From contig JAEPQH010000002.1 of assembly GCA_017640605.1 (NCBI GenBank), positions 186,001 to 250,000 of the forward strand: a stretch of DNA of 64,000 nucleotides, in the 5' to 3' direction. Origin of the DNA: Balneolaceae bacterium (GTDB lineage Bacteria > Bacteroidota > Rhodothermia > Balneolales > Balneolaceae). The notes beneath the pieces were generated by a model. That model saw only the letters and a program-made list of their open reading frames with translations. It was not told the origin of the DNA and searched no databases. The translations under genes were made by a program, and so were the position numbers. Within the stretch, counting starts at the first letter, position 1; the number at the start of each line of letters is the position of its first letter. Positions 1 to 64,000 of the stretch are shown piece after piece.

Positions 1-1561
1 TATCGCCCAGTTGAAAATCAATTCCTATTGGCTTCACACTGTCTGCTACGGCTGCCAATTTTTTATCATCGGGCCGATCGTGTACGCGATAAAAGAATGG
101 AAATAATGTTTTAGATTTTTTTCTATTCGATTTCTGTCGTAATCGATCGATATGCTCTGCCACTGTTTTATTTGCCATTAGCATGCATTCCTCGATTAAC
201 CGATGCGCAAAAATTCGCTTTTTTAGGATTACTTTTATCGGCTTTCCATTTTCGTCGAGCACAAAACGAGGTTCAGGAGTATCAAAATCGATTGCTCCTT
301 CCTTAAAGCGTTTATCCATTAACACTTTTGCCAATTTACCGGCTAAATGTACTTCGTTTTGAAGTGAATGTGACTCACCATCTAGAATACTTTGTGCTTC
401 CTCGTAGGTAAATCGTTGCTTCGAGTGAATAATGGTTTCTTCGATGGAATAATCTACCAAATGCCCGTTCGAATCAATCTCCATAAAGCAGCTGTAACAA
501 AGCTTATCTTCTTCCGGGCGAAGAGAGCAAACTCCGTTACTTAGTCGCTCCGGTAACATGGGTATAACCCGATCAACCAAATAAATACTTGTTGCCCGAG
601 CATAGGCTTCTTCATCAAGAATAGAATCTTTAGGCATGTAGGCAGTCACATCTGCAATGTGTACGCCCAGATAGAAGTTTCCATTCTCTAAATATTTAAT
701 ACTGAGTGCATCGTCAAAATCTTTGGCGTCTACGGGATCGATAGTAAATATGGTTTCGTCTCGTAAATCCACCCTTCGTTCAATTTCCTCTTCGGGAATA
801 TCAAGAGGAATTTCTTCAGCAAACTGCTCTACATTTTTCGGAAAATCGGCCTTAAGCTCATTTTCAGCTAATATGGATAAAATATTTGCATCGTTGGAAC
901 CAGATTTTCCCAGAACTGAAGTAATAACTGCCTCAGGCAATGCTTTTTGATGTACCCAGTTTTTAAGCTCAAAAACTACTTTATCATCATTTTCTGCACC
1001 ATTTACATTTTCAGGTTGTACAAAAAAGTCGGTATGAGCTGATTTTATATCCGGTTCAATGATAAAAGTTTTAACCCCGGTACGTTTTAGAGTACCAACA
1101 TAAAAGTCTTTTCCTCTTTCAAGGATGTCTACTACTTTCCCTTTTGGTTGTCCGGTTCGTTTATTCGTTCCTTGAATTAATACTCGTACAATGTCATCGG
1201 GCAATGCAGTGTTAGTTTCTCTTCTTGATACCTGCACGTCATCGTCTAACTCATCAATAATTACATAGCCGGTGCCTCTGGGCGTGATTTGAATTCTACC
1301 TTCGAGTGTGCCCCGAAAGTTTTTCATATTTCTTTTAGCTGTCTTTTTTTCGCCTTTTGTACTAATGCTGTTCCCTGATTTAAATAATAATCCTTTCGAA
1401 GCTAAGCTATTTAATGCTTTATCAAATCTTCGATACTCTTTTTTACTGTTTAATTGTAAAACATCTTCCAGTTCGTCTTTGTTAAACGTTTGTTTTGGAT
1501 GATTCTTTACAAGATCAAAAATTAATTCTTCGAGTGAACTGAGCCTTTTATTTCTGCTCAT
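1..1561 (-). CDS. rnr: Ribonuclease R, 3' end outside the window
   Basis: The first 520 codons of a 3'-5' exoribonuclease of the RNB family (RNase R/VacB), which degrades structured RNA in the cytoplasm. I read it from the ATG at 1559-1561 (MSRNKRLSSLEELIFDLVKN). Residues 1-70 look like the winged-helix region of RNase R. OB-fold/cold-shock domains follow to about residue 230. The RNB domain starts near residue 265 and carries the Asp cluster D-P-V-D-A-K-D-F-D-D-A, then G-V-H-I-A-D-V and N-G-V-C-S-L-R-P. The end of the RNB domain, the S1 domain and any basic tail lie left of base 1. The gene follows tamB by 35 bp and may be the last member of the run that begins at 9504. Confidence 0.93.
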   Translation of the reverse strand, partial: MSRNKRLSSLEELIFDLVKNHPKQTFNKDELEDVLQLNSKKEYRRFDKALNSLASKGLLFKSGNSISTKGEKKTAKRNMKNFRGTLEGRIQITPRGTGYVIIDELDDDVQVSRRETNTALPDDIVRVLIQGTNKRTGQPKGKVVDILERGKDFYVGTLKRTGVKTFIIEPDIKSAHTDFFVQPENVNGAENDDKVVFELKNWVHQKALPEAVITSVLGKSGSNDANILSILAENELKADFPKNVEQFAEEIPLDIPEEEIERRVDLRDETIFTIDPVDAKDFDDALSIKYLENGNFYLGVHIADVTAYMPKDSILDEEAYARATSIYLVDRVIPMLPERLSNGVCSLRPEEDKLCYSCFMEIDSNGHLVDYSIEETIIHSKQRFTYEEAQSILDGESHSLQNEVHLAGKLAKVLMDKRFKEGAIDFDTPEPRFVLDENGKPIKVILKKRIFAHRLIEECMLMANKTVAEHIDRLRQKSNRKKSKTLFPFFYRVHDRPDDKKLAAVADSVKPIGIDFQLGD

Positions 1562-1596
1562 TTATTCCCCTATTGTAAGTGATTGTAATTAGATAG

Positions 1597-4500
1597 TTAG
1601 TTTGTAGTTGCAATTTCTTCTTTGTTGGTATTTTTGCCGAATAGTTTTCTAAACGGTTTAGTTAGCCTTCTGAAAAACTCCTGCCAGCTGTTAAAGCTCA
1701 CATCGGCTTCTAAACCAACGCCATTTATATCCTGCGATTGTTGGGTATCATCAGCACCCGAAGCATTACTAAAAGTAGGATCTTGGCGATGGAAAGCCGT
1801 TACCGAAAGTGTATTGTTAATGCGATAGGTTGCACCAATGTCGCCAATATTCGATTGAGCTCCTGTAATTTGGCCTTCTCTACTCAATATAATCCGATCA
1901 TTGTACAAACGCAGAGCCACTCCAAGATCAACATTATTATAAGTATTTAGATTAAAATCGATGTCTAAGCTACCAATATCACTTCTCAATAAAGAATTGA
2001 TCTGACTTGAAAGCAACGGGCTGATTACCTGACTTGAAAGTAATGGATTTAGTACCGCTCCACTTCCGCTAAAATTGGTAGCCAAGGTATTGGTTGCGTC
2101 TGTACTGGCTGTGGGGATGAAATCTCCCATCAACAAAAAACTGGCTGCTTGAATAAGTTTTTCATCTTCATTTCTGTTTAGCGCTGCGATTTGTGTATTT
2201 AAGGTAGAATTCTGGCGAGTTTCGAAATTGTTGGGTAAACGAAAAAAGAAATTATTTTGGATAGATGATAGTGAACCACCAACATTTAACACCAACTCTA
2301 CCGGTACCCGTTGCGAAGTTTCACTATCAAGATCAGAGCGAGCCTGAGTTAACGTGTTAATATCAGGACGTGCCTCATAAATTGCGTTTAGATTAAGTCG
2401 GGCATCAGCCGGTGGACCTTCCCAAGTGATAGTTCCTCCGGGTTCCAGTTCAAATCGTCGAGTAAATATTTCTCCACTCACAAATTGATAACTACCCCCC
2501 GAAATATCGAATTGACCGAACATACTTAGTTGTTCATCCTCTAGCCTGATCCCAAGCCTACCGGTACCTTCTGCATCAATTTGATCGCCGGTTATCGGAT
2601 CAAAAATCAGTTGTACCTTCATAGAATTAAGTGCTACAAATTGAAGATCAAGCGTAAAGCGCTCAATAAAGGTAGCATCAAAAGGATTTTCTTCTTCAGC
2701 ATCTTCAATGTTATTAACAGATTGCGAACCTCCCGAAGTTTGATTCTTCGCGAAGTTGAATGAATCCACAAAACGAATGAATTTATTATCCTCATCAAAC
2801 TCTGTCTCTTCCAATAGAGGGATTCCAATTTGTGAAAAATCGGAGATAACCACCGGTGTTTCGGTAGTTAGTACAGGATTTAAATTGGTTCCCGTCATTC
2901 TTACTGTTGTTGAGCCATAAGCATCGCCAAAGAATGGTACATCCGGGTCGAAATCATTATTTAGAAATTGGAATTCGTCCATCTCTAAGGTTAAATCCAT
3001 TTGATGTATCGGCTCAAAGGTGCCTAAATCATAAATACCATTCAGAGAAGCTCGTCCACCTGAAGGGTCTATGATAAATACATCATGAAATGTTAATCCG
3101 TTTGTTCGATCTAGTGTGATACTACCCTGCCCATAATAAAACGTATCCAAAAAACGAGGACGGAAGAAAATGGCGTCTTCCATGCCAATATCGTAATCAA
3201 CCGAATAGTCGAATTCGTCTAAATTGCCCCAAATACTACCCTGACCACTTGCAATTCCCGACATCTCGGTGAATACTTTTGGAGCAATAAATGGCAGCAC
3301 CCATAAATCAACAGATTCGAAATTCAGATCGAAATAAAATAGAGAATCCGCCTCAGGGAAATTTCCATCCTCGGGAGCAAGTACATAACCATTTAAGGCG
3401 ATGTTCTGCCCTGCTCTCTCCGAGCGGGTAAAATATTGAGGATATTTAAGCGAATCTGTTTGAATAGATATGTTCGTATCGAATCGGTTTAAATCTTGAT
3501 TAAATCTCGAATTCAGAGTTACGTCCCCAACTACATTCTCATCCACCGAAAAACCAGTAATACCCAAAAAGCCTTGAATAGTAGGAATTCGGGTTAAAGA
3601 TCGTGTCGTGAAATTACCATCCAGTGTTCCTGAAAAATCAATCCTACCGTTAATCAAATCCGAAACTCTGGCCAGATTTACATTTTGAATGGTGTAACGA
3701 ACAGAGTCGGTTGCTTCATCACTAAACACCCCTTGTAACTGTAAATATTCGTCGGTGTTTTCAAACTGAAAGTCTTCGAAAAATAAACTTCCATTTTCTG
3801 AATATGCCAATTTAGGCGATCCTACATTTTGCCATTGATACGCTTCACTACCTAAGGAGAAATCGAAAATCTGCATGGCGATTAAGGAATCAGTCAGAAT
3901 AGCACTTCCTTCAAACTGAAAGTTGGTTTCGGCGCCAATACGTTCAATTTCTGTGCGAACTAATATTGAATCGTCATCCATTTGAAGTGAATAATCCAGA
4001 TTATTTCCGCTTAGCATTTCTGTTGTAAAGGTTTTCGCAGTGGCTTCTACTTGGAGGCCGGCCGATTCCTTTAATTGCTCTCCTGCTCTAAAATTTCCAG
4101 TAATTTGTACTCTTAACGAATCCAATTCGTAAGCATTGAACTTAGTAACTGTATCACTTATCGATGCATTAAACAGAAGTCGGCGATTGTTCATAGCAAT
4201 GCTCGAACGAACATCCATATTGCTTTTAAGATTTGGAATCGACGGAACGTAAGCGCGTAATAATCCCAGATCTTTTATGCTCATGTCTAATCTCAGATTT
4301 TGGTTTACACTATCTGAAACTGCAAGTACTTCGAGGGAAGAATTATCGAGTAAAAGTTCTTTCTTAATCTGATTCCGCAAATATCTAAACCAGTAATTGC
4401 TTAGTGTGTTAAAGCTGTTAAGCGAAAACGAACCATTTAACGACAAATCCAACGCTGTTGAAGTGAGTCTAAAACTTTTTTGCCCGGCACCGCTTGCATC

Positions 4501-6273
4501 ATAATCTGCATAAATCTGATGCATACCTAAAGTGTCTCCATCTATAATTGTTTGTGGCAAATCTATGGTAACTCTACCAAATGCATTTTCTGGATTAACA
4601 CCATTAAGTAACATGTCGTATTCCATGTCTACCAATGCATTACTAATATTTTCAGCATTCGTTAAGGCCTTAATATCGAACTTATTCGCAGTTCCATTAA
4701 GTGTAATAGACGGCAACGAATCGACAAGATTGATTGAACTCTCGCCACGAATATTTGTAATTGAAGATGAGAGCCCATATCGTGGGTTTAGCACTCCATT
4801 TTCCCACTCAGTTTCAACAAATAGGGTGTCAAAAGCGAAAGCATTAATTTCTCCACCCAACAACGATAATTCCAAATTGCCTTGAGCTTTCTTTATGTCT
4901 AATGAATTACTGTTTGCAATAAGTTTACCAGATAAAGAAGTTCGCTGAAGCTGATCGGTGATGATACCGCCTAAATTGAGATCCTCGAATCCAAGCTCGA
5001 AATCGAAATACTGATCATTTTGCAACCCAAATGCCCCTTTTAAATTAGCACGTCCTCTATTATTTATAATTCTGATGTCGGTATTTATCTCCTCTTCTGT
5101 CCCAGAAAATGAACCTCTGATTTCAGAATCAGTAATCGTCTCTCTTTGAATGGTAGTTAATTCAGGAAACCATTGTGCAAAATTGGTAGAATCTGCTTTT
5201 AATCGATCAATAAATCCTGAGTAAGCTAATTGTTGATTCTTATTAGCGAATCGGAGGTTTCCCGATCCTTTAAGCTCACTATCCCCAACCAAAACAAAAA
5301 GCTCATCAAAGGTTAATGAGTCGGTGGTACCATTAGCTTTTACTTCGGTGTAGAGTGTTTCTTCTACAGGTGGATATGAAGGAATTATCCGATTTAAATT
5401 TCTCCCTGAAATAATAAATTCGTCAATATTAAGTGAGAATCGAGAGTTTTCTAACTGCCCCTTCACATTGCCCTGCAACAAGTTAACCCCAGTTATTTCA
5501 GAACTGAATTTAAGTCCTGTATTTGCGGTAGAAATACTAAACGCATTGAATTCTAAGAACTCTGAATCGTTGAATATCTGACCGAAAATATTAACTCGAC
5601 TGATATCGGCTTCCGGCACTTTAAATGATAATTGCTCAATATCTATGAAGCGTTGATCGGAGCTCACTTCTACAAAAATGTCCGAATTAAGATCAGTCAA
5701 AGAAACGGTTCCTCCTGGAAACAATGGTTGATCAGGGCTTTCTACACCAAACAGCCTGAGATTCCCATTTGTAATTTTTATCCGAGGCACTAACAAAGAA
5801 TATGCCATCTCAAGAGGCTCGTCTAAGGGATTACCATCAAATATGGTCGTATCCGGATTCTCTTTTCTAAACAGCTTCCCGAGGTCATTATCTGCTAAAT
5901 CCAGCTCCATGTCGGGATTAGAGATTTCCAAGTTGGTGACAAGAAATTGGCGATTTAATAATCCGAGTACATCCAAACCAGCGCTAACTCTATCGCTAAT
6001 TACTACTGCTTTTGTTCGAGTCGAATCAGTGTATAGAGCAACATCCTCAAAAATCATAGAGAAGGGTAAATGCCCACTAAGTCGGCCAATTTCCAAACGC
6101 GATGTGCGCCCTTCGTTAAAATTCTCTTCGATATTTTGAATCAAAATCGCTTTAGCGGCCGGCATCTGAAGCAAACCGTACCCAATGCTTGCCAATAAAA
6201 TTACGCTGGCAATAAGAATACCTATCGCGTTCCAGAATACATTCCAGGCTTTATGTACGTTTTTGATTTGCAT
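1597..6273 (-). CDS. tamB: Translocation/assembly module TamB-like (AsmA/DUF490) protein
   Basis: A 1558-residue envelope protein with one N-terminal membrane segment (about residues 12-35) and a very long beta-rich body typical of the AsmA/TamB bridge-like family. The C-terminal 400 residues carry the DUF490/TamB signature, including G-G-x-Y-x-F-x-S-G-E-I-F and the T-I-T-W-E-G-P-P-A-D-A-R-L-N block. Known relatives span the periplasm and help insert outer-membrane proteins or move phospholipids; I infer the same role here. Length suits the Bacteroidota form. It starts 3 bp after the aroB stop, so it is probably translationally coupled. No TamA/BamA-like partner lies in the window. Several antisense ORFs inside it are shadows. 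Confidence 0.9.
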   Translation of the reverse strand: MQIKNVHKAWNVFWNAIGILIASVILLASIGYGLLQMPAAKAILIQNIEENFNEGRTSRLEIGRLSGHLPFSMIFEDVALYTDSTRTKAVVISDRVSAGLDVLGLLNRQFLVTNLEISNPDMELDLADNDLGKLFRKENPDTTIFDGNPLDEPLEMAYSLLVPRIKITNGNLRLFGVESPDQPLFPGGTVSLTDLNSDIFVEVSSDQRFIDIEQLSFKVPEADISRVNIFGQIFNDSEFLEFNAFSISTANTGLKFSSEITGVNLLQGNVKGQLENSRFSLNIDEFIISGRNLNRIIPSYPPVEETLYTEVKANGTTDSLTFDELFVLVGDSELKGSGNLRFANKNQQLAYSGFIDRLKADSTNFAQWFPELTTIQRETITDSEIRGSFSGTEEEINTDIRIINNRGRANLKGAFGLQNDQYFDFELGFEDLNLGGIITDQLQRTSLSGKLIANSNSLDIKKAQGNLELSLLGGEINAFAFDTLFVETEWENGVLNPRYGLSSSITNIRGESSINLVDSLPSITLNGTANKFDIKALTNAENISNALVDMEYDMLLNGVNPENAFGRVTIDLPQTIIDGDTLGMHQIYADYDASGAGQKSFRLTSTALDLSLNGSFSLNSFNTLSNYWFRYLRNQIKKELLLDNSSLEVLAVSDSVNQNLRLDMSIKDLGLLRAYVPSIPNLKSNMDVRSSIAMNNRRLLFNASISDTVTKFNAYELDSLRVQITGNFRAGEQLKESAGLQVEATAKTFTTEMLSGNNLDYSLQMDDDSILVRTEIERIGAETNFQFEGSAILTDSLIAMQIFDFSLGSEAYQWQNVGSPKLAYSENGSLFFEDFQFENTDEYLQLQGVFSDEATDSVRYTIQNVNLARVSDLINGRIDFSGTLDGNFTTRSLTRIPTIQGFLGITGFSVDENVVGDVTLNSRFNQDLNRFDTNISIQTDSLKYPQYFTRSERAGQNIALNGYVLAPEDGNFPEADSLFYFDLNFESVDLWVLPFIAPKVFTEMSGIASGQGSIWGNLDEFDYSVDYDIGMEDAIFFRPRFLDTFYYGQGSITLDRTNGLTFHDVFIIDPSGGRASLNGIYDLGTFEPIHQMDLTLEMDEFQFLNNDFDPDVPFFGDAYGSTTVRMTGTNLNPVLTTETPVVISDFSQIGIPLLEETEFDEDNKFIRFVDSFNFAKNQTSGGSQSVNNIEDAEEENPFDATFIERFTLDLQFVALNSMKVQLIFDPITGDQIDAEGTGRLGIRLEDEQLSMFGQFDISGGSYQFVSGEIFTRRFELEPGGTITWEGPPADARLNLNAIYEARPDINTLTQARSDLDSETSQRVPVELVLNVGGSLSSIQNNFFFRLPNNFETRQNSTLNTQIAALNRNEDEKLIQAASFLLMGDFIPTASTDATNTLATNFSGSGAVLNPLLSSQVISPLLSSQINSLLRSDIGSLDIDFNLNTYNNVDLGVALRLYNDRIILSREGQITGAQSNIGDIGATYRINNTLSVTAFHRQDPTFSNASGADDTQQSQDINGVGLEADVSFNSWQEFFRRLTKPFRKLFGKNTNKEEIATTN

Positions 6274-6276
6274 TAA

Positions 6277-7371
6277 TTAAGTAAAACTTTGGATTGCCTC
6301 CACCCAAGAGGCTTGTACGATTTTCATATCATCAACTTCCTGCACGTAAGGCTTGCCTAATTCTTTGAGTAGTACAAGACGAATTTGCTGATTCTTAGCT
6401 TTTTTATCCTTCAGCATTAGTGGTGGAAATTCATCGATGCGGGTTTTTAACGAAGCCAAATCAAAATTGTAGAGTGCTTTGAACGAATCTAAAATTTTTG
6501 AGTCGATTGTTGCTCCAAGTTGATTTGATGCAGAAATAGCGCCGTACATACCGGCAAAAACAGCCTCACCATGACTATAGTTCGAATAATTACCAACTCG
6601 CTCAATCACGTGCGCATAGGTATGGCCAAAATTTAAAAATGCTCGAATTCCTTGCTCATGTACATCTCTTGATACAATATCGATTTTTATTTGAGCACTC
6701 TGTTCAACAATAGACTGCCATTTTTCGGGATTAGTAAACCCGTTTTCACTGATTATTCGCTCAAGTTGATGAAGAATCTCCGGGTCTTCAATCATTCCAT
6801 ATTTGATAATTTCACTCAGCCCGTTCACCCATTCTTTTTCGGGAAGAGTTTCTAAAAAATTTAAGTCTGCAAACACAGCTTTTGGTTGATAGAAAGCCCC
6901 AATCAAATTTTTTCCAGTCGAATGATTAATTCCGGTCTTGCCACCAATAGAGCTATCAACCATCGCAAGCAGTGTTGTAGGAACCTGAATAAGAGGAATA
7001 CCTCGCATTACACTGGCAGCAACAAATCCGGCAAGATCTCCAATTACACCACCACCAATTGCCACTAGTGGAGTTGAGCGTTCTACGCCTTGGTTCAAAA
7101 CAAAATCAACGATACTGCCAAACTGATCAAAACTTTTACTCTTTTCGCCGGGAGGTACCACGTAGGTGACCATTTTCTGAAACCGAGATTGAAATGCTTG
7201 ATTTATGCTTTCGATATGATGTTGGTATACGTTCTTATCAATTACAACAAACACTTTTTCTGAGCCTATCTGCTTTTCAATAAAGGCACTGACTTCTTCT
7301 AGCAAGTTTGTTCCCACCTGATAAGAGTAGTTAGCGGCCGACTGAGTATTAACTGTAATTTGATTAGACAT
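6277..7371 (-). CDS. aroB: 3-dehydroquinate synthase
   Basis: Converts DAHP to 3-dehydroquinate, the second step of the shikimate pathway, in the cytoplasm with NAD+ and a divalent metal. The 364-residue length is normal. Visible signatures are the glycine-rich nucleotide-binding block G-G-G-V-I-G-D-L-A-G-F, the K-T-G-I-N-H segment, and the metal-ligand histidines in G-H-T-Y-A-H and H-G-E-A-V. The gene overlaps the end of aroK by 8 bp and ends 3 bp before tamB, so two shikimate enzymes are translated together. Confidence 0.96.
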   Translation of the reverse strand: MSNQITVNTQSAANYSYQVGTNLLEEVSAFIEKQIGSEKVFVVIDKNVYQHHIESINQAFQSRFQKMVTYVVPPGEKSKSFDQFGSIVDFVLNQGVERSTPLVAIGGGVIGDLAGFVAASVMRGIPLIQVPTTLLAMVDSSIGGKTGINHSTGKNLIGAFYQPKAVFADLNFLETLPEKEWVNGLSEIIKYGMIEDPEILHQLERIISENGFTNPEKWQSIVEQSAQIKIDIVSRDVHEQGIRAFLNFGHTYAHVIERVGNYSNYSHGEAVFAGMYGAISASNQLGATIDSKILDSFKALYNFDLASLKTRIDEFPPLMLKDKKAKNQQIRLVLLKELGKPYVQEVDDMKIVQASWVEAIQSFT

Positions 7372-7927
7372 AGCGTAACAATTTTTCGATCACTCGTGCT
7401 ACTTGGTGATCTTTCGTTTCATTGCCTGTAGATTCGATGATAATTTGAGCCTGTTTATAAAGATCGATACGCTTTAAATATAAGCTTTCAAGTTCATTAA
7501 ACAGAGTTTCTCTGGATTTTAATTCGCCCTCTGTATCCAACACTATAGGGCGTTTTTTGTTTCTTAAAACACGATCAACCGTTACGGAAATATCGGTTTT
7601 CAGAAAGATCATCAGCCCATAAATTTTTAAATGATCAACCACCTGTTGATTGTGCAGTGCACCGCCACCTAACGAAACCACACCCTTGAAATTTTGTGTT
7701 ACTTCAAGTAATGCTTTCCATTCTAAGTTTCTAAAATACGACTCACCATTTTCATCGAATATTTGCTTTATGTCTCGCCCTTCTTTCTCAACGATGTACG
7801 CGTCTAAATCAAGAAATGGTCGTTCTATTTTTTTGGCTAACAAACGCCCAATGGTGCTTTTTCCACTGGCCATAAAGCCAACCATAAAAAAGCTTTGTTG
7901 GTATTTTTTTAAGCGGTATTCGTTCAT
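7364..7927 (-). CDS. aroK: Shikimate kinase
   Basis: Phosphorylates shikimate at the 3-OH with ATP. The 187-residue protein has a Walker A loop G-F-M-A-S-G-K-S-T near residue 17, the F-L-D-L-D substrate/Mg motif, the S-L-G-G-G-A-L shikimate-binding loop and the lid R-N-K-K-R-P. It starts inside the stop region of the NFACT gene (4-bp overlap) and its end overlaps aroB by 8 bp. About ten residues precede the usual kinase start, which is harmless. Confidence 0.95.
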   Translation of the reverse strand: MNEYRLKKYQQSFFMVGFMASGKSTIGRLLAKKIERPFLDLDAYIVEKEGRDIKQIFDENGESYFRNLEWKALLEVTQNFKGVVSLGGGALHNQQVVDHLKIYGLMIFLKTDISVTVDRVLRNKKRPIVLDTEGELKSRETLFNELESLYLKRIDLYKQAQIIIESTGNETKDHQVARVIEKLLRYV

Positions 7928-9504
7928 GCGAATGGATTTACTGGCTCAACAATGATAACATTTTCTTTTTGCACAATTACTGCTCCGGGTGCAGCCCCTT
8001 TCGGTTTACGCACATATTTTTTCTTGGTGTAGATAACAGGGGCTAATTTTGAGCCTTTTGCCTTTGATTGATATGCTGCAAAACCGGCTACTTCTTCAAT
8101 TAACCTCATATCGGGCATGCTTTTGTTATTATTCATTCGAATAATAACGTGCGAACCTGCCACTCCTCGAGCGTGTAGCCAAACATCTTCTTTATGCGCA
8201 GTTTGCACCAATATATCGTTGTTGCGAGCATTTTTACCAATCCAAAGTGTAAAGCCATTTAATTCAAACTCGTGAAATGGTGACACTTCATTTTGAGTAT
8301 TTCTGGAGTTGGGAAGTACATCATCAACCAGCGATTTATTCTCTTTTTTCCAGTCCTGTAACTCCCTCAAATCTTTGATGCCTTCCAGCTCATCTGTAAT
8401 CAGTTCAAATCTCTTAACCTGATCTTCCAATTTCGGAATACGTTCAAGAGCCTCTTCGTACGATTTCATCGAGTTTGATGATCGGGCATAATATTTCTGA
8501 GCGTTTTCTGCTATAGATTTTTTTTCTTCCAGATCAATCGTCACTTTTTCCCCGGCATTGTATAAATCATCGAAGGTCATTTTTTGTGCATCAGGCATCC
8601 CCAAATGCGCATTCGCCATTAAAATGTGTCCATATTGCTCATATGTTTCTGCTTTATCGACCCCCTTGTCCGCTTGATAGAGGTTGTTAAGTGAAGACTT
8701 TCCACGTTTAATTTGCCGTTTCAGTGATTTCAACAATTCATTTTTCTGCTGATTCAACCGCTGATCGTGCGCGTAATTTTTAAATCGATATCGTACTAAA
8801 TCGTTTACACTATCAAAAGACTGATCGTTATTTAATGGCAGCAGTTCAAATGGAATGATGGTATGAGTGCCGTTTTCAAGTACTCTTGGCTCAACTTGTT
8901 CTCTTAACTGCTGATCGATTTGCTTAAGATGAGCCAGCATTCGATCTACCTCAAATTCCTGATCTTTATAATAATCAGAGAGTACTTCAATCCATGCTTT
9001 GGGAAATAATGGAATCTGCTTTCGAATGTTTTGGGCGAAAGAATGCTGCTCGTCCCATTTTTTATCAAATAAAGTAGCCCCCTTTTCTGCAGAAACTTTA
9101 TCACCAACAGTATCGCGGTCTTTGAAGGTTTCGATAATCAGATCTTTTTCAGTTAAAAAGACGTTGGCCGAGTTGCCAAATAATTTAAACCACAGCTTTT
9201 TATCATCGCCAAAATCAAAATAAAGCATTCGCTCATTCTCGATGAGTACAAAATCTTTTATTGGTTGCCCATGAATTTCTTCAAAGAATTGTTGGGTATT
9301 ACTTTTTTTGGCGGGTCGATAGCTATCTAAAAATAGCGCGGCATTCCCCGGACTCCCATTAAAAATTAGCCTGAAACTTTCTTCGCCATTCGCCATAAAT
9401 ACTTCCAACTGATTTTTGAAAGGAGTTACGGCTTGTTCAATCCAACAATTAGATAATTTGGTTTTGAACTCTTTCAATAAATATATTAATTCGTAGTAGT
9501 TCAT
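7924..9504 (-). CDS. NFACT-family ribosome quality control protein (RqcH-like)
   Basis: A 526-residue NFACT protein: NFACT-N (about 1-200), a coiled helical region (about 230-390), and the NFACT-R/DUF814 domain at the C terminus with W-L-H-A-R-G-V-A-G-S-H-V-I-I-R and a basic Y-T-K-K-K-Y-V-R-K-P-K-G-A-A-P-G-A-V block. Known members (RqcH, Rqc2/NEMF) bind the 50S with peptidyl-tRNA and add C-terminal Ala tails to stalled chains. By eye, the Asp-Arg pair needed for tailing in RqcH aligns with E-R in L-I-E-N-E-R-M-L-Y-F, so tailing may be altered. It heads the minus-strand run and starts only 41 bp from a divergent gene. Confidence 0.88.
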   Translation of the reverse strand: MNYYELIYLLKEFKTKLSNCWIEQAVTPFKNQLEVFMANGEESFRLIFNGSPGNAALFLDSYRPAKKSNTQQFFEEIHGQPIKDFVLIENERMLYFDFGDDKKLWFKLFGNSANVFLTEKDLIIETFKDRDTVGDKVSAEKGATLFDKKWDEQHSFAQNIRKQIPLFPKAWIEVLSDYYKDQEFEVDRMLAHLKQIDQQLREQVEPRVLENGTHTIIPFELLPLNNDQSFDSVNDLVRYRFKNYAHDQRLNQQKNELLKSLKRQIKRGKSSLNNLYQADKGVDKAETYEQYGHILMANAHLGMPDAQKMTFDDLYNAGEKVTIDLEEKKSIAENAQKYYARSSNSMKSYEEALERIPKLEDQVKRFELITDELEGIKDLRELQDWKKENKSLVDDVLPNSRNTQNEVSPFHEFELNGFTLWIGKNARNNDILVQTAHKEDVWLHARGVAGSHVIIRMNNNKSMPDMRLIEEVAGFAAYQSKAKGSKLAPVIYTKKKYVRKPKGAAPGAVIVQKENVIIVEPVNPFA

Positions 9505-9545
9505 TTCGGCCTATAGTAAAAGAGAGCTCAATTAAAATAATAATA

Positions 9546-10199
9546 ATGCATTATCCGATTTTTAAATCCATCGTAAACACGGTACAAACACAACTTGACA
9601 AACGGGGAATACAAAGCAATAAGTTTAAAACTTGGGAAGATAGTAAAATAAACGCCATCGGTTTAGAGCTGGAAGTAAACCTCTCCAAGAATTCGAGCTT
9701 TGTTAATGCCTTGAGCATCAACTTCGACTGGGATAGTTTCCGAGAAACGCAGGTTGCCCGCTCGCTAGATGGTATGCATGAACATCCCTTTCTTAAAATT
9801 GAAAAACTAGCTGAAGTTGAAGTCTCCCCTACCATTGATATTGAAATGACCTGGCTATTTGATATTGATGCTTGCCAGCCACAACAAAGCGGGCAGGAAG
9901 GTAATTATCGGATTAATCAAGCAAGTAAATGGATGGAAGCGATCAGCAAACAAATCAATCAATTACTGAAAAACGAGAACTTGATAACTCGCTGGCATAT
10001 CGAAATTGAAGGCGATGAGCATGGAAAATACCTAAGCGCCATACATTTAATTTCGTATTTCCAGTACGAATTATCTTCGGCACGAGACCTCAACGAGTTA
10101 CAAAATTATGTTGGGCGACGATTGCAGGAGTTATTGGTTAAGGGCAATCGTGTAATCTCTATGGCTGAACTTATTCTAAAAGATTCTATAGCCGCATAA
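9546..10199 (+). CDS. Hypothetical protein, divergent from the NFACT gene
   Basis: I do not recognise this 217-residue protein. It is soluble, has no signal peptide and is moderately acidic. It reads as alternating strands and helices: an N-terminal helix (MHYPIFKSIVNTVQTQLDKR), strand-rich middle (I-G-L-E-L-E-V-N, A-L-S-I-N-F-D-W-D) and amphipathic helices at the C terminus. The two 5' ends are 41 bp apart, so both promoters and ribosome sites must fit in or near that gap, which hints at joint control with the NFACT operon. Its end faces the terminator at 10223-10248. Confidence 0.75.
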   Translation: MHYPIFKSIVNTVQTQLDKRGIQSNKFKTWEDSKINAIGLELEVNLSKNSSFVNALSINFDWDSFRETQVARSLDGMHEHPFLKIEKLAEVEVSPTIDIEMTWLFDIDACQPQQSGQEGNYRINQASKWMEAISKQINQLLKNENLITRWHIEIEGDEHGKYLSAIHLISYFQYELSSARDLNELQNYVGRRLQELLVKGNRVISMAELILKDSIAA

Positions 10200-10222
10200 T
10201 TTACTAGTGCATTCCTAGAAAC

Positions 10223-10248
10223 AAAAAAGGCTCCGAAATTCGGAGCCT
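10223..10248 (-). terminator. Intrinsic terminator after HU and the mini-gene
   Basis: AGGCTCCGAA (10228-10237) pairs with TTCGGAGCCT (10239-10248). On the minus strand the stem runs straight into a T-run (the A-run 10223-10227 on plus). It ends the HU/mini-protein transcript and could weakly stop the 9546 gene from the other side. Confidence 0.82.
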
Positions 10249-10253
10249 GAAAA

Positions 10254-10343
10254 TTACTTTTTCTTGTGTCTGTTTTTTCTCAGACGCTTTTTACGCTTGT
10301 GTTTTGCAATCTTTGCGCGCTTTCTTTTTTTACCACTTGGCAT
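10254..10343 (-). CDS. 29-residue basic AURKAIP1/COX24-domain (mS38/bS22-type) ribosome-associated protein
   Basis: A tiny ORF reading MPSGKKRKRAKIAKHKRKK followed by R-L-R-K-N-R-H-K-K-K, 29 residues, over half of them Lys or Arg. Bacteroidota genomes carry near-identical mini-proteins annotated as AURKAIP1/COX24 domain, the motif of mitochondrial ribosomal protein mS38 (bS22 in actinobacteria); I infer a small-subunit ribosomal role. It follows the HU gene by 72 bp on the same strand and is followed 5 bp later by a strong terminator, which supports it as a real gene. Confidence 0.85.
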   Translation of the reverse strand: MPSGKKRKRAKIAKHKRKKRLRKNRHKKK

Positions 10344-10415
10344 ACAATATCACCTGAACTTAATAGTGTTTGTTTTTCAGACACCTAAAATAAGAACTTT
10401 CTATGGTTTTCGAAA

Positions 10416-10709
10416 TCAAATTTTTACTGCCATCGATTCGTTCACAGCTTCTTTAAAATCTTTGCTGATTTTAAGAACCGGAACAAATTGTTCGGGCACG
10501 ATCACTTCTACATTAGTTTTAGGATTACGAGCTACACGTTGTGCTCTTTTAACCACTTTAAAACTTCCGAAACCACGTAATTCTATATTTTCGCCTCTCT
10601 TCATGGCGTCAATTACGGTTTCCATAAATCCGTTTACAACTGCTTCGGTTTCTACTTTAGTAAGCCCTACGGATGATGATATAATGTCAACAATATCTGC
10701 TTTAGTCAT
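10416..10709 (-). CDS. HU/IHF-family nucleoid DNA-binding protein
   Basis: A 97-residue DNA-binding histone-like protein. MTKADIVDIISSSVGLTK is the dimerising N-terminal helix pair, I-E-L-R-G-F-G-S-F is the family core, and R-V-A-R-N-P-K-T-N is the DNA-intercalating beta-arm with its conserved R-N-P. The C terminus extends slightly past the usual 90 residues. It bends DNA in the nucleoid, as a homodimer or with a paralogue elsewhere. HU versus IHF subunit cannot be decided from sequence alone. It lies upstream of the mini-gene at 10254-10343. Confidence 0.93.
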   Translation of the reverse strand: MTKADIVDIISSSVGLTKVETEAVVNGFMETVIDAMKRGENIELRGFGSFKVVKRAQRVARNPKTNVEVIVPEQFVPVLKISKDFKEAVNESMAVKI

Positions 10710-10893
10710 TTTGATGAGGTTTTTAGCCTGTTAGTCTTAATTCGATCTTTCAACCAAAATTGAAATCTAAATCGTTCACTTTTTTATTCAAACTATTTGA
10801 TTACACCCTTTCACGAATACACATCGTCATTTTTATCAAATGTTTTATACTTTGCGTCGATTTTTAAACAAAATATAAAACCAATTTTCGTGC

Positions 10894-12528
10894 ATGGAAA
10901 CTTTTGAAAATGTTGTAGGTACTCTTAACGATTTAGTTTGGAGTACGCCCTCCTTTTTCCCGTTCATGGTGGCAGTATTGCTCTCTTTCGGGATTTTTAT
11001 CACCCTAAAACTTGGCTTTGTTCAGGTCCGTCGCTTTAAACATGGTATTTTTTCGGTAATGGGAAAATACGACGCACCCGATGCTGTGGGTGATGTAAAT
11101 CACTTTCAAGCGTTAACCACTGCACTCTCAGCAACTGTAGGAATTGGTAACATTGCCGGTGTTGCAATTGCCATTCATTATGGTGGCCCGGGTGCCTTAT
11201 TCTGGATGTGGGTGACTGCTTTTTTCGGTATGGCTATTAAATATACCGAGTGTACGTTAGCCGTTAAATATCGTGTGCAAAACGCCGATGGCTCCGTTTC
11301 AGGTGGACCAATGTATTATATCGAAAAAGGACTCGGACCAAATTGGAAATGGTTGGCCATCTTTTTTGCTGCAATGGCCGTAATCTGCTCCTTCCTAACC
11401 GGTAACGCAGTACAAGCTAATACAGTAGCTGATACTCTCAAAAGTACCTTCTTTGTACCGGGATGGATTACCGGATTAGTTACCGCTTCTTTAGTAGGTG
11501 TGGTTATTATCGGTGGAATTAAGCGTATTGGTAAAGTTACCGCCAGCTTAATGCCGGTTATGGCTATTATTTACGTGCTGGGTGCACTAATCATCTTATT
11601 GTTGAATTACGATAAAGTGTTACCCGCCTTCGGTACAATCATTAGTTATGCATTTAATCCGAAAGCAGGTCTGTTCGGCGTTGGTTCAGGATTATTTTTA
11701 ACCACACTGGTTTGGGGAATAAAACGAGGTTTATTTTCGAATGAGGCAGGTCAGGGTTCTGCCCCTATTGCTCATGGTGCTGCTCGAACGAAAGAGCCTG
11801 TTCGCGAGGGTGTTGTAGCTCTTCTCGAGCCATTCATTGATACTTTAGTTGTTTGTACAATGACCGGTTTGGTGATCATCAGTACCGGAGTTTGGGAACA
11901 AAAACATGATACTATTTTCACTACCAATGCACTGGAAACTGAAATTATTATAGAAGATGGAGCTGCTGCTTTAACAATCGTAAACGGTGAACCCGGAAAT
12001 GGTTCTATGATCAGAAATGATCACGACATGGGTGTTTTTTATATAGATGAAGCCCGTACTCAAGTGTTTAACGGTACTATTGCCGAAGTTGATGGAGGAG
12101 TTGTTATTACTGCCGGAACCGGCGAAACGGTAGAGCAATTGTACTCGAGTATTATTGAAAATGGAGCTCCACTAACCGCTATTGCTTTTGAAGAAGGGCT
12201 CTCCCCATTATTCTCGGGTGGTAAATATATAGTAACCATCTGTGTGATTCTGTTTGGTATTTCTACTGCAATTAGCTGGAGTTACTACGGCGACCGTTCC
12301 ATTCAATATCTAGCAGGCGACAAATCCATTATTTACTATAAAGTTGTGTATCTGATTATGCACTTTATAGGCGCTGTTTTAGCCTTGGAAACAGTTTGGG
12401 CAATTGGTGATATCGCACTCGGATTAATGACCTTCCCGAACATCATTGCATTATTTGCCTTATCAGGTGTGGTTGCAACAGCGAGCAAGGTGTACTTCAA
12501 GAAAATGGAAGAAATGGGGGTTAAATAA
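10894..12528 (+). CDS. Alanine/glycine:cation symporter (AGCS family) with an extra loop
   Basis: A 544-residue inner-membrane Na+ (or H+):amino-acid symporter. AGCS signatures include S-A-T-V-G-I-G-N-I-A-G-V, G-P-G-A-L-F-W-M-W, G-G-P-M-Y-Y-I and L-F-S-N-E-A-G-Q-G-S-A-P-I-A-H. Family members usually have about 450 residues. The excess is an acidic, Gly/Thr-rich segment at about residues 335-423 between two membrane helices, probably on the outside. Downstream S-W-S-Y-Y-G-D-R and the last helices are intact. It ends 2 bp before upp. A candidate -7-like element TATACTTTG lies at 10846-10854. Confidence 0.9.
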   Translation: METFENVVGTLNDLVWSTPSFFPFMVAVLLSFGIFITLKLGFVQVRRFKHGIFSVMGKYDAPDAVGDVNHFQALTTALSATVGIGNIAGVAIAIHYGGPGALFWMWVTAFFGMAIKYTECTLAVKYRVQNADGSVSGGPMYYIEKGLGPNWKWLAIFFAAMAVICSFLTGNAVQANTVADTLKSTFFVPGWITGLVTASLVGVVIIGGIKRIGKVTASLMPVMAIIYVLGALIILLLNYDKVLPAFGTIISYAFNPKAGLFGVGSGLFLTTLVWGIKRGLFSNEAGQGSAPIAHGAARTKEPVREGVVALLEPFIDTLVVCTMTGLVIISTGVWEQKHDTIFTTNALETEIIIEDGAAALTIVNGEPGNGSMIRNDHDMGVFYIDEARTQVFNGTIAEVDGGVVITAGTGETVEQLYSSIIENGAPLTAIAFEEGLSPLFSGGKYIVTICVILFGISTAISWSYYGDRSIQYLAGDKSIIYYKVVYLIMHFIGAVLALETVWAIGDIALGLMTFPNIIALFALSGVVATASKVYFKKMEEMGVK

Positions 12529-12530
12529 CT

Positions 12531-13157
12531 ATGGAAAAAGTTTCGGTTATCTCCCATCCTGTTTTAGATCGTTACCTTACTTATTTAAGAGATAAGAACA
12601 CAAATACAGCGGTTTTCAGGCGAGCAATGTCAAATATTGGCATCATTCTCGCTTATCATGCGCTCAACGATTTAAAACTGGATGAAACCGAAATAGAAAC
12701 TCCCATCCAAACTACCACAGGATATCAACCCGGGCAGGAAGTAGTGGTTATTCCCATTCTTCGTGCCGGGTTAAGCCTGGTAGATGGCATCATAAATTTT
12801 ATGCCCGAAGCAAAAGTTGGTCATGTTGGAGTGTATAGAAATGAAGAGACCCATCAACCGGTGAATTATTACGATAATTTGCCTAAAGGACTAGACACAG
12901 CATTAACCTTAGTTGTTGATCCGATGTTAGCCACTGGAGGCAGTGGTAGCCACGCTCTACAATTTTTAAAAGAAAATGGTGCAAAGCAGATCCGTTTTGT
13001 ATGCCTAATTGCAGCTCCCGAGGGAATAGAACGGCTTCAGGCCGATCATCCTGATGTACCTATAATTACCGCTGCTATTGATGAACGATTAAATGAAAAC
13101 GCCTACATCGTTCCCGGTTTAGGTGATGCAGGTGATCGCTATTTTGGCACAATTTAG
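12531..13157 (+). CDS. upp: Uracil phosphoribosyltransferase
   Basis: Salvages uracil to UMP with PRPP. The 208-residue protein has the PRPP loop D-P-M-L-A-T-G-G-S-G near residue 129, I-L-R-A-G-L-S near residue 75 and the C-terminal uracil-binding stretch Y-I-V-P-G-L-G-D-A-G-D-R-Y-F-G. It begins 2 bp after the AGCS symporter and its last 35 bp overlap the start chosen for lptC, so the three are probably one transcript. Confidence 0.96.
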   Translation: MEKVSVISHPVLDRYLTYLRDKNTNTAVFRRAMSNIGIILAYHALNDLKLDETEIETPIQTTTGYQPGQEVVVIPILRAGLSLVDGIINFMPEAKVGHVGVYRNEETHQPVNYYDNLPKGLDTALTLVVDPMLATGGSGSHALQFLKENGAKQIRFVCLIAAPEGIERLQADHPDVPIITAAIDERLNENAYIVPGLGDAGDRYFGTI

Positions 13158-13695
13158 CAGTTATATTTTAGCTTCCGTTTTTCTTTTAGGTGCGGCATGC
13201 TCTGACTTAAGCGAATACGACGAAAAGCAAGTTGAACTCGCCCTGGGTGATTCTCTATTCAACTCCACAGAAAGTTGGGGTTTTACCATGAATATTATCG
13301 AGGGTGGGAATGTTCGAATGTCGATGCAGGGCTCCTATTCATACAATATTCAGCAAGCGGGAGAAAACGAAACTCGAATTAAAGGTCCGGTTTTCATCAA
13401 TATATACGATGATTCCGGAACACTCGAAACGACGGTAAGCTGTGACAGTGCGGTATATCAACCCGAACGAGAACGCTTCGAAATGTTCCGAAATGTAGAT
13501 GTGAATACTGTTGATGGTAAAAACCTGAGGTCAGACTATCTACTTTGGGAGCGGAAAATCGACAAAGTGAGTACACCGGAATTTGTAATTTTTATATCCC
13601 CCCCTGATAGTATCGCTGCAAATGGTTTTTACGGAAATTCGAACCTCACAAACTACACCTTAAATGAAGGTGGCGGTAAAGTGGTGATTGAATAA
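13123..13695 (+). CDS. lptC: LPS export ABC transporter periplasmic protein LptC
   Basis: A 190-residue lipoprotein of the LptC family: lipobox L-G-A-A-C at Cys26, then a strand-rich region with N-V-R-M-S-M-Q-G and S-C-D-S-A-V-Y-Q-P-E and a long run of beta strands. Relatives receive LPS from LptBFG and pass it to LptA. The ATG at 13123 lies 35 bp inside upp and gives a signal peptide without the usual basic N-region; a downstream GTG (13132) or TTG (13141) is an alternative. The immediately following OstA-like gene supports the call. Confidence 0.8.
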   Translation: MMQVIAILAQFSSYILASVFLLGAACSDLSEYDEKQVELALGDSLFNSTESWGFTMNIIEGGNVRMSMQGSYSYNIQQAGENETRIKGPVFINIYDDSGTLETTVSCDSAVYQPERERFEMFRNVDVNTVDGKNLRSDYLLWERKIDKVSTPEFVIFISPPDSIAANGFYGNSNLTNYTLNEGGGKVVIE

Positions 13696-13696
13696 G

Positions 13697-15097
13697 ATGT
13701 GGCGATTCATCGGATTAATTCTATTGCAAATTCTCCTCTTTTCATCGATAAGCAAATCGCAGGATATCGTCGAACTTATTCGCTTTGATTCGGCTACATT
13801 ATCAGAAGAAAATGGCGAACGCGTACAAACACTCACCAATCCTCGGATGAGAATGCGCAACGTTACTATGGTATGCGACATCGCCTATCGATTTCTGGAT
13901 CGAAATGAAATGCATGCGTTTGGGAATATCCAAATTGATACCGATACCGAAAATATTTGGGCCGACACACTCTACTATTACACCAATCAAGAACTTTCTG
14001 AATTACGCGGGCGTGTAATCATTAAACAAGATTCTACCACACTGTTTGGAGAAAAAGTAGACTATAACTTTCTAACTAAAGTGGCCATTTTCCCGGCCGG
14101 AATACGATTAGAAGATAATCAAGGCACTTTATTAGCTAAACAGGGCACATATTTTCAAAATCAGGATAGTGCTGTTTTTCGGTTTGATGTTCAACTGCAA
14201 GATAGTGCACAGTATGCCGAGGGCGATAGCCTCTTTATAAATCGAGAGCGGGAGTATTTCCAACTGTTCAGTAACGTATTTGTGGTTGATAGCACTAACG
14301 ATGCTTTACTCACCGGAAACTATCTGGAAGCAGATTCTACAGGAAGACGTTATGTTCGCGACAACGCTTATCTAATGGATGTTTCAGATGACTCTTCGAA
14401 GGCAGACACCACACATATATTTGCCGGCGAAATTTTACTGATTGAACAAGATTCTACCTCAACTATTGATGCGTTAGATAGCGTAAAAGTATGGACTCCC
14501 CGATTTTCTTCCAGCTCTGACACCCTTTTCTATGACAGTGCTTCTGAATTGTTTACCCTTACGGGAACTCCTATCGCCTGGAATAAAAACATACAGTTAA
14601 CGGGGCCAGTAATTCGCGTTCAACTGGATAGTTCTCAGGTTAGAGAACTTCAGGCGTTTACTGGAGCTTTTGCTGTTCAGCAAGATTCGGTAACTCTTCG
14701 TCATCATCAATTAAAAGGTGATACACTCCAAGCTTTTTTCGAAGATGGGGATATCTCTAGGATAGAATTATATCCGAATAGTGAGCTTCTCTATCATACC
14801 ACCGATGATAATGGAGAGCCTGACGGGGCCATGGAAAATTCCAGCCCAACAACTACTCTGTTTTTCGAAAATGGTGAGTTGGTTCGTGCAAAAATGGGGC
14901 AAAACCAAGGATTGTTTTTACCGGAATATGATGGTTTGGATAATCGCTACCTTGATGGCTATTCCTGGAGACCTGAACTAAGACCTCAAAAACCGGAGAG
15001 TATTCCTAAAGCTCGTTTTTCTGCTATACCGATTGAACGTCCTTTCACACTCCCCGAACGATTTTTGGAATTCATAGCTTCGATGCTTTCCGATTAA
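13697..15097 (+). CDS. OstA-like LPS transport protein (LptA family)
   Basis: A 466-residue periplasmic protein with signal peptide (MWRFIGLILLQILLFSSISK) and repeated OstA/LptA strands, e.g. L-R-G-R-V-I-I-K-Q-D-S-T-T-L-F-G-E and A-F-G-N-I-Q-I-D-T. Its repeated beta pattern fits the LPS-carrying jellyroll. Bacteroidota encode such long OstA-like proteins in place of the short proteobacterial LptA. I chose the ATG at 13697, 1 bp after the lptC stop; a TTG at 13688 would add three residues. Its last 4 bp overlap the convergent SLC13 gene. Confidence 0.85.
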   Translation: MWRFIGLILLQILLFSSISKSQDIVELIRFDSATLSEENGERVQTLTNPRMRMRNVTMVCDIAYRFLDRNEMHAFGNIQIDTDTENIWADTLYYYTNQELSELRGRVIIKQDSTTLFGEKVDYNFLTKVAIFPAGIRLEDNQGTLLAKQGTYFQNQDSAVFRFDVQLQDSAQYAEGDSLFINREREYFQLFSNVFVVDSTNDALLTGNYLEADSTGRRYVRDNAYLMDVSDDSSKADTTHIFAGEILLIEQDSTSTIDALDSVKVWTPRFSSSSDTLFYDSASELFTLTGTPIAWNKNIQLTGPVIRVQLDSSQVRELQAFTGAFAVQQDSVTLRHHQLKGDTLQAFFEDGDISRIELYPNSELLYHTTDDNGEPDGAMENSSPTTTLFFENGELVRAKMGQNQGLFLPEYDGLDNRYLDGYSWRPELRPQKPESIPKARFSAIPIERPFTLPERFLEFIASMLSD

Positions 15098-16545
15098 AAG
15101 AAATAATCCTGGAAGAAGTAGCAATAGATCGTGATTATAAGAATAGAGAGCACATTCAGGAAAAAGCCTGAACGAGCCATTTCTCCCATTCTTATATGAC
15201 CGCTTGAGAACACAATGGCATTGGGAGGTGTAGAGATGGGAAACATAAATGCGCAACTTGCTCCGATGGTAAGTGGGATGGCTAAAGTGAGCTCATCTAA
15301 TCCAAAAAAGCGGGCTATTACAAAAGAAACCGGTATGAATACTGCTACAAGTGCAACGTTACTCATAATTTCGGTCAAAAATACTGCGAAGCCGCAAACT
15401 ACCAGAATAATTACGAGTGGTGCTGCCATGGTATTAGCAGAAATCCATTCGCCCAATGCTCCTACTATATTGGTGACTTCCAATCCTTTTGCAAGACTAA
15501 TACCACCTCCAAATAGTAGAAGAATATCCCAGGGAAGTCGCTTCATATCATCCCATTTCAGTAAGGGCTGATGTTCTTCTTTAGAACCGGAGGGTATCAT
15601 AAAAAGTGCTATGGAAGCGGCTATAGCTATTCCAGTATCCGAAAGGTTGGCAAATAGTTCAAATTTTGTAATCTGAGATCGAAAAATCCAAAGCACGGCA
15701 GTACAGAGCATTACAATCATTACTCTTTTTTCGCCCGGTTTAAACATGCCGAGTGTATTGAGCTCGTCGGTTATCATTTTGGTAATTCCCGGTAATTTTT
15801 TTAACCGTACCGGATATACGAGCTTGGTGTTCACGAAATAAACCACCGAAAACAAAATCACTACGAGTGGAAATGCAAAAAATAGCCAGTTCGCAAAATT
15901 CAAAGTCTCAAGACCGCTTTCTTCTACAATTCCGGCTAGAACAAGATTTGGAGGTGTTCCTATGATGGTAGTAATACCTCCAATATTTGCGGCATAGGCA
16001 ATACCCAACATTAAAGTAAGAGCGAAATTTTTGGATGAAGCCGGATCGTTAAATTTGTCTTCCAACAATAACACCACCGACATTCCGATAGGTAACATCA
16101 TTACAGTTGTTGCGGTATTGCTGATCCACATAGAAAGCAATGAGGTTGCCAGCATTCCTCCGAGAATAATTCTACTTGGCTTTTCTCCGGAAATGCGCAT
16201 GATATTGAGCGCTATTCTCCGGTGTAGGTTCCATTTTTCGATTGCAAGCCCAAGTACAAATCCCCCAAAGAAAAGATAGATAACAGGATTTGAGTAGTTG
16301 ATGGTAGTTTCGCGAAGGCTGAGGATGTCCTGAATCGGGAACAACACAATGGGTAGCAGTGCTGTAACGCCTATTGGTAGCGCTGCGGTGACCCACCAGC
16401 TAAGCATCCACCCTGCAATTGCTAACATTCTTATTTGAGCTGAATCTCCCCCACCAATTAATAAGATCAAGCCAAAAATAACCGGACCTGAAAGTATTTT
16501 TAACAACGATTGATGCATAAAATCTATTTGTTCGAGCCGATGCAA
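15094..16545 (-). CDS. SLC13/DASS family Na+:dicarboxylate (or sulfate) symporter
   Basis: A 483-residue polytopic inner-membrane transporter. The family's paired signature is clear: W-I-S-N-T-A-T-T with I-G-T-P-P-N-L-V-L-A-G in the first half, and M-S-N-V-A-L-V-A with S-T-P-P-N-A-I-V-F-S-S-G in the second. These loops bind Na+ and the anion in VcINDY. The substrate cannot be read from sequence; C4-dicarboxylates are most likely. It converges on the OstA-like gene with a 4-bp overlap and lies 5 bp downstream of the M15 peptidase, so the two are probably cotranscribed. Confidence 0.92.
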   Translation of the reverse strand: MHRLEQIDFMHQSLLKILSGPVIFGLILLIGGGDSAQIRMLAIAGWMLSWWVTAALPIGVTALLPIVLFPIQDILSLRETTINYSNPVIYLFFGGFVLGLAIEKWNLHRRIALNIMRISGEKPSRIILGGMLATSLLSMWISNTATTVMMLPIGMSVVLLLEDKFNDPASSKNFALTLMLGIAYAANIGGITTIIGTPPNLVLAGIVEESGLETLNFANWLFFAFPLVVILFSVVYFVNTKLVYPVRLKKLPGITKMITDELNTLGMFKPGEKRVMIVMLCTAVLWIFRSQITKFELFANLSDTGIAIAASIALFMIPSGSKEEHQPLLKWDDMKRLPWDILLLFGGGISLAKGLEVTNIVGALGEWISANTMAAPLVIILVVCGFAVFLTEIMSNVALVAVFIPVSFVIARFFGLDELTLAIPLTIGASCAFMFPISTPPNAIVFSSGHIRMGEMARSGFFLNVLSILIITIYCYFFQDYFF

Positions 16546-16550
16546 GAGTT

Positions 16551-17165
16551 TTAAAAAAGTGCGTTAATTCGATCCCAGGGCATCTGAAAATGGTGATAAT
16601 CGGGCTTATCGTCCCATCTCCCACCCCATTCTGTAAATCCATATTGAGCGAACAAATCCACGATGGGCTCAACCATCCCTTTTTTTGGAACCGTTCTGTT
16701 TACAAAGGGCAAAGCTTCATCCGGTAGAACTTTTATCGTGTTTTCATCGGTATTGAACCGTAAATAGGGATTTTGACGTGGATTTATATCGATTGCAACC
16801 CCATAGGCATGGCTCGACCATCGGTTTGTGTTCATGATGCGCCGACCATTAAATGCTGATGAGTTATTCGCATTCATTGAAGCAACATCATCGCCCTTAA
16901 AAGAATCCATCAACAAAAGGCTGGATATGGGAAACGATCGATTAGCTAATTCTTTAAAAAGTGCAATGGTTTCGTTTTTGATTACATCGAGTACCATAAT
17001 TTGCCCGATTTGTGAAAAACCATCGTAGTTGATGAATGGTATGTCTAAGAGTACGAGTCGTGAATGATGTACCGGGCATTCTTCTGCCCAACAATTATTA
17101 GATATGATGTTTTGTACTGCCGATTCTGTTAATGCCATGTTGGATATTAGAAAAGTTAACACCAT
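16551..17165 (-). CDS. M15-family peptidase (D-Ala-D-Ala carboxypeptidase / L-Ala-D-Glu endopeptidase-like)
   Basis: A 204-residue zinc peptidase acting on peptidoglycan cross-links. The metal motifs S-S-H-A-Y-G-V-A-I-D-I-N and D-Y-H-H-F-Q place it in the M15 group near CwlK/VanY-like enzymes. A-F-N-G-R-R and W-G-G-R-W-D-D are also typical. The ATG at 17163-17165 adds nine mostly hydrophobic residues before MALTESAVQN (17138). Neither start gives a convincing signal peptide, so the export route is unclear. Confidence 0.85.
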   Translation of the reverse strand: MVLTFLISNMALTESAVQNIISNNCWAEECPVHHSRLVLLDIPFINYDGFSQIGQIMVLDVIKNETIALFKELANRSFPISSLLLMDSFKGDDVASMNANNSSAFNGRRIMNTNRWSSHAYGVAIDINPRQNPYLRFNTDENTIKVLPDEALPFVNRTVPKKGMVEPIVDLFAQYGFTEWGGRWDDKPDYHHFQMPWDRINALF

Positions 17166-17199
17166 AAAAAAAGCCTGATCAGAATAAACTGAACAGACT
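17166..17199 (-). terminator. Intrinsic terminator after the small secreted protein gene
   Basis: 17172-17182 and 17189-17199 form an 11-bp stem with one mismatch and one G-T pair around a 6-nt loop. On the minus strand it is followed by a T-run (17166-17171 on plus). It lies 23 bp beyond the gene ending at 17223. Confidence 0.72.
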
Positions 17200-17222
17200 C
17201 CAAAAGCAAACGGCGAGAGAAA

Positions 17223-17579
17223 TCAGTTATCTGCCCTTTCCAGAGTAAATTCTTTCTCTTCGCCATCATATTCTGTGGTTAGGGTAATTCTACCTCGAAT
17301 GTAGTAACCGGTATGTGGCACTTCAAAATCTTCTATTTCTAGAGTAAAAGTGATCCTGTTGCCCTCAACTTTACCATCGGTAAGCGGAAAAACTCCGGCC
17401 GGTGTTGCTGCATGTCCGGTTAATGTATTTCCATCGGTTTTAAATTCGAATACAATTTCTACCGGCTCCTGGGGAGTTTGCATTTCCCCTTTCCAGCGTC
17501 CATCCCAGCGTTGGGCATTTGCTGATGCCATCAAAACGAAAAGAAAAAAAATAGAAATGACTGTTCGCTTATAAATCAT
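17223..17579 (-). CDS. Small secreted beta-rich protein, paralogue of 17776-18135
   Basis: A 118-residue exported protein. I start at MIYKRTVISIFF (17579), which gives a standard signal peptide ending S-A-N-A-Q; a longer frame to 17633 lacks one. The mature part is a single beta-sandwich-like unit: W-D-G-R-W-K-G, K-T-D-G-N-T-L-T-G, G-K-V-E-G-N-R-I-T-F, P-H-T-G-Y-Y. The same unit is frequent in Bacteroidota beside or fused to DUF1080 hydrolases and amidohydrolases; function unknown, possibly sugar binding. It is a clear paralogue of the next gene upstream, with its own terminator. Confidence 0.8.
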   Translation of the reverse strand: MIYKRTVISIFFLFVLMASANAQRWDGRWKGEMQTPQEPVEIVFEFKTDGNTLTGHAATPAGVFPLTDGKVEGNRITFTLEIEDFEVPHTGYYIRGRITLTTEYDGEEKEFTLERADN

Positions 17580-17716
17580 GATGTTCAAGTATGAATAGTT
17601 TATACATTCCAAAGTTAAAAACTGATTAAGCACTTCACCATTAAGTGGTGCTAATCAACGGTAGAAGATTGTAATAATTCGGATGAAATAACGCATCCAT
17701 TCGATTTTTTTTAATC

Positions 17717-17752
17717 AAAAAAAAGCTTACCTCCTGCTAAAAAGGTAAGCTT
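17717..17752 (-). terminator. Intrinsic terminator after 17776-18135
   Basis: AAGCTTACCT (17723-17732) pairs with AGGTAAGCTT (17743-17752). On the minus strand a T-run follows (A-run 17717-17722 on plus). It separates the two paralogues into independent transcripts. Confidence 0.8.
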
Positions 17753-17775
17753 ACTCTATTACTTTTATCTCTTTG

Positions 17776-18135
17776 CTATTGCTTAGATCGGTTTAATGTG
17801 AATTGCGCTGTGTTGCCTTCGTATCGGGTACTGATTAATAATTGATCCCGAAGTAAATACCCTGTGTGATACACCGATACTTCACCATACTTAATTACAA
17901 ATGAAATAGTATTTCCCTTAACCGACCCGTTTTCAATCTCATATTCAGTTTCGTTAGCTCCTACTTTCCCGGATAATTCATTACCTCTTGTCTTCAACTT
18001 ATAGATTACTTCAATTTTCCCTTCCTCGGTGTATTGAAAAGTAGACCATTCGCCGTCGATCTCGGTGTTTTGTGCCCCAACAATGGATGCAATTGAAAGC
18101 ACCACGTTTAAGAGAAATGTGATTCTGTACTTCAT
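17776..18135 (-). CDS. Small secreted beta-rich protein, paralogue of 17223-17579
   Basis: A 119-residue exported protein with signal peptide MKYRITFLLNVVLSIASIVG-AQ. The mature region matches the neighbouring paralogue position by position: D-G-E-W-S, K-T-R-G-N-E-L-S-G, G-S-V-K-G-N-T-I-S-F, Y-H-T-G-Y-L-L-R, T-R-Y-E-G-N-T-A-Q-F-T-L-N-R. No catalytic residues stand out. It lies divergent from the broken DUF1080 gene, a common partner of this unit in Bacteroidota, so a shared role in sugar handling is plausible but unproven. Confidence 0.8.
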   Translation of the reverse strand: MKYRITFLLNVVLSIASIVGAQNTEIDGEWSTFQYTEEGKIEVIYKLKTRGNELSGKVGANETEYEIENGSVKGNTISFVIKYGEVSVYHTGYLLRDQLLISTRYEGNTAQFTLNRSKQ

Positions 18136-18316
18136 AGCCCGCGTATTTTAATTGAAAAAATGTAGCTACTATTCGCATCCTGCACCATTAAGTCCCTTTA
18201 AGGTTGAATAGAAGATCTTAATATTGTTTACTTAGGAGCTAAAATTAAACCGATGTTCTTTGAAAATTCATAAGTACATTGCACATCATTTTTACAAGAC
18301 ACTAAAAAAGCTAAAC

Positions 18317-19022
18317 ATGGTAAAGACTGGTCTTTTTGTTTTGTTACTTCTTGCGTTAAACTGCACCGAACAAGCCCCTGAAAAGTACTCCGATTGGCTC
18401 TATTTGTTGATGGAAGCTCGCTAGAACATTGGAAAATGTACGGTGCTAGCTCTGATAGTATTTCACCAAAATGGGCCATCGATCAAGGTGTGTTAATTGC
18501 TTCGGTTGATGGAGATGGGATTGGAGAAAACACCGGTTTTGATGAATCTATCATGACCAAAAACAATTTCGAAATTTTGAGCTTGAATTAGAATTCATGA
18601 TAAGTGAAGGTGGAAACAGCGGTATTATGTATCATGTAATCGAGGATTCAACTATACCTATGGATTATTACACCGGGCATGAGTTTCAAATTTTAGATGA
18701 CGCCAGCTTTAAGGATAAGGTGAGAGATTTCCAATTAACAGGTTCTGTTTTCGGGCTATTTCCTGCCAAAAACAAAACTATGAACCCGAGTGGAGAATGG
18801 AACCATGCTCGCATCAACGTTAATAATGGAAAAGTAGAACACTGGTTAAATAATCAAATAATTCTCGAATTTGATCGAAACTCAGATAGTTATAAAAATG
18901 CTTATGAAAACAGCCAATGGAAGCAATTCCCTGATTGGGGTAAAACAGAATATGGACATATTACACTTCAAGACCACGGTGATAAAGTTGCTTTCCGTAA
19001 CATCAGAATAAGAGAATTATGA
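18317..19022 (+). pseudogene. DUF1080 (3-keto-disaccharide hydrolase) lipoprotein gene with two frameshifts
   Basis: The reading frame starts at ATG 18317 with a lipoprotein-like signal (MVKTGLFVLLLLALNC) and hits TAG near 18423. The DUF1080 body continues in a second frame (L-F-V-D-G-S-S-L-E-H-W-K, from about 18396) to TAG 18589-18591, and in a third (F-M-I-S-E-G-G-N-S-G-I-M-Y, to TGA 19022). Both steps equal loss of one base, near 18393-18400 and at the T4 run near 18573. With them repaired, a typical secreted DUF1080 protein of about 235 residues appears, ending G-H-I-T-L-Q-D-H-G. Either a young pseudogene or consensus errors; the rest looks unmutated. Its last 4 bp overlap the next gene. 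Confidence 0.8.
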
Positions 19023-19648
19023 AAGTATGTGTTTTAGGTGCCTCCGGTGGTATTGGTAGATGGGTGGTTCAATTAGCACATCAAAAAGGATGGGATGTAA
19101 CCGCCGTCGTTCGACCCAGTTCTGACTACATCGCGCCGGCTGGCGTACAATTAATTCGTGGTGAGGTTACCGAAGCATCGTTTGTACAAACTTTGATAGA
19201 TGAGCATTCGACCATCATTTCGTGCATTGGTATTCGAAGAGCAGGTCTCAGTCCCTGGGCAAAGATAAAATCGCCTTCGAATCTGGTAGAAACTGTAACC
19301 AAAAACATCCTGAATGCGACTAGAGAAAAAGATCTCCAATTTATGTGGATTAGCGCAGCCGGTGTTGGAGGAACGGCGTCGAATTGCAGTCCGCTGATCC
19401 GTAAAATGATCACTCTAGGAAATATTGGTGTAGCCTATCAAGATTTAGAACGATCGGAACAATTACTTAATCAATCCCACTTCAAAGTAACCACTGTACG
19501 TCCGGTAACACTCATTCCGGGAAATCCAACGGGTGGTGCTCAGCCTTCATCCACCTATCATTTGCTTTCAACTGTACGAAGAAGTGATGTTGCCCTTTGG
19601 ATGGTGCGGAATATTGAACAAAATGAGCAACCAATTTTTGTTTCTTAA
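19019..19648 (+). CDS. NAD(P)-binding Rossmann protein (atypical SDR/NmrA-like)
   Basis: A 209-residue cytoplasmic protein starting with the dinucleotide-binding motif V-L-G-A-S-G-G-I-G-R. I-S-C-I-G-I, W-I-S-A-A-G-V-G-G and T-T-V-R-P-V-T-L fit the atypical SDR (NAD(P)H-binding, PF13460-like) group. The tyrosine of classical SDRs is not evident, so an oxidoreductase or redox-sensing role cannot be chosen. It starts in an ATGA overlap with the broken DUF1080 gene, so upstream frameshifts may affect its translation. Confidence 0.82.
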   Translation: MKVCVLGASGGIGRWVVQLAHQKGWDVTAVVRPSSDYIAPAGVQLIRGEVTEASFVQTLIDEHSTIISCIGIRRAGLSPWAKIKSPSNLVETVTKNILNATREKDLQFMWISAAGVGGTASNCSPLIRKMITLGNIGVAYQDLERSEQLLNQSHFKVTTVRPVTLIPGNPTGGAQPSSTYHLLSTVRRSDVALWMVRNIEQNEQPIFVS

Positions 19649-19649
19649 A

Positions 19650-19681
19650 AAAGGCGGATATCCAAAAGAATATCCGCCTTT
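19650..19681. terminator. Bidirectional intrinsic terminator between convergent genes
   Basis: AAAGGCGGATAT (19650-19661) pairs perfectly with ATATCCGCCTTT (19670-19681), an 8-nt loop between. A/T runs flank both sides. It separates the Rossmann protein gene from the convergent EF-G paralogue. Confidence 0.88.
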
Positions 19682-19715
19682 AACTTGTTTTTTGATTTGA
19701 ATACAGAGCGTTCTT

Positions 19716-21842
19716 TTAAGCCTCTTCCAGCTCCAGGTTTTCCTGAATTACTCGTTCCTGAATGTCGTAAGGTACCGCCGCATAATGGCTGAATTCGCGC
19801 TTATACGTTGCGCTACCTTGTGTCATCGACTTTAGTCGGGTTGAGTAATGGTCGAGCTCTTCGAGAGGAACATGAGCTTTTATTTTCTGAAGTGAACCTT
19901 CCGCATCCATACCTTGAATCTGACCGCGACGAGTTCCTAAATCACTCATCACATCGCCCATATAATCGGCAGGAACGGTTACCTCCACTTCATAAACGGG
20001 CTCAAGAAGTTGTGGGTTTGCATCTAAAAAACCATTTCTAAATGCCATACGTGCGGCCATTTTAAACGCAGCTTCGTTCGAATCTACCGAGTGCATCGAG
20101 CCATCGTATACCGAAACTCTGATATCACGAGCACGACAACCACTCATCGGACCACTTTCCATTTTTTCCATGATCCCTTTCACTATTGCGGGCATAAATC
20201 GGTTATCGATTACACCACCAACAATGCAATTCTGGAATACAAGTTTACCGCCCCAATCAAGTTCAAATTCTTCAACTTTTCGAACTTTGATATCGTCCGG
20301 CATGGGTTTGTTTTCGGTATATGGTTCAATCAATAAGTGAACTTCGCCATATTGACCGGCGCCACCGGATTGTTTTTTATGTTTGTACTTAACACGCACA
20401 TCACTGGTGATGGTCTCCCGATAAGGAATCCGAGGTGTATGGAATTCAACATCTAGTTTAAAGCGATTACGAAGAGCATGCTCGATGGTGTTCAAGTGCT
20501 CCTCACCCTGTCCATGAATGATGATTTGTTTCAATTCCTGGCTGTGCTCAATCACCGCAGAAGGATCTTCGCGATGTATTTGATGAAGTGCATTACCTAG
20601 CTTGTCTTCGTCACCTTCTTTAGTGAGTTTTACTGCCGTTCTAATTACCGTTGAAGGAAAATGAATCTCTTCCATCGTGATATCGTGGCCTTTTTCGTGC
20701 AAAGTATCGTTTACTTCACTATCACGCAGTTTTACAACCGCTCCGATATCTCCGGTTTTCACTTCAGAAATTTCAATACGTTCATGTCCCTCGGTCAGAA
20801 ACAGATTGCCAAGGCGTACCATATTGCTGTTTCGTGAATTCTGGAGATCCATTCCCGCTTTCATTGTACCGCCATACGCTTTAAAATAGATCAAATCCCC
20901 CACGTGCGATTCCGAATGTGTTTTAAATAAAAACATAATCGGTTTTCCGTCAGGATCGAGAATTACATCTTCCCCATTTACATCTTTCGGCGGATTAACT
21001 TGTAGCGGATTTGGAGCTACGTCATCAATAAAGCCCATTATTCGTCCGGTACCCATATTTCTGGATGCACAGGCACAGAACAATGGATGAATATTTCCGC
21101 GCACAATACTTAGATGAAGGCCATTTTGCATTTGTTCTTCGTCGAGTTCACCGTGCTCGAAATAGATATCCATTAAGGTTTCATCATTCTCGGCAATTAC
21201 TTCAACAAGTTCCTGATGTAATTGTGCAGCTCGTTCTTTTTCTGAGTCAGGGATGGGAAGTTTGTCAGGTTTTCCGCCACCTTCAGGGAACTCGTACATC
21301 GTCATTCTTAGTACATCAATAATAGCGTGGAAATCAGCTCCTTCACTAAACGGATATTGTACTACGGTTACTTCACGGCCAAAATGTTCTTTCGATTCTT
21401 CTACCGCTTTCCAAAAGTCGGAGCGTTCATTATCCAGTTTATTCACAACAAACATGCTGGGCACGTTGTATTTCCGCAAATATTTCCAAAGTGCATCTGT
21501 AGCTACTTCTACCCCATTTTCTGCATTCAAAGTCATAATTGCCGTATCAGCAACTTTAAGCGCACCAACTACTTCTCCTATATAATCTGATGTACCCGGT
21601 GTATCTATTAAGTTAATTTTATGGCCTCGCCAGTCGAGGTTCATAAAAGATGAAAAGATTGATTTCCCCTTCTCTTTTTCTAATTCATGGTAATCGGAAA
21701 CCGTATTTTTGCTTTCTATGCTTCCGCGTCGGTTTATGGCTCCGGCTTCAAACAACATAGTTTCGGCAAGTGTTGTTTTACCGGAGCCGGAATGGCCTAC
21801 CAGCACAACATTACGGATTCGGGTGGGATTGTAAACTTTCAT
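19716..21842 (-). CDS. fusA2: Elongation factor G paralogue (EF-G2 type)
   Basis: A 708-residue translational GTPase with the EF-G domain order. P-loop G-H-S-G-S-G-K-T-T at residues 16-24, N-K-L-D for guanine, S-G-G-A-G-Q-Y-G-E-V in domain IV, and C-terminal domain V with G-T-R-R-G-Q-I-Q-G-M. Switch II reads D-T-P-G-T (residues 80-84): the catalytic His of canonical D-T-P-G-H is Thr. This, and N-R-R-G-S-I after the P-loop region, match the EF-G2 subgroup; Bacteroides EF-G2 is reported to support translocation without GTP hydrolysis. I start at MKVYNPTRIR because GGAGGT lies just upstream; a frame 16 codons longer exists. Confidence 0.9.
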   Translation of the reverse strand: MKVYNPTRIRNVVLVGHSGSGKTTLAETMLFEAGAINRRGSIESKNTVSDYHELEKEKGKSIFSSFMNLDWRGHKINLIDTPGTSDYIGEVVGALKVADTAIMTLNAENGVEVATDALWKYLRKYNVPSMFVVNKLDNERSDFWKAVEESKEHFGREVTVVQYPFSEGADFHAIIDVLRMTMYEFPEGGGKPDKLPIPDSEKERAAQLHQELVEVIAENDETLMDIYFEHGELDEEQMQNGLHLSIVRGNIHPLFCACASRNMGTGRIMGFIDDVAPNPLQVNPPKDVNGEDVILDPDGKPIMFLFKTHSESHVGDLIYFKAYGGTMKAGMDLQNSRNSNMVRLGNLFLTEGHERIEISEVKTGDIGAVVKLRDSEVNDTLHEKGHDITMEEIHFPSTVIRTAVKLTKEGDEDKLGNALHQIHREDPSAVIEHSQELKQIIIHGQGEEHLNTIEHALRNRFKLDVEFHTPRIPYRETITSDVRVKYKHKKQSGGAGQYGEVHLLIEPYTENKPMPDDIKVRKVEEFELDWGGKLVFQNCIVGGVIDNRFMPAIVKGIMEKMESGPMSGCRARDIRVSVYDGSMHSVDSNEAAFKMAARMAFRNGFLDANPQLLEPVYEVEVTVPADYMGDVMSDLGTRRGQIQGMDAEGSLQKIKAHVPLEELDHYSTRLKSMTQGSATYKREFSHYAAVPYDIQERVIQENLELEEA

Positions 21843-22049
21843 GGTTACCTCCGATTGATTGGTTAGATGTAATGAGCAGACGATCATCAAAGGATCTGTA
21901 AATCGAATGGATATTTGATGATGTTCCTCTGTAGCTCATTATTAATTGTTTCGTTTTAGAAACTGTGTTTTGATTTTTCAAGGAACATGCAGAACATTCA
22001 TGAAAAGAATGTGAAGACTTAAACTAAACATCTGCACCAAAGAATCAAG

Positions 22050-23045
22050 ATGAAAAATATCCTCTTAATACAAACGGGTGGAACCATAGCAATGAGCGCA
22101 AAAGGTGATGGCGTTGAGCTTAATCCCGATGCGTGGTCGGATACACTGGTAGAACGCGTTCCACAACTCGGTGAACTGGCCCAAATACAGACCTTACCGT
22201 TATTTTTTGAGGATTCTTCGGATTTAAATCACACCCATTGGGTACAACTTGCTGAGTGCATCAATTCACATTATGATGAATTTGACGGCTTTGTTGTGTT
22301 GCACGGCACCGATACCATGGCTTACACCACTTCAGCGCTTTCTTATGCTTTTCAGAATCTGGGAAAACCGGTGATTTTTACAGGAAGTCAGGTCCCACTT
22401 TCCTCCATTCGATCGGATGCCCGCCGTAATCTGATCAATTCTATAGAAATGGCTACATCAAACCTACAAGAAGTAGCCATTTGCTTTAACGATCATGTGT
22501 ATCGAGGCAATCGGGCCACAAAGCTGAGTATTGGCGATTTTGATGCCTTCGGAAGTCCGAACTTAGATCCGCTCGCAACGATAGGACTTGAAATAAAATC
22601 GCGCTATTTAACACGATTAGTAACCGAGCCTTTTTCGATTAAAGCAGCATATTCTAACGAATTGCTTGTATTAACTGTATTTCCATCATTAGATACTCAG
22701 CATTTGATGAATCTGGATGTGTCGAAGTTAAGAGCTATAATCGTACGAAGCTTCGGAAGTGGTAACATTCCCACTAAAGGGAAATACAGTTTGCTCGATT
22801 TTATAAAACGATGCACCGACGAAGGCGTGATCGTAGCTGTAGTTTCTCAGGCTGATTTTGATGCTGTAAATCTGACTAAATATTCTGCCGGCCGAACCAT
22901 TGCAAATGCAGGAGCGATTTCTGCAGGAGACATGACGTTGGAAGCTGCACTCACCAAAATTATGTGGCTAATGGCTCAATATGAAGATAAAGCCTCCATC
23001 GAAGCTGAATTTCAAAAGAACCTTGCCGGCGAACTAACGGTTTAG
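22050..23045 (+). CDS. ansA: L-asparaginase (type I, cytoplasmic)
   Basis: Hydrolyses L-asparagine to aspartate and ammonia. The 331-residue protein has both threonine motifs: T-G-G-T-I at residues 10-14 and H-G-T-D-T near residue 84. S-S-I-R-S-D-A-R-R-N and the C-terminal G-A-I-S-A-G-D-M-T-L-E-A-A motif are also present. There is no signal peptide, so the cytoplasmic type fits. It diverges from fusA2 across about 207 bp and converges on the AlkB-like gene with 8 bp between stops. Confidence 0.93.
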   Translation: MKNILLIQTGGTIAMSAKGDGVELNPDAWSDTLVERVPQLGELAQIQTLPLFFEDSSDLNHTHWVQLAECINSHYDEFDGFVVLHGTDTMAYTTSALSYAFQNLGKPVIFTGSQVPLSSIRSDARRNLINSIEMATSNLQEVAICFNDHVYRGNRATKLSIGDFDAFGSPNLDPLATIGLEIKSRYLTRLVTEPFSIKAAYSNELLVLTVFPSLDTQHLMNLDVSKLRAIIVRSFGSGNIPTKGKYSLLDFIKRCTDEGVIVAVVSQADFDAVNLTKYSAGRTIANAGAISAGDMTLEAALTKIMWLMAQYEDKASIEAEFQKNLAGELTV

Positions 23046-23053
23046 TGTAGCTT

Positions 23054-24091
23054 TTAAGAAGTGGAGGCCGGGAGTCTTTTATCCATCAATTTAAACCACA
23101 AAGGTGGAACCAAAGCGATAAGAATCATCATCGGATAGCCAAATGGTAATTCGGGCGCTTCTTCGTGGTGATCCAATACCTGATATTTTTTACTGGCTAT
23201 GAAATGATGATCGGAATGTCGTGTCAACTCATATAAAACAATTCGACCTATTTGATAATTAGCATTCCATGAATGCACCGGTCGAACTCGCTCATACCTT
23301 CCATTTTCCAGTCTTTTTCTACGAAGTCCGTAATGTTCTAGGTAATTGATGGTTTCCAGAAGTAGAATTCCGATTAGGCCACTACCGGCGACAATTACCA
23401 CATGTTGCCATGAAATAAACAAAGATAGCGTAAGCAGATACGCAAATTGTACAATCGTGAATTGGATCATCTGGTTTTTTGCACTTAGGATGGATTCATT
23501 TTGTTTTTGAAGACGAATTTTTTCCAACCTCCAGGCAGAGAAATAGCCTCCAATCAATGATTTAATCCAAAACGAAAACAACCATTCTCCTTTTCGGGCA
23601 CTCGCCGGATCTTCATCAGTTGCTACATATTTATGGTGACCTCTATTATGCTCTATGAAAAAATGCATGTATAAAGCGGGGATTAATAAAATTTGCCCCA
23701 ATCTTTGTTCGTAGGCAGATTTTCTGTGCCCTAGTTCATGAGCTACGTTAATTCCGCAAGATCCGATTACAATGCCTACGGATAACAAATTACCTATCAA
23801 CTCATGGCTACTCAGCGAGGTAGTATTTAACGTAAATGCAAGTAAGCCAACGATGAAGAAAACAACGGGTAGATTTAAGTAGAGTAACCAATCAAAAATT
23901 CTTTTTCCTAATAATGTCTCTCGCGTTTCATCATTTACGTTTGAAGTATCCACCGGTCCAATCTGATCGAAAATTGGAATAATTACGAATGAGAAAATTA
24001 CAGCTCCCCATGTCAACCAACCACCAATTATAAGTCCGATTATCGCCAAAGCAGGGTTGATATATGCTGCCAGATATTTAAGATCTTTCAT
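23054..24091 (-). CDS. alkB: Alkane 1-monooxygenase (AlkB-type membrane di-iron hydroxylase)
   Basis: A 345-residue integral membrane hydroxylase of terminal alkyl carbons. All four AlkB blocks are visible: H-E-L-G-H-R-K, E-H-N-R-G-H-H, N-Y-L-E-H-Y-G-L and R-H-S-D-H-H, supplying the His ligands of the di-iron site. About six hydrophobic helices surround them. The N-Y-L-E-H-Y-G-L block points to alkane hydroxylase rather than fatty-acid desaturase. No rubredoxin or rubredoxin reductase gene is adjacent, so the electron donor must be elsewhere. Likely use is growth on medium- or long-chain alkanes; substrate range is not readable. Confidence 0.9.
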   Translation of the reverse strand: MKDLKYLAAYINPALAIIGLIIGGWLTWGAVIFSFVIIPIFDQIGPVDTSNVNDETRETLLGKRIFDWLLYLNLPVVFFIVGLLAFTLNTTSLSSHELIGNLLSVGIVIGSCGINVAHELGHRKSAYEQRLGQILLIPALYMHFFIEHNRGHHKYVATDEDPASARKGEWLFSFWIKSLIGGYFSAWRLEKIRLQKQNESILSAKNQMIQFTIVQFAYLLTLSLFISWQHVVIVAGSGLIGILLLETINYLEHYGLRRKRLENGRYERVRPVHSWNANYQIGRIVLYELTRHSDHHFIASKKYQVLDHHEEAPELPFGYPMMILIALVPPLWFKLMDKRLPASTS

Positions 24092-24232
24092 CGCTTTTTC
24101 TTATTAAAGTAGCAGATTGAATTCTTTTTTCCACCTGTCGAAACCAATTTCGATGATAGGTTTTTTCTAAGAATGAGTTTACTAATTTCATCTTCAAAAT
24201 ACTTTTCCTATAATCGGTAAAAACAAGGGGTC

Positions 24233-24940
24233 ATGTATTTTATATTTGATTTAGAAACCATCCCGGATATTGATTTCATCCGTACCGTCCTCAACGATAA
24301 TGAATCGGATGAGGAAGTACTCCTCGAAAAAGCCAGCGAAGAATTGGCTCGAAATAAATCAGGATTCCTACCACCAATGTACCATCGAATGGTCTCGTGG
24401 GTTGGGCTTTGGATAGAAAATACCGGCGGACCTCGTCAAAAAGTGGGTTGGAATGGTGCCGATGAAAAAGAAGGGCTTTTAAAAATTTTCGAAACTATCG
24501 GCACTTACAAAGACTTCGGACTCATTCACCACAATGGGAAAGGCTTCGACATACCGGTACTTACCTATCGAGCTATGAAACACGGTTTACAAATGCCGGT
24601 TAGGATGAGTGATTACGACATCAGATATCGATACAGTCGGCACAATATCGACTTGGTAGATGAATTCAGTAACTATGGCGCAAGTTCATGGCCGAAGCTT
24701 AAACATCTGGGACAATTAATCGGAATCCCCTTTAAACAAACTGGTGAAGGCAACCAAGTATATGAAATGTTCAAACGCAATGAGCTGGATCTGATTGAAC
24801 ACTATTGTTACGAAGATGTGATGGCAACTTACATTGTGTGGCTATATATGCAATTTACAACAGGGCATATTCCAGAAGACAAATTCGCGAACTTGAAAGA
24901 GAGAGCATTAGGTAAGTTGAATGAAATTCAAAGTAATTAA
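24233..24940 (+). CDS. DEDD-type 3'-5' exonuclease (PolB-like exo2, PF10108)
   Basis: A 235-residue RNase H-fold nuclease. Exo I is F-D-L-E-T-I-P-D at residues 4-11, Exo II is H-N-G-K-G-F-D-I-P-V-L near residue 103, and Exo III is Y-C-Y-E-D-V-M-A-T-Y near residue 193, giving the D-E-D-D metal ligands. The layout matches the stand-alone PolB-like exonuclease family of bacteria; in vivo role is not well fixed. It stands alone upstream of amtB. Confidence 0.87.
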   Translation: MYFIFDLETIPDIDFIRTVLNDNESDEEVLLEKASEELARNKSGFLPPMYHRMVSWVGLWIENTGGPRQKVGWNGADEKEGLLKIFETIGTYKDFGLIHHNGKGFDIPVLTYRAMKHGLQMPVRMSDYDIRYRYSRHNIDLVDEFSNYGASSWPKLKHLGQLIGIPFKQTGEGNQVYEMFKRNELDLIEHYCYEDVMATYIVWLYMQFTTGHIPEDKFANLKERALGKLNEIQSN

Positions 24941-25002
24941 AAAAGCTAGCTGTAACAAAGAGCAACCAACAAATCAAAAAAGCCCTTCCATAGCTTTTAA
25001 TT
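24935..25002 (+). terminator. Possible long-loop hairpin after the exonuclease gene
   Basis: 24935-24948 (AATTAAAAAAGCTA) can pair with 24991-25002 (TAGCTTTTAATT) with a 2-nt bulge and a loop of about 42 nt. The A/T-rich stem and long loop make this weak; it could be a terminator or chance. Confidence 0.3.
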
Positions 25003-25096
25003 AAATTTATTTAGGATTTATTTATTTATACCTAATGTTTTTTTGCCTTTATAGCATTACACTTCGGCAACTTAACTCATCACTAGTCGGAGAATA

Positions 25097-26419
25097 ATGA
25101 AAAAGATCAAAGCTACATTGTTGTTAACAATGTTTACTACAGTTTCAGCTTTCGCTCAAGAAGCAGAGGCTGTCATCAATACAGGTGACACCGCCTGGCT
25201 ATTAATCGCAACAGCCCTTGTTATGCTAATGACCCCGGCAGGCTTAGCACTTTTTTATGGCGGACTCACTCAAAATAAACACGTATTAAATACCATTGGT
25301 ATGAGCTACATGGCTTTTTGTACCGGAACCATTGTATGGGTAATAATAGGCTACTCACTCGCATTTGGCGAAGGCAGTGGATTTATTGGAGGATTTGAAC
25401 ACCTGCTTTTATCTGGTATAGGAGTTAATGATGTAAGTGGCACTATACCCACTCTTCTATTCGTAGTATTTCAAGGAACTTTCGCGGCAATTGCTGTTGC
25501 CATTGTTTCGGGCTCAATTATCGAGCGAGTTCGCTTTTCGACCTGGGGAATCTTTACCGTATTTTGGGTTATTGCGGTATATGCACCTATCGCGCATTGG
25601 GTTTGGGGTGGTGGATTATTAAGCGAAAGCGGCGAAATGGATTTTGCCGGTGGTACTGTCATCCACATAAATGCGGGGGTAGCAGGACTGGTACTTTCCT
25701 ATCTGGTTGGCAAACGCATGGAACACAGCTTAGAAGAAGTGCGAAAACCTTCATCCATTAAATTTATGATTCTCGGCTCTGCCCTTTTATGGTTTGGGTG
25801 GTTCGGATTTAATGGTGGGAGTCAGCTTGCAGCAGATGGTATTGCAGCGAATGCTTTACTCGTCACCAACGTGGCCGCCTGTGCCGGCGCCCTAGTTTGG
25901 CTGACTATTGAATGGTTTATTGTTAAAAAACCAACATTAATTGGAATGGCATCCGGCGCAGTTTCAGGGCTAGTGGGCATTACCCCTGCATCCGGTTTTG
26001 TTGATGTATCCGGAGCCTTAGCTATCGGGGTAATTTCAGGAGTAGTAGGATATTGGGGAGTAGTTCATCTAAAATCAATGATCAAGCATGACGATACGCT
26101 GGATGCTTTTGGAATTCATGGATTAGTTGGAATTGCAGGCGCAATACTAACGGGTGTTTTTGCTAACCCTGAAATTAATGGCGGTGCAGGCCTACTGTAC
26201 GGAAATGCAGCTCAAGTTTGGGTTCAAACAAAAGCTGTATTAATTACTATTGCCTATTCTGCAGTGGCAACTGCGATAGTTTGGATGATTTCATCTTTAC
26301 TTACCCAGGGCGGAAGAATCGAAGAAGAACTAGAACTAGAAGGAATGGATATTGGCTATCATGGCGAGCAGCATTTGGTTGTTGATGAAAGCCATGTATA
26401 TGCAAATGAAGCCAATTAG
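25097..26419 (+). CDS. amtB: Ammonium transporter
   Basis: A 440-residue Amt/Rh channel that passes NH4+/NH3 across the inner membrane. MKKIKATLLLTMFTTVSAFA is a cleaved signal peptide, then eleven helices. G-T-V-I-H-I-N-A-G and F-G-I-H-G-L-V-G hold the two pore histidines. The C-terminal tail carries E-G-M-D-I-G-Y-H-G-E, the segment that contacts PII proteins. No glnK gene lies beside it, which is unusual because amtB-glnK pairing is widespread. A good terminator follows at 26475-26501. Confidence 0.95.
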   Translation: MKKIKATLLLTMFTTVSAFAQEAEAVINTGDTAWLLIATALVMLMTPAGLALFYGGLTQNKHVLNTIGMSYMAFCTGTIVWVIIGYSLAFGEGSGFIGGFEHLLLSGIGVNDVSGTIPTLLFVVFQGTFAAIAVAIVSGSIIERVRFSTWGIFTVFWVIAVYAPIAHWVWGGGLLSESGEMDFAGGTVIHINAGVAGLVLSYLVGKRMEHSLEEVRKPSSIKFMILGSALLWFGWFGFNGGSQLAADGIAANALLVTNVAACAGALVWLTIEWFIVKKPTLIGMASGAVSGLVGITPASGFVDVSGALAIGVISGVVGYWGVVHLKSMIKHDDTLDAFGIHGLVGIAGAILTGVFANPEINGGAGLLYGNAAQVWVQTKAVLITIAYSAVATAIVWMISSLLTQGGRIEEELELEGMDIGYHGEQHLVVDESHVYANEAN

Positions 26420-26474
26420 TACCAATTTTCAGATCTATCTGAAACTCAATTAAAATACACAATAACTATTAGTT

Positions 26475-26501
26475 AAAGCCTCTGTTTATGGAGGCTTTTT
26501 T
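26475..26501 (+). terminator. Intrinsic terminator after amtB
   Basis: AAAGCCTC (26475-26482) pairs with GAGGCTTT (26491-26498) around an 8-nt loop and runs into a T-tract to 26501. Confidence 0.85.
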
Positions 26502-26602
26502 GATGAATTAATATTAAAAGAAATTAATATTAATTTTTTTTAATGTTTTAATCCTTTCTGCCGATAACTCTAGAAACAGAGAGAACAGAAAGGAACAGAA
26601 CA

Positions 26603-27163
26603 ATGTCAAGAGTATTATTAGTTTTCACAGCGGCGGTATTTTTTATTAATTGTCAATCCACACCAATCAGCCAGGATTTTGATGGTCAAGAGAGCGTTAG
26701 TCAGGCAGCGGAAGTTAACCAACCTACCAACTGCCTGACTAACAACCAATCTGAGAATTGCGCGCTGGTTCTAAACACCATAGATTTTGAAATTCCCGAA
26801 ACATCATGCAATCCTTATGAATTGATGGTGGACGTTTCTACAGGATTTTACACTCCGGCTGGCTTAGGTGACGGCTCAACAAGCAGAATCGATTGGGAAT
26901 TTTTGCCTGCAGGCAATGGTGGTTTTTGGACTACAAGCATCAATCAACCTGTGCCACCTAATACTTCCGGTTCCATCTCGATGGTTGGTTGCTTTACATT
27001 TGGTAATCAGCAAACATTAAAAATCACTCGTACAATCATCGACCAACTTGGTAATGAAAGTAATACTCTAGTGGTGGAAGTTGAAAATCCTGCAAAATCA
27101 AAAGCTCAGAATAATTCAGTATCAGCATTCGAATTTCAAACTTCTTCGTTCAGTATTAACTAG
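26603..27163 (+). CDS. Hypothetical lipoprotein
   Basis: A 186-residue exported protein of unknown function. The N terminus MSRVLLVFTAAVFFINC ends in a lipoprotein-type cysteine (Cys17), with Asn at -1, which is uncommon. A Gln/Asn/Ser-rich segment follows, then a beta-rich domain (about residues 55-155) with four Cys (N-C-L-T, N-C-A-L, S-C-N-P, G-C-F-T) that could form disulfides. I recognise no family. AAAGGAACAGAACA upstream supplies a ribosome site inside a short repeat of GAACAG. The stop lies 4 bp from the convergent oxidoreductase. Confidence 0.75.
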   Translation: MSRVLLVFTAAVFFINCQSTPISQDFDGQESVSQAAEVNQPTNCLTNNQSENCALVLNTIDFEIPETSCNPYELMVDVSTGFYTPAGLGDGSTSRIDWEFLPAGNGGFWTTSINQPVPPNTSGSISMVGCFTFGNQQTLKITRTIIDQLGNESNTLVVEVENPAKSKAQNNSVSAFEFQTSSFSIN

Positions 27164-27167
27164 ATAA

Positions 27168-28649
27168 TTAAACAATTCGATCTGGATCACTGAAATCCGG
27201 CACCGAACCCCTATATCCGAATATTCTTTTCATCCACCGCACGCTCGACTCACTTTGATTCTTAATGTACCATTGATCCGCCGCTCGTCGCGCACCTAAA
27301 CCCCAACTTGGATACGGATGAATGGTGTCGGCTAAGTTCCGCAGGGAAACTCCATTTTTCGTAGCAACGGCATATTCCGAAATCAACTCACCCGCATGCG
27401 CCCCTACCGCTCCAGCTCCATAAATTTTACCGGTTAATTTGCTTGCAAAGATTTTGATCATTCCAATTGTTTCCCCTTCGGTAATCGCGCGGTCAATTTT
27501 GGAATACGGAAATCGATAAATTTCATACTTAGTACCGTTTGCATCCAGTTGCTTTTGGGTTGCACCTACATGCGCCAATTCAGGAGATGTATACGTTGCC
27601 CAAGGCACGTGTTTATGATCGATGCTCATCGGAATTTTCAATAGTGCACGAGTAACGGCAATTTTACTCATATGCTCACTCATGTGCGTAAATTGGTATC
27701 TACCGGTTACATCTCCCATTGCATAAATGTGGCTAACGTTTGTATTGCAGCTATTATCAACCTGAATTCCCTTGTTGTTGGTTTTAACACCGGCCGCAGC
27801 TAAGTTTAGCGATTCGTAATTGGCTTTTCGCCCGGTTGCCACTAATAAATGTGAGCCTTGGAGAACTTGTTGATTTCCATCCTTTTCAATCAATACCTCA
27901 ATTCCTTGTCCACCTTTACTTACTTTTTTGATGGATGCCCCTAATTCGAACTGTACGCCTTGATTTCCTAATTCATTTGCCAGAATTGTTACCAACTCGG
28001 GATCATCATTTTGCATAATTCGATCGGCCATATCAACTACTGTAACTTTTGATCCTAATTGAACAAAAGCCTGACTCATCTCTATGCCTATGGGGCCACC
28101 CCCGATAATGATTAAATGCTCGGGCAGATCAGCGATTTCAAAAAGCGACTCATTGGTCAGATAGTCCACTTCATCTAGCCCATTAATTGGAGGAACAAAT
28201 GCTCTTGCTCCAGTAGCAATAAAAAAATACTTACTACTTACTGATCTGGTTTCTCCATTTTCCAGTTTTATGGAAATCGTGTGATCATCTGTAAATGATG
28301 CAGCCCCAAAAACAACTTCGATTCCCATTTCTTCGTAAATCTCCGGGCGATCAGCATCTTCATACACTTCATCCCGGACTTGATGCACATGCTCTATAAC
28401 CTTCTTGAAATTGATTTTCGGCTCGCTATCGAGTAATCCAAATTTACCCGCGTTTCGAATTTGATGAGCAATTTTACCTGCTTTTAAGATCACTTTCGAG
28501 GGCACACACCCAGTCCAAGTACAATCTCCACCTAGTCGATGCGCTTCGATCATCATTGTTTTAGCTCCTACATTGGCAGCAATTCCTGAAGCCGTTAAGC
28601 CGGCTGCTCCTCCCCCAATTACAATGGCATCATATTCGTAAGTAGACAT
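27168..28649 (-). CDS. FAD-dependent NAD(P)/disulfide oxidoreductase (mercuric reductase-like)
   Basis: A 493-residue class I flavoprotein disulfide reductase. FAD motif V-I-G-G-G-A-A-G-L near residue 11; redox-active pair in [10 protein letters not shown] near residue 45; NAD(P) motif [10 protein letters not shown]; second FAD contact A-M-G-D-V-T-G; dimerisation domain with H-P-Y-P-S-W-G-L-G. The C-T-W-T-G-C variant occurs in MerA-like reductases of unknown substrate; the C-terminal Cys pair and N-terminal HMA domain of true MerA are missing, so mercury reduction is not supported. Its leader contains a structure that can hide the GGAG ribosome site (28655-28720). Confidence 0.88.
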
Positions 28650-28654
28650 AAAAA

Positions 28655-28720
28655 AGTCTCCGATTTAAAGATTATGTAACTAAGATAGACTTAGCAGTAC
28701 ATCAACCAAAACCGGAGACT
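28655..28720 (-). promoter_or_regulatory. Inverted repeat that covers the oxidoreductase ribosome site
   Basis: On the minus-strand RNA, AGTCTCCG (28713-28720) can pair with CGGAGACT (28655-28662); the latter holds the GGAG ribosome site and runs into six U residues just before the AUG at 28649. A smaller hairpin CTAAG/CTTAG (28680-28694) sits in the 50-nt loop. It may be the ppdK terminator, a translation switch, or both. Confidence 0.45.
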
Positions 28721-28737
28721 AAATGTTTACGGAAATG

Positions 28738-31395
28738 TTAGATTTCTACTTCTTCCATTTCTTTGTTTCTGATCACCGACTGAGCGATCGCCAAATGTGC
28801 AATTGGCACTCTATATGGTGAACAGGATACGTAGTCCATTCCCAATTTGTAGCAGTAATCGATACTGGCGGGGTCACCACCGTGTTCGCCACAAATTCCC
28901 ACTTTTAATTCAGGATTTGCAGCATGTCCAAGCTCGGTTCCCATATGAACAAGCTGACCTACGCCATTTACATCCAGAGTTTGGAATGGATCATCTTTTA
29001 AGATGCCTTCATCCAAATAATAAGGAATAAATTTTGTAGCATCATCTCGGCTATATCCTAAGGTCATTTGGGTTAAGTCGTTGGTACCGAATGAGAAGAA
29101 TTCAGCTTCTTTAGCAATCTGATTTGCAACTAAAGCTGCTCTTGGCACTTCGATCATGGTTCCAATTTTGAAATCGATTCGCTCTTTGTATTCACCAAAT
29201 ACCTGCTCGGCAGTTTTTTCGATGATGGCGCGTTGATTCACAAATTCTCTTACGGTTCCTACCAAAGGCACCATAATTTCAGGTACAGCTGTTACACCTT
29301 CCCATCTCAGTTCAATAGCCGCCTCGATAATGGCGCGCGTTTGCATTTCGGTGATTTCCGGATTGGTAACACCTAAACGACAACCTCTATGGCCAAGCAT
29401 TGGGTTAAATTCCTTGAGCGCATTTACTTTTCGTTTCAATACGTCTACGCTAATCTCAAGATCTTCAGCAACTTGCTTAATCTCGCTCTTAGTGTGTGGT
29501 AAGAATTCGTGCAATGGAGGATCTAGTAATCGAACCGTAACAGGCAGGCCATCCATCTCTTTAAAGATTCCTTTGAAGTCTTCTTTTTGATACGGAAGCA
29601 ACTTACTTAGCGCTCTTTTACGTTCTTCGCGAGTTTCGGAAATAATCATTCTTCGAACGGCAGTTACTCGTTCATCTTTGAAGAACATGTGCTCGGTACG
29701 TGCAAGGCCGATACCTTTAGCGCCTAAACTTCTGGCAAGACTTGCATCTTCCGGAGTTTCGGCATTAGCTCGTACTTCCATTTTCTCGAAACTATTAACC
29801 CATCGCATGAAAGTTTCATATTCTTCGCTAAGCACCGGTGGATGCATTTCGCGTTGACCAAGCATTAAAATACCGCGGGTACCGTCAATCGAAATCCAGT
29901 CGCCTTCGTTAACGGTGATTTCACCATTGGTAAACGACTTATTTTTATAATTGATTACGATGTCGCTACATCCGGCAACACAAGGTTTACCCCATCCGCG
30001 TGCAACTACGGCTGCGTGAGAAGTCATACCACCACGTGAAGTCAAAATTCCTTCTGCCGATGACATTCCACCTACATCTTCAGGGCTGGTTTCGATGCGA
30101 ACTAATATTACCATTTCGCCATTTTCTGCTGCTTTTTCGGCTTTTTTGCTACTAAAAACAACTTTTCCAACAGCTGCACCGGGTGAGGCCGGTAGTCCAT
30201 GCCCCAGAATCTCGGTATCTTTAATTGAATCTACTTTAAATTGTGGGTGCAATAATTGCTCGATATGCTCAGGATCTACCAATCCACTAATTGCTTCTTC
30301 TTTGGTAATTAAATCCTGATGAACTAAATCAACCGCGATTCTTACTGCAGCTGCACCGGTACGTTTACCATTTCTGGTTTGAAGGATGTATAATTTTCCT
30401 TCCTGAACGGTAAACTCGATGTCTTGCATATTTTTGTAATGCGCTTCCAACTTATTGGTGTAGTGGTAAAGCTCATCATACACATCCGGCATTTCCTTTT
30501 TCATTTCAGAAATGGGTTCCGGAGTTCGGATACCGGCAACTACGTCTTCGCCCTGGGCGTTAATTAAATATTCGCCATACAATTCGTGCTCCCCGGTGGA
30601 TGGGTTGCGAGTAAAACACACACCAGTTGCGCTACTTTCTCCCATATTTCCGTAGACCATTGCCTGCACATTTACACCTGTTCCAACTAAACCGGAGATA
30701 TGACTGATTTCACGATATTTAATTGCACGGCTGCTGTTCCAAGATGAGAATACTGCGTTCACAGCAAATTTAAGTTGTTCTACCGGATCTTCAGGGAACA
30801 TGTGTCCGGTATGCTTTCTGTAAATCGCTTTATATCGATCGGTTAAAATCTTCAATTCTTCAGCAGAAAGGTCGATATCGTTGCTAACACCAGCTTCTGT
30901 TTTTAAATGATCGATAGCCTCTTCGAAATGCTCGTGAGAAACCCCCATTACAACATCGCCAAACATATCGATAAAACGGCGGTAGCTATCATAAACAAAG
31001 CGTTCGTTGCCTGTTTTCTTGATAAGTGCTTCAACTACGGTGTCGTTAATTCCAAGATTTAAAATTGTATCCATCATACCTGGCATCGATACAGCAGCAC
31101 CAGATCGTACAGAAATAAGTAATGGGTTTACCGGATCCCCGAATTTAGAATCGGTTTCATTTTCAATATGATGCACACCTTCAATAATTTGCTCATATAA
31201 TTCTTCAGGCCAAATCATTCCATTTTCGATGGTGTAAGCACAAGCTTCAGTTGAAATCGTAAATCCCGGTGGCACCGGAATTCCTATGTTACACATTTCA
31301 GCGAGATTTGCACCTTTGCCCCCGATTAGTTCTCGCATATTTCTGTTTCCATCTGTTACATTACCAAAGCGGTATACATAATTTTGATCAGCCAT
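28738..31395 (-). CDS. ppdK: Pyruvate, phosphate dikinase
   Basis: Interconverts pyruvate + ATP + Pi and phosphoenolpyruvate + AMP + PPi. The 885-residue length is standard. N-terminal ATP-grasp: G-G-K-G-A-N-L-A-E-M and V-P-P-G-F-T-I-S-T. Central phosphohistidine domain: G-G-M-T-S-H-A-A-V-V-A-R. C-terminal PEP/pyruvate barrel: S-F-G-T-N-D-L-T-Q-M and G-I-C-G-E-H-G-G-D-P. I start at MADQNYVYRFG (31395), with GAGG upstream; a TTG at 31407 would add four residues. In Bacteroidota this enzyme supports glycolysis or gluconeogenesis; direction cannot be read here. Confidence 0.96.
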   Translation of the reverse strand: MADQNYVYRFGNVTDGNRNMRELIGGKGANLAEMCNIGIPVPPGFTISTEACAYTIENGMIWPEELYEQIIEGVHHIENETDSKFGDPVNPLLISVRSGAAVSMPGMMDTILNLGINDTVVEALIKKTGNERFVYDSYRRFIDMFGDVVMGVSHEHFEEAIDHLKTEAGVSNDIDLSAEELKILTDRYKAIYRKHTGHMFPEDPVEQLKFAVNAVFSSWNSSRAIKYREISHISGLVGTGVNVQAMVYGNMGESSATGVCFTRNPSTGEHELYGEYLINAQGEDVVAGIRTPEPISEMKKEMPDVYDELYHYTNKLEAHYKNMQDIEFTVQEGKLYILQTRNGKRTGAAAVRIAVDLVHQDLITKEEAISGLVDPEHIEQLLHPQFKVDSIKDTEILGHGLPASPGAAVGKVVFSSKKAEKAAENGEMVILVRIETSPEDVGGMSSAEGILTSRGGMTSHAAVVARGWGKPCVAGCSDIVINYKNKSFTNGEITVNEGDWISIDGTRGILMLGQREMHPPVLSEEYETFMRWVNSFEKMEVRANAETPEDASLARSLGAKGIGLARTEHMFFKDERVTAVRRMIISETREERKRALSKLLPYQKEDFKGIFKEMDGLPVTVRLLDPPLHEFLPHTKSEIKQVAEDLEISVDVLKRKVNALKEFNPMLGHRGCRLGVTNPEITEMQTRAIIEAAIELRWEGVTAVPEIMVPLVGTVREFVNQRAIIEKTAEQVFGEYKERIDFKIGTMIEVPRAALVANQIAKEAEFFSFGTNDLTQMTLGYSRDDATKFIPYYLDEGILKDDPFQTLDVNGVGQLVHMGTELGHAANPELKVGICGEHGGDPASIDYCYKLGMDYVSCSPYRVPIAHLAIAQSVIRNKEMEEVEI

Positions 31396-31530
31396 GACCA
31401 GCCTCAATTATTTAATTTTTGTTTCCTAGTAGGAATAGCGGTCACAATGGTACCTGCTATCAACCTTGGTGTAAGTATCTCAAAAGGTTGTGAAGATATT
31501 ATGTAGAAGGGCTTTTTTGAGTTTTAGATG

Positions 31531-31857
31531 CTACTCTGCGATTTTCGCCTGAATTTTTTTCGAGAGTGTAAACGTGCTATACACTATTAATATCACTACA
31601 ATTACGTAAACCCACCACGCAACATTTCTACCAAAAATTAATACATAAAGCGCTGGCATTATAAAAAAGAAAAGTGTGCTAATTACCGGAATATTTATGG
31701 GTTTTTGCCTTCGATGATTGCGCACTATCCAAGCCATTGAGCCTAGATAGGGTGGAATAGAACCAACGTACAGTACAGCAAAAAGGAAAGGATTTACATT
31801 ATGCTGTTCCCCTAATTCAATCACAGATTCCCAAACTGTAAGTAACCAATCAATCAT
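31531..31857 (-). CDS. Small membrane protein, tandem copy 2
   Basis: A 108-residue protein with about three membrane helices. It is a paralogue of the preceding gene: shared pattern N-P-x-x-F-x-x-x-Y-V-G-x-I-P, A-W-I-V-R, F-F-F, G-R-N-V-x-x-W-V-Y. Such short proteins are scattered through Bacteroidota with no known role. Its ATG lies inside the end of the upstream copy (8-bp overlap), so the two are translationally coupled and may form a hetero-oligomer. Confidence 0.78.
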   Translation of the reverse strand: MIDWLLTVWESVIELGEQHNVNPFLFAVLYVGSIPPYLGSMAWIVRNHRRQKPINIPVISTLFFFIMPALYVLIFGRNVAWWVYVIVVILIVYSTFTLSKKIQAKIAE

Positions 31858-32197
31858 CAGCGGGAAATTCGGCTTGTTCTATTTTACCACGAACTTTATT
31901 GATGGTGGAATATGCGCCAACAACTACCATTGCAATCACAACCAAATATACCCAGATTGGCACATTTCGTCCGGCGATAATCAAATACAGGTATGCTGAA
32001 ATGAAAAAGAAAGTCGCCGAAAGTGAGGGTAATATGATTGATTTTCCTTTTTTGTAGCTCCTAACAATCCAAGCAATAGACAAAGTGAAAAACGGAATTG
32101 CCCCCACATAAATGCTCCCAAAGATGATTGGATTTACCCCATAATTTTCTCCTAAACTCAGGAACCAAATTTTAATTGTCTCGAACAATTCTGCCAT
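31850..32197 (-). CDS. Small membrane protein, tandem copy 1
   Basis: A 115-residue protein with about three membrane helices and the same core as 31531-31857, plus a short acidic tail (E-Q-A-E-F-P-A-D-D). Gly-Arg-Asn-Val before the last helix is kept in both copies. It is transcribed away from the zinc-type cluster; the 88-bp gap to the GTG at 32286 holds an inverted repeat that might act on both directions. Function unknown. Confidence 0.78.
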   Translation of the reverse strand: MAELFETIKIWFLSLGENYGVNPIIFGSIYVGAIPFFTLSIAWIVRSYKKGKSIILPSLSATFFFISAYLYLIIAGRNVPIWVYLVVIAMVVVGAYSTINKVRGKIEQAEFPADD

Positions 32198-32219
32198 ACT
32201 TTTGGTTTAATGATTAGAT

Positions 32220-32263
32220 GTACAATATTTTTCAACAATTGTACGATTTGTAGAATATCTTTG
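32220..32263. promoter_or_regulatory. Inverted repeat and -7 promoter element before the zinc-type cluster
   Basis: GTACAAT (32220-32226) and ATTGTAC (32238-32244) are perfect inverted 7-mers, starts 18 bp apart. TATCTTTG at 32256-32263 matches the Bacteroidota -7 element TAnnTTTG exactly and precedes the GTG at 32286 by 22 bp. A repressor at the repeat would overlap the -33 region. Confidence 0.5.
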
Positions 32264-32285
32264 ACAGCTATAATACTACACATCT

Positions 32286-32594
32286 GTGAAAAGAGGCATA
32301 ACAAAAATATCACTTTTTATTTGGGTCGTAACCATCGGCGGGTTCGTCGGGTCTACGATGCATTATCATAGTGAAAGTCTGCACTGCCTCGAACATAATG
32401 ATGAGCAACACTTCACCGAGAACGATCAACTATGCCCTATTGGTGTTGTAAAAAAGAATCAGTTAGCTCATCATACTCACTCAGTTGAAATTGTACTTAA
32501 AGAATTTGGGCTAATTATTCAGCCTACCGATTTTTACGCAGCAACTTCTTTCACTACTTACAAGAAAAACCGCGCGCCCCCTTCATTAGCTTGA
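32286..32594 (+). CDS. Small His/Cys-containing exported protein
   Basis: A 102-residue protein starting at GTG 32286 with an N-terminal hydrophobic stretch (about residues 9-25), probably a signal or anchor. The outer part is rich in potential metal ligands: M-H-Y-H-S-E-S-L-H-C, C-P-I, H-H-T-H-S. It ends R-A-P-P-S-L-A, a tail seen in small Bacteroidota proteins encoded next to metal receptors. Function unknown; a metal-handling role is inferred from composition and from the two downstream genes. Confidence 0.7.
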   Translation: MKRGITKISLFIWVVTIGGFVGSTMHYHSESLHCLEHNDEQHFTENDQLCPIGVVKKNQLAHHTHSVEIVLKEFGLIIQPTDFYAATSFTTYKKNRAPPSLA

Positions 32595-32663
32595 TTCGGA
32601 TTTACAGTTAGCAGTGTTAAACTGCAACCAAATTAATATTTATCATTTTTAATTCATCAAGCC

Positions 32664-33128
32664 ATGAACAACAAAACGTTATTCAACAACCTATTTCTGT
32701 ATTCAATCTTAGGCCTTGCTATTGTAGCATCCGCCTGTTCTAACTCAACTTCTGCCGATGATCATGATGAGCATTCTGAGCCGGAAGGATTTGTTTTAAC
32801 TTTAAACGGTGCTGATGTTGTTACTCAGTTACCTGGTGCAACTATTACCGGTGAATTTGAACTTGCTCCGGGTGAAGAAACTGATCTTATCACTATCTAT
32901 TTTATTGATGAAGATGGAGATCGTTTTCAACCAGATGAGCCAGAGTACAGCTTAGGTTTTGAGTTCGAAGATTCTGGAATTGCAGAATTTGAACAACATT
33001 CTGAGGACGGAAAGTGGAGCTTTCATATTCATGCAGAAGCTGCAGGTATTACCGACCTTCGTCTAAAGCTTATGCACAATGATCACTCTGATTTCACAAC
33101 TCAGGGTATTCATGTTCACGTAGAATAA
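32664..33128 (+). CDS. His/Asp/Glu-rich lipoprotein, probable metal binder
   Basis: A 154-residue lipoprotein (lipobox V-A-S-A-C, Cys25) followed by an acidic His-rich segment S-A-D-D-H-D-E-H-S-E. The rest is one beta-rich domain with F-H-I-H-A-E, L-M-H-N-D-H-S-D and terminal I-H-V-H-V-E. Clustered His and acidic residues suit zinc or copper binding at the outer membrane. It starts 69 bp after the small His protein and ends 12 bp before the receptor, so the three are probably one operon. Confidence 0.8.
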   Translation: MNNKTLFNNLFLYSILGLAIVASACSNSTSADDHDEHSEPEGFVLTLNGADVVTQLPGATITGEFELAPGEETDLITIYFIDEDGDRFQPDEPEYSLGFEFEDSGIAEFEQHSEDGKWSFHIHAEAAGITDLRLKLMHNDHSDFTTQGIHVHVE

Positions 33129-33140
33129 TCGAAGGTTATT

Positions 33141-35348
33141 TTGCATCTATTTCTATCATTAGTGTTGCTTTTCCTTGGGCATTCTTTGCCCGAGGATGGC
33201 AACGCTATTTCTGGGCGAGTACTAGATTCCGAAACAGGAGAAACGATTCCGTTTGCGTATCTCCATGTCGAGGAAGTAAATCGTTCTACCACAACCGACG
33301 CTGATGGATATTTCTCTATCAATAACCTTCCTCTGGGTGAAATTCATCTGGCTGTTCACCGCTTAGGTTATAAAACCAAGCATGTATCACTCACAATTGA
33401 GAGTAATGATGAAACTCTTGACATTGAAATTTATCTCACCCCAACCTTGCTCAGCTCACAATCTATCGAAGTTACAGCTGATGAGTTAACCAGCGGTTCG
33501 CATCTTACGCACGTATCGCAGAAACTTTTTGGGGATGATCTTCGACAGCAAATGGGTGCAACTCTTGCCCAAACGCTCTCGAATGTACCCGGCATTTCGC
33601 AACGCACTATGGGCACAGCCACGGGGCGACCTATCATTCGCGGCTTAGGAGATGAGCGACTTTCTATTTTAGAAGATGGAATTAATAGTGGAGATATTTC
33701 GGATCAATCTGCCGACCATGCGGTTACGATTGAATCATCCTCTACGCAAGAAATTGAAATCGCCCGAGGTCCGGCCGCGTTAGTGTATGGAGCAAATGCT
33801 GTGGGCGGAATTATTAATGTTGTAAGCAATAAAATTAGCTCAAATGTACCACAACGAGTTAATGGTACTTTTTCTATAACGGGTGAAACAGTAAGTACTG
33901 CGGGAGCTTCTTCCCTTTCATTAAGTGTCCCCGTCAATAATGTTGTGTTAAATGCCAATTTGAACGGTCGAACTTCATTAGATACAAACACTCCCGGGGG
34001 CAAAATTGAGAATACTTATACCAATACATATTCTAGTTCATTAGGCATAAGTTATATAAAAAACTGGGGGTATTTAGGAGGTTCACTTTCTTATTATGAC
34101 AGTAATTATGGAATCCCCCCCGATCCTGCGGGACATCCAAATGGTGTGGATATTGACATGCAAAAAATTCAATACGTACTAAAAAGTGAATACGTAATTG
34201 ATAACGACTTTCTCAAAGTTTGGGAAACTGACTTTTCCATCAACAACTACAGTCATATTGAATTTGAATCGAATGGAAGTATTGGAACAGAATTTGGCTT
34301 AGTAACCACCAATTTACGCTCGTTTGTATCGCATGGGGAAGCAGGATTATTGGAAAAAGGAACGTTCGGCATCTCCGCTGAAATGGAAGACTATGCAGTT
34401 TTTGGAGCATCTACCCCAAACTCTAATAGCTACAGTTTCGGAGCTTTTATTGTGGAGGAAAAAGACTTTAACGACCTTCATGTTGAAGCCGGACTGCGCT
34501 TTGATTTTGTTCGAAACGCTCCGAAAGAAAATGATCCTAGTTCTAATATTGGAAATATAAGAGCAAGAGAGTTTAGCGCACTTTCCTCCTCTCTTTCTGC
34601 CATTTACCCATTAAATGAACAATTTATTATTGGAGCAACTCTGCTTAATTCGTTTCGAGCCCCATCACTTGAAGAATTATATAGCGAGGGACCACATTTA
34701 GCTTCCTATAGTTTTGAAATTGGCAATCCGGATCTCAAAGCTGAACGAGGCCTCGCGAAAGAAGTTTTTGTCACCTACAACAACCGCTATACCGTTTTAG
34801 AAGCTGCTTTTTACCACAATGGCTTTTCTAATTATTTGTACGCACAGGATACAGGACGGCGAAATAACAGAAACCCCGATTTAAATGATTTCCAGTTTGT
34901 GGGTGTCGAGGCTCAACTGTATGGCTTCGAAGTTTCAATGGAGCAGCAATTTTTCGGTAATCTTCTCTTCAATGGCTCAGTTACTTACACAGTTGGGCGC
35001 CAAAATGAATCGACCACCAGCTCCAAACAGGTACCACTGCCATTGATTCCTCCATTAACAGTAAAATCTTCGCTCAAATATTCGTCTAAAAGTTTTGAAA
35101 TAGGATCTAGAGTTACTGCTTCTGCAGAACAAAATGACCTAGGTGATTTTGAAACTAAAACAGAGGATTTTGTTTTACTCGATGCATTCGCATCCTATTC
35201 AATTATGTCTGGCAAGTTGCTTCACACCTTTTCATTCAACATTTCGAACATGTTGAATACAACTTACTACAATCACCTTTCACGTATTAAAGAGTTAAAT
35301 CCTGAAGCAGGTAGAAATTTTTCCCTACTTTATCGCCTGTACTTCTAA
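33141..35348 (+). CDS. TonB-dependent receptor, ZnuD-like
   Basis: A 735-residue outer-membrane receptor. Signal peptide, then a CarboxypepD_reg-like domain (about residues 23-105), plug (about 115-225) with I-I-R-G-L-G-D-E-R and R-G-P-A-A-L-V-Y-G-A-N-A-V-G-G-I-I-N-V, and a 22-strand-type barrel ending Y-R-L-Y-F. D-I-S-D-Q-S-A-D-H-A-V-T-I-E in the plug is characteristic of the ZnuD zinc receptor group. With two His-rich neighbours, zinc uptake is the best inference; copper or a metallophore is possible. The start is TTG at 33141; an in-frame stop shortly upstream leaves no ATG. Confidence 0.85.
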   Translation: MHLFLSLVLLFLGHSLPEDGNAISGRVLDSETGETIPFAYLHVEEVNRSTTTDADGYFSINNLPLGEIHLAVHRLGYKTKHVSLTIESNDETLDIEIYLTPTLLSSQSIEVTADELTSGSHLTHVSQKLFGDDLRQQMGATLAQTLSNVPGISQRTMGTATGRPIIRGLGDERLSILEDGINSGDISDQSADHAVTIESSSTQEIEIARGPAALVYGANAVGGIINVVSNKISSNVPQRVNGTFSITGETVSTAGASSLSLSVPVNNVVLNANLNGRTSLDTNTPGGKIENTYTNTYSSSLGISYIKNWGYLGGSLSYYDSNYGIPPDPAGHPNGVDIDMQKIQYVLKSEYVIDNDFLKVWETDFSINNYSHIEFESNGSIGTEFGLVTTNLRSFVSHGEAGLLEKGTFGISAEMEDYAVFGASTPNSNSYSFGAFIVEEKDFNDLHVEAGLRFDFVRNAPKENDPSSNIGNIRAREFSALSSSLSAIYPLNEQFIIGATLLNSFRAPSLEELYSEGPHLASYSFEIGNPDLKAERGLAKEVFVTYNNRYTVLEAAFYHNGFSNYLYAQDTGRRNNRNPDLNDFQFVGVEAQLYGFEVSMEQQFFGNLLFNGSVTYTVGRQNESTTSSKQVPLPLIPPLTVKSSLKYSSKSFEIGSRVTASAEQNDLGDFETKTEDFVLLDAFASYSIMSGKLLHTFSFNISNMLNTTYYNHLSRIKELNPEAGRNFSLLYRLYF

Positions 35349-35361
35349 ATTGAAAATAGAA

Positions 35362-35390
35362 AAAGCCACAGTTTTTCATACCGTGGCTTT
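35362..35390. terminator. Intrinsic terminator after the receptor gene
   Basis: AAAGCCAC (35362-35369) pairs with GTGGCTTT (35383-35390) around a 13-nt loop. The plus-strand T-tract is short (ATATTTA follows); on minus a longer U-rich stretch follows. Confidence 0.65.
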
Positions 35391-35561
35391 ATATTTAGCT
35401 TTAGGTTCAGCTTAAGGAGTTGACTAGTTGACTAACTGTAAGTTATACAGATGCTCTCTCAACGTACCAAAGAGTTTTGCGTCACAACTTTGTTACAGTT
35501 TTATTTAAATAAATTTTTTTAAACTTTATTCACCAACCTTAAACATATATAATTAATAGAC

Positions 35562-36419
35562 TTGAAAACTTTAATTAGTTCTATATTTTTTGCTTTTTCT
35601 CTGTTTTTTTCGAATTCATGTTCCTCTTTAAAGGAATTTGTGAGCATGGAAAAACCAACACTTTCCCTGTCAGATTTTAAAGTAGATCAACTCACTTTAA
35701 GCGATATAGATTTGTTGTTTGATATAAACATCGACAACCCAAATCCTATTGCTGTGAGTGTCAACTCGTATAGCTATTCATTTCTTATTGCTGATCAACA
35801 ATTCGTTTCTGGAGATCAAGAAACAAGCACTGATGTTCCTGCCACTTCATCGAATGTTATACAAGTTCCTGTTTTTTTCGGTTATCAAGAATTATACGAC
35901 ACCTTCGAAGCAATACGTGATGAGGACGAAACGAACTTCACTTTCGAAGGTGTAATTGCGGTAGAGGTTCCAATACTCGGAATTGTAGAGCTACCTTATT
36001 CGCAAAGTGGCAAAATACCTGTAGTAAAGCGACCATATATCCGAGTTCAATCCATGAAAGTTCGGGAACTATCACTTTCAAAAATTTCATTAGATTTCAA
36101 TTTTGAAATAGAAAACCCCAATGCATTCGGTATAGATTTAAGTGGTTTTTCATATGATTTAAACATCAATCAACTACAGGCAATTAATGGAACGGTTAAC
36201 GAGCAAGTTAGTCTTGGCAGTAAATCTACTAATACACTTTCTATTCCATTAGAAGTAAATGTTTTACAAGCAGGGATGGGAATCTACAGAGCTATTTCTA
36301 ATCGTGAGTCATTTGATTTTACTTTTTCCGGCGATGCTACTCTTGGCACAGATTTACCGTACTTTAAATCCTCAACATTCAATTTCAACCGGAGCGGTTC
36401 GGTTGATATCCCAAATTAA
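35562..36419 (+). CDS. LEA14/WHy-domain lipoprotein, two domains
   Basis: A 285-residue lipoprotein with signal ending S-N-S-C (Cys20). Two copies of the water-stress/LEA14 fold follow: residues about 33-150 with L-L-F-D-I-N-I-D-N-P-N-P, and about 165-280 with F-N-F-E-I-E-N-P-N-A-F-G. The D/E-N-P-N signature marks each copy. In bacteria these are envelope proteins of uncertain function, perhaps lipid or stress related. It starts at TTG 35562 and is followed 9 bp later by ogt. Confidence 0.83.
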   Translation: MKTLISSIFFAFSLFFSNSCSSLKEFVSMEKPTLSLSDFKVDQLTLSDIDLLFDINIDNPNPIAVSVNSYSYSFLIADQQFVSGDQETSTDVPATSSNVIQVPVFFGYQELYDTFEAIRDEDETNFTFEGVIAVEVPILGIVELPYSQSGKIPVVKRPYIRVQSMKVRELSLSKISLDFNFEIENPNAFGIDLSGFSYDLNINQLQAINGTVNEQVSLGSKSTNTLSIPLEVNVLQAGMGIYRAISNRESFDFTFSGDATLGTDLPYFKSSTFNFNRSGSVDIPN

Positions 36420-36428
36420 ATTCCACGC

Positions 36429-36887
36429 TTGATTTACCAAAGCTACTTAGAAACCCCTGTCGGATTTTTGAGAATCCTATCAAATGGAAGCGCCATTACC
36501 GAAATAAAATTTATGGATACCGATGGCCCCGAAGATCCGGATGTTCATACCGAATCTGCACGTACGCAATTGAAGGAATATTTTGACGGAAATCGCCATA
36601 CTTTTCAACTTGATTTAGAACCCGATGGCACCGAATTCGAACAAAAAGTTTGGGCTCATTTAAGTGACATTCAATGTGGTACTACCGTAAGTTATGGCCA
36701 AATAGCTGCCAAATTGGGCGATAAAAATAGTGCGCAAGCCGTGGGCTCGGCCAATGGAAAAAATCCAATTGCTGTTGTCATTCCTTGTCATCGTGTTATT
36801 GGCGCTAACAACGATTTAACCGGTTATGCCGGCGGAATAGAACGCAAAGAATGGCTGCTAAAACACGAAGGTGCCCTACTATTATAA
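36429..36887 (+). CDS. ogt: Methylated-DNA--protein-cysteine methyltransferase
   Basis: Removes alkyl groups from O6-alkylguanine by transfer to its own cysteine. The 152-residue protein has the acceptor motif I-P-C-H-R-V-I-G near residue 117 and the DNA-binding helix T-V-S-Y-G-Q-I-A-A-K-L-G. It lacks the Ada regulatory domain, so it is the Ogt type. TTG at 36429 is the start; no nearby in-frame ATG gives a full N-terminal domain. Confidence 0.92.
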   Translation: MIYQSYLETPVGFLRILSNGSAITEIKFMDTDGPEDPDVHTESARTQLKEYFDGNRHTFQLDLEPDGTEFEQKVWAHLSDIQCGTTVSYGQIAAKLGDKNSAQAVGSANGKNPIAVVIPCHRVIGANNDLTGYAGGIERKEWLLKHEGALLL

Positions 36888-36950
36888 AAAACTTTTACGC
36901 TGCCTCTCTCTCGGTTTTTTATACTTTCTTGCTCTAACTAATTTACTACT

Positions 36951-38534
36951 ATGAAAAAGGTTTTATCTGCTCTTCTAGTGATACTATTATCGGTATCTGT
37001 TAATGCTCAAATGGCTGATGCCCCGTCACGATCTGAAGGGGAAGGTCCCTTCGACCGATTAATTATTCGAGGTGTACACTTGATTGATGGAACAGGATCT
37101 CCGGCAACCGGACCTGTAGACATTGTAGTAGAAGGCAATAAAATAGCTCAGATCCGAACCGTTGGATATCCCGGTTTACCTATAAACGAATCGCGACGCC
37201 CACAAGCAGATGAGAATACTCGTGAAATTGATGCATCAGGCATGTATCTGTTACCCGGCTTCATCGACATGCACGCCCATACCGGAGGAAATGCGCAAGG
37301 AACTACACCTGATTATGTGAACAAACTATGGCTAGCTCATGGCATTACTACAATACGAGAACCGGGTTCGTTTAATGGAATGGATTGGACTATTCGTCAT
37401 CGTGAATTAAGCAAGAAGAATGAAATTACTGCGCCCAGAATCTCTGCGTGGATTGGCTTTGGCCAAGGTGCTGATGGTCCGATTATCAACGAAAAGCAAG
37501 CGCGAGATTGGGTGAAAATGATTGACGAGCGGGGTGCAGATGGAATCAAATTTTTTGGAGCATCTCCCGAAGTGTATGCTGCAGCCATTGATGAAGCGAA
37601 TAAACGTGGATTAGGAACCATGACACATCATGCACAAACTCGAGTAGTGTACAATAATGTATTACAATCCGCTCGGTTAGGACTTACCAGCATGACCCAT
37701 TGGTATGGCCTACCGGAAGCCATGTTTGATGACAAAATAATTCAGGATTACCCGCTCGATTACAATTACAATAACGAGCAACATCGATTTGAGGAAGCAG
37801 GTCGGCTTTGGGCACAAGCAGCAAAACCCGGTTCCGATACCTGGAATAATGTGATGGATGAACTGGTTGAACTGGACTTCACGATCAATCCAACATTTAC
37901 TATTTATGAAGCCAGCAGAAATTTGATGGCACAACGACGAGCCGAATGGCACGAAAAGTATACTCTACCCTCCTTGTGGAGATTTTATGCACCAAGCCGA
38001 ATATCACATGGTTCTTATTGGCTGGATTGGGGAACAGAACAAGAAATCGCCTGGAAAGAAAATTATCGCCTATGGATGCAATTTGTGAATGAGTTTAAAA
38101 ACAAAGGTGGCAGAGTAACTTTGGGCTCAGATGCCGGATACATCTATAAACTATACGGCTTTGCCTATATTCAGGAAATGGAAATGATGCGAGAAGCCGG
38201 TTTCCATCCCCTAGAAATCTTTCAATCTGCATCCTTAAAAGCAGCTGAAGTATTGGGTCGAGATCACGAATTGGGAACCATTGAAGTGGGCAAACTAGCT
38301 GATATGGTTCTTGTTGATGCAAACCCGATGGCGAATCTCAAAGTATTGTATGGAACCGGTGCAATATTTGTCGATGAAGAAAATAATGTAAAGCGTCATG
38401 GAGGAATTGCTTACACCATAAAAGATGGAATCATTTTTGATGCCAAACAACTACTCCGCGACGTTGAAAAGATGGTAGAAGCCGCTAAAGCCGAAGAAAA
38501 CTTTACGATTACACAGCCCGGCCTCGACTATTAA
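36951..38534 (+). CDS. Exported metal-dependent amidohydrolase
   Basis: A 527-residue amidohydrolase-superfamily protein with signal peptide (MKKVLSALLVILLSVSVNAQ). The metal-binding motif is F-I-D-M-H-A-H-T-G-G near residue 105; further His in T-H-H-A-Q and T-H-W, and the metal/catalytic Asp in G-S-D-A-G-Y. C-terminal G-T-I-E-V-G-K-L-A-D-M-V-L-V-D closes the composite beta domain. The substrate is unknown: imidazolonepropionase-like and prolidase-like enzymes share this layout. Periplasmic location is expected. Confidence 0.85.
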   Translation: MKKVLSALLVILLSVSVNAQMADAPSRSEGEGPFDRLIIRGVHLIDGTGSPATGPVDIVVEGNKIAQIRTVGYPGLPINESRRPQADENTREIDASGMYLLPGFIDMHAHTGGNAQGTTPDYVNKLWLAHGITTIREPGSFNGMDWTIRHRELSKKNEITAPRISAWIGFGQGADGPIINEKQARDWVKMIDERGADGIKFFGASPEVYAAAIDEANKRGLGTMTHHAQTRVVYNNVLQSARLGLTSMTHWYGLPEAMFDDKIIQDYPLDYNYNNEQHRFEEAGRLWAQAAKPGSDTWNNVMDELVELDFTINPTFTIYEASRNLMAQRRAEWHEKYTLPSLWRFYAPSRISHGSYWLDWGTEQEIAWKENYRLWMQFVNEFKNKGGRVTLGSDAGYIYKLYGFAYIQEMEMMREAGFHPLEIFQSASLKAAEVLGRDHELGTIEVGKLADMVLVDANPMANLKVLYGTGAIFVDEENNVKRHGGIAYTIKDGIIFDAKQLLRDVEKMVEAAKAEENFTITQPGLDY

Positions 38535-38577
38535 TCATTTTCATATAATCAAACTCAACTATTTATTATTATTCATC

Positions 38578-39030
38578 ATGAGAACACTATTCATTGGGGT
38601 ATTTTTTGTACTGATTTCAACATCAACAAAAGCCCAAGTAGAGGGATTTTCACTTGGAGGCGATATCGTAGAACAACAAATTTCTGCCGAGTACACTGTA
38701 TCTGAACGAGTAACCGCCCGTTTAGATGTTGGCTTTGAAATATCAGACGTAAGCTTCTTTTCTTTTAGTCCATTTCTTCTTTTTCAAAAGATCGACAATG
38801 CCGTAAATATTGGCGATGCCGGTGTTATGACCCCCTATCATGGTCCGGGCTTAGTAATTGTTGTGGGTGATGTAGAAACGGTGGTTGCCGCGGAATTTGT
38901 TTGGGGATTAGAATTCGACATTAACGACATGCCGTTCGAGGTATTTATTGATGCAGGTCCATATATCCAATTTGACCCAACCTCGGCCGTTGCACTTTCT
39001 AGTTCGTTCGGTGTTCGCTACAAATTTTAA
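38578..39030 (+). CDS. Hypothetical exported beta-rich protein
   Basis: A 150-residue protein with signal peptide ending S-T-K-A-Q. The mature part alternates polar and hydrophobic residues in about eight strands and ends G-V-R-Y-K-F, a typical outer-membrane beta-signal, so a small barrel is likely. No family recognised. It follows the amidohydrolase by 43 bp and precedes the PepSY gene by 22 bp. Confidence 0.7.
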   Translation: MRTLFIGVFFVLISTSTKAQVEGFSLGGDIVEQQISAEYTVSERVTARLDVGFEISDVSFFSFSPFLLFQKIDNAVNIGDAGVMTPYHGPGLVIVVGDVETVVAAEFVWGLEFDINDMPFEVFIDAGPYIQFDPTSAVALSSSFGVRYKF

Positions 39031-39052
39031 GAGATTTATTCGCTAGATAATC

Positions 39053-39613
39053 ATGAAGTGGCACGCCCGCAGAGACTCACGTAAAATTCATCGTATTGGC
39101 GCAATTATTGTAGCCATCCCTTTTCTAATTGTGCTGGTTACCGGCTTATTATTGCAGGTAAAAAAAGATGTTGCCTGGATACAGCCAAAATCCCAAACCG
39201 GTGTGGCTACTGTTCCCACAATTTCTTTTGATGAAATCTTAGAGATCACAAAAACAGTGCCTGAAGCGGAAGTAACAGACTGGGAAGACATCGACCGTTT
39301 AGATGTTCGCCCTGATAAAGGAATTGTTAAAGTGCGAGCCGTTAATCACTGGGAAATCCAAATTGACACCCAGAATGGTGATATTCTTCAAGTTGAATAT
39401 CGAAGGTCGGACATTATCGAAGCCATGCACGATGGATCCTGGTTTGCCGATGCTGCCAAGTATTGGATATTTTTACCTGCAGGTATCATCGTTCTTATTT
39501 TGTGGATTACGGGGGTTTACATGTATTTCATACCCGCTTTGAATAAGAGAAGAAATGCAAAACGAATGGCTGATATAAAGACGAAATCGGTAGATGATGA
39601 AAGTGCTTTGTGA
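39053..39613 (+). CDS. PepSY-associated transmembrane protein
   Basis: A 186-residue inner-membrane protein with helices at about residues 15-37 and 137-160 and a PepSY-like periplasmic domain between (I-Q-I-D-T-Q-N-G-D-I-L-Q-V-E-Y-R-R-S-D). R-K-I-H-R-I-G-A at the first helix and the M-H-D-G-S-W-F motif before the second are typical of the short PepSY-TM proteins, some linked to iron uptake or ferric reduction. No such partner is adjacent, so the role is open. Confidence 0.82.
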   Translation: MKWHARRDSRKIHRIGAIIVAIPFLIVLVTGLLLQVKKDVAWIQPKSQTGVATVPTISFDEILEITKTVPEAEVTDWEDIDRLDVRPDKGIVKVRAVNHWEIQIDTQNGDILQVEYRRSDIIEAMHDGSWFADAAKYWIFLPAGIIVLILWITGVYMYFIPALNKRRNAKRMADIKTKSVDDESAL

Positions 39614-39689
39614 GGTTTGCATCGCATTTGAGCTTCGTAGTTTCTAATAACTCTCTTAGTTACAAGAACGGCTGATCTAGTATAGTTTT

Positions 39690-39749
39690 TTTGTAGAAAA
39701 AGAGATAATTCAGTTATTTTGATCATAATGGTCATAAGTCAATGATCAT
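39690..39749 (+). promoter_or_regulatory. Candidate promoter and TGATCAT operator cluster upstream of the GH81 gene
   Basis: TTTG at 39690-39693 and TATTTTG at 39715-39721 resemble a -33/-7 pair. Three TGNTCAT units follow at 39720-39726, 39729-39735 and 39743-39749, the last inside the perfect palindrome AATGATCATT (39741-39750). The cluster lies 68-97 bp before the ATG at 39817. Confidence 0.4.
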
Positions 39750-39816
39750 TTCTCTTATCTTATTTCGTAATCACCTCGGTGATATTTACTCGCTCAAACG
39801 TTTTAGCCTCAATACT

Positions 39817-42800
39817 ATGAAAAAATATCTCAGATCGGTATCTGTTTTCGTACTCACTTTATTCGTTTTGTTTTTAGGGTTGGATCCTGTAATTGCTCAA
39901 AATGTAACAGTAGGTGAAGGCAGTTACACAACTGCTTACCCAGAAGGCAGAAGTTTGCCGAAGGGTGCTGATGAACAATTAATTACACCTAGAATATCTT
40001 CCGAATTTAATCAACTTATCCAAACTAATGATTATTGGAGTAATCTGATTTACCCTTACTCAGGTTCAGATTTTTTAAATTTGGTAACTGCACATCCTAT
40101 TGCCATTGAATCGGATGAAAATGGATTTAACGTTGGCTATTCGGTTTTAGTAAATACCACCGACGTGGATTATCAATTTGCACCACTAAATACAATACAA
40201 GTTGGTATTGCAGGCTTAACAGCAACAAATGTTTCAGCTCATTCTTACGGCGATTGGACTTTTTCAGCAAAAAAAGAGTACGGCAATGCCTCGCTAATAG
40301 CCACCACAGGCCATGGGTTGCCTTATACTTTTTTTGAAGTATCTGGTGGTGATATTCAGATTTCATCTGCTTCTGATTTTACAGTCTGGCATAATGTTGA
40401 TGAAGTAATTGGCCTTTCTATAAATGGAATGCATTATGCACTTTTTGCTCCATCAGGTTCCGTTTGGTCAGGTTCGGAGGTTCTAACATCATCGTTGAAT
40501 GGCAAAGGATTCGTTTCGGTAGCCGTATTACCAGATTCTACTTCCGAAACTCTAGAATTTTACCGTAAACATGCTTACGCGCAGGTAATAAATAGTACCG
40601 TAGAGTGGCAATACGATGAATCATCTGCTCAGCTAACCAGTACTTTTTCTTATCAAACAGTGCTAAGAGATTCTGCGGCCGGTAATGTAGATTATACATT
40701 AACAGCACTTTATCGGCATCAATGGCTGAATACAGATGCTGTACTGTCAGGATACTCATATGCCTCGCCTCGGGGGGAAATGAAAGTATTTTCCGGAAAT
40801 ACATTTTCAACTGTAAATACATTTTCGGGAATCCTGCCTGCCCTTCCAGATCTTGGTGATTATGACCGGCTTCAACTTTTGGATTTTGTAAAACAGGTTG
40901 CTACCGAACGGTTGCCCGTAGATGATACCTACAATAATGGTAAACAAATGGGACGTTTTGCCGAAGTGATTCATATTGCAGATCAGTTAGGAGCAATAAA
41001 TGAACGCGATTATTTGCTGGATGAACTGAAACTTAGATTAGAAAGCTGGTTTACTGCGGGTGGAGATCAACAATATTATTACAACGATACTTGGAATGTG
41101 TTACATGGTTATCCCGGAAGCTTTGGATCAAATTCTGAAATCAATGATCATCACTTTCATTCTGCGTATGCAATAAAAGCAGCCGCAACCATAGCCCAAT
41201 ACGACAGCGTTTGGGCTTCCAAAGATAATTGGGGTGGAATGGTAAATTTACTAATCCGAGACGCTAACAATTGGGAGCGTGAAGATGAGATGTTTCCTTT
41301 TTTAAGAAATTTCGATGCATACGCGGGCCATGCCTGGGCATCGGGTCATGGTGATTTTAATTTCGATGGCATACGACCCGGCAATAATCAGGAATCGAGT
41401 TCCGAATCTATGAACTTTGCCACCGCATCCATTCTTTGGGGTGAACTAACCAATCAAAAAGAAATTCGTGATCTGGGAATTTTCCTTTATACCAACGAAA
41501 ATGAAGCCATTGATCAATATTGGTTTGATGTTGATAATGAAGTATTTCCTGAAAGCTTTCCTAAAAAGGCGGTTGGTAGAGTTTGGAGCGCAACTGCTGA
41601 TCATAATACTTGGTTTGGTAGTGATCCCGAGTTTATACATGGAATAAACCTTCTACCAATTAATGCCGGCTCATTCTACTTAGGTAAGCATCCTAATTAT
41701 ATCATGGAGAATTACAACGAGGTAGTTGCTGAAAGAGGTGGGCAGCCTATACACTGGAAAGATGTTTTCTGGCAATATCTTTCAATGTCGGATGCAGATT
41801 TAGCTCTTTCTTATTACAACGCCGACATAAATTACAACCCCTTTGATGGTGAATCGCGCGCGCATACATTGCACTGGTTGTACAACATGAAAAAAATGGG
41901 GCATTACAACTCAGAAATTACAGCAGATGTGCCACTTTATGCCGTGTTTGTAAACTCCAATAACGATACCACCTACACCGCTTATAATGCAAACCTTGTA
42001 GAAAAACTCGTTACCTTTTCTGATGGATTTACGATGTTGATTCCAGGGCAGGAAATGAAAACTTATCATACTGCTGAAATTGGTTCCATAATCCCTCCCG
42101 CTCCTATTCCTTTATTTGACGCAGAAAAAGTGATGTCAGTTTTCAGTGATAGCTACGCAAACTTTGTTGGAGTTGAGTTAGATCCGGAAATAGGACAAGC
42201 AACCGAAGCTTCCATAGTGGTATTTGAAGGAAATAATACGTTGAAGTTGGATAATTTTGATTTCCATCAACTAGACCTTCAAGCACCAATAAACATAATT
42301 TCGCGAGATAGCTTACATTTTGATGTATACACTGAAGAATCGGTAGAAATTCAAATACGTTTAGTAAGTAGTGACGAATCTGATGCACGCTTTACTTTTA
42401 ATTTTCCGGCAAATGAGTGGATATCAACCTCGTTAGCTTTACATGCGCTCTCAGATTCCATTGATTTGGGTAACTTATCACAGATTTATTTTTCCGGTTC
42501 TGGAACCGTCTACCTCGATAATATTTTCTTCAGTGGAGATAATCCGGTGGTTTTTAGTCCAACATCTGCAGCACCGGATCCGATTGTTGATCCAATTGAT
42601 GTGATCTCCATTTTTAGTGATTCATATAACAACATCGAAATAGCTGATTTTAATCCAGACTGGCAGCAACAAACAGAGGTTTCTATCATTGAAATTGAAG
42701 GGAACCAAACACTAAAGTATTCCAATCTAAATTATCAAGGTACTGCATTCGAAAATCCAACCGATGTATCCGATATGGACTGGTTTCATTTAGATTATTG

Positions 42801-43842
42801 GACAAATAATTCATCTGAATTAAAAATATATCTAATTAGCCCCGGCCCAAACGAAATCGACTATGAGATAACCGTAAATCAAAACAGTTGGCAAAGTATA
42901 GATATTCCACTTACCGAATTTTCGAGTGTAGTTGACCTCACTCAGGTTTTTCAGTTAAAAATTGAGGGCAACGGTACCATTTATTTGGATAATCTTTATT
43001 TCGCAAAAGCGCCTGATCTTTCGGTAGCTCCAACTCCGGTGCATGATTCAACAAAAGTTGTTTCACTCTTCAGTGATCACTACCAGAATATAGTCGTAGA
43101 TACATGGTCAGCTCCATGGGATCAAGCAAATGTAGAGGACGTTGTTGTAAGCGGTGATAATATGAAGTTATTCACAGATGTGAATTTTGCAGGTATTGAG
43201 TTTTTTCGAACCGATCAAATAGATGGTACTAACTTAACCCATTTACATTTTGATATGTGGACTGCCGACGCCATCGACAGTACCACAAATTTCAAAGTAA
43301 AACTCGTCGACTTTGGTGCTAATGGCTCGTTCGGTGGTGGCGATGATGTTGAACATGAACTTACTTTTGATAAGAGTAACATAAATGGATTTGAGTCTAA
43401 ATCATGGATTAGTTTCGATATTCCACTCACCGACTTTGAAAATATGACCACCAGAGCCAATCTGTCACAGCTTTTGTTCGTTTCTAGAAGTGGCATCGAC
43501 GATTTTTACATGGATAATTTGTATTTCTATCAAGGCGATGCAACAAATGCTTTTGAAGCAACACCCTTAACGATTCCTAATACCATACATCTGCAACAGA
43601 ATTACCCAAACCCCTTTAACCCCACTACAACCATAGGGTTTAGCATACCTAAAACACAGTATATCGAGTTATCAATTTATAATTCGATTGGTCAACAAGT
43701 TGCGACTTTGGTAAATGGAGAGTTATCGGCAGGTTCATATAATTTAAATTGGGAAGCCGGTAGTTATTCAAGTGGCATATATTTTTATCAATTGCGCACA
43801 AATGAGGGAATTTTCACCAAACAAATGCTCTTAATCAAATGA
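39817..43842 (+). CDS. Secreted GH81 endo-beta-1,3-glucanase with three C-terminal modules and a T9SS sorting tail
   Basis: A 1341-residue laminarinase-type enzyme. Signal peptide from MKKYLRSVSVFVLTLFVLFL (start 39817 chosen over a frame 25 codons longer). The GH81 domain covers about residues 30-750; catalytic blocks are N-D-H-H-F-H-S-A-Y (acid Asp) and N-N-Q-E-S-S-S-E-S (base Glu near residue 525), plus D-A-Y-A-G-H-A-W-A-S-G. Three related modules of about 145 residues start near 770, 929 and 1080, each opening V-x-S-x-F-S-D and closing Y-L/M-D-N-L/I-Y/F-F, resembling galactose-binding jelly rolls. A type A T9SS sorting domain (1256-1341) contains N-Y-P-N-P-F-N-P-T-T and ends K-Q-M-L-L-I-K. 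The product should reach the cell surface or medium. Confidence 0.92.
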   Translation: MKKYLRSVSVFVLTLFVLFLGLDPVIAQNVTVGEGSYTTAYPEGRSLPKGADEQLITPRISSEFNQLIQTNDYWSNLIYPYSGSDFLNLVTAHPIAIESDENGFNVGYSVLVNTTDVDYQFAPLNTIQVGIAGLTATNVSAHSYGDWTFSAKKEYGNASLIATTGHGLPYTFFEVSGGDIQISSASDFTVWHNVDEVIGLSINGMHYALFAPSGSVWSGSEVLTSSLNGKGFVSVAVLPDSTSETLEFYRKHAYAQVINSTVEWQYDESSAQLTSTFSYQTVLRDSAAGNVDYTLTALYRHQWLNTDAVLSGYSYASPRGEMKVFSGNTFSTVNTFSGILPALPDLGDYDRLQLLDFVKQVATERLPVDDTYNNGKQMGRFAEVIHIADQLGAINERDYLLDELKLRLESWFTAGGDQQYYYNDTWNVLHGYPGSFGSNSEINDHHFHSAYAIKAAATIAQYDSVWASKDNWGGMVNLLIRDANNWEREDEMFPFLRNFDAYAGHAWASGHGDFNFDGIRPGNNQESSSESMNFATASILWGELTNQKEIRDLGIFLYTNENEAIDQYWFDVDNEVFPESFPKKAVGRVWSATADHNTWFGSDPEFIHGINLLPINAGSFYLGKHPNYIMENYNEVVAERGGQPIHWKDVFWQYLSMSDADLALSYYNADINYNPFDGESRAHTLHWLYNMKKMGHYNSEITADVPLYAVFVNSNNDTTYTAYNANLVEKLVTFSDGFTMLIPGQEMKTYHTAEIGSIIPPAPIPLFDAEKVMSVFSDSYANFVGVELDPEIGQATEASIVVFEGNNTLKLDNFDFHQLDLQAPINIISRDSLHFDVYTEESVEIQIRLVSSDESDARFTFNFPANEWISTSLALHALSDSIDLGNLSQIYFSGSGTVYLDNIFFSGDNPVVFSPTSAAPDPIVDPIDVISIFSDSYNNIEIADFNPDWQQQTEVSIIEIEGNQTLKYSNLNYQGTAFENPTDVSDMDWFHLDYWTNNSSELKIYLISPGPNEIDYEITVNQNSWQSIDIPLTEFSSVVDLTQVFQLKIEGNGTIYLDNLYFAKAPDLSVAPTPVHDSTKVVSLFSDHYQNIVVDTWSAPWDQANVEDVVVSGDNMKLFTDVNFAGIEFFRTDQIDGTNLTHLHFDMWTADAIDSTTNFKVKLVDFGANGSFGGGDDVEHELTFDKSNINGFESKSWISFDIPLTDFENMTTRANLSQLLFVSRSGIDDFYMDNLYFYQGDATNAFEATPLTIPNTIHLQQNYPNPFNPTTTIGFSIPKTQYIELSIYNSIGQQVATLVNGELSAGSYNLNWEAGSYSSGIYFYQLRTNEGIFTKQMLLIK

Positions 43843-43933
43843 CTTTATCAAGGTAATGCCTGATAGTATACGTAAATAGTGCCCGTTGCTGTTTTCTGTT
43901 ATTATCTATTAATTCAGAGTAATTTTAAAGTAT

Positions 43934-44626
43934 ATGATGTTATTAGTTCTATTTGCGTTGTGTTGCACAATACTACCCCATCAACTACCTGACAATGATT
44001 CCAATAACTTTTTGCATGTTTCCTTAACATCAGGCAGTATCACAGGCATTGTTCAACTTTCCACAAAACCGCGAGGTGTTCGTTCGGGCGGTGGATTATA
44101 TGGTCGATCTTCCAGAAACACTTCAAATACAGTAACTAACGATTCTGTGTTGGTTATTTTATCCGGAGATGCTAAAAATGAAATTAGAACTGATGATTAT
44201 GCCATATTGAATCAATTTGATCGAAAGTTTCAACCGGGCATACTTCCTATCCAATTAGGGCAAACGGTCCGTATTACAAACTCCGATCCGGTTTACCACA
44301 ATGTTTTTAGCCTTACGAGTCCGCACAAATTTGATGTGGGGCGACGACCAAAAGGCGAGCACTACGATGTGACCTTTGAAAAACCCGGGATGGTAGACGT
44401 GTTTTGTGATATCCACTCAAATATGCATGCCATCATTTATGTACTACCTCCTGATGCCATCCAATGGAAAAAAATCGCAAACGGAGAGCAGTTTCAGTTT
44501 GATGGTGTATCCGAAGGTGCCTATTCGCTTACATTCTTTGCAATGGGATATTCTGAGGAACAACGGAATGTAACCATCACCTCCGATGAAACTGCTGATG
44601 CCGGCATCATTACTTTGAATCCCTGA
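43934..44626 (+). CDS. Exported plastocyanin-like cupredoxin
   Basis: A 230-residue protein with a short hydrophobic export signal (residues 1-20). A type 1 copper domain spans about residues 70-185: His122 (V-Y-H-N-V-F), Cys158, His161 and Met164 in F-C-D-I-H-S-N-M-H. A small beta domain follows (about 185-230). Similar proteins are annotated as methylamine-utilisation-like. The Met/His-rich site suits electron transfer or copper sensing in the periplasm. It ends 2 bp before the cyclase gene, so the two are almost certainly one operon. Confidence 0.85.
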   Translation: MMLLVLFALCCTILPHQLPDNDSNNFLHVSLTSGSITGIVQLSTKPRGVRSGGGLYGRSSRNTSNTVTNDSVLVILSGDAKNEIRTDDYAILNQFDRKFQPGILPIQLGQTVRITNSDPVYHNVFSLTSPHKFDVGRRPKGEHYDVTFEKPGMVDVFCDIHSNMHAIIYVLPPDAIQWKKIANGEQFQFDGVSEGAYSLTFFAMGYSEEQRNVTITSDETADAGIITLNP

Positions 44627-44628
44627 TT

Positions 44629-46410
44629 ATGGATAATAAGTTTCTAAGTCTGCGATGGAAAATACTTGCCGGATTTGTAGGCTTGGTGGCTGTTATTGTA
44701 ATTGCCCTGCTTTTGAGTTTAGGTTCCTTGGTAGAGCACCGCATTCGCGAAGATATTGACCAAAATTTTGTGGAAGCTGGTCGTGTATTCGAGCGTATTC
44801 AGGAAATTCGATTTCGGCAACTTCGGCAAACTGCTCTCTTACTCGCAGAAACACCCAGTTTGAAAGCTGCCATCACAACAGCAGATACAAACACCGTAAA
44901 TGATATAATTCGCGAAGATTTACTTCCTCTACTCGATTTTGATCCTATCATACCCGATTCGTTGCTACCGGAATCTTTTTTCAGCAATCCTGATTCTGCG
45001 GGTATACTGATTATCGCTGATAATCTCGGTAAGCCATTGGGTCGACTTTCCTCATCGCCTCTGCCCTCTTTTTCGATCGCAGATAGAGCGGGCGTTACCG
45101 AAGCTCTAAACGGAGTTTTTCCGGAACAATCATTTATTTGGGCAGAAAATGGACGTTATTTTAACGTTATCACCATGCCCATTTTTACACGATTCAATTT
45201 ATTAGGTACGGTTAGCTTCGGGTTACCGATCCGGCAAGAAGAGGCCAATCAATTGGCGAATGATATTGGAATGGATGTACTCTTTTTTGTGGATGATGCC
45301 ATGATCGCTGATACTTTCAACAATTTATCTGCCGGTGATCAAACTTCCCTCGAGCAGAGCATTCACACATCTAGTTTTGGAGTGTTGCAACAAAATAGTG
45401 CCGTTACTTCTGAAATATCCATCAATCAAGAACAGTGGTTAATTTATTTGGCTCCAATGTTCAATGAAAACAGGTCTTTTTCAGGGATAAAAGGCTATTT
45501 CGGAATCGCTAAATCGTTGGATGAAGCCCTCCTTCCGCTTCAAAATCTTCAACTATTGATTTTTGGAATTGGAATATTAGCCATAATTGCAGCGCTGGGA
45601 ATTAGCGTACTTATCACTAATAAAATCACTCGCCCTATCGATCTTTTGGTTGAGGGAGTATTACGGGTTGAAAAAGAAGATTTTAGTCGGCAAGTCCCCG
45701 TTACAACACAGGACGAAATCGGGAAACTTACCGCTGCCTTCAATCATCTGGTAGAAAATCTTCAAGAGCGATTGTTGATGCTCAAGTTTGTGTCGACAGC
45801 AACACTCGACGCCATCAAAAAAGATTTAACCCGAATTGAACCCGGTGGCGAACGCAGAGATATCACTGTTTTCTTTTCCGATATCCGTGGCTTTACCGCC
45901 TGGAGCGAACAACACACGCCTGAGCAAGTGATCGATATGCTGAATAACTTGCTGAGCTTTCAAGCAGAAATAGTGCAAGAATTAGGTGGTGATGTCGACA
46001 AATTTGTAGGTGATGAATTGGTAGCCGTGTTTCAAGGTCCTAAGAAAGAACAACTGGCTGTGCAGGCTGCAATCCGGATACAAGAGCAATTACCTAAGAT
46101 GTTAGGAAAAGGACAAGATAATCTGGCTGTGGGAATTGGAATCAACTCAGGCGAAGTAGTAATGGGTGCAATGGGTAGCGAGAATCGAATGGATTATACA
46201 GTATTGGGCACAACGGTAAATTTAGGAGCTCGTTTATGTTCGGCTGCCATCAAACATCAGATATTAATTTCTGAAACTGTGTATTTACATCTTGAACGCA
46301 AGATTAAAGCTCAGAAGTTGGAGTCTATTACGGTAAAAGGAATTTCCCAACCGGTACAGATTTATGAAATTGAGTGGGATAAACAACCCGAACCCAAAGA
46401 AACAGAATAG
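44629..46410 (+). CDS. Membrane-bound class III adenylate cyclase with periplasmic sensor and HAMP
   Basis: A 593-residue sensor cyclase. Helix at about 10-31, periplasmic Cache-like domain (about 35-300), second helix at about 305-328, HAMP (about 330-382), a short linker helix, and a class III cyclase domain (about 405-590). Metal Asp residues are D418 in F-F-S-D-I-R-G-F-T and D462 in K-F-V-G-D-E; K458 and the Asp of M-D-Y-T-V-L-G are the ATP-type specificity pair; T-V-N-L-G-A-R-L holds the transition-state Asn and Arg. It should therefore make cAMP in response to a periplasmic signal. Location between a cupredoxin and a porin suggests a redox or copper input. Confidence 0.9.
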   Translation: MDNKFLSLRWKILAGFVGLVAVIVIALLLSLGSLVEHRIREDIDQNFVEAGRVFERIQEIRFRQLRQTALLLAETPSLKAAITTADTNTVNDIIREDLLPLLDFDPIIPDSLLPESFFSNPDSAGILIIADNLGKPLGRLSSSPLPSFSIADRAGVTEALNGVFPEQSFIWAENGRYFNVITMPIFTRFNLLGTVSFGLPIRQEEANQLANDIGMDVLFFVDDAMIADTFNNLSAGDQTSLEQSIHTSSFGVLQQNSAVTSEISINQEQWLIYLAPMFNENRSFSGIKGYFGIAKSLDEALLPLQNLQLLIFGIGILAIIAALGISVLITNKITRPIDLLVEGVLRVEKEDFSRQVPVTTQDEIGKLTAAFNHLVENLQERLLMLKFVSTATLDAIKKDLTRIEPGGERRDITVFFSDIRGFTAWSEQHTPEQVIDMLNNLLSFQAEIVQELGGDVDKFVGDELVAVFQGPKKEQLAVQAAIRIQEQLPKMLGKGQDNLAVGIGINSGEVVMGAMGSENRMDYTVLGTTVNLGARLCSAAIKHQILISETVYLHLERKIKAQKLESITVKGISQPVQIYEIEWDKQPEPKETE

Positions 46411-46417
46411 AAATCGT

Positions 46418-47650
46418 ATGAAAAAAATCACTTCTCTAATTGTTACACTTTTGGTTCTTTCTTCAAGCTCACTGTTTGCGCAGTTCAGTATCTCTGGGCT
46501 CGCTGATTTTGAATTACGGCATGCAGGCGATGATTCCTCTCCATACATCAATCAAACTCCCGGTAAAGGTTGGGCCATGTTCACCCCCAATTTAAGACTT
46601 ATCATGAGTGGAGATATCAGCGATTCATGGTTCGTAAGCGCAGTGTTACAAGCCGATCATTATGAAGGCAAAAAACTAAGTGATCCGTTTTTTTCGGTGT
46701 TCAATATCAACTGGACTCCAAACTTAGAATCTGATTTGCTACTCACATTTGGCCGATTCGTAATCCCTTATGGTTCTTATAGTTCCAGATTTCTTTCCTT
46801 CGATAATCCTTTTGTTCATCTTCCACTATCGCATGCTTCAGGATTTGCATTGAGTAAGAATTTCGGCTTTATCAGTGAAGGCAGATACAACCCCGGTGCA
46901 CTTAAAAATTTCTATGGGCAAACCGAACCCGGAGCAACCATGGTATATCAGCGAATGTACACACAAGGTTTATTGGTTTCTCACGCTTTTGGAGAGGAAG
47001 ATCGTATCCGTGCAAAAATTGCAGCAACCCACGCGCCGGCTTCTTCTCATTTGGATTATGGTCAGGGTGAGAATTTTGCGCTCTCAGGACGATTAGAAGT
47101 TCAACCAATAGTGTGGGCTACGTTGGGGTTATCCGCCAGCAGAGGTACGTTTTTACAAAACAGTGCTTCGAACGATTCTCTTTTGATCTATGATTTGTCA
47201 TCGTACAATCAGGAACTAATGGGTGCGGATTTATCCTTGAATTACCAATATTACACGCTCAATGTGGAATGGAATCAGAGTTTTTGGAAAGCTCCCTATT
47301 ATAATCGGGAAACATCCACACAAGCTTCTCCAAGAACAGGAAAGGCAACCATCGATCACTACTCAATGGAGTTAATTTATGATACTCCGTTTCTGGTAGG
47401 CGCACATCTTGCCATTCGATATGAACACATAAATGAAGGTGAAATAGAAATTTATGAGCGGGATAATGCTAATCTCAAAATCAATGAAACGGTGGGTGAT
47501 TTCACCTATGCGCGTACCCGAACAGAAATTACCGCCGGATATAAACTTGACCGGAATATTATCCTCAAAGGCTCCTACTTAATTTCTTCCAATAATGGCC
47601 CCGACCTTGATGATAACGTGTTTGCAATCCAATTGAGTGTGCTTTTTTAA
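46418..47650 (+). CDS. Outer-membrane porin-like beta-barrel protein
   Basis: A 410-residue protein with signal peptide MKKITSLIVTLLVLSSSSLF-AQ; I use the ATG at 46418 rather than an upstream frame inside the cyclase. Regular amphipathic strands and terminal F-A-I-Q-L-S-V-L-F (outer-membrane beta-signal) indicate a 16-strand-type porin; F-G-R-F-V-I-P-Y-G occurs in OprP/OprO-like and other Bacteroidota porins. No substrate can be named. It starts 7 bp after the cyclase, third gene of the operon. Confidence 0.8.
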   Translation: MKKITSLIVTLLVLSSSSLFAQFSISGLADFELRHAGDDSSPYINQTPGKGWAMFTPNLRLIMSGDISDSWFVSAVLQADHYEGKKLSDPFFSVFNINWTPNLESDLLLTFGRFVIPYGSYSSRFLSFDNPFVHLPLSHASGFALSKNFGFISEGRYNPGALKNFYGQTEPGATMVYQRMYTQGLLVSHAFGEEDRIRAKIAATHAPASSHLDYGQGENFALSGRLEVQPIVWATLGLSASRGTFLQNSASNDSLLIYDLSSYNQELMGADLSLNYQYYTLNVEWNQSFWKAPYYNRETSTQASPRTGKATIDHYSMELIYDTPFLVGAHLAIRYEHINEGEIEIYERDNANLKINETVGDFTYARTRTEITAGYKLDRNIILKGSYLISSNNGPDLDDNVFAIQLSVLF

Positions 47651-47768
47651 CATCCTGGAATTTGTAATTCAAAAGCGAAGATAGCTTCTGAAAGCTATTC
47701 TATTCCCGAATCTGTCATAAAATTTCTTTTTGAAACTGAGGTATTGTTTGGCAATCAATAAATATCTA

Positions 47769-47789
47769 CTTTGTATTTAAAAGTACTTT
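47769..47789 (+). promoter_or_regulatory. 21-bp motif upstream of membrane protein gene, copy 1
   Basis: CTTTGTATTTAAAAGTACTT(T) differs at only two positions from 48727-48747, upstream of the second membrane gene. It contains the palindrome AAAGTACTTT and begins in ACTTTG, a -7-like element. It ends 2 bp before the ATG at 47792. Likely promoter/operator for the HTH_34 regulator encoded between. Confidence 0.5.
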
Positions 47790-47791
47790 CT

Positions 47792-48403
47792 ATGACTTCA
47801 GACAAAAATCATATTCAAGACCTTGCAGAGATTCGCGCAATCATGCAACGATCTACCAAGTTTTTCTCACTTTCAGGCTTAGCAGGAGTTTCGGCCGGAG
47901 TGTTTGCTTTGATCGGTGCGGCAGTTGTGTACTATCAATTTGGATTTAGTCCTGACGCCCTCCAATATCAGCCTGATCCGACATTAGGGCGAAAGGTTAT
48001 TTTAACAGCCTTTGGCGTGCTTATTTTTGCGCTTGGTTTTGCAGCTTTTCTATCACAGCGAAAAGCCAATAAAAGTAACGAAGCGTTATGGTCCTCCCCC
48101 ACGCGCCGACTTCTTGCCCATGTAGCCATTCCGCTATTTAGCGGTGGACTATTCGCACTTATCATGCATTTTTATGGTTACAGCGGATTTCTGATTCCAA
48201 TCACACTCATTTTTTATGGTCAGGCCTTAGTAACTGCCGGACAATTCACTTACAACGACTTAAAATTACTTGGTGTGATTTTTATCCTGTTAGGCTTACT
48301 AAGCGTTGTATTTGTTCAGTATAGCTTGATACTATGGAGCCTTGGGTTTGGCTTGGCGCACATCGTGTATGGTATTTATATGCATATTAAATACGAGCGG
48401 TGA
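47792..48403 (+). CDS. Five-helix membrane protein upstream of the HTH_34 regulator
   Basis: A 203-residue inner-membrane protein starting MTSDKNHIQDLAEIRAIMQR, a cytoplasmic amphipathic helix, followed by about five to six hydrophobic helices. A frame seven codons longer exists but crosses the 21-bp motif. The protein and its pairing with a small winged-helix regulator 6 bp downstream recur in Bacteroidota; biochemical role unknown. Cotranscription with the regulator suggests the protein senses or is controlled by the same signal. Confidence 0.8.
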   Translation: MTSDKNHIQDLAEIRAIMQRSTKFFSLSGLAGVSAGVFALIGAAVVYYQFGFSPDALQYQPDPTLGRKVILTAFGVLIFALGFAAFLSQRKANKSNEALWSSPTRRLLAHVAIPLFSGGLFALIMHFYGYSGFLIPITLIFYGQALVTAGQFTYNDLKLLGVIFILLGLLSVVFVQYSLILWSLGFGLAHIVYGIYMHIKYER

Positions 48404-48409
48404 AACGAC

Positions 48410-48709
48410 GTGAAGGTATCCTTCGATGATTTACATAAAGCGTTCGAAAACCGGGTTCGTTTGGGCATTATGTCGGCCTTGGTAGTGAACGATTTTCTAG
48501 ATTTTACTTCACTAAAAGAGTTACTGGAGGTAACAGATGGAAACCTTGCTACTCACTTAAAAAAATTAGAGCAGGAAGACTTCATCGCAGTCGAAAAAAC
48601 CTTCATCGATCGTAAACCGAATACTAAATATGTTGCTACTAAAGAGGGCAAACAAGCTTTTGCTCAGCATTTGAATGTGTTGGAGCAAATTATCAATCAA
48701 CAGAAATAA
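48410..48709 (+). CDS. Winged-helix transcriptional regulator (HTH_34, PF13601)
   Basis: A 99-residue DNA-binding protein starting at GTG 48410. F-E-N-R-V-R-L-G-I-M-S-A-L and F-T-S-L-K-E-L-L-E-V-T-D-G-N-L-A-T-H-L form the helix-turn-helix with T-D-G-N-L as the recognition turn; Y-V-A-T-K-E-G-K-Q-A-F is the wing and following helix. No ligand domain. Proteins of this family are MarR/ArsR-like local repressors. The 21-bp near-identical motif before both flanking membrane-protein genes is the natural candidate operator. Confidence 0.88.
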   Translation: MKVSFDDLHKAFENRVRLGIMSALVVNDFLDFTSLKELLEVTDGNLATHLKKLEQEDFIAVEKTFIDRKPNTKYVATKEGKQAFAQHLNVLEQIINQQK

Positions 48710-48726
48710 AAAATTTTACCCATTCA

Positions 48727-48747
48727 CTTTGTAATTAAAAGTGCTTT
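48727..48747 (+). promoter_or_regulatory. 21-bp motif upstream of membrane protein gene, copy 2
   Basis: CTTTGTAATTAAAAGTGCTT(T) matches 47769-47789 at 19 of 21 positions. A ribosome site AAAAGGAGA (48761-48769) and ATG 48776 follow. Confidence 0.5.
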
Positions 48748-48775
48748 TTACTTAAACATCAAAAAGGAGAACATC

Positions 48776-49369
48776 ATGACTCAAACCTCAAAATTCACAT
48801 CCATCATAACTTCACCAAAATCGCTCGTAGAAGCTGCTGTTGCACCTGCGGTTGGCGCATCCCTTATCGTTCTTATTCCGCTTATTGCTATGCAATTTAC
48901 AAGCGAAGTTGTTTGGACCTTATCCGATTTTATCATTGGCTGGGCTATCCTCTTTTCGATTGGATTTGCCTATCAGGCGATAGCGAGAAAATCGCAACAG
49001 GTCACGTTTAAAATTGCTACCGGCATTGCTACGTTTACCACATTGTTTATTATCTGGGCAAACTTGGCCGTTGGAATAATCGGTAACGAAGAGAATCCTT
49101 TGAACCTTTTGTATTTTGGAGTGGTGTTGCTAGCTATTTTTGGTTCCTACATAGCTTCGTTAAAAGCAAAAGCAATGTTTCGAGTGATGATGTCGGTGGC
49201 GGCTTTGCATGCGTTTGTTAGTGTGATTGGACTGTCGATTTTTACTGAACAGAATCCTGAGTACACAATTATGAATGTGATTGTAATTAACTGCGTATTG
49301 ACTCTTTTATGGATTGTTTCGGGATTGTTATACAATAAATCAGCTGAAGTACTAGATGAGAGGAATTAG
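48776..49369 (+). CDS. Six-helix membrane protein
   Basis: A 197-residue inner-membrane protein with about six hydrophobic helices and few charged residues outside loops. AAAAGGAGA lies 7 bp before the ATG. It does not resemble 47792-48403 in sequence, although both carry the same 21-bp upstream motif. No family recognised; I infer it is a second target of the HTH_34 regulator. Confidence 0.78.
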   Translation: MTQTSKFTSIITSPKSLVEAAVAPAVGASLIVLIPLIAMQFTSEVVWTLSDFIIGWAILFSIGFAYQAIARKSQQVTFKIATGIATFTTLFIIWANLAVGIIGNEENPLNLLYFGVVLLAIFGSYIASLKAKAMFRVMMSVAALHAFVSVIGLSIFTEQNPEYTIMNVIVINCVLTLLWIVSGLLYNKSAEVLDERN

Positions 49370-49423
49370 TTTACATTTTTGCGAGATTCTTCTTCTTTCA
49401 AAACTTAATTCCAATCCTTTGAA

Positions 49424-49924
49424 ATGAAAATCCGAGCGGAACAACCAACAGACGAAAAAGCCATCGAAGAGGTCATTAAATCAGCCTTCGAACACCATCC
49501 GCATAGCAATCAAACCGAGCACCAAATTGTTAACGCTTTACGTCATGCAAACGCTTTATCTCTTTCTCTGGTGGCATTGCTGGAAGATCGAGTGGTTGGA
49601 CATATTGCCTTTTCCAAAGTGCAAATCAATGGAAAAGATCTTAGTTGGTATGGCTTAGCGCCGGTTTCTGTACTACCTGCGTTTCAAAACCAAGGGATTG
49701 GCTCAGCGTTAATTCGAGAAGGACTTCAACAACTTAAAGCGCTAAATGCACGGGGTTGTGTTTTGGTAGGTGAGCCGGAGTACTATGTTCGTTTTGGGTT
49801 CACACATTCAGATTCATTGGTTTATGAAGAAATTCCCGAAGAATATTTTATGAGCAAAACATTAACTGACATGGCTATCCCAAATGGAGTTGTGAAATAT
49901 CATAAAGCCTTTAATTCTGGATAG
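49424..49924 (+). CDS. GNAT family N-acetyltransferase (YhbS-like)
   Basis: A 166-residue acetyl-CoA-dependent transferase. I-R-A-E-Q-P-T-D at the N terminus, L-A-P-V-S-V-L-P-A-F-Q-N-Q-G-I-G-S-A-L-I near residues 85-105 is the acetyl-CoA pyrophosphate loop (Q-x-x-G-x-G), and V-L-V-G-E-P-E-Y-Y-V-R-F-G-F follows, as in YhbS. The substrate (small molecule, tRNA or protein) is not readable. Confidence 0.87.
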   Translation: MKIRAEQPTDEKAIEEVIKSAFEHHPHSNQTEHQIVNALRHANALSLSLVALLEDRVVGHIAFSKVQINGKDLSWYGLAPVSVLPAFQNQGIGSALIREGLQQLKALNARGCVLVGEPEYYVRFGFTHSDSLVYEEIPEEYFMSKTLTDMAIPNGVVKYHKAFNSG

Positions 49925-49934
49925 GTTAGCTAAA

Positions 49935-50129
49935 TCAAGAATGCACGTTCTTTGCTTTTTTCCAAAGTGTATGATCGCCTTCTTTAAGCACTTCTAGCAA
50001 AAGCTCTTTTTCGCGTAAATACACTTTTGCGAACCCCGGATCGTGCTCAACAATGCTATACGTATTCGAAATTAAGTCGGCGGAACAGGAACAAAATTCA
50101 AAAGCTAGAAACTTTGGCTTTGCTTGCAT
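49935..50129 (-). CDS. Possible small hypothetical protein
   Basis: A 64-residue frame fills the gap between the GNAT gene and the next lipoprotein gene on the opposite strand. It reads as a normal soluble protein with a Cys pair (F-C-S-C-S) and a charged C-terminal helix, not the skewed composition of shadow frames. The ribosome site is weak (GGGATGATTT). No homologue recognised, so it may be real or chance. Confidence 0.45.
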   Translation of the reverse strand: MQAKPKFLAFEFCSCSADLISNTYSIVEHDPGFAKVYLREKELLLEVLKEGDHTLWKKAKNVHS

Positions 50130-50270
50130 AAATCATCCCAATAAAACCTCTGCCCTTCTTTTAAAAACTAATAATCTTATCATGTTGAAGTCCTAGCAAA
50201 TATTGAGTTCGTAATTAGCATTAGATTATTTACTCTTAGTTATTGTCTAACTAATACAACATCCACTACT

Positions 50271-51215
50271 ATGAAATCAATGCTTTCTTTTGGGTTTATA
50301 TTTGGACTGAGTTTACTATTTGCATGCTCTTCTCAGGATAAATCGAATCAAAACTATGATGGACCTGTGTTCGATGTCGCGATGCAGGGAGTTAATCCTG
50401 CCTGGTTCCAACGGGCAATGGAAGGTGTGGATTATGGAATACACCGCCTCGATCGTTATCAAAATATGGCAGAAGATACTGCAAGTTTGTTCCGAAAAAG
50501 TTTAGAAGAAATGGATGCCCATAATGTCCGAATGGGAGTATTAAGTCATGGAGTTTTCAAAGAGTCTTTCTTAGATAAACAACCTGAACGATTTCTTTTG
50601 TCGTACGAACCTGATTTATCTTTAGAAGATCACACGGAAGCTGCTCTCAAATTCGAGCAAGGTATCCTGAGTGGTAAATATGTGGCATTAGGTGAACTTG
50701 GATTAGTATATGAAGGTATTCCCTTGAATACTCCGAATCTCTTCCCTTATTACGAAATTGCTCAAAAGCATAATATCCCAATATTTATTCACACTGGTTT
50801 TTCTGGACCAAATCCTCAACGTGTGTTATCCCCAGCTTTTCGTATCGAAACTGCGAATCCAATGCTTCTTGAAGATGTAATCATAAAGTTTCCTGATCTT
50901 AAAATAGTAATGATGCATATGAGTTGGCCTTATTTTGATGAAGGCTTATATATGATATCCACCTATCCAAATCTATATATGGAAACATCCGTTGCAGTTT
51001 GGTTACTTGGTGATCAACTATTTAACAGATTAATGAATGAAGCTGTAGCAACAGCGGGAAGCGATAAAATTATGTTTGGTACGCTTCAAATGGCCTGGCC
51101 TCAAGTTATTGGCGAATCTGTTCAAACAATACAGAATGCTGAGTATCTTACAAAAGATGATAAAGAAGCCATTCTATGGAGAAACGCTGCAACCCTCTTT
51201 AAAATGGATAATTAA
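50271..51215 (+). CDS. Amidohydrolase-2 family lipoprotein without the N-terminal HxH
   Basis: A 314-residue lipoprotein (L-L-F-A-C, Cys19). The TIM-barrel of the PF04909 group is recognisable: G-E-L-G-L-V-Y, I-P-I-F-I-H-T-G-F-S-G, I-V-M-M-H-M-S-W-P, N-L-Y-M-E-T-S, and D-K-I-M-F-G-T near the end. The first strand reads V-F-D-V-A-M-Q-G where most members have D-x-H-x-H, and the final G-S/T-D is G-T-L. Thus at least two metal ligands are missing. It may be a mononuclear enzyme of unusual type or a non-catalytic binder. A strong terminator follows. Confidence 0.8.
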   Translation: MKSMLSFGFIFGLSLLFACSSQDKSNQNYDGPVFDVAMQGVNPAWFQRAMEGVDYGIHRLDRYQNMAEDTASLFRKSLEEMDAHNVRMGVLSHGVFKESFLDKQPERFLLSYEPDLSLEDHTEAALKFEQGILSGKYVALGELGLVYEGIPLNTPNLFPYYEIAQKHNIPIFIHTGFSGPNPQRVLSPAFRIETANPMLLEDVIIKFPDLKIVMMHMSWPYFDEGLYMISTYPNLYMETSVAVWLLGDQLFNRLMNEAVATAGSDKIMFGTLQMAWPQVIGESVQTIQNAEYLTKDDKEAILWRNAATLFKMDN

Positions 51216-51240
51216 CATATAGTTAAACCTCTATTGAATA

Positions 51241-51269
51241 AAAAAGCCCTCCGCTTAGAGGGCTTTTTT
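51241..51269. terminator. Bidirectional intrinsic terminator
   Basis: AAAAAGCCCTC (51241-51251) pairs with GAGGGCTTTTT (51258-51268) around a 6-nt loop, flanked by A and T runs. It serves the convergent genes ending at 51215 and 51295. Confidence 0.92.
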
Positions 51270-51294
51270 ATTACTTATAGGATGTAAACCCTAG

Positions 51295-53883
51295 TTAGAA
51301 TCCCGGCATCAACATTACTGCGTTTTGAACAAAACGAGCTGGGCCGAGCCAGAACATGCGATATTGGGTGTTGTCGAGCAGCATTACTACTTGTCCACGA
51401 CCCATATCATCGACTACCGCAAAGGCATTTCCGGCCGCGCGTTCTTTATTCTCTTTAGAAGAATAACCTGACGCCAATACTTGATCGGCTTCTTTGTGAT
51501 AATAGCCCACCGTATGGAAGCGCTCGTCCGGTACAATGGCGTTTGAGCTGAATTTGAGCGAATACAATCGATCTTTCATCCCAAATGCTAATGGATGCGA
51601 ATTATCAACCATCGCTTTAAAGGCTGATCCAGGAATTCTACGTAAACCTGAGGTATCTTCTCGATCTTCATAACGAGTATAGGCTACTGCAGGTACTTCG
51701 TCTGATTCTTCTTCGTCGGCCTCGAATAATGCGGCACCCGACATTCCCGATCTACTTTCCGTTAACCACGCGCCTGAGCCTTCGGTACCAATAATGGTTC
51801 CACCATCGCGTACCCAATTTTTTATGCGCTCAATGGTAGATTCCGACATTCCTCCGTTGCCCCACATGCCGGGCATCAAAATAACATCGTAGCTATTTAA
51901 ATCGATACTGTTTATGTCGTTAGACCGAATTCTGGAAATCCCAAATTCAGTAAAGCGATCGAATAAGAACCAAAGCTGACCGGCAGTTAATGAACTGTAA
52001 GGCGAATCCATCATCAACGCTACTTTTGGTTTCTCAATAGGTCGGTTACTTGGAGAACCCAAATCGCTACCTTCATCCATTCTACCGGTATCAAAGCCAA
52101 CAATTTGTACATTTGCCGCTTCCGCAATCGTCGCCATGTCGGCATGTATGTTCGGTTTATGAAGGTTTCGTCCAACCAATACTACCAAACTACCGCCCGA
52201 GAAACTCGTCCCATCTTTCATGAAGCCTTTTTCAGCTGCACGAACTTTGTAGCCATGATCCCATAATCTGGCAAGCGCTTTAGGTGCATGGCGTTGTTCC
52301 CAATTGATCACATACGCATAACCGGCATTGTTATTAATCACTCCTTTTGGGTGCGACATTGGTTCAACTACACGATTCGAATTAACACGCACATCAGAAG
52401 TCGTCCATCCGGCATCTAAGTTATAGGCAAGTGGGATCGACCACGAAGTCATATCGTAAGTAACAGAATCTTTAAGTTCTAGTTCACGACGGAACATCGT
52501 GTTTATAAATAAATGCGCCGGCTGATCTGTTTTGATAATGAAATCACCTGCCGAGAAAGAACGATTGGCAGATGTTGCATCCCAATAATCGTATACATTT
52601 CTTGCGGTGAAGTCTTCGGTAGCTCGTTCAATTTCGATGTTATGCTTAAGCATCAGATTGATTACATCGTAAGTGTAATCGTTGGGATTATCCGGCAAGA
52701 TGTACGCTTTTGTGTTTCCTTTTTGGGTGGATGAAGAGCGCGCATCTTTAAAGTAGTTTAGAAGTTCATCACGATTTTCTACCGATGTTTTTACGATTGA
52801 AATTCCGTTTTTGTAATGATCAAACACTCGCTGGCGCAGCGTTAACACATATCCGTCGTTGGTTTCAACTGCTCGACCACCACGACTATGTCCGCCCTGC
52901 TCGGCAAGCATTCCAATTCCACCCATAATACTTGGATACGATGACCCGTAACCAGGATAGAAGAAATCGAAACGTTCACGAGTTTCAAAATTCACCTGCG
53001 CTTTATCAAACTCTTCGATAGCACCTCGACCAAAAACATCGGCCCAATATTCATACGCTTCCGGTAATTCATGATTTCGTGGAGTGGTTCCCGGCATGGT
53101 AAAATAATTGTTATTAAAACCCTGCTCGTGGAAATCGATATGAACTTGGGGCATCCAATCCTGATATACATTAATTCTGCCTTCCGATTCTGGATGTATT
53201 AACCAAACCCAATCACGATTCAGGTCAAACCAATAGTGATTACTTCTTCCGCCCGGCCAAATTTCATCGTGCTCAAGATCTTCGGGATTGGTGTTCAAAA
53301 TATTTGCCTGCGATGATTTGTACCAGTACACATAGCGGTCGCGACCATCGGGATTTAGCATTGGGTCGATAATAACCACCGAATTTTCTAACCAATTTTG
53401 AGTTTCAGCATCCGTAGCTGCAACTAAACGATAGGCCGTTTGCATAGCAGCTTCGCTACTCGAAGGCTCGTTACCGTGCACGTTATAGCTCATCCAAACA
53501 ATGATGGGTTGGTTGCTTACAGTGGCATCACCCGGGTTATTCGCCAACTCGAAGTTAGCTTCACGAATTTCATCTAAATTTTGATGATTTTCTGCTGAAC
53601 TGATAATCACATAATTAACACTGCGATTTTCGTAGGTACGCCCCATTTCGTGAAAGGTGATTTTATCAGACTCACTGGCGAGCAATTTCAGGTATCCCAT
53701 TACCTGATGATGAAAGGTATATTCCTCGCCCAGCTCGTATCCCAAATATTCGGCCGGTGAGGTTATATTGCTGTTGTAACTCACTTCAGGATCAAATTGG
53801 AAGCGTTCGATAGCCTCCTCAATTTGTGCCGAAGCGTGCGTTACCAGCAGACTAAATACAAAGAGTAATGATAGTTTTTTCAT
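51295..53883 (-). CDS. Exported M14-family zinc carboxypeptidase with a class I glutaminase-like C-terminal region
   Basis: An 862-residue protein with signal peptide MKKLSLLFVFSLLVTHASAQ. The M14 domain (about 40-400) carries V-H-G-N-E-P-S-S-S-E (first His and Glu ligands), N-P-D-G-R-D-R-Y substrate Arg region, D-L-N-R-D-W and H-I-D-F-H-E-Q-G (later His). About residues 600-720 form a glutamine-amidotransferase-like fold (V-I-L-M-P-G-M-W-G, V-R-D-G-G-T-I-I-G-T-E-G-S), without a clear catalytic Cys. This layout is common in Bacteroidota secreted peptidases that feed on proteins. Confidence 0.9.
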   Translation of the reverse strand: MKKLSLLFVFSLLVTHASAQIEEAIERFQFDPEVSYNSNITSPAEYLGYELGEEYTFHHQVMGYLKLLASESDKITFHEMGRTYENRSVNYVIISSAENHQNLDEIREANFELANNPGDATVSNQPIIVWMSYNVHGNEPSSSEAAMQTAYRLVAATDAETQNWLENSVVIIDPMLNPDGRDRYVYWYKSSQANILNTNPEDLEHDEIWPGGRSNHYWFDLNRDWVWLIHPESEGRINVYQDWMPQVHIDFHEQGFNNNYFTMPGTTPRNHELPEAYEYWADVFGRGAIEEFDKAQVNFETRERFDFFYPGYGSSYPSIMGGIGMLAEQGGHSRGGRAVETNDGYVLTLRQRVFDHYKNGISIVKTSVENRDELLNYFKDARSSSTQKGNTKAYILPDNPNDYTYDVINLMLKHNIEIERATEDFTARNVYDYWDATSANRSFSAGDFIIKTDQPAHLFINTMFRRELELKDSVTYDMTSWSIPLAYNLDAGWTTSDVRVNSNRVVEPMSHPKGVINNNAGYAYVINWEQRHAPKALARLWDHGYKVRAAEKGFMKDGTSFSGGSLVVLVGRNLHKPNIHADMATIAEAANVQIVGFDTGRMDEGSDLGSPSNRPIEKPKVALMMDSPYSSLTAGQLWFLFDRFTEFGISRIRSNDINSIDLNSYDVILMPGMWGNGGMSESTIERIKNWVRDGGTIIGTEGSGAWLTESRSGMSGAALFEADEEESDEVPAVAYTRYEDREDTSGLRRIPGSAFKAMVDNSHPLAFGMKDRLYSLKFSSNAIVPDERFHTVGYYHKEADQVLASGYSSKENKERAAGNAFAVVDDMGRGQVVMLLDNTQYRMFWLGPARFVQNAVMLMPGF

Positions 53884-53955
53884 GTAGCTGTTCTGTTTTA
53901 AGATTGTGCAGAACAGTACACAAAAAGTGGGTAAAATGGAGTAAAAACAGAATAA

Positions 53956-56220
53956 TCAGAATACAAAAGTATGCGAATACTTCACCAAAATGGTTCGTGC
54001 CTGTGTAAGCGGTAATCGTGGTTCATCCAATTGATCGCGCATGGTATTAATCTGTTCGTTGAACACGATCCAGAAATCACGCCCTTCGCTAAAGTTGTAT
54101 CGGAATCTCAAATTAGCACCCACCAATTCAGCCACGTTGCTGTATTGCACAAATGTGCTGAGCGACGCTCTTTTGTTGAAGGCGTATTGAGCTCTCAATT
54201 GCCCGAGATGTGCCGCATATTCATTTCCCGTTCTAATGTCTTCTACTGTTGCCGGGGTCACCGTAATATTTCGTTTCGAAAATTCAGGAAATTCCAAAAA
54301 GGTAACTCCATAACTACCGCCTAATTCCAAATTTGAACTCACATTCCACTTTGGTTCAAACTCGAACCCATAGCTGATACCATCGTACAGTCCACCATAC
54401 TCGAAACCAAAACCGGCCTGAACTTTTTTGCCTTCATTAGTTTGATAATTTATGCTCAGTTCATAAGTATCGTAGCTCCCCGATGGAACATGAATTTTAC
54501 TTAGCAGATTAAAATCTTCATCCTCCAGCAAAATTTCTTTATTAAAGCGGAAGTTTGAATTAATTCGACCAAGTTGTTTAAACCGAATATCAAAACCCGC
54601 TGTTATTGAGCGACCCAACAAATCATAGGTATCGTTTTTGGCTTGGTTGTAAATCGTAAAATCGGCATTGTAACGATTTACTATAGAGGCATCGGAGGCA
54701 AACCAACCGTATGCAAATCGAGTAAAATAATCGGTATTACCTGTTCTGCGAACAAAACCTATGCCAGGATCAAATTCCTCTCCGGTTCTGTTCACAACTA
54801 AACGATAATTAAAGCCAATAGACTTTTGCAGTGTTAAAGCCATTCTAGCTGAGGTAGTATTTCCAAAGTTTTGATCACCGGGCAGTTCACTATCAATGGT
54901 TTGGCTTGCCATGGCCTCTAGAAATAAATCTCCGGTAAGGTTCGTCTCCGAATCAAAGCCATACACATAATTGTAGCCACCATTACTACCTACTCGAGAT
55001 GTGAACAGCGCACCTACATTCGAAAGATCATTTATGGTTTTACGCTGGAGCCTGAGTACCCCAAAATTTTCGGAGCTCAGATTTTCTGAATCACCTGTTT
55101 GCATGTTGATCACGCCTACATCCCAATCGCCGATACGACCCGTCATTCGAGCTCCGCCTAAAATTCTAACCGGGTTCCCCTCTCCATCTAAACCAATTCG
55201 TCGACTATAAAACAATCGGTTTCTTCCATAAGAAACATTGAATAAACCCGCTCGCTCCTGAAAAAACTGTCGCTTTTCGGGAAAGAAAAGTGAGAATCGT
55301 GATAAGTTTAATTGTTGATCATCGGCCTCAACCTGGGCGAAGTCGGTGTTTACGGTAACATCCAGGGTTAAATTACTGTTCAGATTGTATTTCAAATCGA
55401 AGCCAATTTCCCGTTGGAAATCAGTTTCTGTTTCATAGTCGGTTTCTAATTCATTTAGGTTACTTACCCCGTTTTGTCCGGCGATAGCATAAGGAGTAAA
55501 ATACAGCGGCTGCCGACTTTGTACGCCTTCCAGCACCACATCTTGTGCTTGCGATGGTTTAGCATTTCCCATGTTCCAGTTTGGTGGAATTGCCGGGTAA
55601 ATGTGCCGTTCGTTCGAGGAAGCGATCCAGCGGTACACAATCATGCCCATTTCAGCTAAGCCGTTGTTATCCTGAAAACCGATACTTGAAAACGGTATTC
55701 TCATTTCAGCAAACCAGCCTTCGTCGGTTTGAGTGGTGGCTACATCCCAAAAAGTATTCCAACTGGAATTCATGGCGTTTGCTCCTCCACCAAAATTGGC
55801 ATCGTTGGAAACCGCAATATCCACTCGAACACCGGCTGGTGTGGTAAAAAACCATAAGCCGTTTTCATTATCGTTAAAAGGATCGAGGACAATGGCGAAC
55901 ACATCGTCGTTGCTGTACTGATCTCTGGTTAAGGAGTTCTTTACAATCGTATTGGGATCGTTAGTAAACAGCTCGCCTGCTACGTAAATGAAATTTTCAT
56001 CGTAGGCTACCCGAAATACCGAAGTTTCACTCATCTCTCCCATAAAAATGGGCTCGTATTGCACTGGAGTTAATACTTCAACGGTCTCCCAAACTTCCTC
56101 ATCAATTACGCCATCTAAAATGATAGGTTCATCGATTTTTGTTAATTGTACCTGAGCCGCTAACTTTGTGGTGTAGCCGAATAAAAATAAAGTGGTTAGT
56201 ATAAATAGTACCTTGTGCAA
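53956..56220 (-). CDS. DUF5916 outer-membrane protein with CBM9-like N-terminal domain
   Basis: A 754-residue exported protein (signal MHKVLFILTTLFLFGYTTKL). Residues about 28-220 form the CBM9-like sandwich: I-I-L-D-G-V-I-D-E-E-V-W, F-R-V-A-Y-D-E-N-F-I-Y-V, and W-F-A-E-M-R-I-P-F-S-S-I. The remainder is the DUF5916 barrel: D-V-T-V-N-T-D-F-A-Q-V-E-A-D-D-Q-Q, F-F-P-E-K-R-Q-F-F-Q-E, R-R-I-G and a C terminus with T-I-L-V-K-Y-S-H-T-F-V-F. Members are abundant in Bacteroidota; function unknown, though the sugar-binding-type domain suggests glycan or peptide processing. It lies 72 bp upstream of the M14 peptidase on the same strand. Confidence 0.88.
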   Translation of the reverse strand: MHKVLFILTTLFLFGYTTKLAAQVQLTKIDEPIILDGVIDEEVWETVEVLTPVQYEPIFMGEMSETSVFRVAYDENFIYVAGELFTNDPNTIVKNSLTRDQYSNDDVFAIVLDPFNDNENGLWFFTTPAGVRVDIAVSNDANFGGGANAMNSSWNTFWDVATTQTDEGWFAEMRIPFSSIGFQDNNGLAEMGMIVYRWIASSNERHIYPAIPPNWNMGNAKPSQAQDVVLEGVQSRQPLYFTPYAIAGQNGVSNLNELETDYETETDFQREIGFDLKYNLNSNLTLDVTVNTDFAQVEADDQQLNLSRFSLFFPEKRQFFQERAGLFNVSYGRNRLFYSRRIGLDGEGNPVRILGGARMTGRIGDWDVGVINMQTGDSENLSSENFGVLRLQRKTINDLSNVGALFTSRVGSNGGYNYVYGFDSETNLTGDLFLEAMASQTIDSELPGDQNFGNTTSARMALTLQKSIGFNYRLVVNRTGEEFDPGIGFVRRTGNTDYFTRFAYGWFASDASIVNRYNADFTIYNQAKNDTYDLLGRSITAGFDIRFKQLGRINSNFRFNKEILLEDEDFNLLSKIHVPSGSYDTYELSINYQTNEGKKVQAGFGFEYGGLYDGISYGFEFEPKWNVSSNLELGGSYGVTFLEFPEFSKRNITVTPATVEDIRTGNEYAAHLGQLRAQYAFNKRASLSTFVQYSNVAELVGANLRFRYNFSEGRDFWIVFNEQINTMRDQLDEPRLPLTQARTILVKYSHTFVF

Positions 56221-56350
56221 TTCCGTCTCCTAAAGATTTCTCCAAAAATATCACTTTTATTTTCGGTATCGTTTCGTGTTTGCCAATTTTTACACCCTGA
56301 TAAGGTCCTAATCAGCTGCTAAACAGCGTTTTAACTTTTTTTGATATTCG

Positions 56351-57307
56351 ATGAATCCAAAACAATCTATCCCCACTTTCGACGATATTCACAAGGCTGC
56401 AATCACCATTAAGCCCTATGCACATATAACTCCGGTGTTAAGTTCATCGCTTGTTAATGAACGAACGGGTGCTGAGCTTTTCTTCAAATGCGAGAATTTT
56501 CAAAAAGTGGGTGCTTTTAAATTTCGCGGTGCCTGTAATACTATCATGACCCTTTCGGATGAAGATGCTTCAAAAGGAGTAGCGACTCATTCATCCGGAA
56601 ATCATGCACAGGCTTTGGCTTTATCGGCAAAATTAAGAGGAATTCAAGCTTACGTGGTGATGCCCGAAAATGCACCTAAAGTAAAAGTTGAAGCGGTTAA
56701 AAATTATGGAGCAGAAATCACCTTTTGTGAGTCTACGTTGGAGGCTAGAGAGTCTACGCTTCAACAGGTGGTTGAAAAAACCGGTGCAACCTTCATCCAT
56801 CCATATAATGATAGCAGGGTTATTGCCGGACAAGGAACTGCTGCATTAGAGTTCTTGAGCTCAAATCCTGATCTGGATGTACTACTTACACCACTTGGTG
56901 GAGGTGGTTTATTAAGTGGCTCCTCGATCTCAGCAAAAACTCTTAACCCAAAGATTAAAGTGATTGGCACTGAACCGGAATTAGCAGATGATGGATTTCG
57001 ATCCTTTCAATCCGGCAACATAGAACCGGTGATACGCACTGATACTATTGCCGATGGCTTACGAACTTCGGTGGGTGATTTACCTTTTCAAATCATTAAA
57101 CAACATGTGGATGAAATTGTTACCGTTAGCGAAGAATCCATTATCGAAGCAATGCGTTTTATCTGGGAACGGATGAATATGATTATCGAACCCTCCTGCG
57201 CGGTTCCAGTTGCTGCAATTTTTGAAGGAAAAGTCGACGTTCGGGGCAAAAAAGTGGGAATCATAATCACCGGTGGAAATGTGGATTTCGGGAATTTACC
57301 GTGGTGA
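56351..57307 (+). CDS. PLP-dependent threonine/serine dehydratase or serine racemase
   Basis: A 318-residue fold-type II PLP enzyme. Lys of F-K-F-R-G-A (near residue 56) forms the Schiff base, S-S-G-N-H-A-Q holds the substrate, and G-G-G-G-L-L-S-G the phosphate of PLP. The C terminus P-S-C-A-V-P and T-G-G-N-V-D matches serine racemase and short threonine dehydratases; it lacks the ACT regulatory domain of IlvA. Whether D-serine, ketobutyrate or pyruvate is the main product cannot be read. Confidence 0.9.
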   Translation: MNPKQSIPTFDDIHKAAITIKPYAHITPVLSSSLVNERTGAELFFKCENFQKVGAFKFRGACNTIMTLSDEDASKGVATHSSGNHAQALALSAKLRGIQAYVVMPENAPKVKVEAVKNYGAEITFCESTLEARESTLQQVVEKTGATFIHPYNDSRVIAGQGTAALEFLSSNPDLDVLLTPLGGGGLLSGSSISAKTLNPKIKVIGTEPELADDGFRSFQSGNIEPVIRTDTIADGLRTSVGDLPFQIIKQHVDEIVTVSEESIIEAMRFIWERMNMIIEPSCAVPVAAIFEGKVDVRGKKVGIIITGGNVDFGNLPW

Positions 57308-57327
57308 TCAAAAACTTTGATCTTTTT
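57306..57327 (+). terminator. Probable intrinsic terminator overlapping the dehydratase stop
   Basis: GATCAAA (57306-57312) pairs with TTTGATC (57316-57322) around AAC, followed by TTTTT (57323-57327). The stem is short and A/T-rich. Confidence 0.5.
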
Positions 57328-57389
57328 CACGAATAAAAGCGAATCAATAAAAATTCTTCTTTATGTCCTATGACTTGAACTGCTATTGA

Positions 57390-57554
57390 TCATGAAAACT
57401 TTAGACCATTTCTACTCTCAAAAATCCCGCTCATTAGTATCAAAAATCCTGTACTAAACAGAAGCCCCCAGATTACGATCACGGCTAATGCTTCCCAGAA
57501 TTCATTGGTTCCAAAAAACAGCATCGGTAGTAATCCAACTAAGTATTTATTTAG
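57390..57554 (-). pseudogene. C-terminal remnant of an RND-type efflux transporter
   Basis: The stretch 57308-57616 has no intact gene. On the minus strand, one open frame of 54 codons between a TAG and a TGA reads L-V-G-L-L-P-M-L-F-F-G-T, N-E-F-W-E-A-L-A-V-I-V-I-W-G-L-L-F-S-T-G and then a short polar tail. The G-L-L-P-M plus I-W-G-L-L-F-S-T pattern is that of the last two helices of AcrB-like permeases. No start, body or upstream homology survives nearby, so a deletion removed the rest. The match is short. Confidence 0.5.
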
Positions 57555-57616
57555 CTAACACATCAAAGTATTTATTTTAAATTCTTTAAACTTTTTGGTT
57601 GCTCTGATTTAAGCAT

Positions 57617-57991
57617 ATGATAGTTTTTAAACCCAACCGATATTTAGATAAGCTTGATAAGATATTTAAGACAGATATTGAGAGAAAAGCTCCAAGTATC
57701 GCATTAATGAATAATGATACGATTGCCAGATCTATGATAGGATATGCGATTATAACCACTCCTTATATTCTCTGGTTATTGTATAAGTTGAAAAAATTCA
57801 GATGGTTATTATTTTTTGGCTTATTCGTGGTACTACCTTATCTATTGCTAAATCATTTCCTTAAATATTCAATGTGGCACATTATTTCTTATTTATTTCC
57901 ACTATTCTTATTGTGTATTTATCACATGATGCTAAAAAATAGTTATCAGAATTGGAGAGAACCCTTATTTATAAATAAAAAGGACATTTAA
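57617..57991 (+). CDS. Small hypothetical membrane protein, AT-rich
   Basis: A 124-residue protein with two to three hydrophobic helices (about residues 42-58, 64-82 and 88-106) and basic loops. Codons are visibly richer in A/T than in the neighbours. No family recognised. It sits between the RND remnant and the terminator at 57978-58012, a position and composition that suggest inserted or decaying DNA. It may also be a fragment of a larger membrane protein. Confidence 0.55.
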   Translation: MIVFKPNRYLDKLDKIFKTDIERKAPSIALMNNDTIARSMIGYAIITTPYILWLLYKLKKFRWLLFFGLFVVLPYLLLNHFLKYSMWHIISYLFPLFLLCIYHMMLKNSYQNWREPLFINKKDI

Positions 57992-58012
57992 GTAAATCTT
58001 AAACATCCTTTT
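57978..58012. terminator. Possible bidirectional terminator
   Basis: AAAAGGA (57978-57984) pairs with TCCTTTT (58006-58012) and TTAAG (57988-57992) with CTTAA (57998-58002), with a 3x3 internal loop. It lies between convergent genes. Confidence 0.45.
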
Positions 58013-58058
58013 CTATCCTTAATTAGTAAATGGAATCATCCAAAAATTGATATCTGTG

Positions 58059-60371
58059 TTAGTCTACCAGTTCAAACTCAACTGCTTTTACTTGGTTTGA
58101 ACTTCCGCCAATCATAACAGAAAACATTCCAGGTTCTGCTCGGTAGGTTTGATCCTGACCATAAAAACCGAGGGTTTTCCAATCAATATCGAAGGTTAAC
58201 GTTTTAGTCTCTCCGGCATCCAGCATGATTTTTTCGAAACCGCGTAATTCCTGTACAGGTCGCATCACACTGGCAAAATGGTCTTTGATGTACATCTGCA
58301 CCACTTCTTCGCCTGCCATCTCTCCTGTGTTGGTCACATCTACCGAAACCTGAATACTTCCATCCATATTCATGGTGGAGTTGCTTAGACTTGGAGCTGA
58401 ATATTCAAAGTTGGTGTAGCTCAACCCATATCCGAATGGGTATTGCGGACTGTTTTCCATGTCGTTGTAGTGGCTCCAGAATACTGCGCCATCATCACCG
58501 GGTCCAGTACTCGGGCGGCCGGGACTTACAAAATTATAGTATACCGGAATTTGCCCAACAGCTCGTGGAATAGACATTGGCAGTTTTCCTGACGGATTAT
58601 AATCCGCAAAAATCACGTCGGCAATGGCATTACCGGCTTCAGAACCAAGGTGCCAAGTATTCAATAAGGTTGAGGCATTTTCGTACAGCTCCGGCTCGAT
58701 AATCGGACGACCTGCCATCAAAACTACAATAACATTCTCGTTTACTTCGCTGATTAAATTGAACAGTTCTAATTGTCGACCTTCGAGGCTGATGTCTACT
58801 AGACTTCGACCCTCACCAGATTGAAGGGCTTCTTCCCCAACCGCCATAATTACAACGTCAGCGTTGGCTGCGGTAGCAATGGCATCATCAAAACCGGAAC
58901 CATCATCCTCAGGAAATACAAGAGCACGTGAAAATTGACCATTATTAGGTGCTAAGGTATATCCTTCCACGTATTCCACTTCAACGTTTGAAGAAACGGC
59001 ATTTCGAATACCATCGAGCAAAGAAACGGTGGTTGTGTTATCGCCTTGTGCTCTCCAGTTGCCTAGTGGAGCATCTTTTTCGGCGGCTAAATGTCCAATT
59101 ACTGCTATTTTGGGTGTAGATTTAGAGATTGGCAACAAATTGTTATCGTTATTGAGCATCACGATAGAGCGCTTTGCTACATCACGTGCAATGGCTCGGT
59201 GTTCGTCGGTAAAGATGAGTGCAGCTTCTCGCTCAGGATCGGAGTAGCGGTATGGATCATCAAAAAGTCCGAGATGAAACTTCATTCTCAGAATTCTGCG
59301 GACCGCCTGATCTACCAATGCTTCATCCACTTTTCCACGTTCTACCAAATCTACTAAATGGCGTTGGTAAGCTTCCGATTCCATATCCATATCGTTGCCA
59401 CTGGTGATGGCATGCACAGCGGATTGCTCCAAATCTTTAGAGAATCCGTGATTAATCATTTGGCGAATAGATCCCCAATCAGAAATAACAAATCCGTTGA
59501 ATCCCCAGCGCTCTTTAAGTACGGTTCGCTGTAAAAAAGTATCGCCATTGGCTGGAATACCATTCAAATCGTTAAAGGAGTTCATGATGGTACCCACGCC
59601 TTCATCAACGGCAGCCTCAAAGGGTGGCAATACAATATTGAACAAGGTTCTTGTTCCAAAATCTACGGTGTTATAATCACGACCTCCTTCTGAAAATCCG
59701 TATCCGGCAAAATGTTTGGCAGTTGCCATAATTGAATTATTTGCAGATAGATCATCAGTTTGAAAACCTCGCACTCGAGCCCGTGCAATTTCTGAAGCCA
59801 AATAGGGATCTTCTCCGGCTCCCTCCATTACTCTTCCCCACCGAGGATCACGTCCTACGTCCACCATCGGGGCAAAGGTCCAGTTGATTCCAGCTGCAGA
59901 AGCTTCGATAGCAGCAACCCTTGCTGATTGCTCGATAACCTCTAAATCCCAGCTAGCCGACTCGCCTAAAGGAATCGGAAAAATAGTCTTAAATCCATGA
60001 ATAACATCGTACCCAAAAACGAGCGGGATACCGAGCCGACTGTTTTCTACAGCAAGTTTTTGAGCGGCCATGGTAGCTTCTGCTCCCACAACATTTAGTA
60101 GAGAACCTACACCTCCACTTTTTAGTAAACGGGCGCGTTCGGCTACGTATTCATTGTCTTCGGGAATAGGCCCGGTTACATCCCAGCTGCCATTATGTTG
60201 ATTTAATTGACCTACTTTTTCCTGAAGAGTCATTTGTGAAATCAGATCATCAATTTTTTGTTCAATTTCCGGATCTATAAGCTGATTTTGTGCAGTGGCT
60301 GTCTTAGTAAAACCAAAAAGTACTGCAATGCACAAACAAACGATCAGCGGTAAGTGCTTCTTATTTTTCAT
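58059..60371 (-). CDS. Exported GH3 beta-glucosidase (BglX-like)
   Basis: A 770-residue glycoside hydrolase family 3 enzyme that removes glucose from beta-glucan oligosaccharides, probably in the periplasm. I start at MKNKKHLPLIVCLCIAVLFG (60371), giving a signal peptide ending T-A-T-A-Q; a frame 12 codons longer exists. The barrel (about 40-390) has A-K-H-F-A-G-Y and the nucleophile Asp298 in F-V-I-S-D-W-G-S. The alpha/beta sandwich and a fibronectin III-like domain (M-Q-M-Y-I-K-D, L-R-G-F-E-K) follow. It complements the GH81 glucanase at 39817. Confidence 0.94.
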   Translation of the reverse strand: MKNKKHLPLIVCLCIAVLFGFTKTATAQNQLIDPEIEQKIDDLISQMTLQEKVGQLNQHNGSWDVTGPIPEDNEYVAERARLLKSGGVGSLLNVVGAEATMAAQKLAVENSRLGIPLVFGYDVIHGFKTIFPIPLGESASWDLEVIEQSARVAAIEASAAGINWTFAPMVDVGRDPRWGRVMEGAGEDPYLASEIARARVRGFQTDDLSANNSIMATAKHFAGYGFSEGGRDYNTVDFGTRTLFNIVLPPFEAAVDEGVGTIMNSFNDLNGIPANGDTFLQRTVLKERWGFNGFVISDWGSIRQMINHGFSKDLEQSAVHAITSGNDMDMESEAYQRHLVDLVERGKVDEALVDQAVRRILRMKFHLGLFDDPYRYSDPEREAALIFTDEHRAIARDVAKRSIVMLNNDNNLLPISKSTPKIAVIGHLAAEKDAPLGNWRAQGDNTTTVSLLDGIRNAVSSNVEVEYVEGYTLAPNNGQFSRALVFPEDDGSGFDDAIATAANADVVIMAVGEEALQSGEGRSLVDISLEGRQLELFNLISEVNENVIVVLMAGRPIIEPELYENASTLLNTWHLGSEAGNAIADVIFADYNPSGKLPMSIPRAVGQIPVYYNFVSPGRPSTGPGDDGAVFWSHYNDMENSPQYPFGYGLSYTNFEYSAPSLSNSTMNMDGSIQVSVDVTNTGEMAGEEVVQMYIKDHFASVMRPVQELRGFEKIMLDAGETKTLTFDIDWKTLGFYGQDQTYRAEPGMFSVMIGGSSNQVKAVEFELVD

Positions 60372-60391
60372 ATTTATTCGATTTGAGGTGG

Positions 60392-60406
60392 TGAGAAAAT
60401 TTCTCA
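60392..60406. promoter_or_regulatory. Perfect 7-1-7 palindrome upstream of the GH3 gene
   Basis: TGAGAAA (60392-60398), A, TTTCTCA (60400-60406). A half-site-like TTTTCTCAT lies near 60441. It is 21 bp before the GH3 start and 140 bp before the divergent repeat-protein operon, so it could be an operator for either. Confidence 0.4.
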
Positions 60407-60545
60407 TAACTAATAGTTTTCATTTAAGTTTAAGAAATCTTTTTCTCATTCTTAACACCGATCCTACTCTTTTTAAATAAACTTTAAATGAAGGAGCATG
60501 AAACAATGGCCAAATTCTTTTCGTCTTAGTGAAAAAACTTGCTCT

Positions 60546-61370
60546 ATGTCAAAACAACGCAACTATTCGCAAAGAAAAGGAAGTTCTCAATCTGATGAGG
60601 ACTTCGATTTAGATTCTTACCTAGAAGAAAAAGGCCAAGCTTCCCAGCAAATACATTTAAACCAGACGTCAGAAAAATCGGTCAGAAATCCATTCTTGAG
60701 CCGATTATTACTAGTGGTGGCTTTAGTGGTTAGTGTGATTTGGAGCTATAATGTGACCACTGATGCAAATTGGTTTAGTTTTTTCAGCGGTGGCCAATCA
60801 GAGCGTGTTTCGCAAGTTGCTCCGGTTTCTCCTGTTAGTCCGGTAACTCCAATTCAACGTACCTCCAACGAGTCCTTCGATTTCAATAGCGATTCCGAAT
60901 TAGGCTCCATCACCGATTATTTACAGCGACTAGATCAGGAAGGATTATTAAACGATCGCCTTCTAAACGGCTTTGAAGCTCGACAAGTTTATTCCAATGG
61001 TGTTCCTATCGAATATTTGAAAGCATTGAATGATGCCGGGTATCTCTCTGAATTTTCTTTTGTGTACATCAATGAATATTACAACAATCAAATACCCATG
61101 GAGTATTTAAATGTATTAGACAATGCAGGCTATTTGACTCATTTTTCTTTTGTTAGTGTAGTTGAATTGTATAAAAACGATGTATCTCTTGAATATTTGA
61201 AGCAATTGGAAGAGGGTGGTTATTTGTTTGATCTTTCGTTTGTGTATATCACTGAATATTACAAAAATGGAGTAACCACAGAATTTCTGGATGAATTGAA
61301 ATCAAAAAATTTATACGACAATTTGAGCTTTGTGGATGTTGTTGAATTATACAAAGCAGAGGAGAATTAA
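60546..61370 (+). CDS. Membrane-anchored 30-residue-repeat protein, paralogue 1
   Basis: A 274-residue protein, first of at least four paralogues. I start at MSKQRNYSQRKGSSQSDED (60546) because it aligns with the other N termini; an upstream ATG (60498) with AAGGAG very close is possible. Residues 19-30 carry D-F-D-L-D-S-Y-L-E-E-K-G. One membrane helix at about 55-75, Pro-rich linker V-A-P-V-S-P-V-S-P-V-T-P, then four repeats of 30 residues from residue 136 and a partial fifth. Each reads F/L-S-F-V-x-x-x-E-x-Y-x-N-x-V-x-x-E-Y-L-x-x-L-x-x-G-Y-L. The topology is N-in, repeats in the periplasm. No known function. 2 bp separate it from paralogue 2. Confidence 0.85.
   Translation: MSKQRNYSQRKGSSQSDEDFDLDSYLEEKGQASQQIHLNQTSEKSVRNPFLSRLLLVVALVVSVIWSYNVTTDANWFSFFSGGQSERVSQVAPVSPVSPVTPIQRTSNESFDFNSDSELGSITDYLQRLDQEGLLNDRLLNGFEARQVYSNGVPIEYLKALNDAGYLSEFSFVYINEYYNNQIPMEYLNVLDNAGYLTHFSFVSVVELYKNDVSLEYLKQLEEGGYLFDLSFVYITEYYKNGVTTEFLDELKSKNLYDNLSFVDVVELYKAEEN
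60951..61367 (+). repeat. Four and a half 90-bp repeats in paralogue 1
   Basis: Units at 60951-61040, 61041-61130, 61131-61220 and 61221-61310, with a partial unit to 61367. Consensus includes S-F-V, E-x-Y, V/I-x-x-E-Y/F-L. Two predicted helices per unit. Confidence 0.8.
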
Positions 61371-61372
61371 TT

Positions 61373-62374
61373 ATGGCGCGTGAGCAACGAAAAACCGGAA
61401 CCCAAGAGAATGACTTCGATTTTGATCAATATTTGGAAGATAAAGCCGATGAAGAGGTATCCATTGGAAGCACGCTCAAAAAAGAAAAAAATGAAGGCAG
61501 CTTTGCCAGAAATTTTCTTCTGATTCTTGGATTGGTAGTTACCGCTGTATTTTGGTACTACGACTGGAGCCCTCGACAAATGGCAATTGCCTGGTTAGGA
61601 AATGATGCACAAGTTTTAGGGATAGAGGATGAATCTTTCAATGAAATTGAAGCGGCAATTCCGGAATTCGACTTCGATTTCAACTTCAATGAAAATACCA
61701 ATACACCTGAAACGCCACTTCCTCCTACCGATTTATCCTTTACCGATTATTTGACTGAACTTAATGATGTTGGGCTTTTGGATAATTTTGGAAGCTCATC
61801 GCAAGAAGAATTATACCGAGCTCAGGTCCCGGTTGGATATATTCAGGGGCTTGCACTTACCGGAGCACTAGACAATTTTGGAGGATCATCCATCGCCTCG
61901 ATGTACCGAGCGAATGTTCCGTTAACGTACATAAACAACCTTCAGAACTCCGGTTTAATGGATAATTTTGGCGGTTCTTCCATTGTAAGTTTGTATACCA
62001 ATAATGTGCCTTTCGAATATATTAAGGGAATTGCGGATGCCGGATTGCTAGAAAATTTTGGGGGAACTTCAATTTCAAGATTATACAACAATCAGGTACC
62101 TCTTGAATACATTGCCGGCTTTCAACCCAATGGGTTAATTGATAATTTTGGAAGCACCTCCATCTCCCGTTTGTACGAAAATCAGGTACCTATCTCCTAC
62201 ATTTCGGAATTGAATGAGAAAGGATTGCTCGATAATTTCGGAAGCACTTCTATCTCAAATTTATACTCGAACCAAGTGCCGGTTTCTTTTATCGAACAGT
62301 TAAAAGATCGAGGGATACTTTATAATATGAGTTCATCTTCAGTCATAAACGCATATAAAATCGACGGAAATTAA
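61373..62374 (+). CDS. Membrane-anchored 30-residue-repeat protein, paralogue 2
   Basis: A 333-residue protein with the same plan: N-terminal N-D-F-D-F-D-Q-Y-L-E-D-K-A (residues 13-25), one membrane helix (about 44-64) followed by W-Y-Y-D-W-S-P-R-Q, an acidic linker with T-P-E-T-P-L-P-P, then six full 30-residue repeats from residue 135 and a partial seventh. Unit consensus: L-L-D-N-F-G-S-T-S-I-S-R-L-Y-x-N-Q-V-P-x-x-Y-I-x-x-L-x-x-x-G. The spacing of two helices and the V-P-x-x-Y-I turn recall the G-V-T-P-E-Y-I repeats at the C termini of some M56/BlaR1-like proteins. No catalytic motif. Confidence 0.87.
   Translation: MAREQRKTGTQENDFDFDQYLEDKADEEVSIGSTLKKEKNEGSFARNFLLILGLVVTAVFWYYDWSPRQMAIAWLGNDAQVLGIEDESFNEIEAAIPEFDFDFNFNENTNTPETPLPPTDLSFTDYLTELNDVGLLDNFGSSSQEELYRAQVPVGYIQGLALTGALDNFGGSSIASMYRANVPLTYINNLQNSGLMDNFGGSSIVSLYTNNVPFEYIKGIADAGLLENFGGTSISRLYNNQVPLEYIAGFQPNGLIDNFGSTSISRLYENQVPISYISELNEKGLLDNFGSTSISNLYSNQVPVSFIEQLKDRGILYNMSSSSVINAYKIDGN
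61775..62371 (+). repeat. Six and a half 90-bp repeats in paralogue 2
   Basis: Units of exactly 90 bp from 61775 to 62314, then a partial unit. Each encodes D/E-N-F-G, S-I-x-x-L/M-Y, V-P-x-x-Y/F-I and a terminal Gly. Units 5 and 6 are most alike. Confidence 0.85.
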
Positions 62375-62376
62375 AA

Positions 62377-63162
62377 ATGTCAACGAGAAACAGACCACAA
62401 AAAAACGAAAACTTTGACCTAGATCAGTTCCTAGAAGATAAAGCCAGTGGATCGGAATCAAATTTTCAAGAGCCGGAAGAACAAAGGCCGTCAAAGATTG
62501 CAGGGTTTTTCAGAAACACACTGATCGTGTTGGTTGCCATATTTGGTTTAATTCTTTGGTACCATGATTGGAATCCCAGACAAGCTTATGCGAGTATTTT
62601 TGGAAGTGAGACAAATGAGCCTGTTGTTATAGAAAGCACCAATTCTTTTCCTGAAGTACCTGCTCCACCGGTTCCTGTCTCCCCTAATGCAGATCGGATT
62701 GCGGAATTAGAACGTAGTGCAGTAGCATTGGCTCAATCAGAAGAGCTGGAACGACTAACTGAACAATCTGTGGCACTAGCTTTAGAATCTGCTTTTCAAG
62801 CGTTAGGGAGCTTGGAAAACATGGACTTTTCCGGGCTAGAAGGTCTTGAAAGTTTAGAAGCACTAGAGGGTTTAGAAGGGTTGGAAGGATTTGAAGTGTT
62901 TGCCGAACAAGCTGCTCTTGAAGCGTTGCGAAATATTGATTTTTCACAGATCGAAATTGAAACCGGAACCACTAATCTTGCCAGTTTTGAGCAATTTTCA
63001 AGAGAATTAACGGAAAAGTCGATCGATCAGTTTACTGATGAAGAGTTAAGAACGCTGCATAGCGCCGGGGTTCCCTCAAGTTTTTTATCACAATTAAATG
63101 ATGTGGGTTTGCTTGATCGACTCGATGCCGAAGAAATAATCGCTTTATTTGAAGACAATTAA
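62377..63162 (+). CDS. Membrane-anchored repeat protein, paralogue 3 (reduced repeat array)
   Basis: A 261-residue protein with the family N terminus N-E-N-F-D-L-D-Q-F-L-E-D-K-A, a membrane helix (about 48-68) and W-Y-H-D-W-N-P-R-Q right after it, nearly as in paralogue 2. The Pro-rich linker (V-P-A-P-P-V-P-V-S-P) leads to a long acidic helix region (about 105-205) with Gly-Leu-Glu triplets, G-L-E-G-L-E-S-L-E-A-L-E. Only one full repeat remains at the C terminus: L-R-T-L-H-S-A-G-V-P-S-S-F-L-S-Q-L, then a partial one. This repeat best shows the link to G-V-T-P-type units. It lies 2 bp from paralogue 2. Confidence 0.83.
   Translation: MSTRNRPQKNENFDLDQFLEDKASGSESNFQEPEEQRPSKIAGFFRNTLIVLVAIFGLILWYHDWNPRQAYASIFGSETNEPVVIESTNSFPEVPAPPVPVSPNADRIAELERSAVALAQSEELERLTEQSVALALESAFQALGSLENMDFSGLEGLESLEALEGLEGLEGFEVFAEQAALEALRNIDFSQIEIETGTTNLASFEQFSRELTEKSIDQFTDEELRTLHSAGVPSSFLSQLNDVGLLDRLDAEEIIALFEDN
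62821..62895 (+). repeat. Short Gly-Leu-Glu tandem repeat
   Basis: Degenerate 9- to 12-bp units encode G-L-E, S-L-E, A-L-E in a row inside paralogue 3. It probably forms a regular acidic helix. Confidence 0.6.
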
Positions 63163-63163
63163 T

Positions 63164-64000
63164 ATGCAACGAACAAAACAAAACCCCGGTAACAACGATT
63201 TTGATCTGGATGAATATCTGGAAGCAAAAGCATCGGGAGCAGAAACTGAAGATTATGGGTTACCCAATCGCGAAGAACATAAGCCAACTCTAAAGCGAAA
63301 TCTCTTGGCTATTGGCGTGTTTTTAGTTGCCGCAGCATTATGGAGTTTTGTTGGAGGTCCGTTTGGCTTTTTTGGTTTTGGCGATGGCGAGCAAGTTGAA
63401 ATTACCGAAGTTTTTCCGCCGCTACCTCCTGTTTCAAATCTGCCCGAAGCTCCACCTGTCCCCATGCCAGAATACGCAGAAATTGAAGGTGCATATTTAG
63501 ATTATTTACAACAGATTCAGGAGCAAAATCTTACAATGTTCTCAGGAAATGCGACTCAAGCATTTTACAATTCTGGAGTTCCTATTCAATATCTTTTGGA
63601 TCTTCAAACAGCCGGCTTAATCAATAATTTTTCATACAGTGCCATTATTGGTCTATACAATAGTAATGTACCTGTAAATTATTTAGTTGCTATGCTGAAT
63701 GCCGGTTATTTAGATGATTTTAGCTATTCTGCCATCATTGGGCTCTATAACAGTAACGTAACTATTAGTTACTTAAATGGAATGGAGCAGGCCGGTTTTC
63801 TCGACGATTTTAGCTACTCGGCAATCATTGGGCTTTATAACAGTAACGTTACCATTAGTTATCTCGAACAAATGCAGCAGGCGGGCTTTTTGGATGAATT
63901 TAGTTACTCTGCAATCATCGGCTTGTACAATAGTAATGTTACTACGAGCTATTTAAATACAATGCAAGAAGCTGGCTTCCTTGATGAGTTTAGTTATTCA
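63164..64000 (+). CDS. Membrane-anchored 30-residue-repeat protein, paralogue 4, 3' end outside the window
   Basis: At least 279 residues from ATG 63164, open to the window edge. N terminus N-N-D-F-D-L-D-E-Y-L-E-A-K-A (residues 11-23), a membrane helix (about 46-65) and a Pro-rich linker (F-P-P-L-P-P, P-E-A-P-P-V-P-M-P). The repeats start at residue 122: five full units and part of a sixth. Unit consensus: F-L-D-D-F-S-Y-S-A-I-I-G-L-Y-N-S-N-V-T-I, then S-Y-L-x-x-M-x-x-A-G. Units 2-5 are almost uniform, which suggests recent internal duplication or gene conversion. It follows paralogue 3 by 1 bp, and more copies may lie to the right. Confidence 0.86.
   Translation, partial: MQRTKQNPGNNDFDLDEYLEAKASGAETEDYGLPNREEHKPTLKRNLLAIGVFLVAAALWSFVGGPFGFFGFGDGEQVEITEVFPPLPPVSNLPEAPPVPMPEYAEIEGAYLDYLQQIQEQNLTMFSGNATQAFYNSGVPIQYLLDLQTAGLINNFSYSAIIGLYNSNVPVNYLVAMLNAGYLDDFSYSAIIGLYNSNVTISYLNGMEQAGFLDDFSYSAIIGLYNSNVTISYLEQMQQAGFLDEFSYSAIIGLYNSNVTTSYLNTMQEAGFLDEFSYS
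63527..64000 (+). repeat. Five or more 90-bp repeats in paralogue 4
   Basis: Units begin at 63527, 63617, 63707, 63797 and 63887, and the array continues past the edge. S-A-I-I-G-L-Y-N-S-N-V is identical in units 2 to 5, while the DNA differs at many third positions. Confidence 0.85.

Follow-up and report, generated by a model that had tools for sequence, protein, structure and literature searches.

A cupredoxin, a double-Cache sensor and a porin form a predicted envelope sensory cassette with exchangeable cytoplasmic outputs

Introduction

Why should a periplasmic copper protein, a nucleotide cyclase and an outer-membrane channel be encoded side by side? In a Balneolaceae genome, a cupredoxin, a sensor-adenylate cyclase and a porin follow one another on the (+) strand at positions 43934–47650 of the window (the whole 64,000-nt stretch of DNA that was analysed), with 2 bp between cupredoxin and cyclase and 7 bp between cyclase and porin. 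The initial annotation proposed that this trio works as one unit, in which periplasmic copper or redox state, sensed with help of the cupredoxin, controls cAMP and uptake through the porin. The locus thus raises two questions: whether the three genes belong together, and what they might sense and control.

As far as we know, cAMP and c-di-GMP signalling have few established inputs from periplasmic redox state or copper. The component families are known, while no earlier description of the cassette, of its output exchange or of the sigma-54 redox operon reported below was found in open-licence PMC text; the combination and its near-obligate composition were likewise not found described.

Results

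Composition of the locus

The open reading frames confirm the three closely spaced genes, with the following features.

43934..44626, + strand: periplasmic cupredoxin with a C-terminal CarboxypepD_reg/fn3_3-like beta-sandwich, 230 aa (weak Copper-bind/Cupredoxin_1 and CarboxypepD_reg matches across homologues; invariant ligands)
44297..44299, + strand: predicted type 1 Cu ligand His122, motif YHNVF (invariant in homologue alignment)
44405..44425, + strand: predicted type 1 Cu ligand loop C158-x2-H161-x2-M164, CDIHSNM (invariant in homologue alignment)
44629..46410, + strand: membrane sensor-adenylate cyclase, 593 aa, with the order TM, periplasmic dCache, TM, HAMP, class III cyclase
44629..45609, + strand: N-terminal TM, periplasmic double-Cache domain and second TM, residues 1–327 (Pfam, AF2, Foldseek)
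45610..45768, + strand: HAMP domain, residues 328–380 (PF00672, 4.6e-13)
45856..46365, + strand: class III (IIIb, K458/T524) cyclase catalytic domain, residues 410–579 (PF00211; alignment with CyaB 3R5G; residues kept in 45/45)
46418..47650, + strand: outer-membrane porin, 410 aa, with signal peptide and no Pfam model (homologue alignments, AF2 barrel, Foldseek)

The first protein carries the predicted His-Cys-His-Met ligand set of a type 1 (blue) copper protein, as the initial annotation had it. All 24 homologues collected by a whole-protein rather than a motif-seeded search, which share 25–67% identity with the window protein, keep ligands H122, C158, H161 and M164. The CDIHSNM-type loop also occurs in 80/80 loci of a GTDB scan that was partly seeded by that motif and so has little bearing on its conservation. 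A profile search against PDB matched the cupredoxin domains of nitrite reductase and plastocyanin. The score of the window protein with Pfam Copper-bind (PF00127) is 18.7, below the gathering cut-off of 21.2; 14 of the 24 homologues match this model at E ≤ 0.01. Identity with amicyanin (TIGR02657) was rejected (22.1 bits against a curated cut-off of 110.2). More distant cupredoxins of the superfamily sit elsewhere, for example near cytochrome oxidase genes, and those of rhizobial plasmids, which stand in another context (SCO, hemA, cbb3), were rejected as cassette members and left out of the counts.

The second protein joins a periplasmic sensor to a cyclase with its full catalytic set, again in line with the initial annotation. 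Its catalytic domain matches Guanylate_cyc (PF00211; 1.3e-27, 97 bits), and the closest solved structure is Pseudomonas aeruginosa CyaB (3R5G, E = 2.1e-32). Residues D418, D462, K458, D522, T524, N531 and R535 are conserved in 45/45 cyclase-type sequences. Among them, the metal-binding Asp pair D418/D462 and the transition-state residues N531/R535 mark a predicted class III nucleotide cyclase, and the K458/T524 pair, aligned with CyaB, points to a class IIIb adenylate cyclase, so that ATP is the expected substrate. The catalytic domain is therefore like those of the CyaB-type enzymes of P. aeruginosa, down to identical catalytic and substrate residues; unlike them, the window protein has a periplasmic dCache domain and a HAMP domain, with a cupredoxin and a porin as linked partners.

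The sensor part is a dCache_3 domain by Pfam score and predicted double-Cache fold. Isolated, the domain scores 27.5 bits with PF14827 (cut-off 25.7), and the full protein 25.2, just under; 27 of 42 members of the sensor family match the model. The AF2 model of the periplasmic part (pLDDT 89.5) retrieved the dCache domains of PctA, Tlp3, vpHK1S-Z8 and DctB in Foldseek. Fold and topology are common to dCache_3/HAMP receptors among histidine kinases, GGDEF-EAL proteins and chemoreceptors; the window sensor differs from these in belonging to a discrete subfamily that is nearly always linked to a cupredoxin and has swapped outputs.

For the third gene, the mechanical open reading frame begins at 46364, and the porin start is the ATG at 46418, which opens the signal peptide MKKITSLIVTLLVLSSSSLFAQ. 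AlphaFold2 models the protein as a barrel (pLDDT 89.8) with best Foldseek matches to OprP (2O4V) and OmpC/Omp32-type porins, so the model supports the proposed outer-membrane porin; the protein appears to combine the 16–18-strand barrel of general porins with a signal peptide. It shares its predicted fold with trimeric porins of the OprP/OmpC type and differs from them at the sequence level: its profile matched no PDB chain sequence. No Pfam family matches the window protein, and there were three weak Pfam matches among 67 family members; a porin family lacking a Pfam model is now defined.

Linkage of the three genes within the phylum

In a phylum sample of 296 genomes, the sensor domain occurs in 42 copies in 37 genomes and the porin in 42 copies in 36, all 36 of which also carry the sensor (hypergeometric test over the 296 genomes, P = 1e-45). 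The sensor family has a sharp boundary, with no matches from E = 6e-52 to the 1e-15 threshold. For 39 of the 42 sensors the cupredoxin lies in the same gene cluster; two others are at contig ends, leaving one real exception (G255, locus L181), a sensor kinase with NtrC and neither cupredoxin nor porin. Five genomes (G026, G038, G054, G135 and G187) hold two cassettes each, and the three parts of every cassette are of matching subtype. The full trio is present in 23 of 40 fetched regions, including all 20 of a first set that was picked around closer cupredoxins.

Apart from the response regulator and the redox operon described below, no other gene, catabolic enzymes included, was found conserved at the loci, and the neighbours of the cassette showed no recurring gene family for copper efflux, storage or other copper homeostasis. 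Reading the upstream regions of close relatives by eye revealed no obvious shared operator. DUF5777 was discarded as a marker in this phylum, since it is too common (115/296 genomes).

Conservation across phyla

Counts beyond the phylum of the window come from one scan of a GTDB species set, seeded by cupredoxin motifs and without selection for the partners; it gave 202 matches, of which 80 loci were counted. Complete trios were found at 72/80 loci in about ten phyla (Balneolota, Rhodothermota, Bacteroidota, Ignavibacteriota, Acidobacteriota, Gemmatimonadota, Calditrichota, Fidelibacterota, Eiseniibacteriota and KSB1), which contradicts any idea of a trio confined to this strain. Among the eight incomplete loci, four lie at contig ends (L111, L124, L125, L141) and four are without one recognised part (L129, L134, L143, L152); L134 has cupredoxin and porin without the sensor. 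One contig is titled Bifidobacterium breve and is presumably mis-binned.

The genes always share one strand and stand in three orders: cupredoxin-sensor-porin, porin-cupredoxin-sensor and cupredoxin-porin-sensor. Linkage that survives re-ordering argues for function. By these gene comparisons the partners are near-obligate, and their linkage outlasts changes of gene order, phylum and cytoplasmic output. It is near certain, on the genomic evidence, that cupredoxin, dCache sensor and porin constitute one envelope sensory cassette, as the initial annotation proposed for the trio.

A functionally loose, merely co-transcribed neighbourhood is strongly disfavoured and highly improbable: members are absent from the rare loci G255, L134, L129 and L143, but linkage is kept across phyla in three gene orders, with 36/36 co-occurrence and matched paralogous pairs. 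A chance neighbourhood is ruled out by the co-occurrence and adjacency counts.

One sensor, several outputs

Of 75 sensors in the GTDB-scan loci, 22 carry a cyclase. The output types found on the common sensor are cyclase, HisKA_2, NtrB-type kinase, kinase-receiver, GGDEF/HD-GYP and GGDEF-EAL. Non-cyclase loci include HisKA_2 proteins (L101, and L056 by sequence), HisKA-receiver hybrids (L127, L131, L163) and a GGDEF + HD-GYP protein (L129), and others carry HisKA/HATPase; Pfam was used to check a sample of ten, and the others were assigned by kinase motifs. The periplasmic domain is homologous to that of the cyclase type in 50/50 non-cyclase sensors (E from 1e-104 to 4e-12; hhalign 100%). The input side is therefore conserved, whereas the output side has been exchanged. 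A sensor tree built by a quick method, with long branches, requires at least five output changes and nests a pair of HisKA_2 kinases in the cyclase clade with support 100. The cassette can be viewed as a natural experiment with one input module and at least five outputs.

It follows that the initial description of the system as cAMP signalling does not hold as a general statement: a common sensor carries at least five outputs that can replace one another, and the cyclase is one of them. The genome of the window encodes eight class III cyclases and eight cNMP-binding domains, so possible cAMP receivers exist. A CRP-type receptor, which had been suggested as a target of search, is represented by one candidate above cut-off (cNMP_binding joined to HTH_Crp_2), but nothing was found that ties it or the other cNMP-binding proteins of this genome to the cassette operon.

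A sigma-54 promoter behind kinase-type cassettes

At kinase-type loci the kinase gene is commonly followed by a gene for a sigma-54 activator of the NtrC type, and the two often share a few bases. No enrichment of sigma-54 promoters was detected upstream of the cassette, which leaves autoregulation of the porin by NtrC unsupported. In Acidobacteriota, an exact GGCA[CT]-N5-TTGC site occurs in the first 300 nt after the NtrC stop codon in 19/29 loci, mostly at +99 to +140. The background is seven sites in 630 kb, with 0.1 loci expected (P = 2e-40, a value that ignores relatedness). Behind this promoter lie varying subsets of CuA/COX2-like cupredoxins, CxxCH (cytochrome c) lipoproteins, DUF5777 barrels and cupredoxin lipoproteins. 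As sigma-54 sites are not enriched before the cassette itself, the redox operon rather than the porin is the likely target in kinase-type cassettes.

This operon is the strongest clue to the function of the cassette and provides a concrete predicted target. The placement of the promoter is observed directly; from it we infer that the cassette appears to govern extracytoplasmic copper/haem electron-transfer proteins.

Models of cassette function

Gene order and linkage demonstrate coupling rather than the signal that is sensed. The best model is still the one first proposed, periplasmic copper or redox sensing with help of the cupredoxin, and it gains strength from the genes for copper/haem electron transfer that lie 3′ of the regulator gene in Acidobacteriota. 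We hold it tentatively, at somewhat short of even confidence: the cupredoxin may signal periplasmic copper or redox state to the dCache sensor, whose exchangeable output would adjust envelope electron-transfer proteins, by a mechanism that we infer as follows. A copper- or redox-loaded cupredoxin would dock on the periplasmic double-Cache domain and set its conformation, which would act through the TM segment and HAMP; the sensor would thereby read the state of periplasmic copper or electron carriers. The porin would be the outer-membrane partner, either an entry route for metal or ligand or a docking site. For the window, cAMP from the class IIIb cyclase would be the output, read by some cNMP-binding protein; in relatives the same input would act on c-di-GMP enzymes or on a histidine kinase paired with an NtrC-type regulator. 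The target in Acidobacteriota would most likely be the neighbouring sigma-54 operon (CuA-type cupredoxin, cytochrome c, DUF5777 barrel, cupredoxin lipoprotein), and the response an adjusted copper/haem electron transfer in the envelope. No conserved His/Cys/Met cluster was found in the sensor domain, and a metal or redox signal would therefore need the cupredoxin. Against cupredoxin input count the lack of conserved copper-homeostasis genes next to the cassette, the sensor of G255 that has neither cupredoxin nor porin, locus L134 where cupredoxin and porin occur but no sensor, and the fact that small organic molecules are the usual ligands of dCache domains.

In a different explanation, the porin admits a small molecule that the dCache domain binds directly, and the cupredoxin is a non-signalling electron carrier for an unlinked enzyme. 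The Foldseek similarity to amino-acid chemoreceptors identifies the sensor as a classic small-molecule receptor fold, porin and sensor make a natural pair, and type 1 cupredoxins normally carry electrons. We nevertheless consider such ligand-import sensing unlikely: the loci conserve no catabolic enzyme, only the response regulator and the redox operon, and of the partners the cupredoxin varies least, being kept with the betaproteobacterial sensor even when a DUF3034 or DUF4394 protein replaces the porin.

Less probable again is a unit for copper acquisition or detoxification, where the porin would import copper or the cupredoxin store it and the sensor would regulate copper homeostasis. A copper protein next to an outer-membrane channel would suit such a role, as would the further copper proteins of the downstream operon in Acidobacteriota. 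However, that operon is a mixed set of copper and haem electron-transfer proteins, the neighbours include no recurrent efflux, storage or copper-homeostasis family, and the sensor is devoid of metal-ligand clusters.

Returning to cupredoxin input, a broader version of it can be put forward with slightly more reserve. The blue-copper protein could serve a modular transmembrane sensor as its own input subunit, and its copper or electron loading could be converted, depending on the lineage, to cAMP, c-di-GMP or phosphotransfer, so that the cassette would act as a general periplasmic redox gauge. It would offer a periplasmic redox/copper input to messenger signalling in many uncultivated phyla.

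YfiBNR and TorT-TorS are signalling systems in which a periplasmic protein modulates a HAMP-type sensor; YfiBNR also has a partner in the outer membrane. The cassette may be likened to these by its proposed mode of working; unlike them, it would use a cupredoxin as the accessory protein.

Related pairs on betaproteobacterial plasmids

In Betaproteobacteria the cupredoxin stays beside the sensor, with a DUF3034 or DUF4394 protein in place of the porin. On plasmids of this group, the cupredoxin gene is located 5′ of a gene for a dCache-HAMP-GGDEF-EAL protein, the sensor of which is homologous to the one described here (E = 2e-42). These plasmid cupredoxins are annotated 'methylamine utilization protein'. 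Such amicyanin-like proteins, encoded beside EAL proteins in Caballeronia and Comamonas, correspond to the cassette in having both a homologous cupredoxin and a homologous dCache sensor; no methylamine dehydrogenase accompanies them. The Caballeronia and Comamonas pairs make the proposed input testable in cultivable bacteria, and genes annotated only by the methylamine label gain a functional context.

Sigma-54 promoters downstream of NtrC genes

Near-perfect sigma-54 promoters were found ~75–240 nt past the stop codon of NtrC, the sigma-54 activator encoded 3′ of kinase-type sensors, at the following loci (L numbers):

L115, L117, L120, L122, L126, L128, L133, L138, L144–L146
L149–L151, L153, L155, L162, L164, L166

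The genes that follow these promoters belong to copper/haem electron transfer and encode, in combinations that differ between loci, a CuA-type cupredoxin, a CxxCH lipoprotein, DUF5777 and a cupredoxin lipoprotein.

Cyclases and cNMP-binding domains in the host genome

Across the whole host genome there are eight cyclases of class III and as many cNMP-binding domains; a single protein (contig C11:110971–111519) carries both cNMP_binding and HTH_Crp_2 above cut-off.

Flanks and variants of the cassette

The cupredoxin–cyclase–porin trio is flanked in the window by the following genes:

39742–43842, directly 5′: large GH81-type beta-1,3-glucanase with a T9SS sorting tail
47771–49369, 3′: membrane protein (210 aa, no Pfam), HTH_34 regulator, second membrane protein

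The glucanase also lies 5′ of the trio in a same-genus genome (G046, L010) and is not a general neighbour of it.

Only one cassette-family sensor (L181, G255:C38) lacks both cupredoxin and porin; this locus holds an NtrB–NtrC pair adjoining an unrelated AAA-type gene. At L134 (2956–5816), the porin and cupredoxin genes are immediately preceded by two CCP_MauG/cytochrome c genes and are not followed by a sensor. L110 (CALQBJ020000021.1), titled Bifidobacterium breve, bears a cassette of acidobacterial type; this contig presumably comes from a metagenome and was mis-binned.

At L072, L077, L079 and L080, related cupredoxins adjoin a CxxCH-motif protein followed by a putative barrel, with an additional dCache_1 histidine kinase at L077 and L080; this arrangement is analogous to the cassette, though more distantly. 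Betaproteobacterial plasmids (L185, L188, L192) carry DUF3034 or DUF4394, (truncated haemoglobin), cupredoxin and dCache-GGDEF-EAL, in this order; in Caballeronia SBC1 the annotation of the sensor gene amounts to no more than a short cache-domain fragment.
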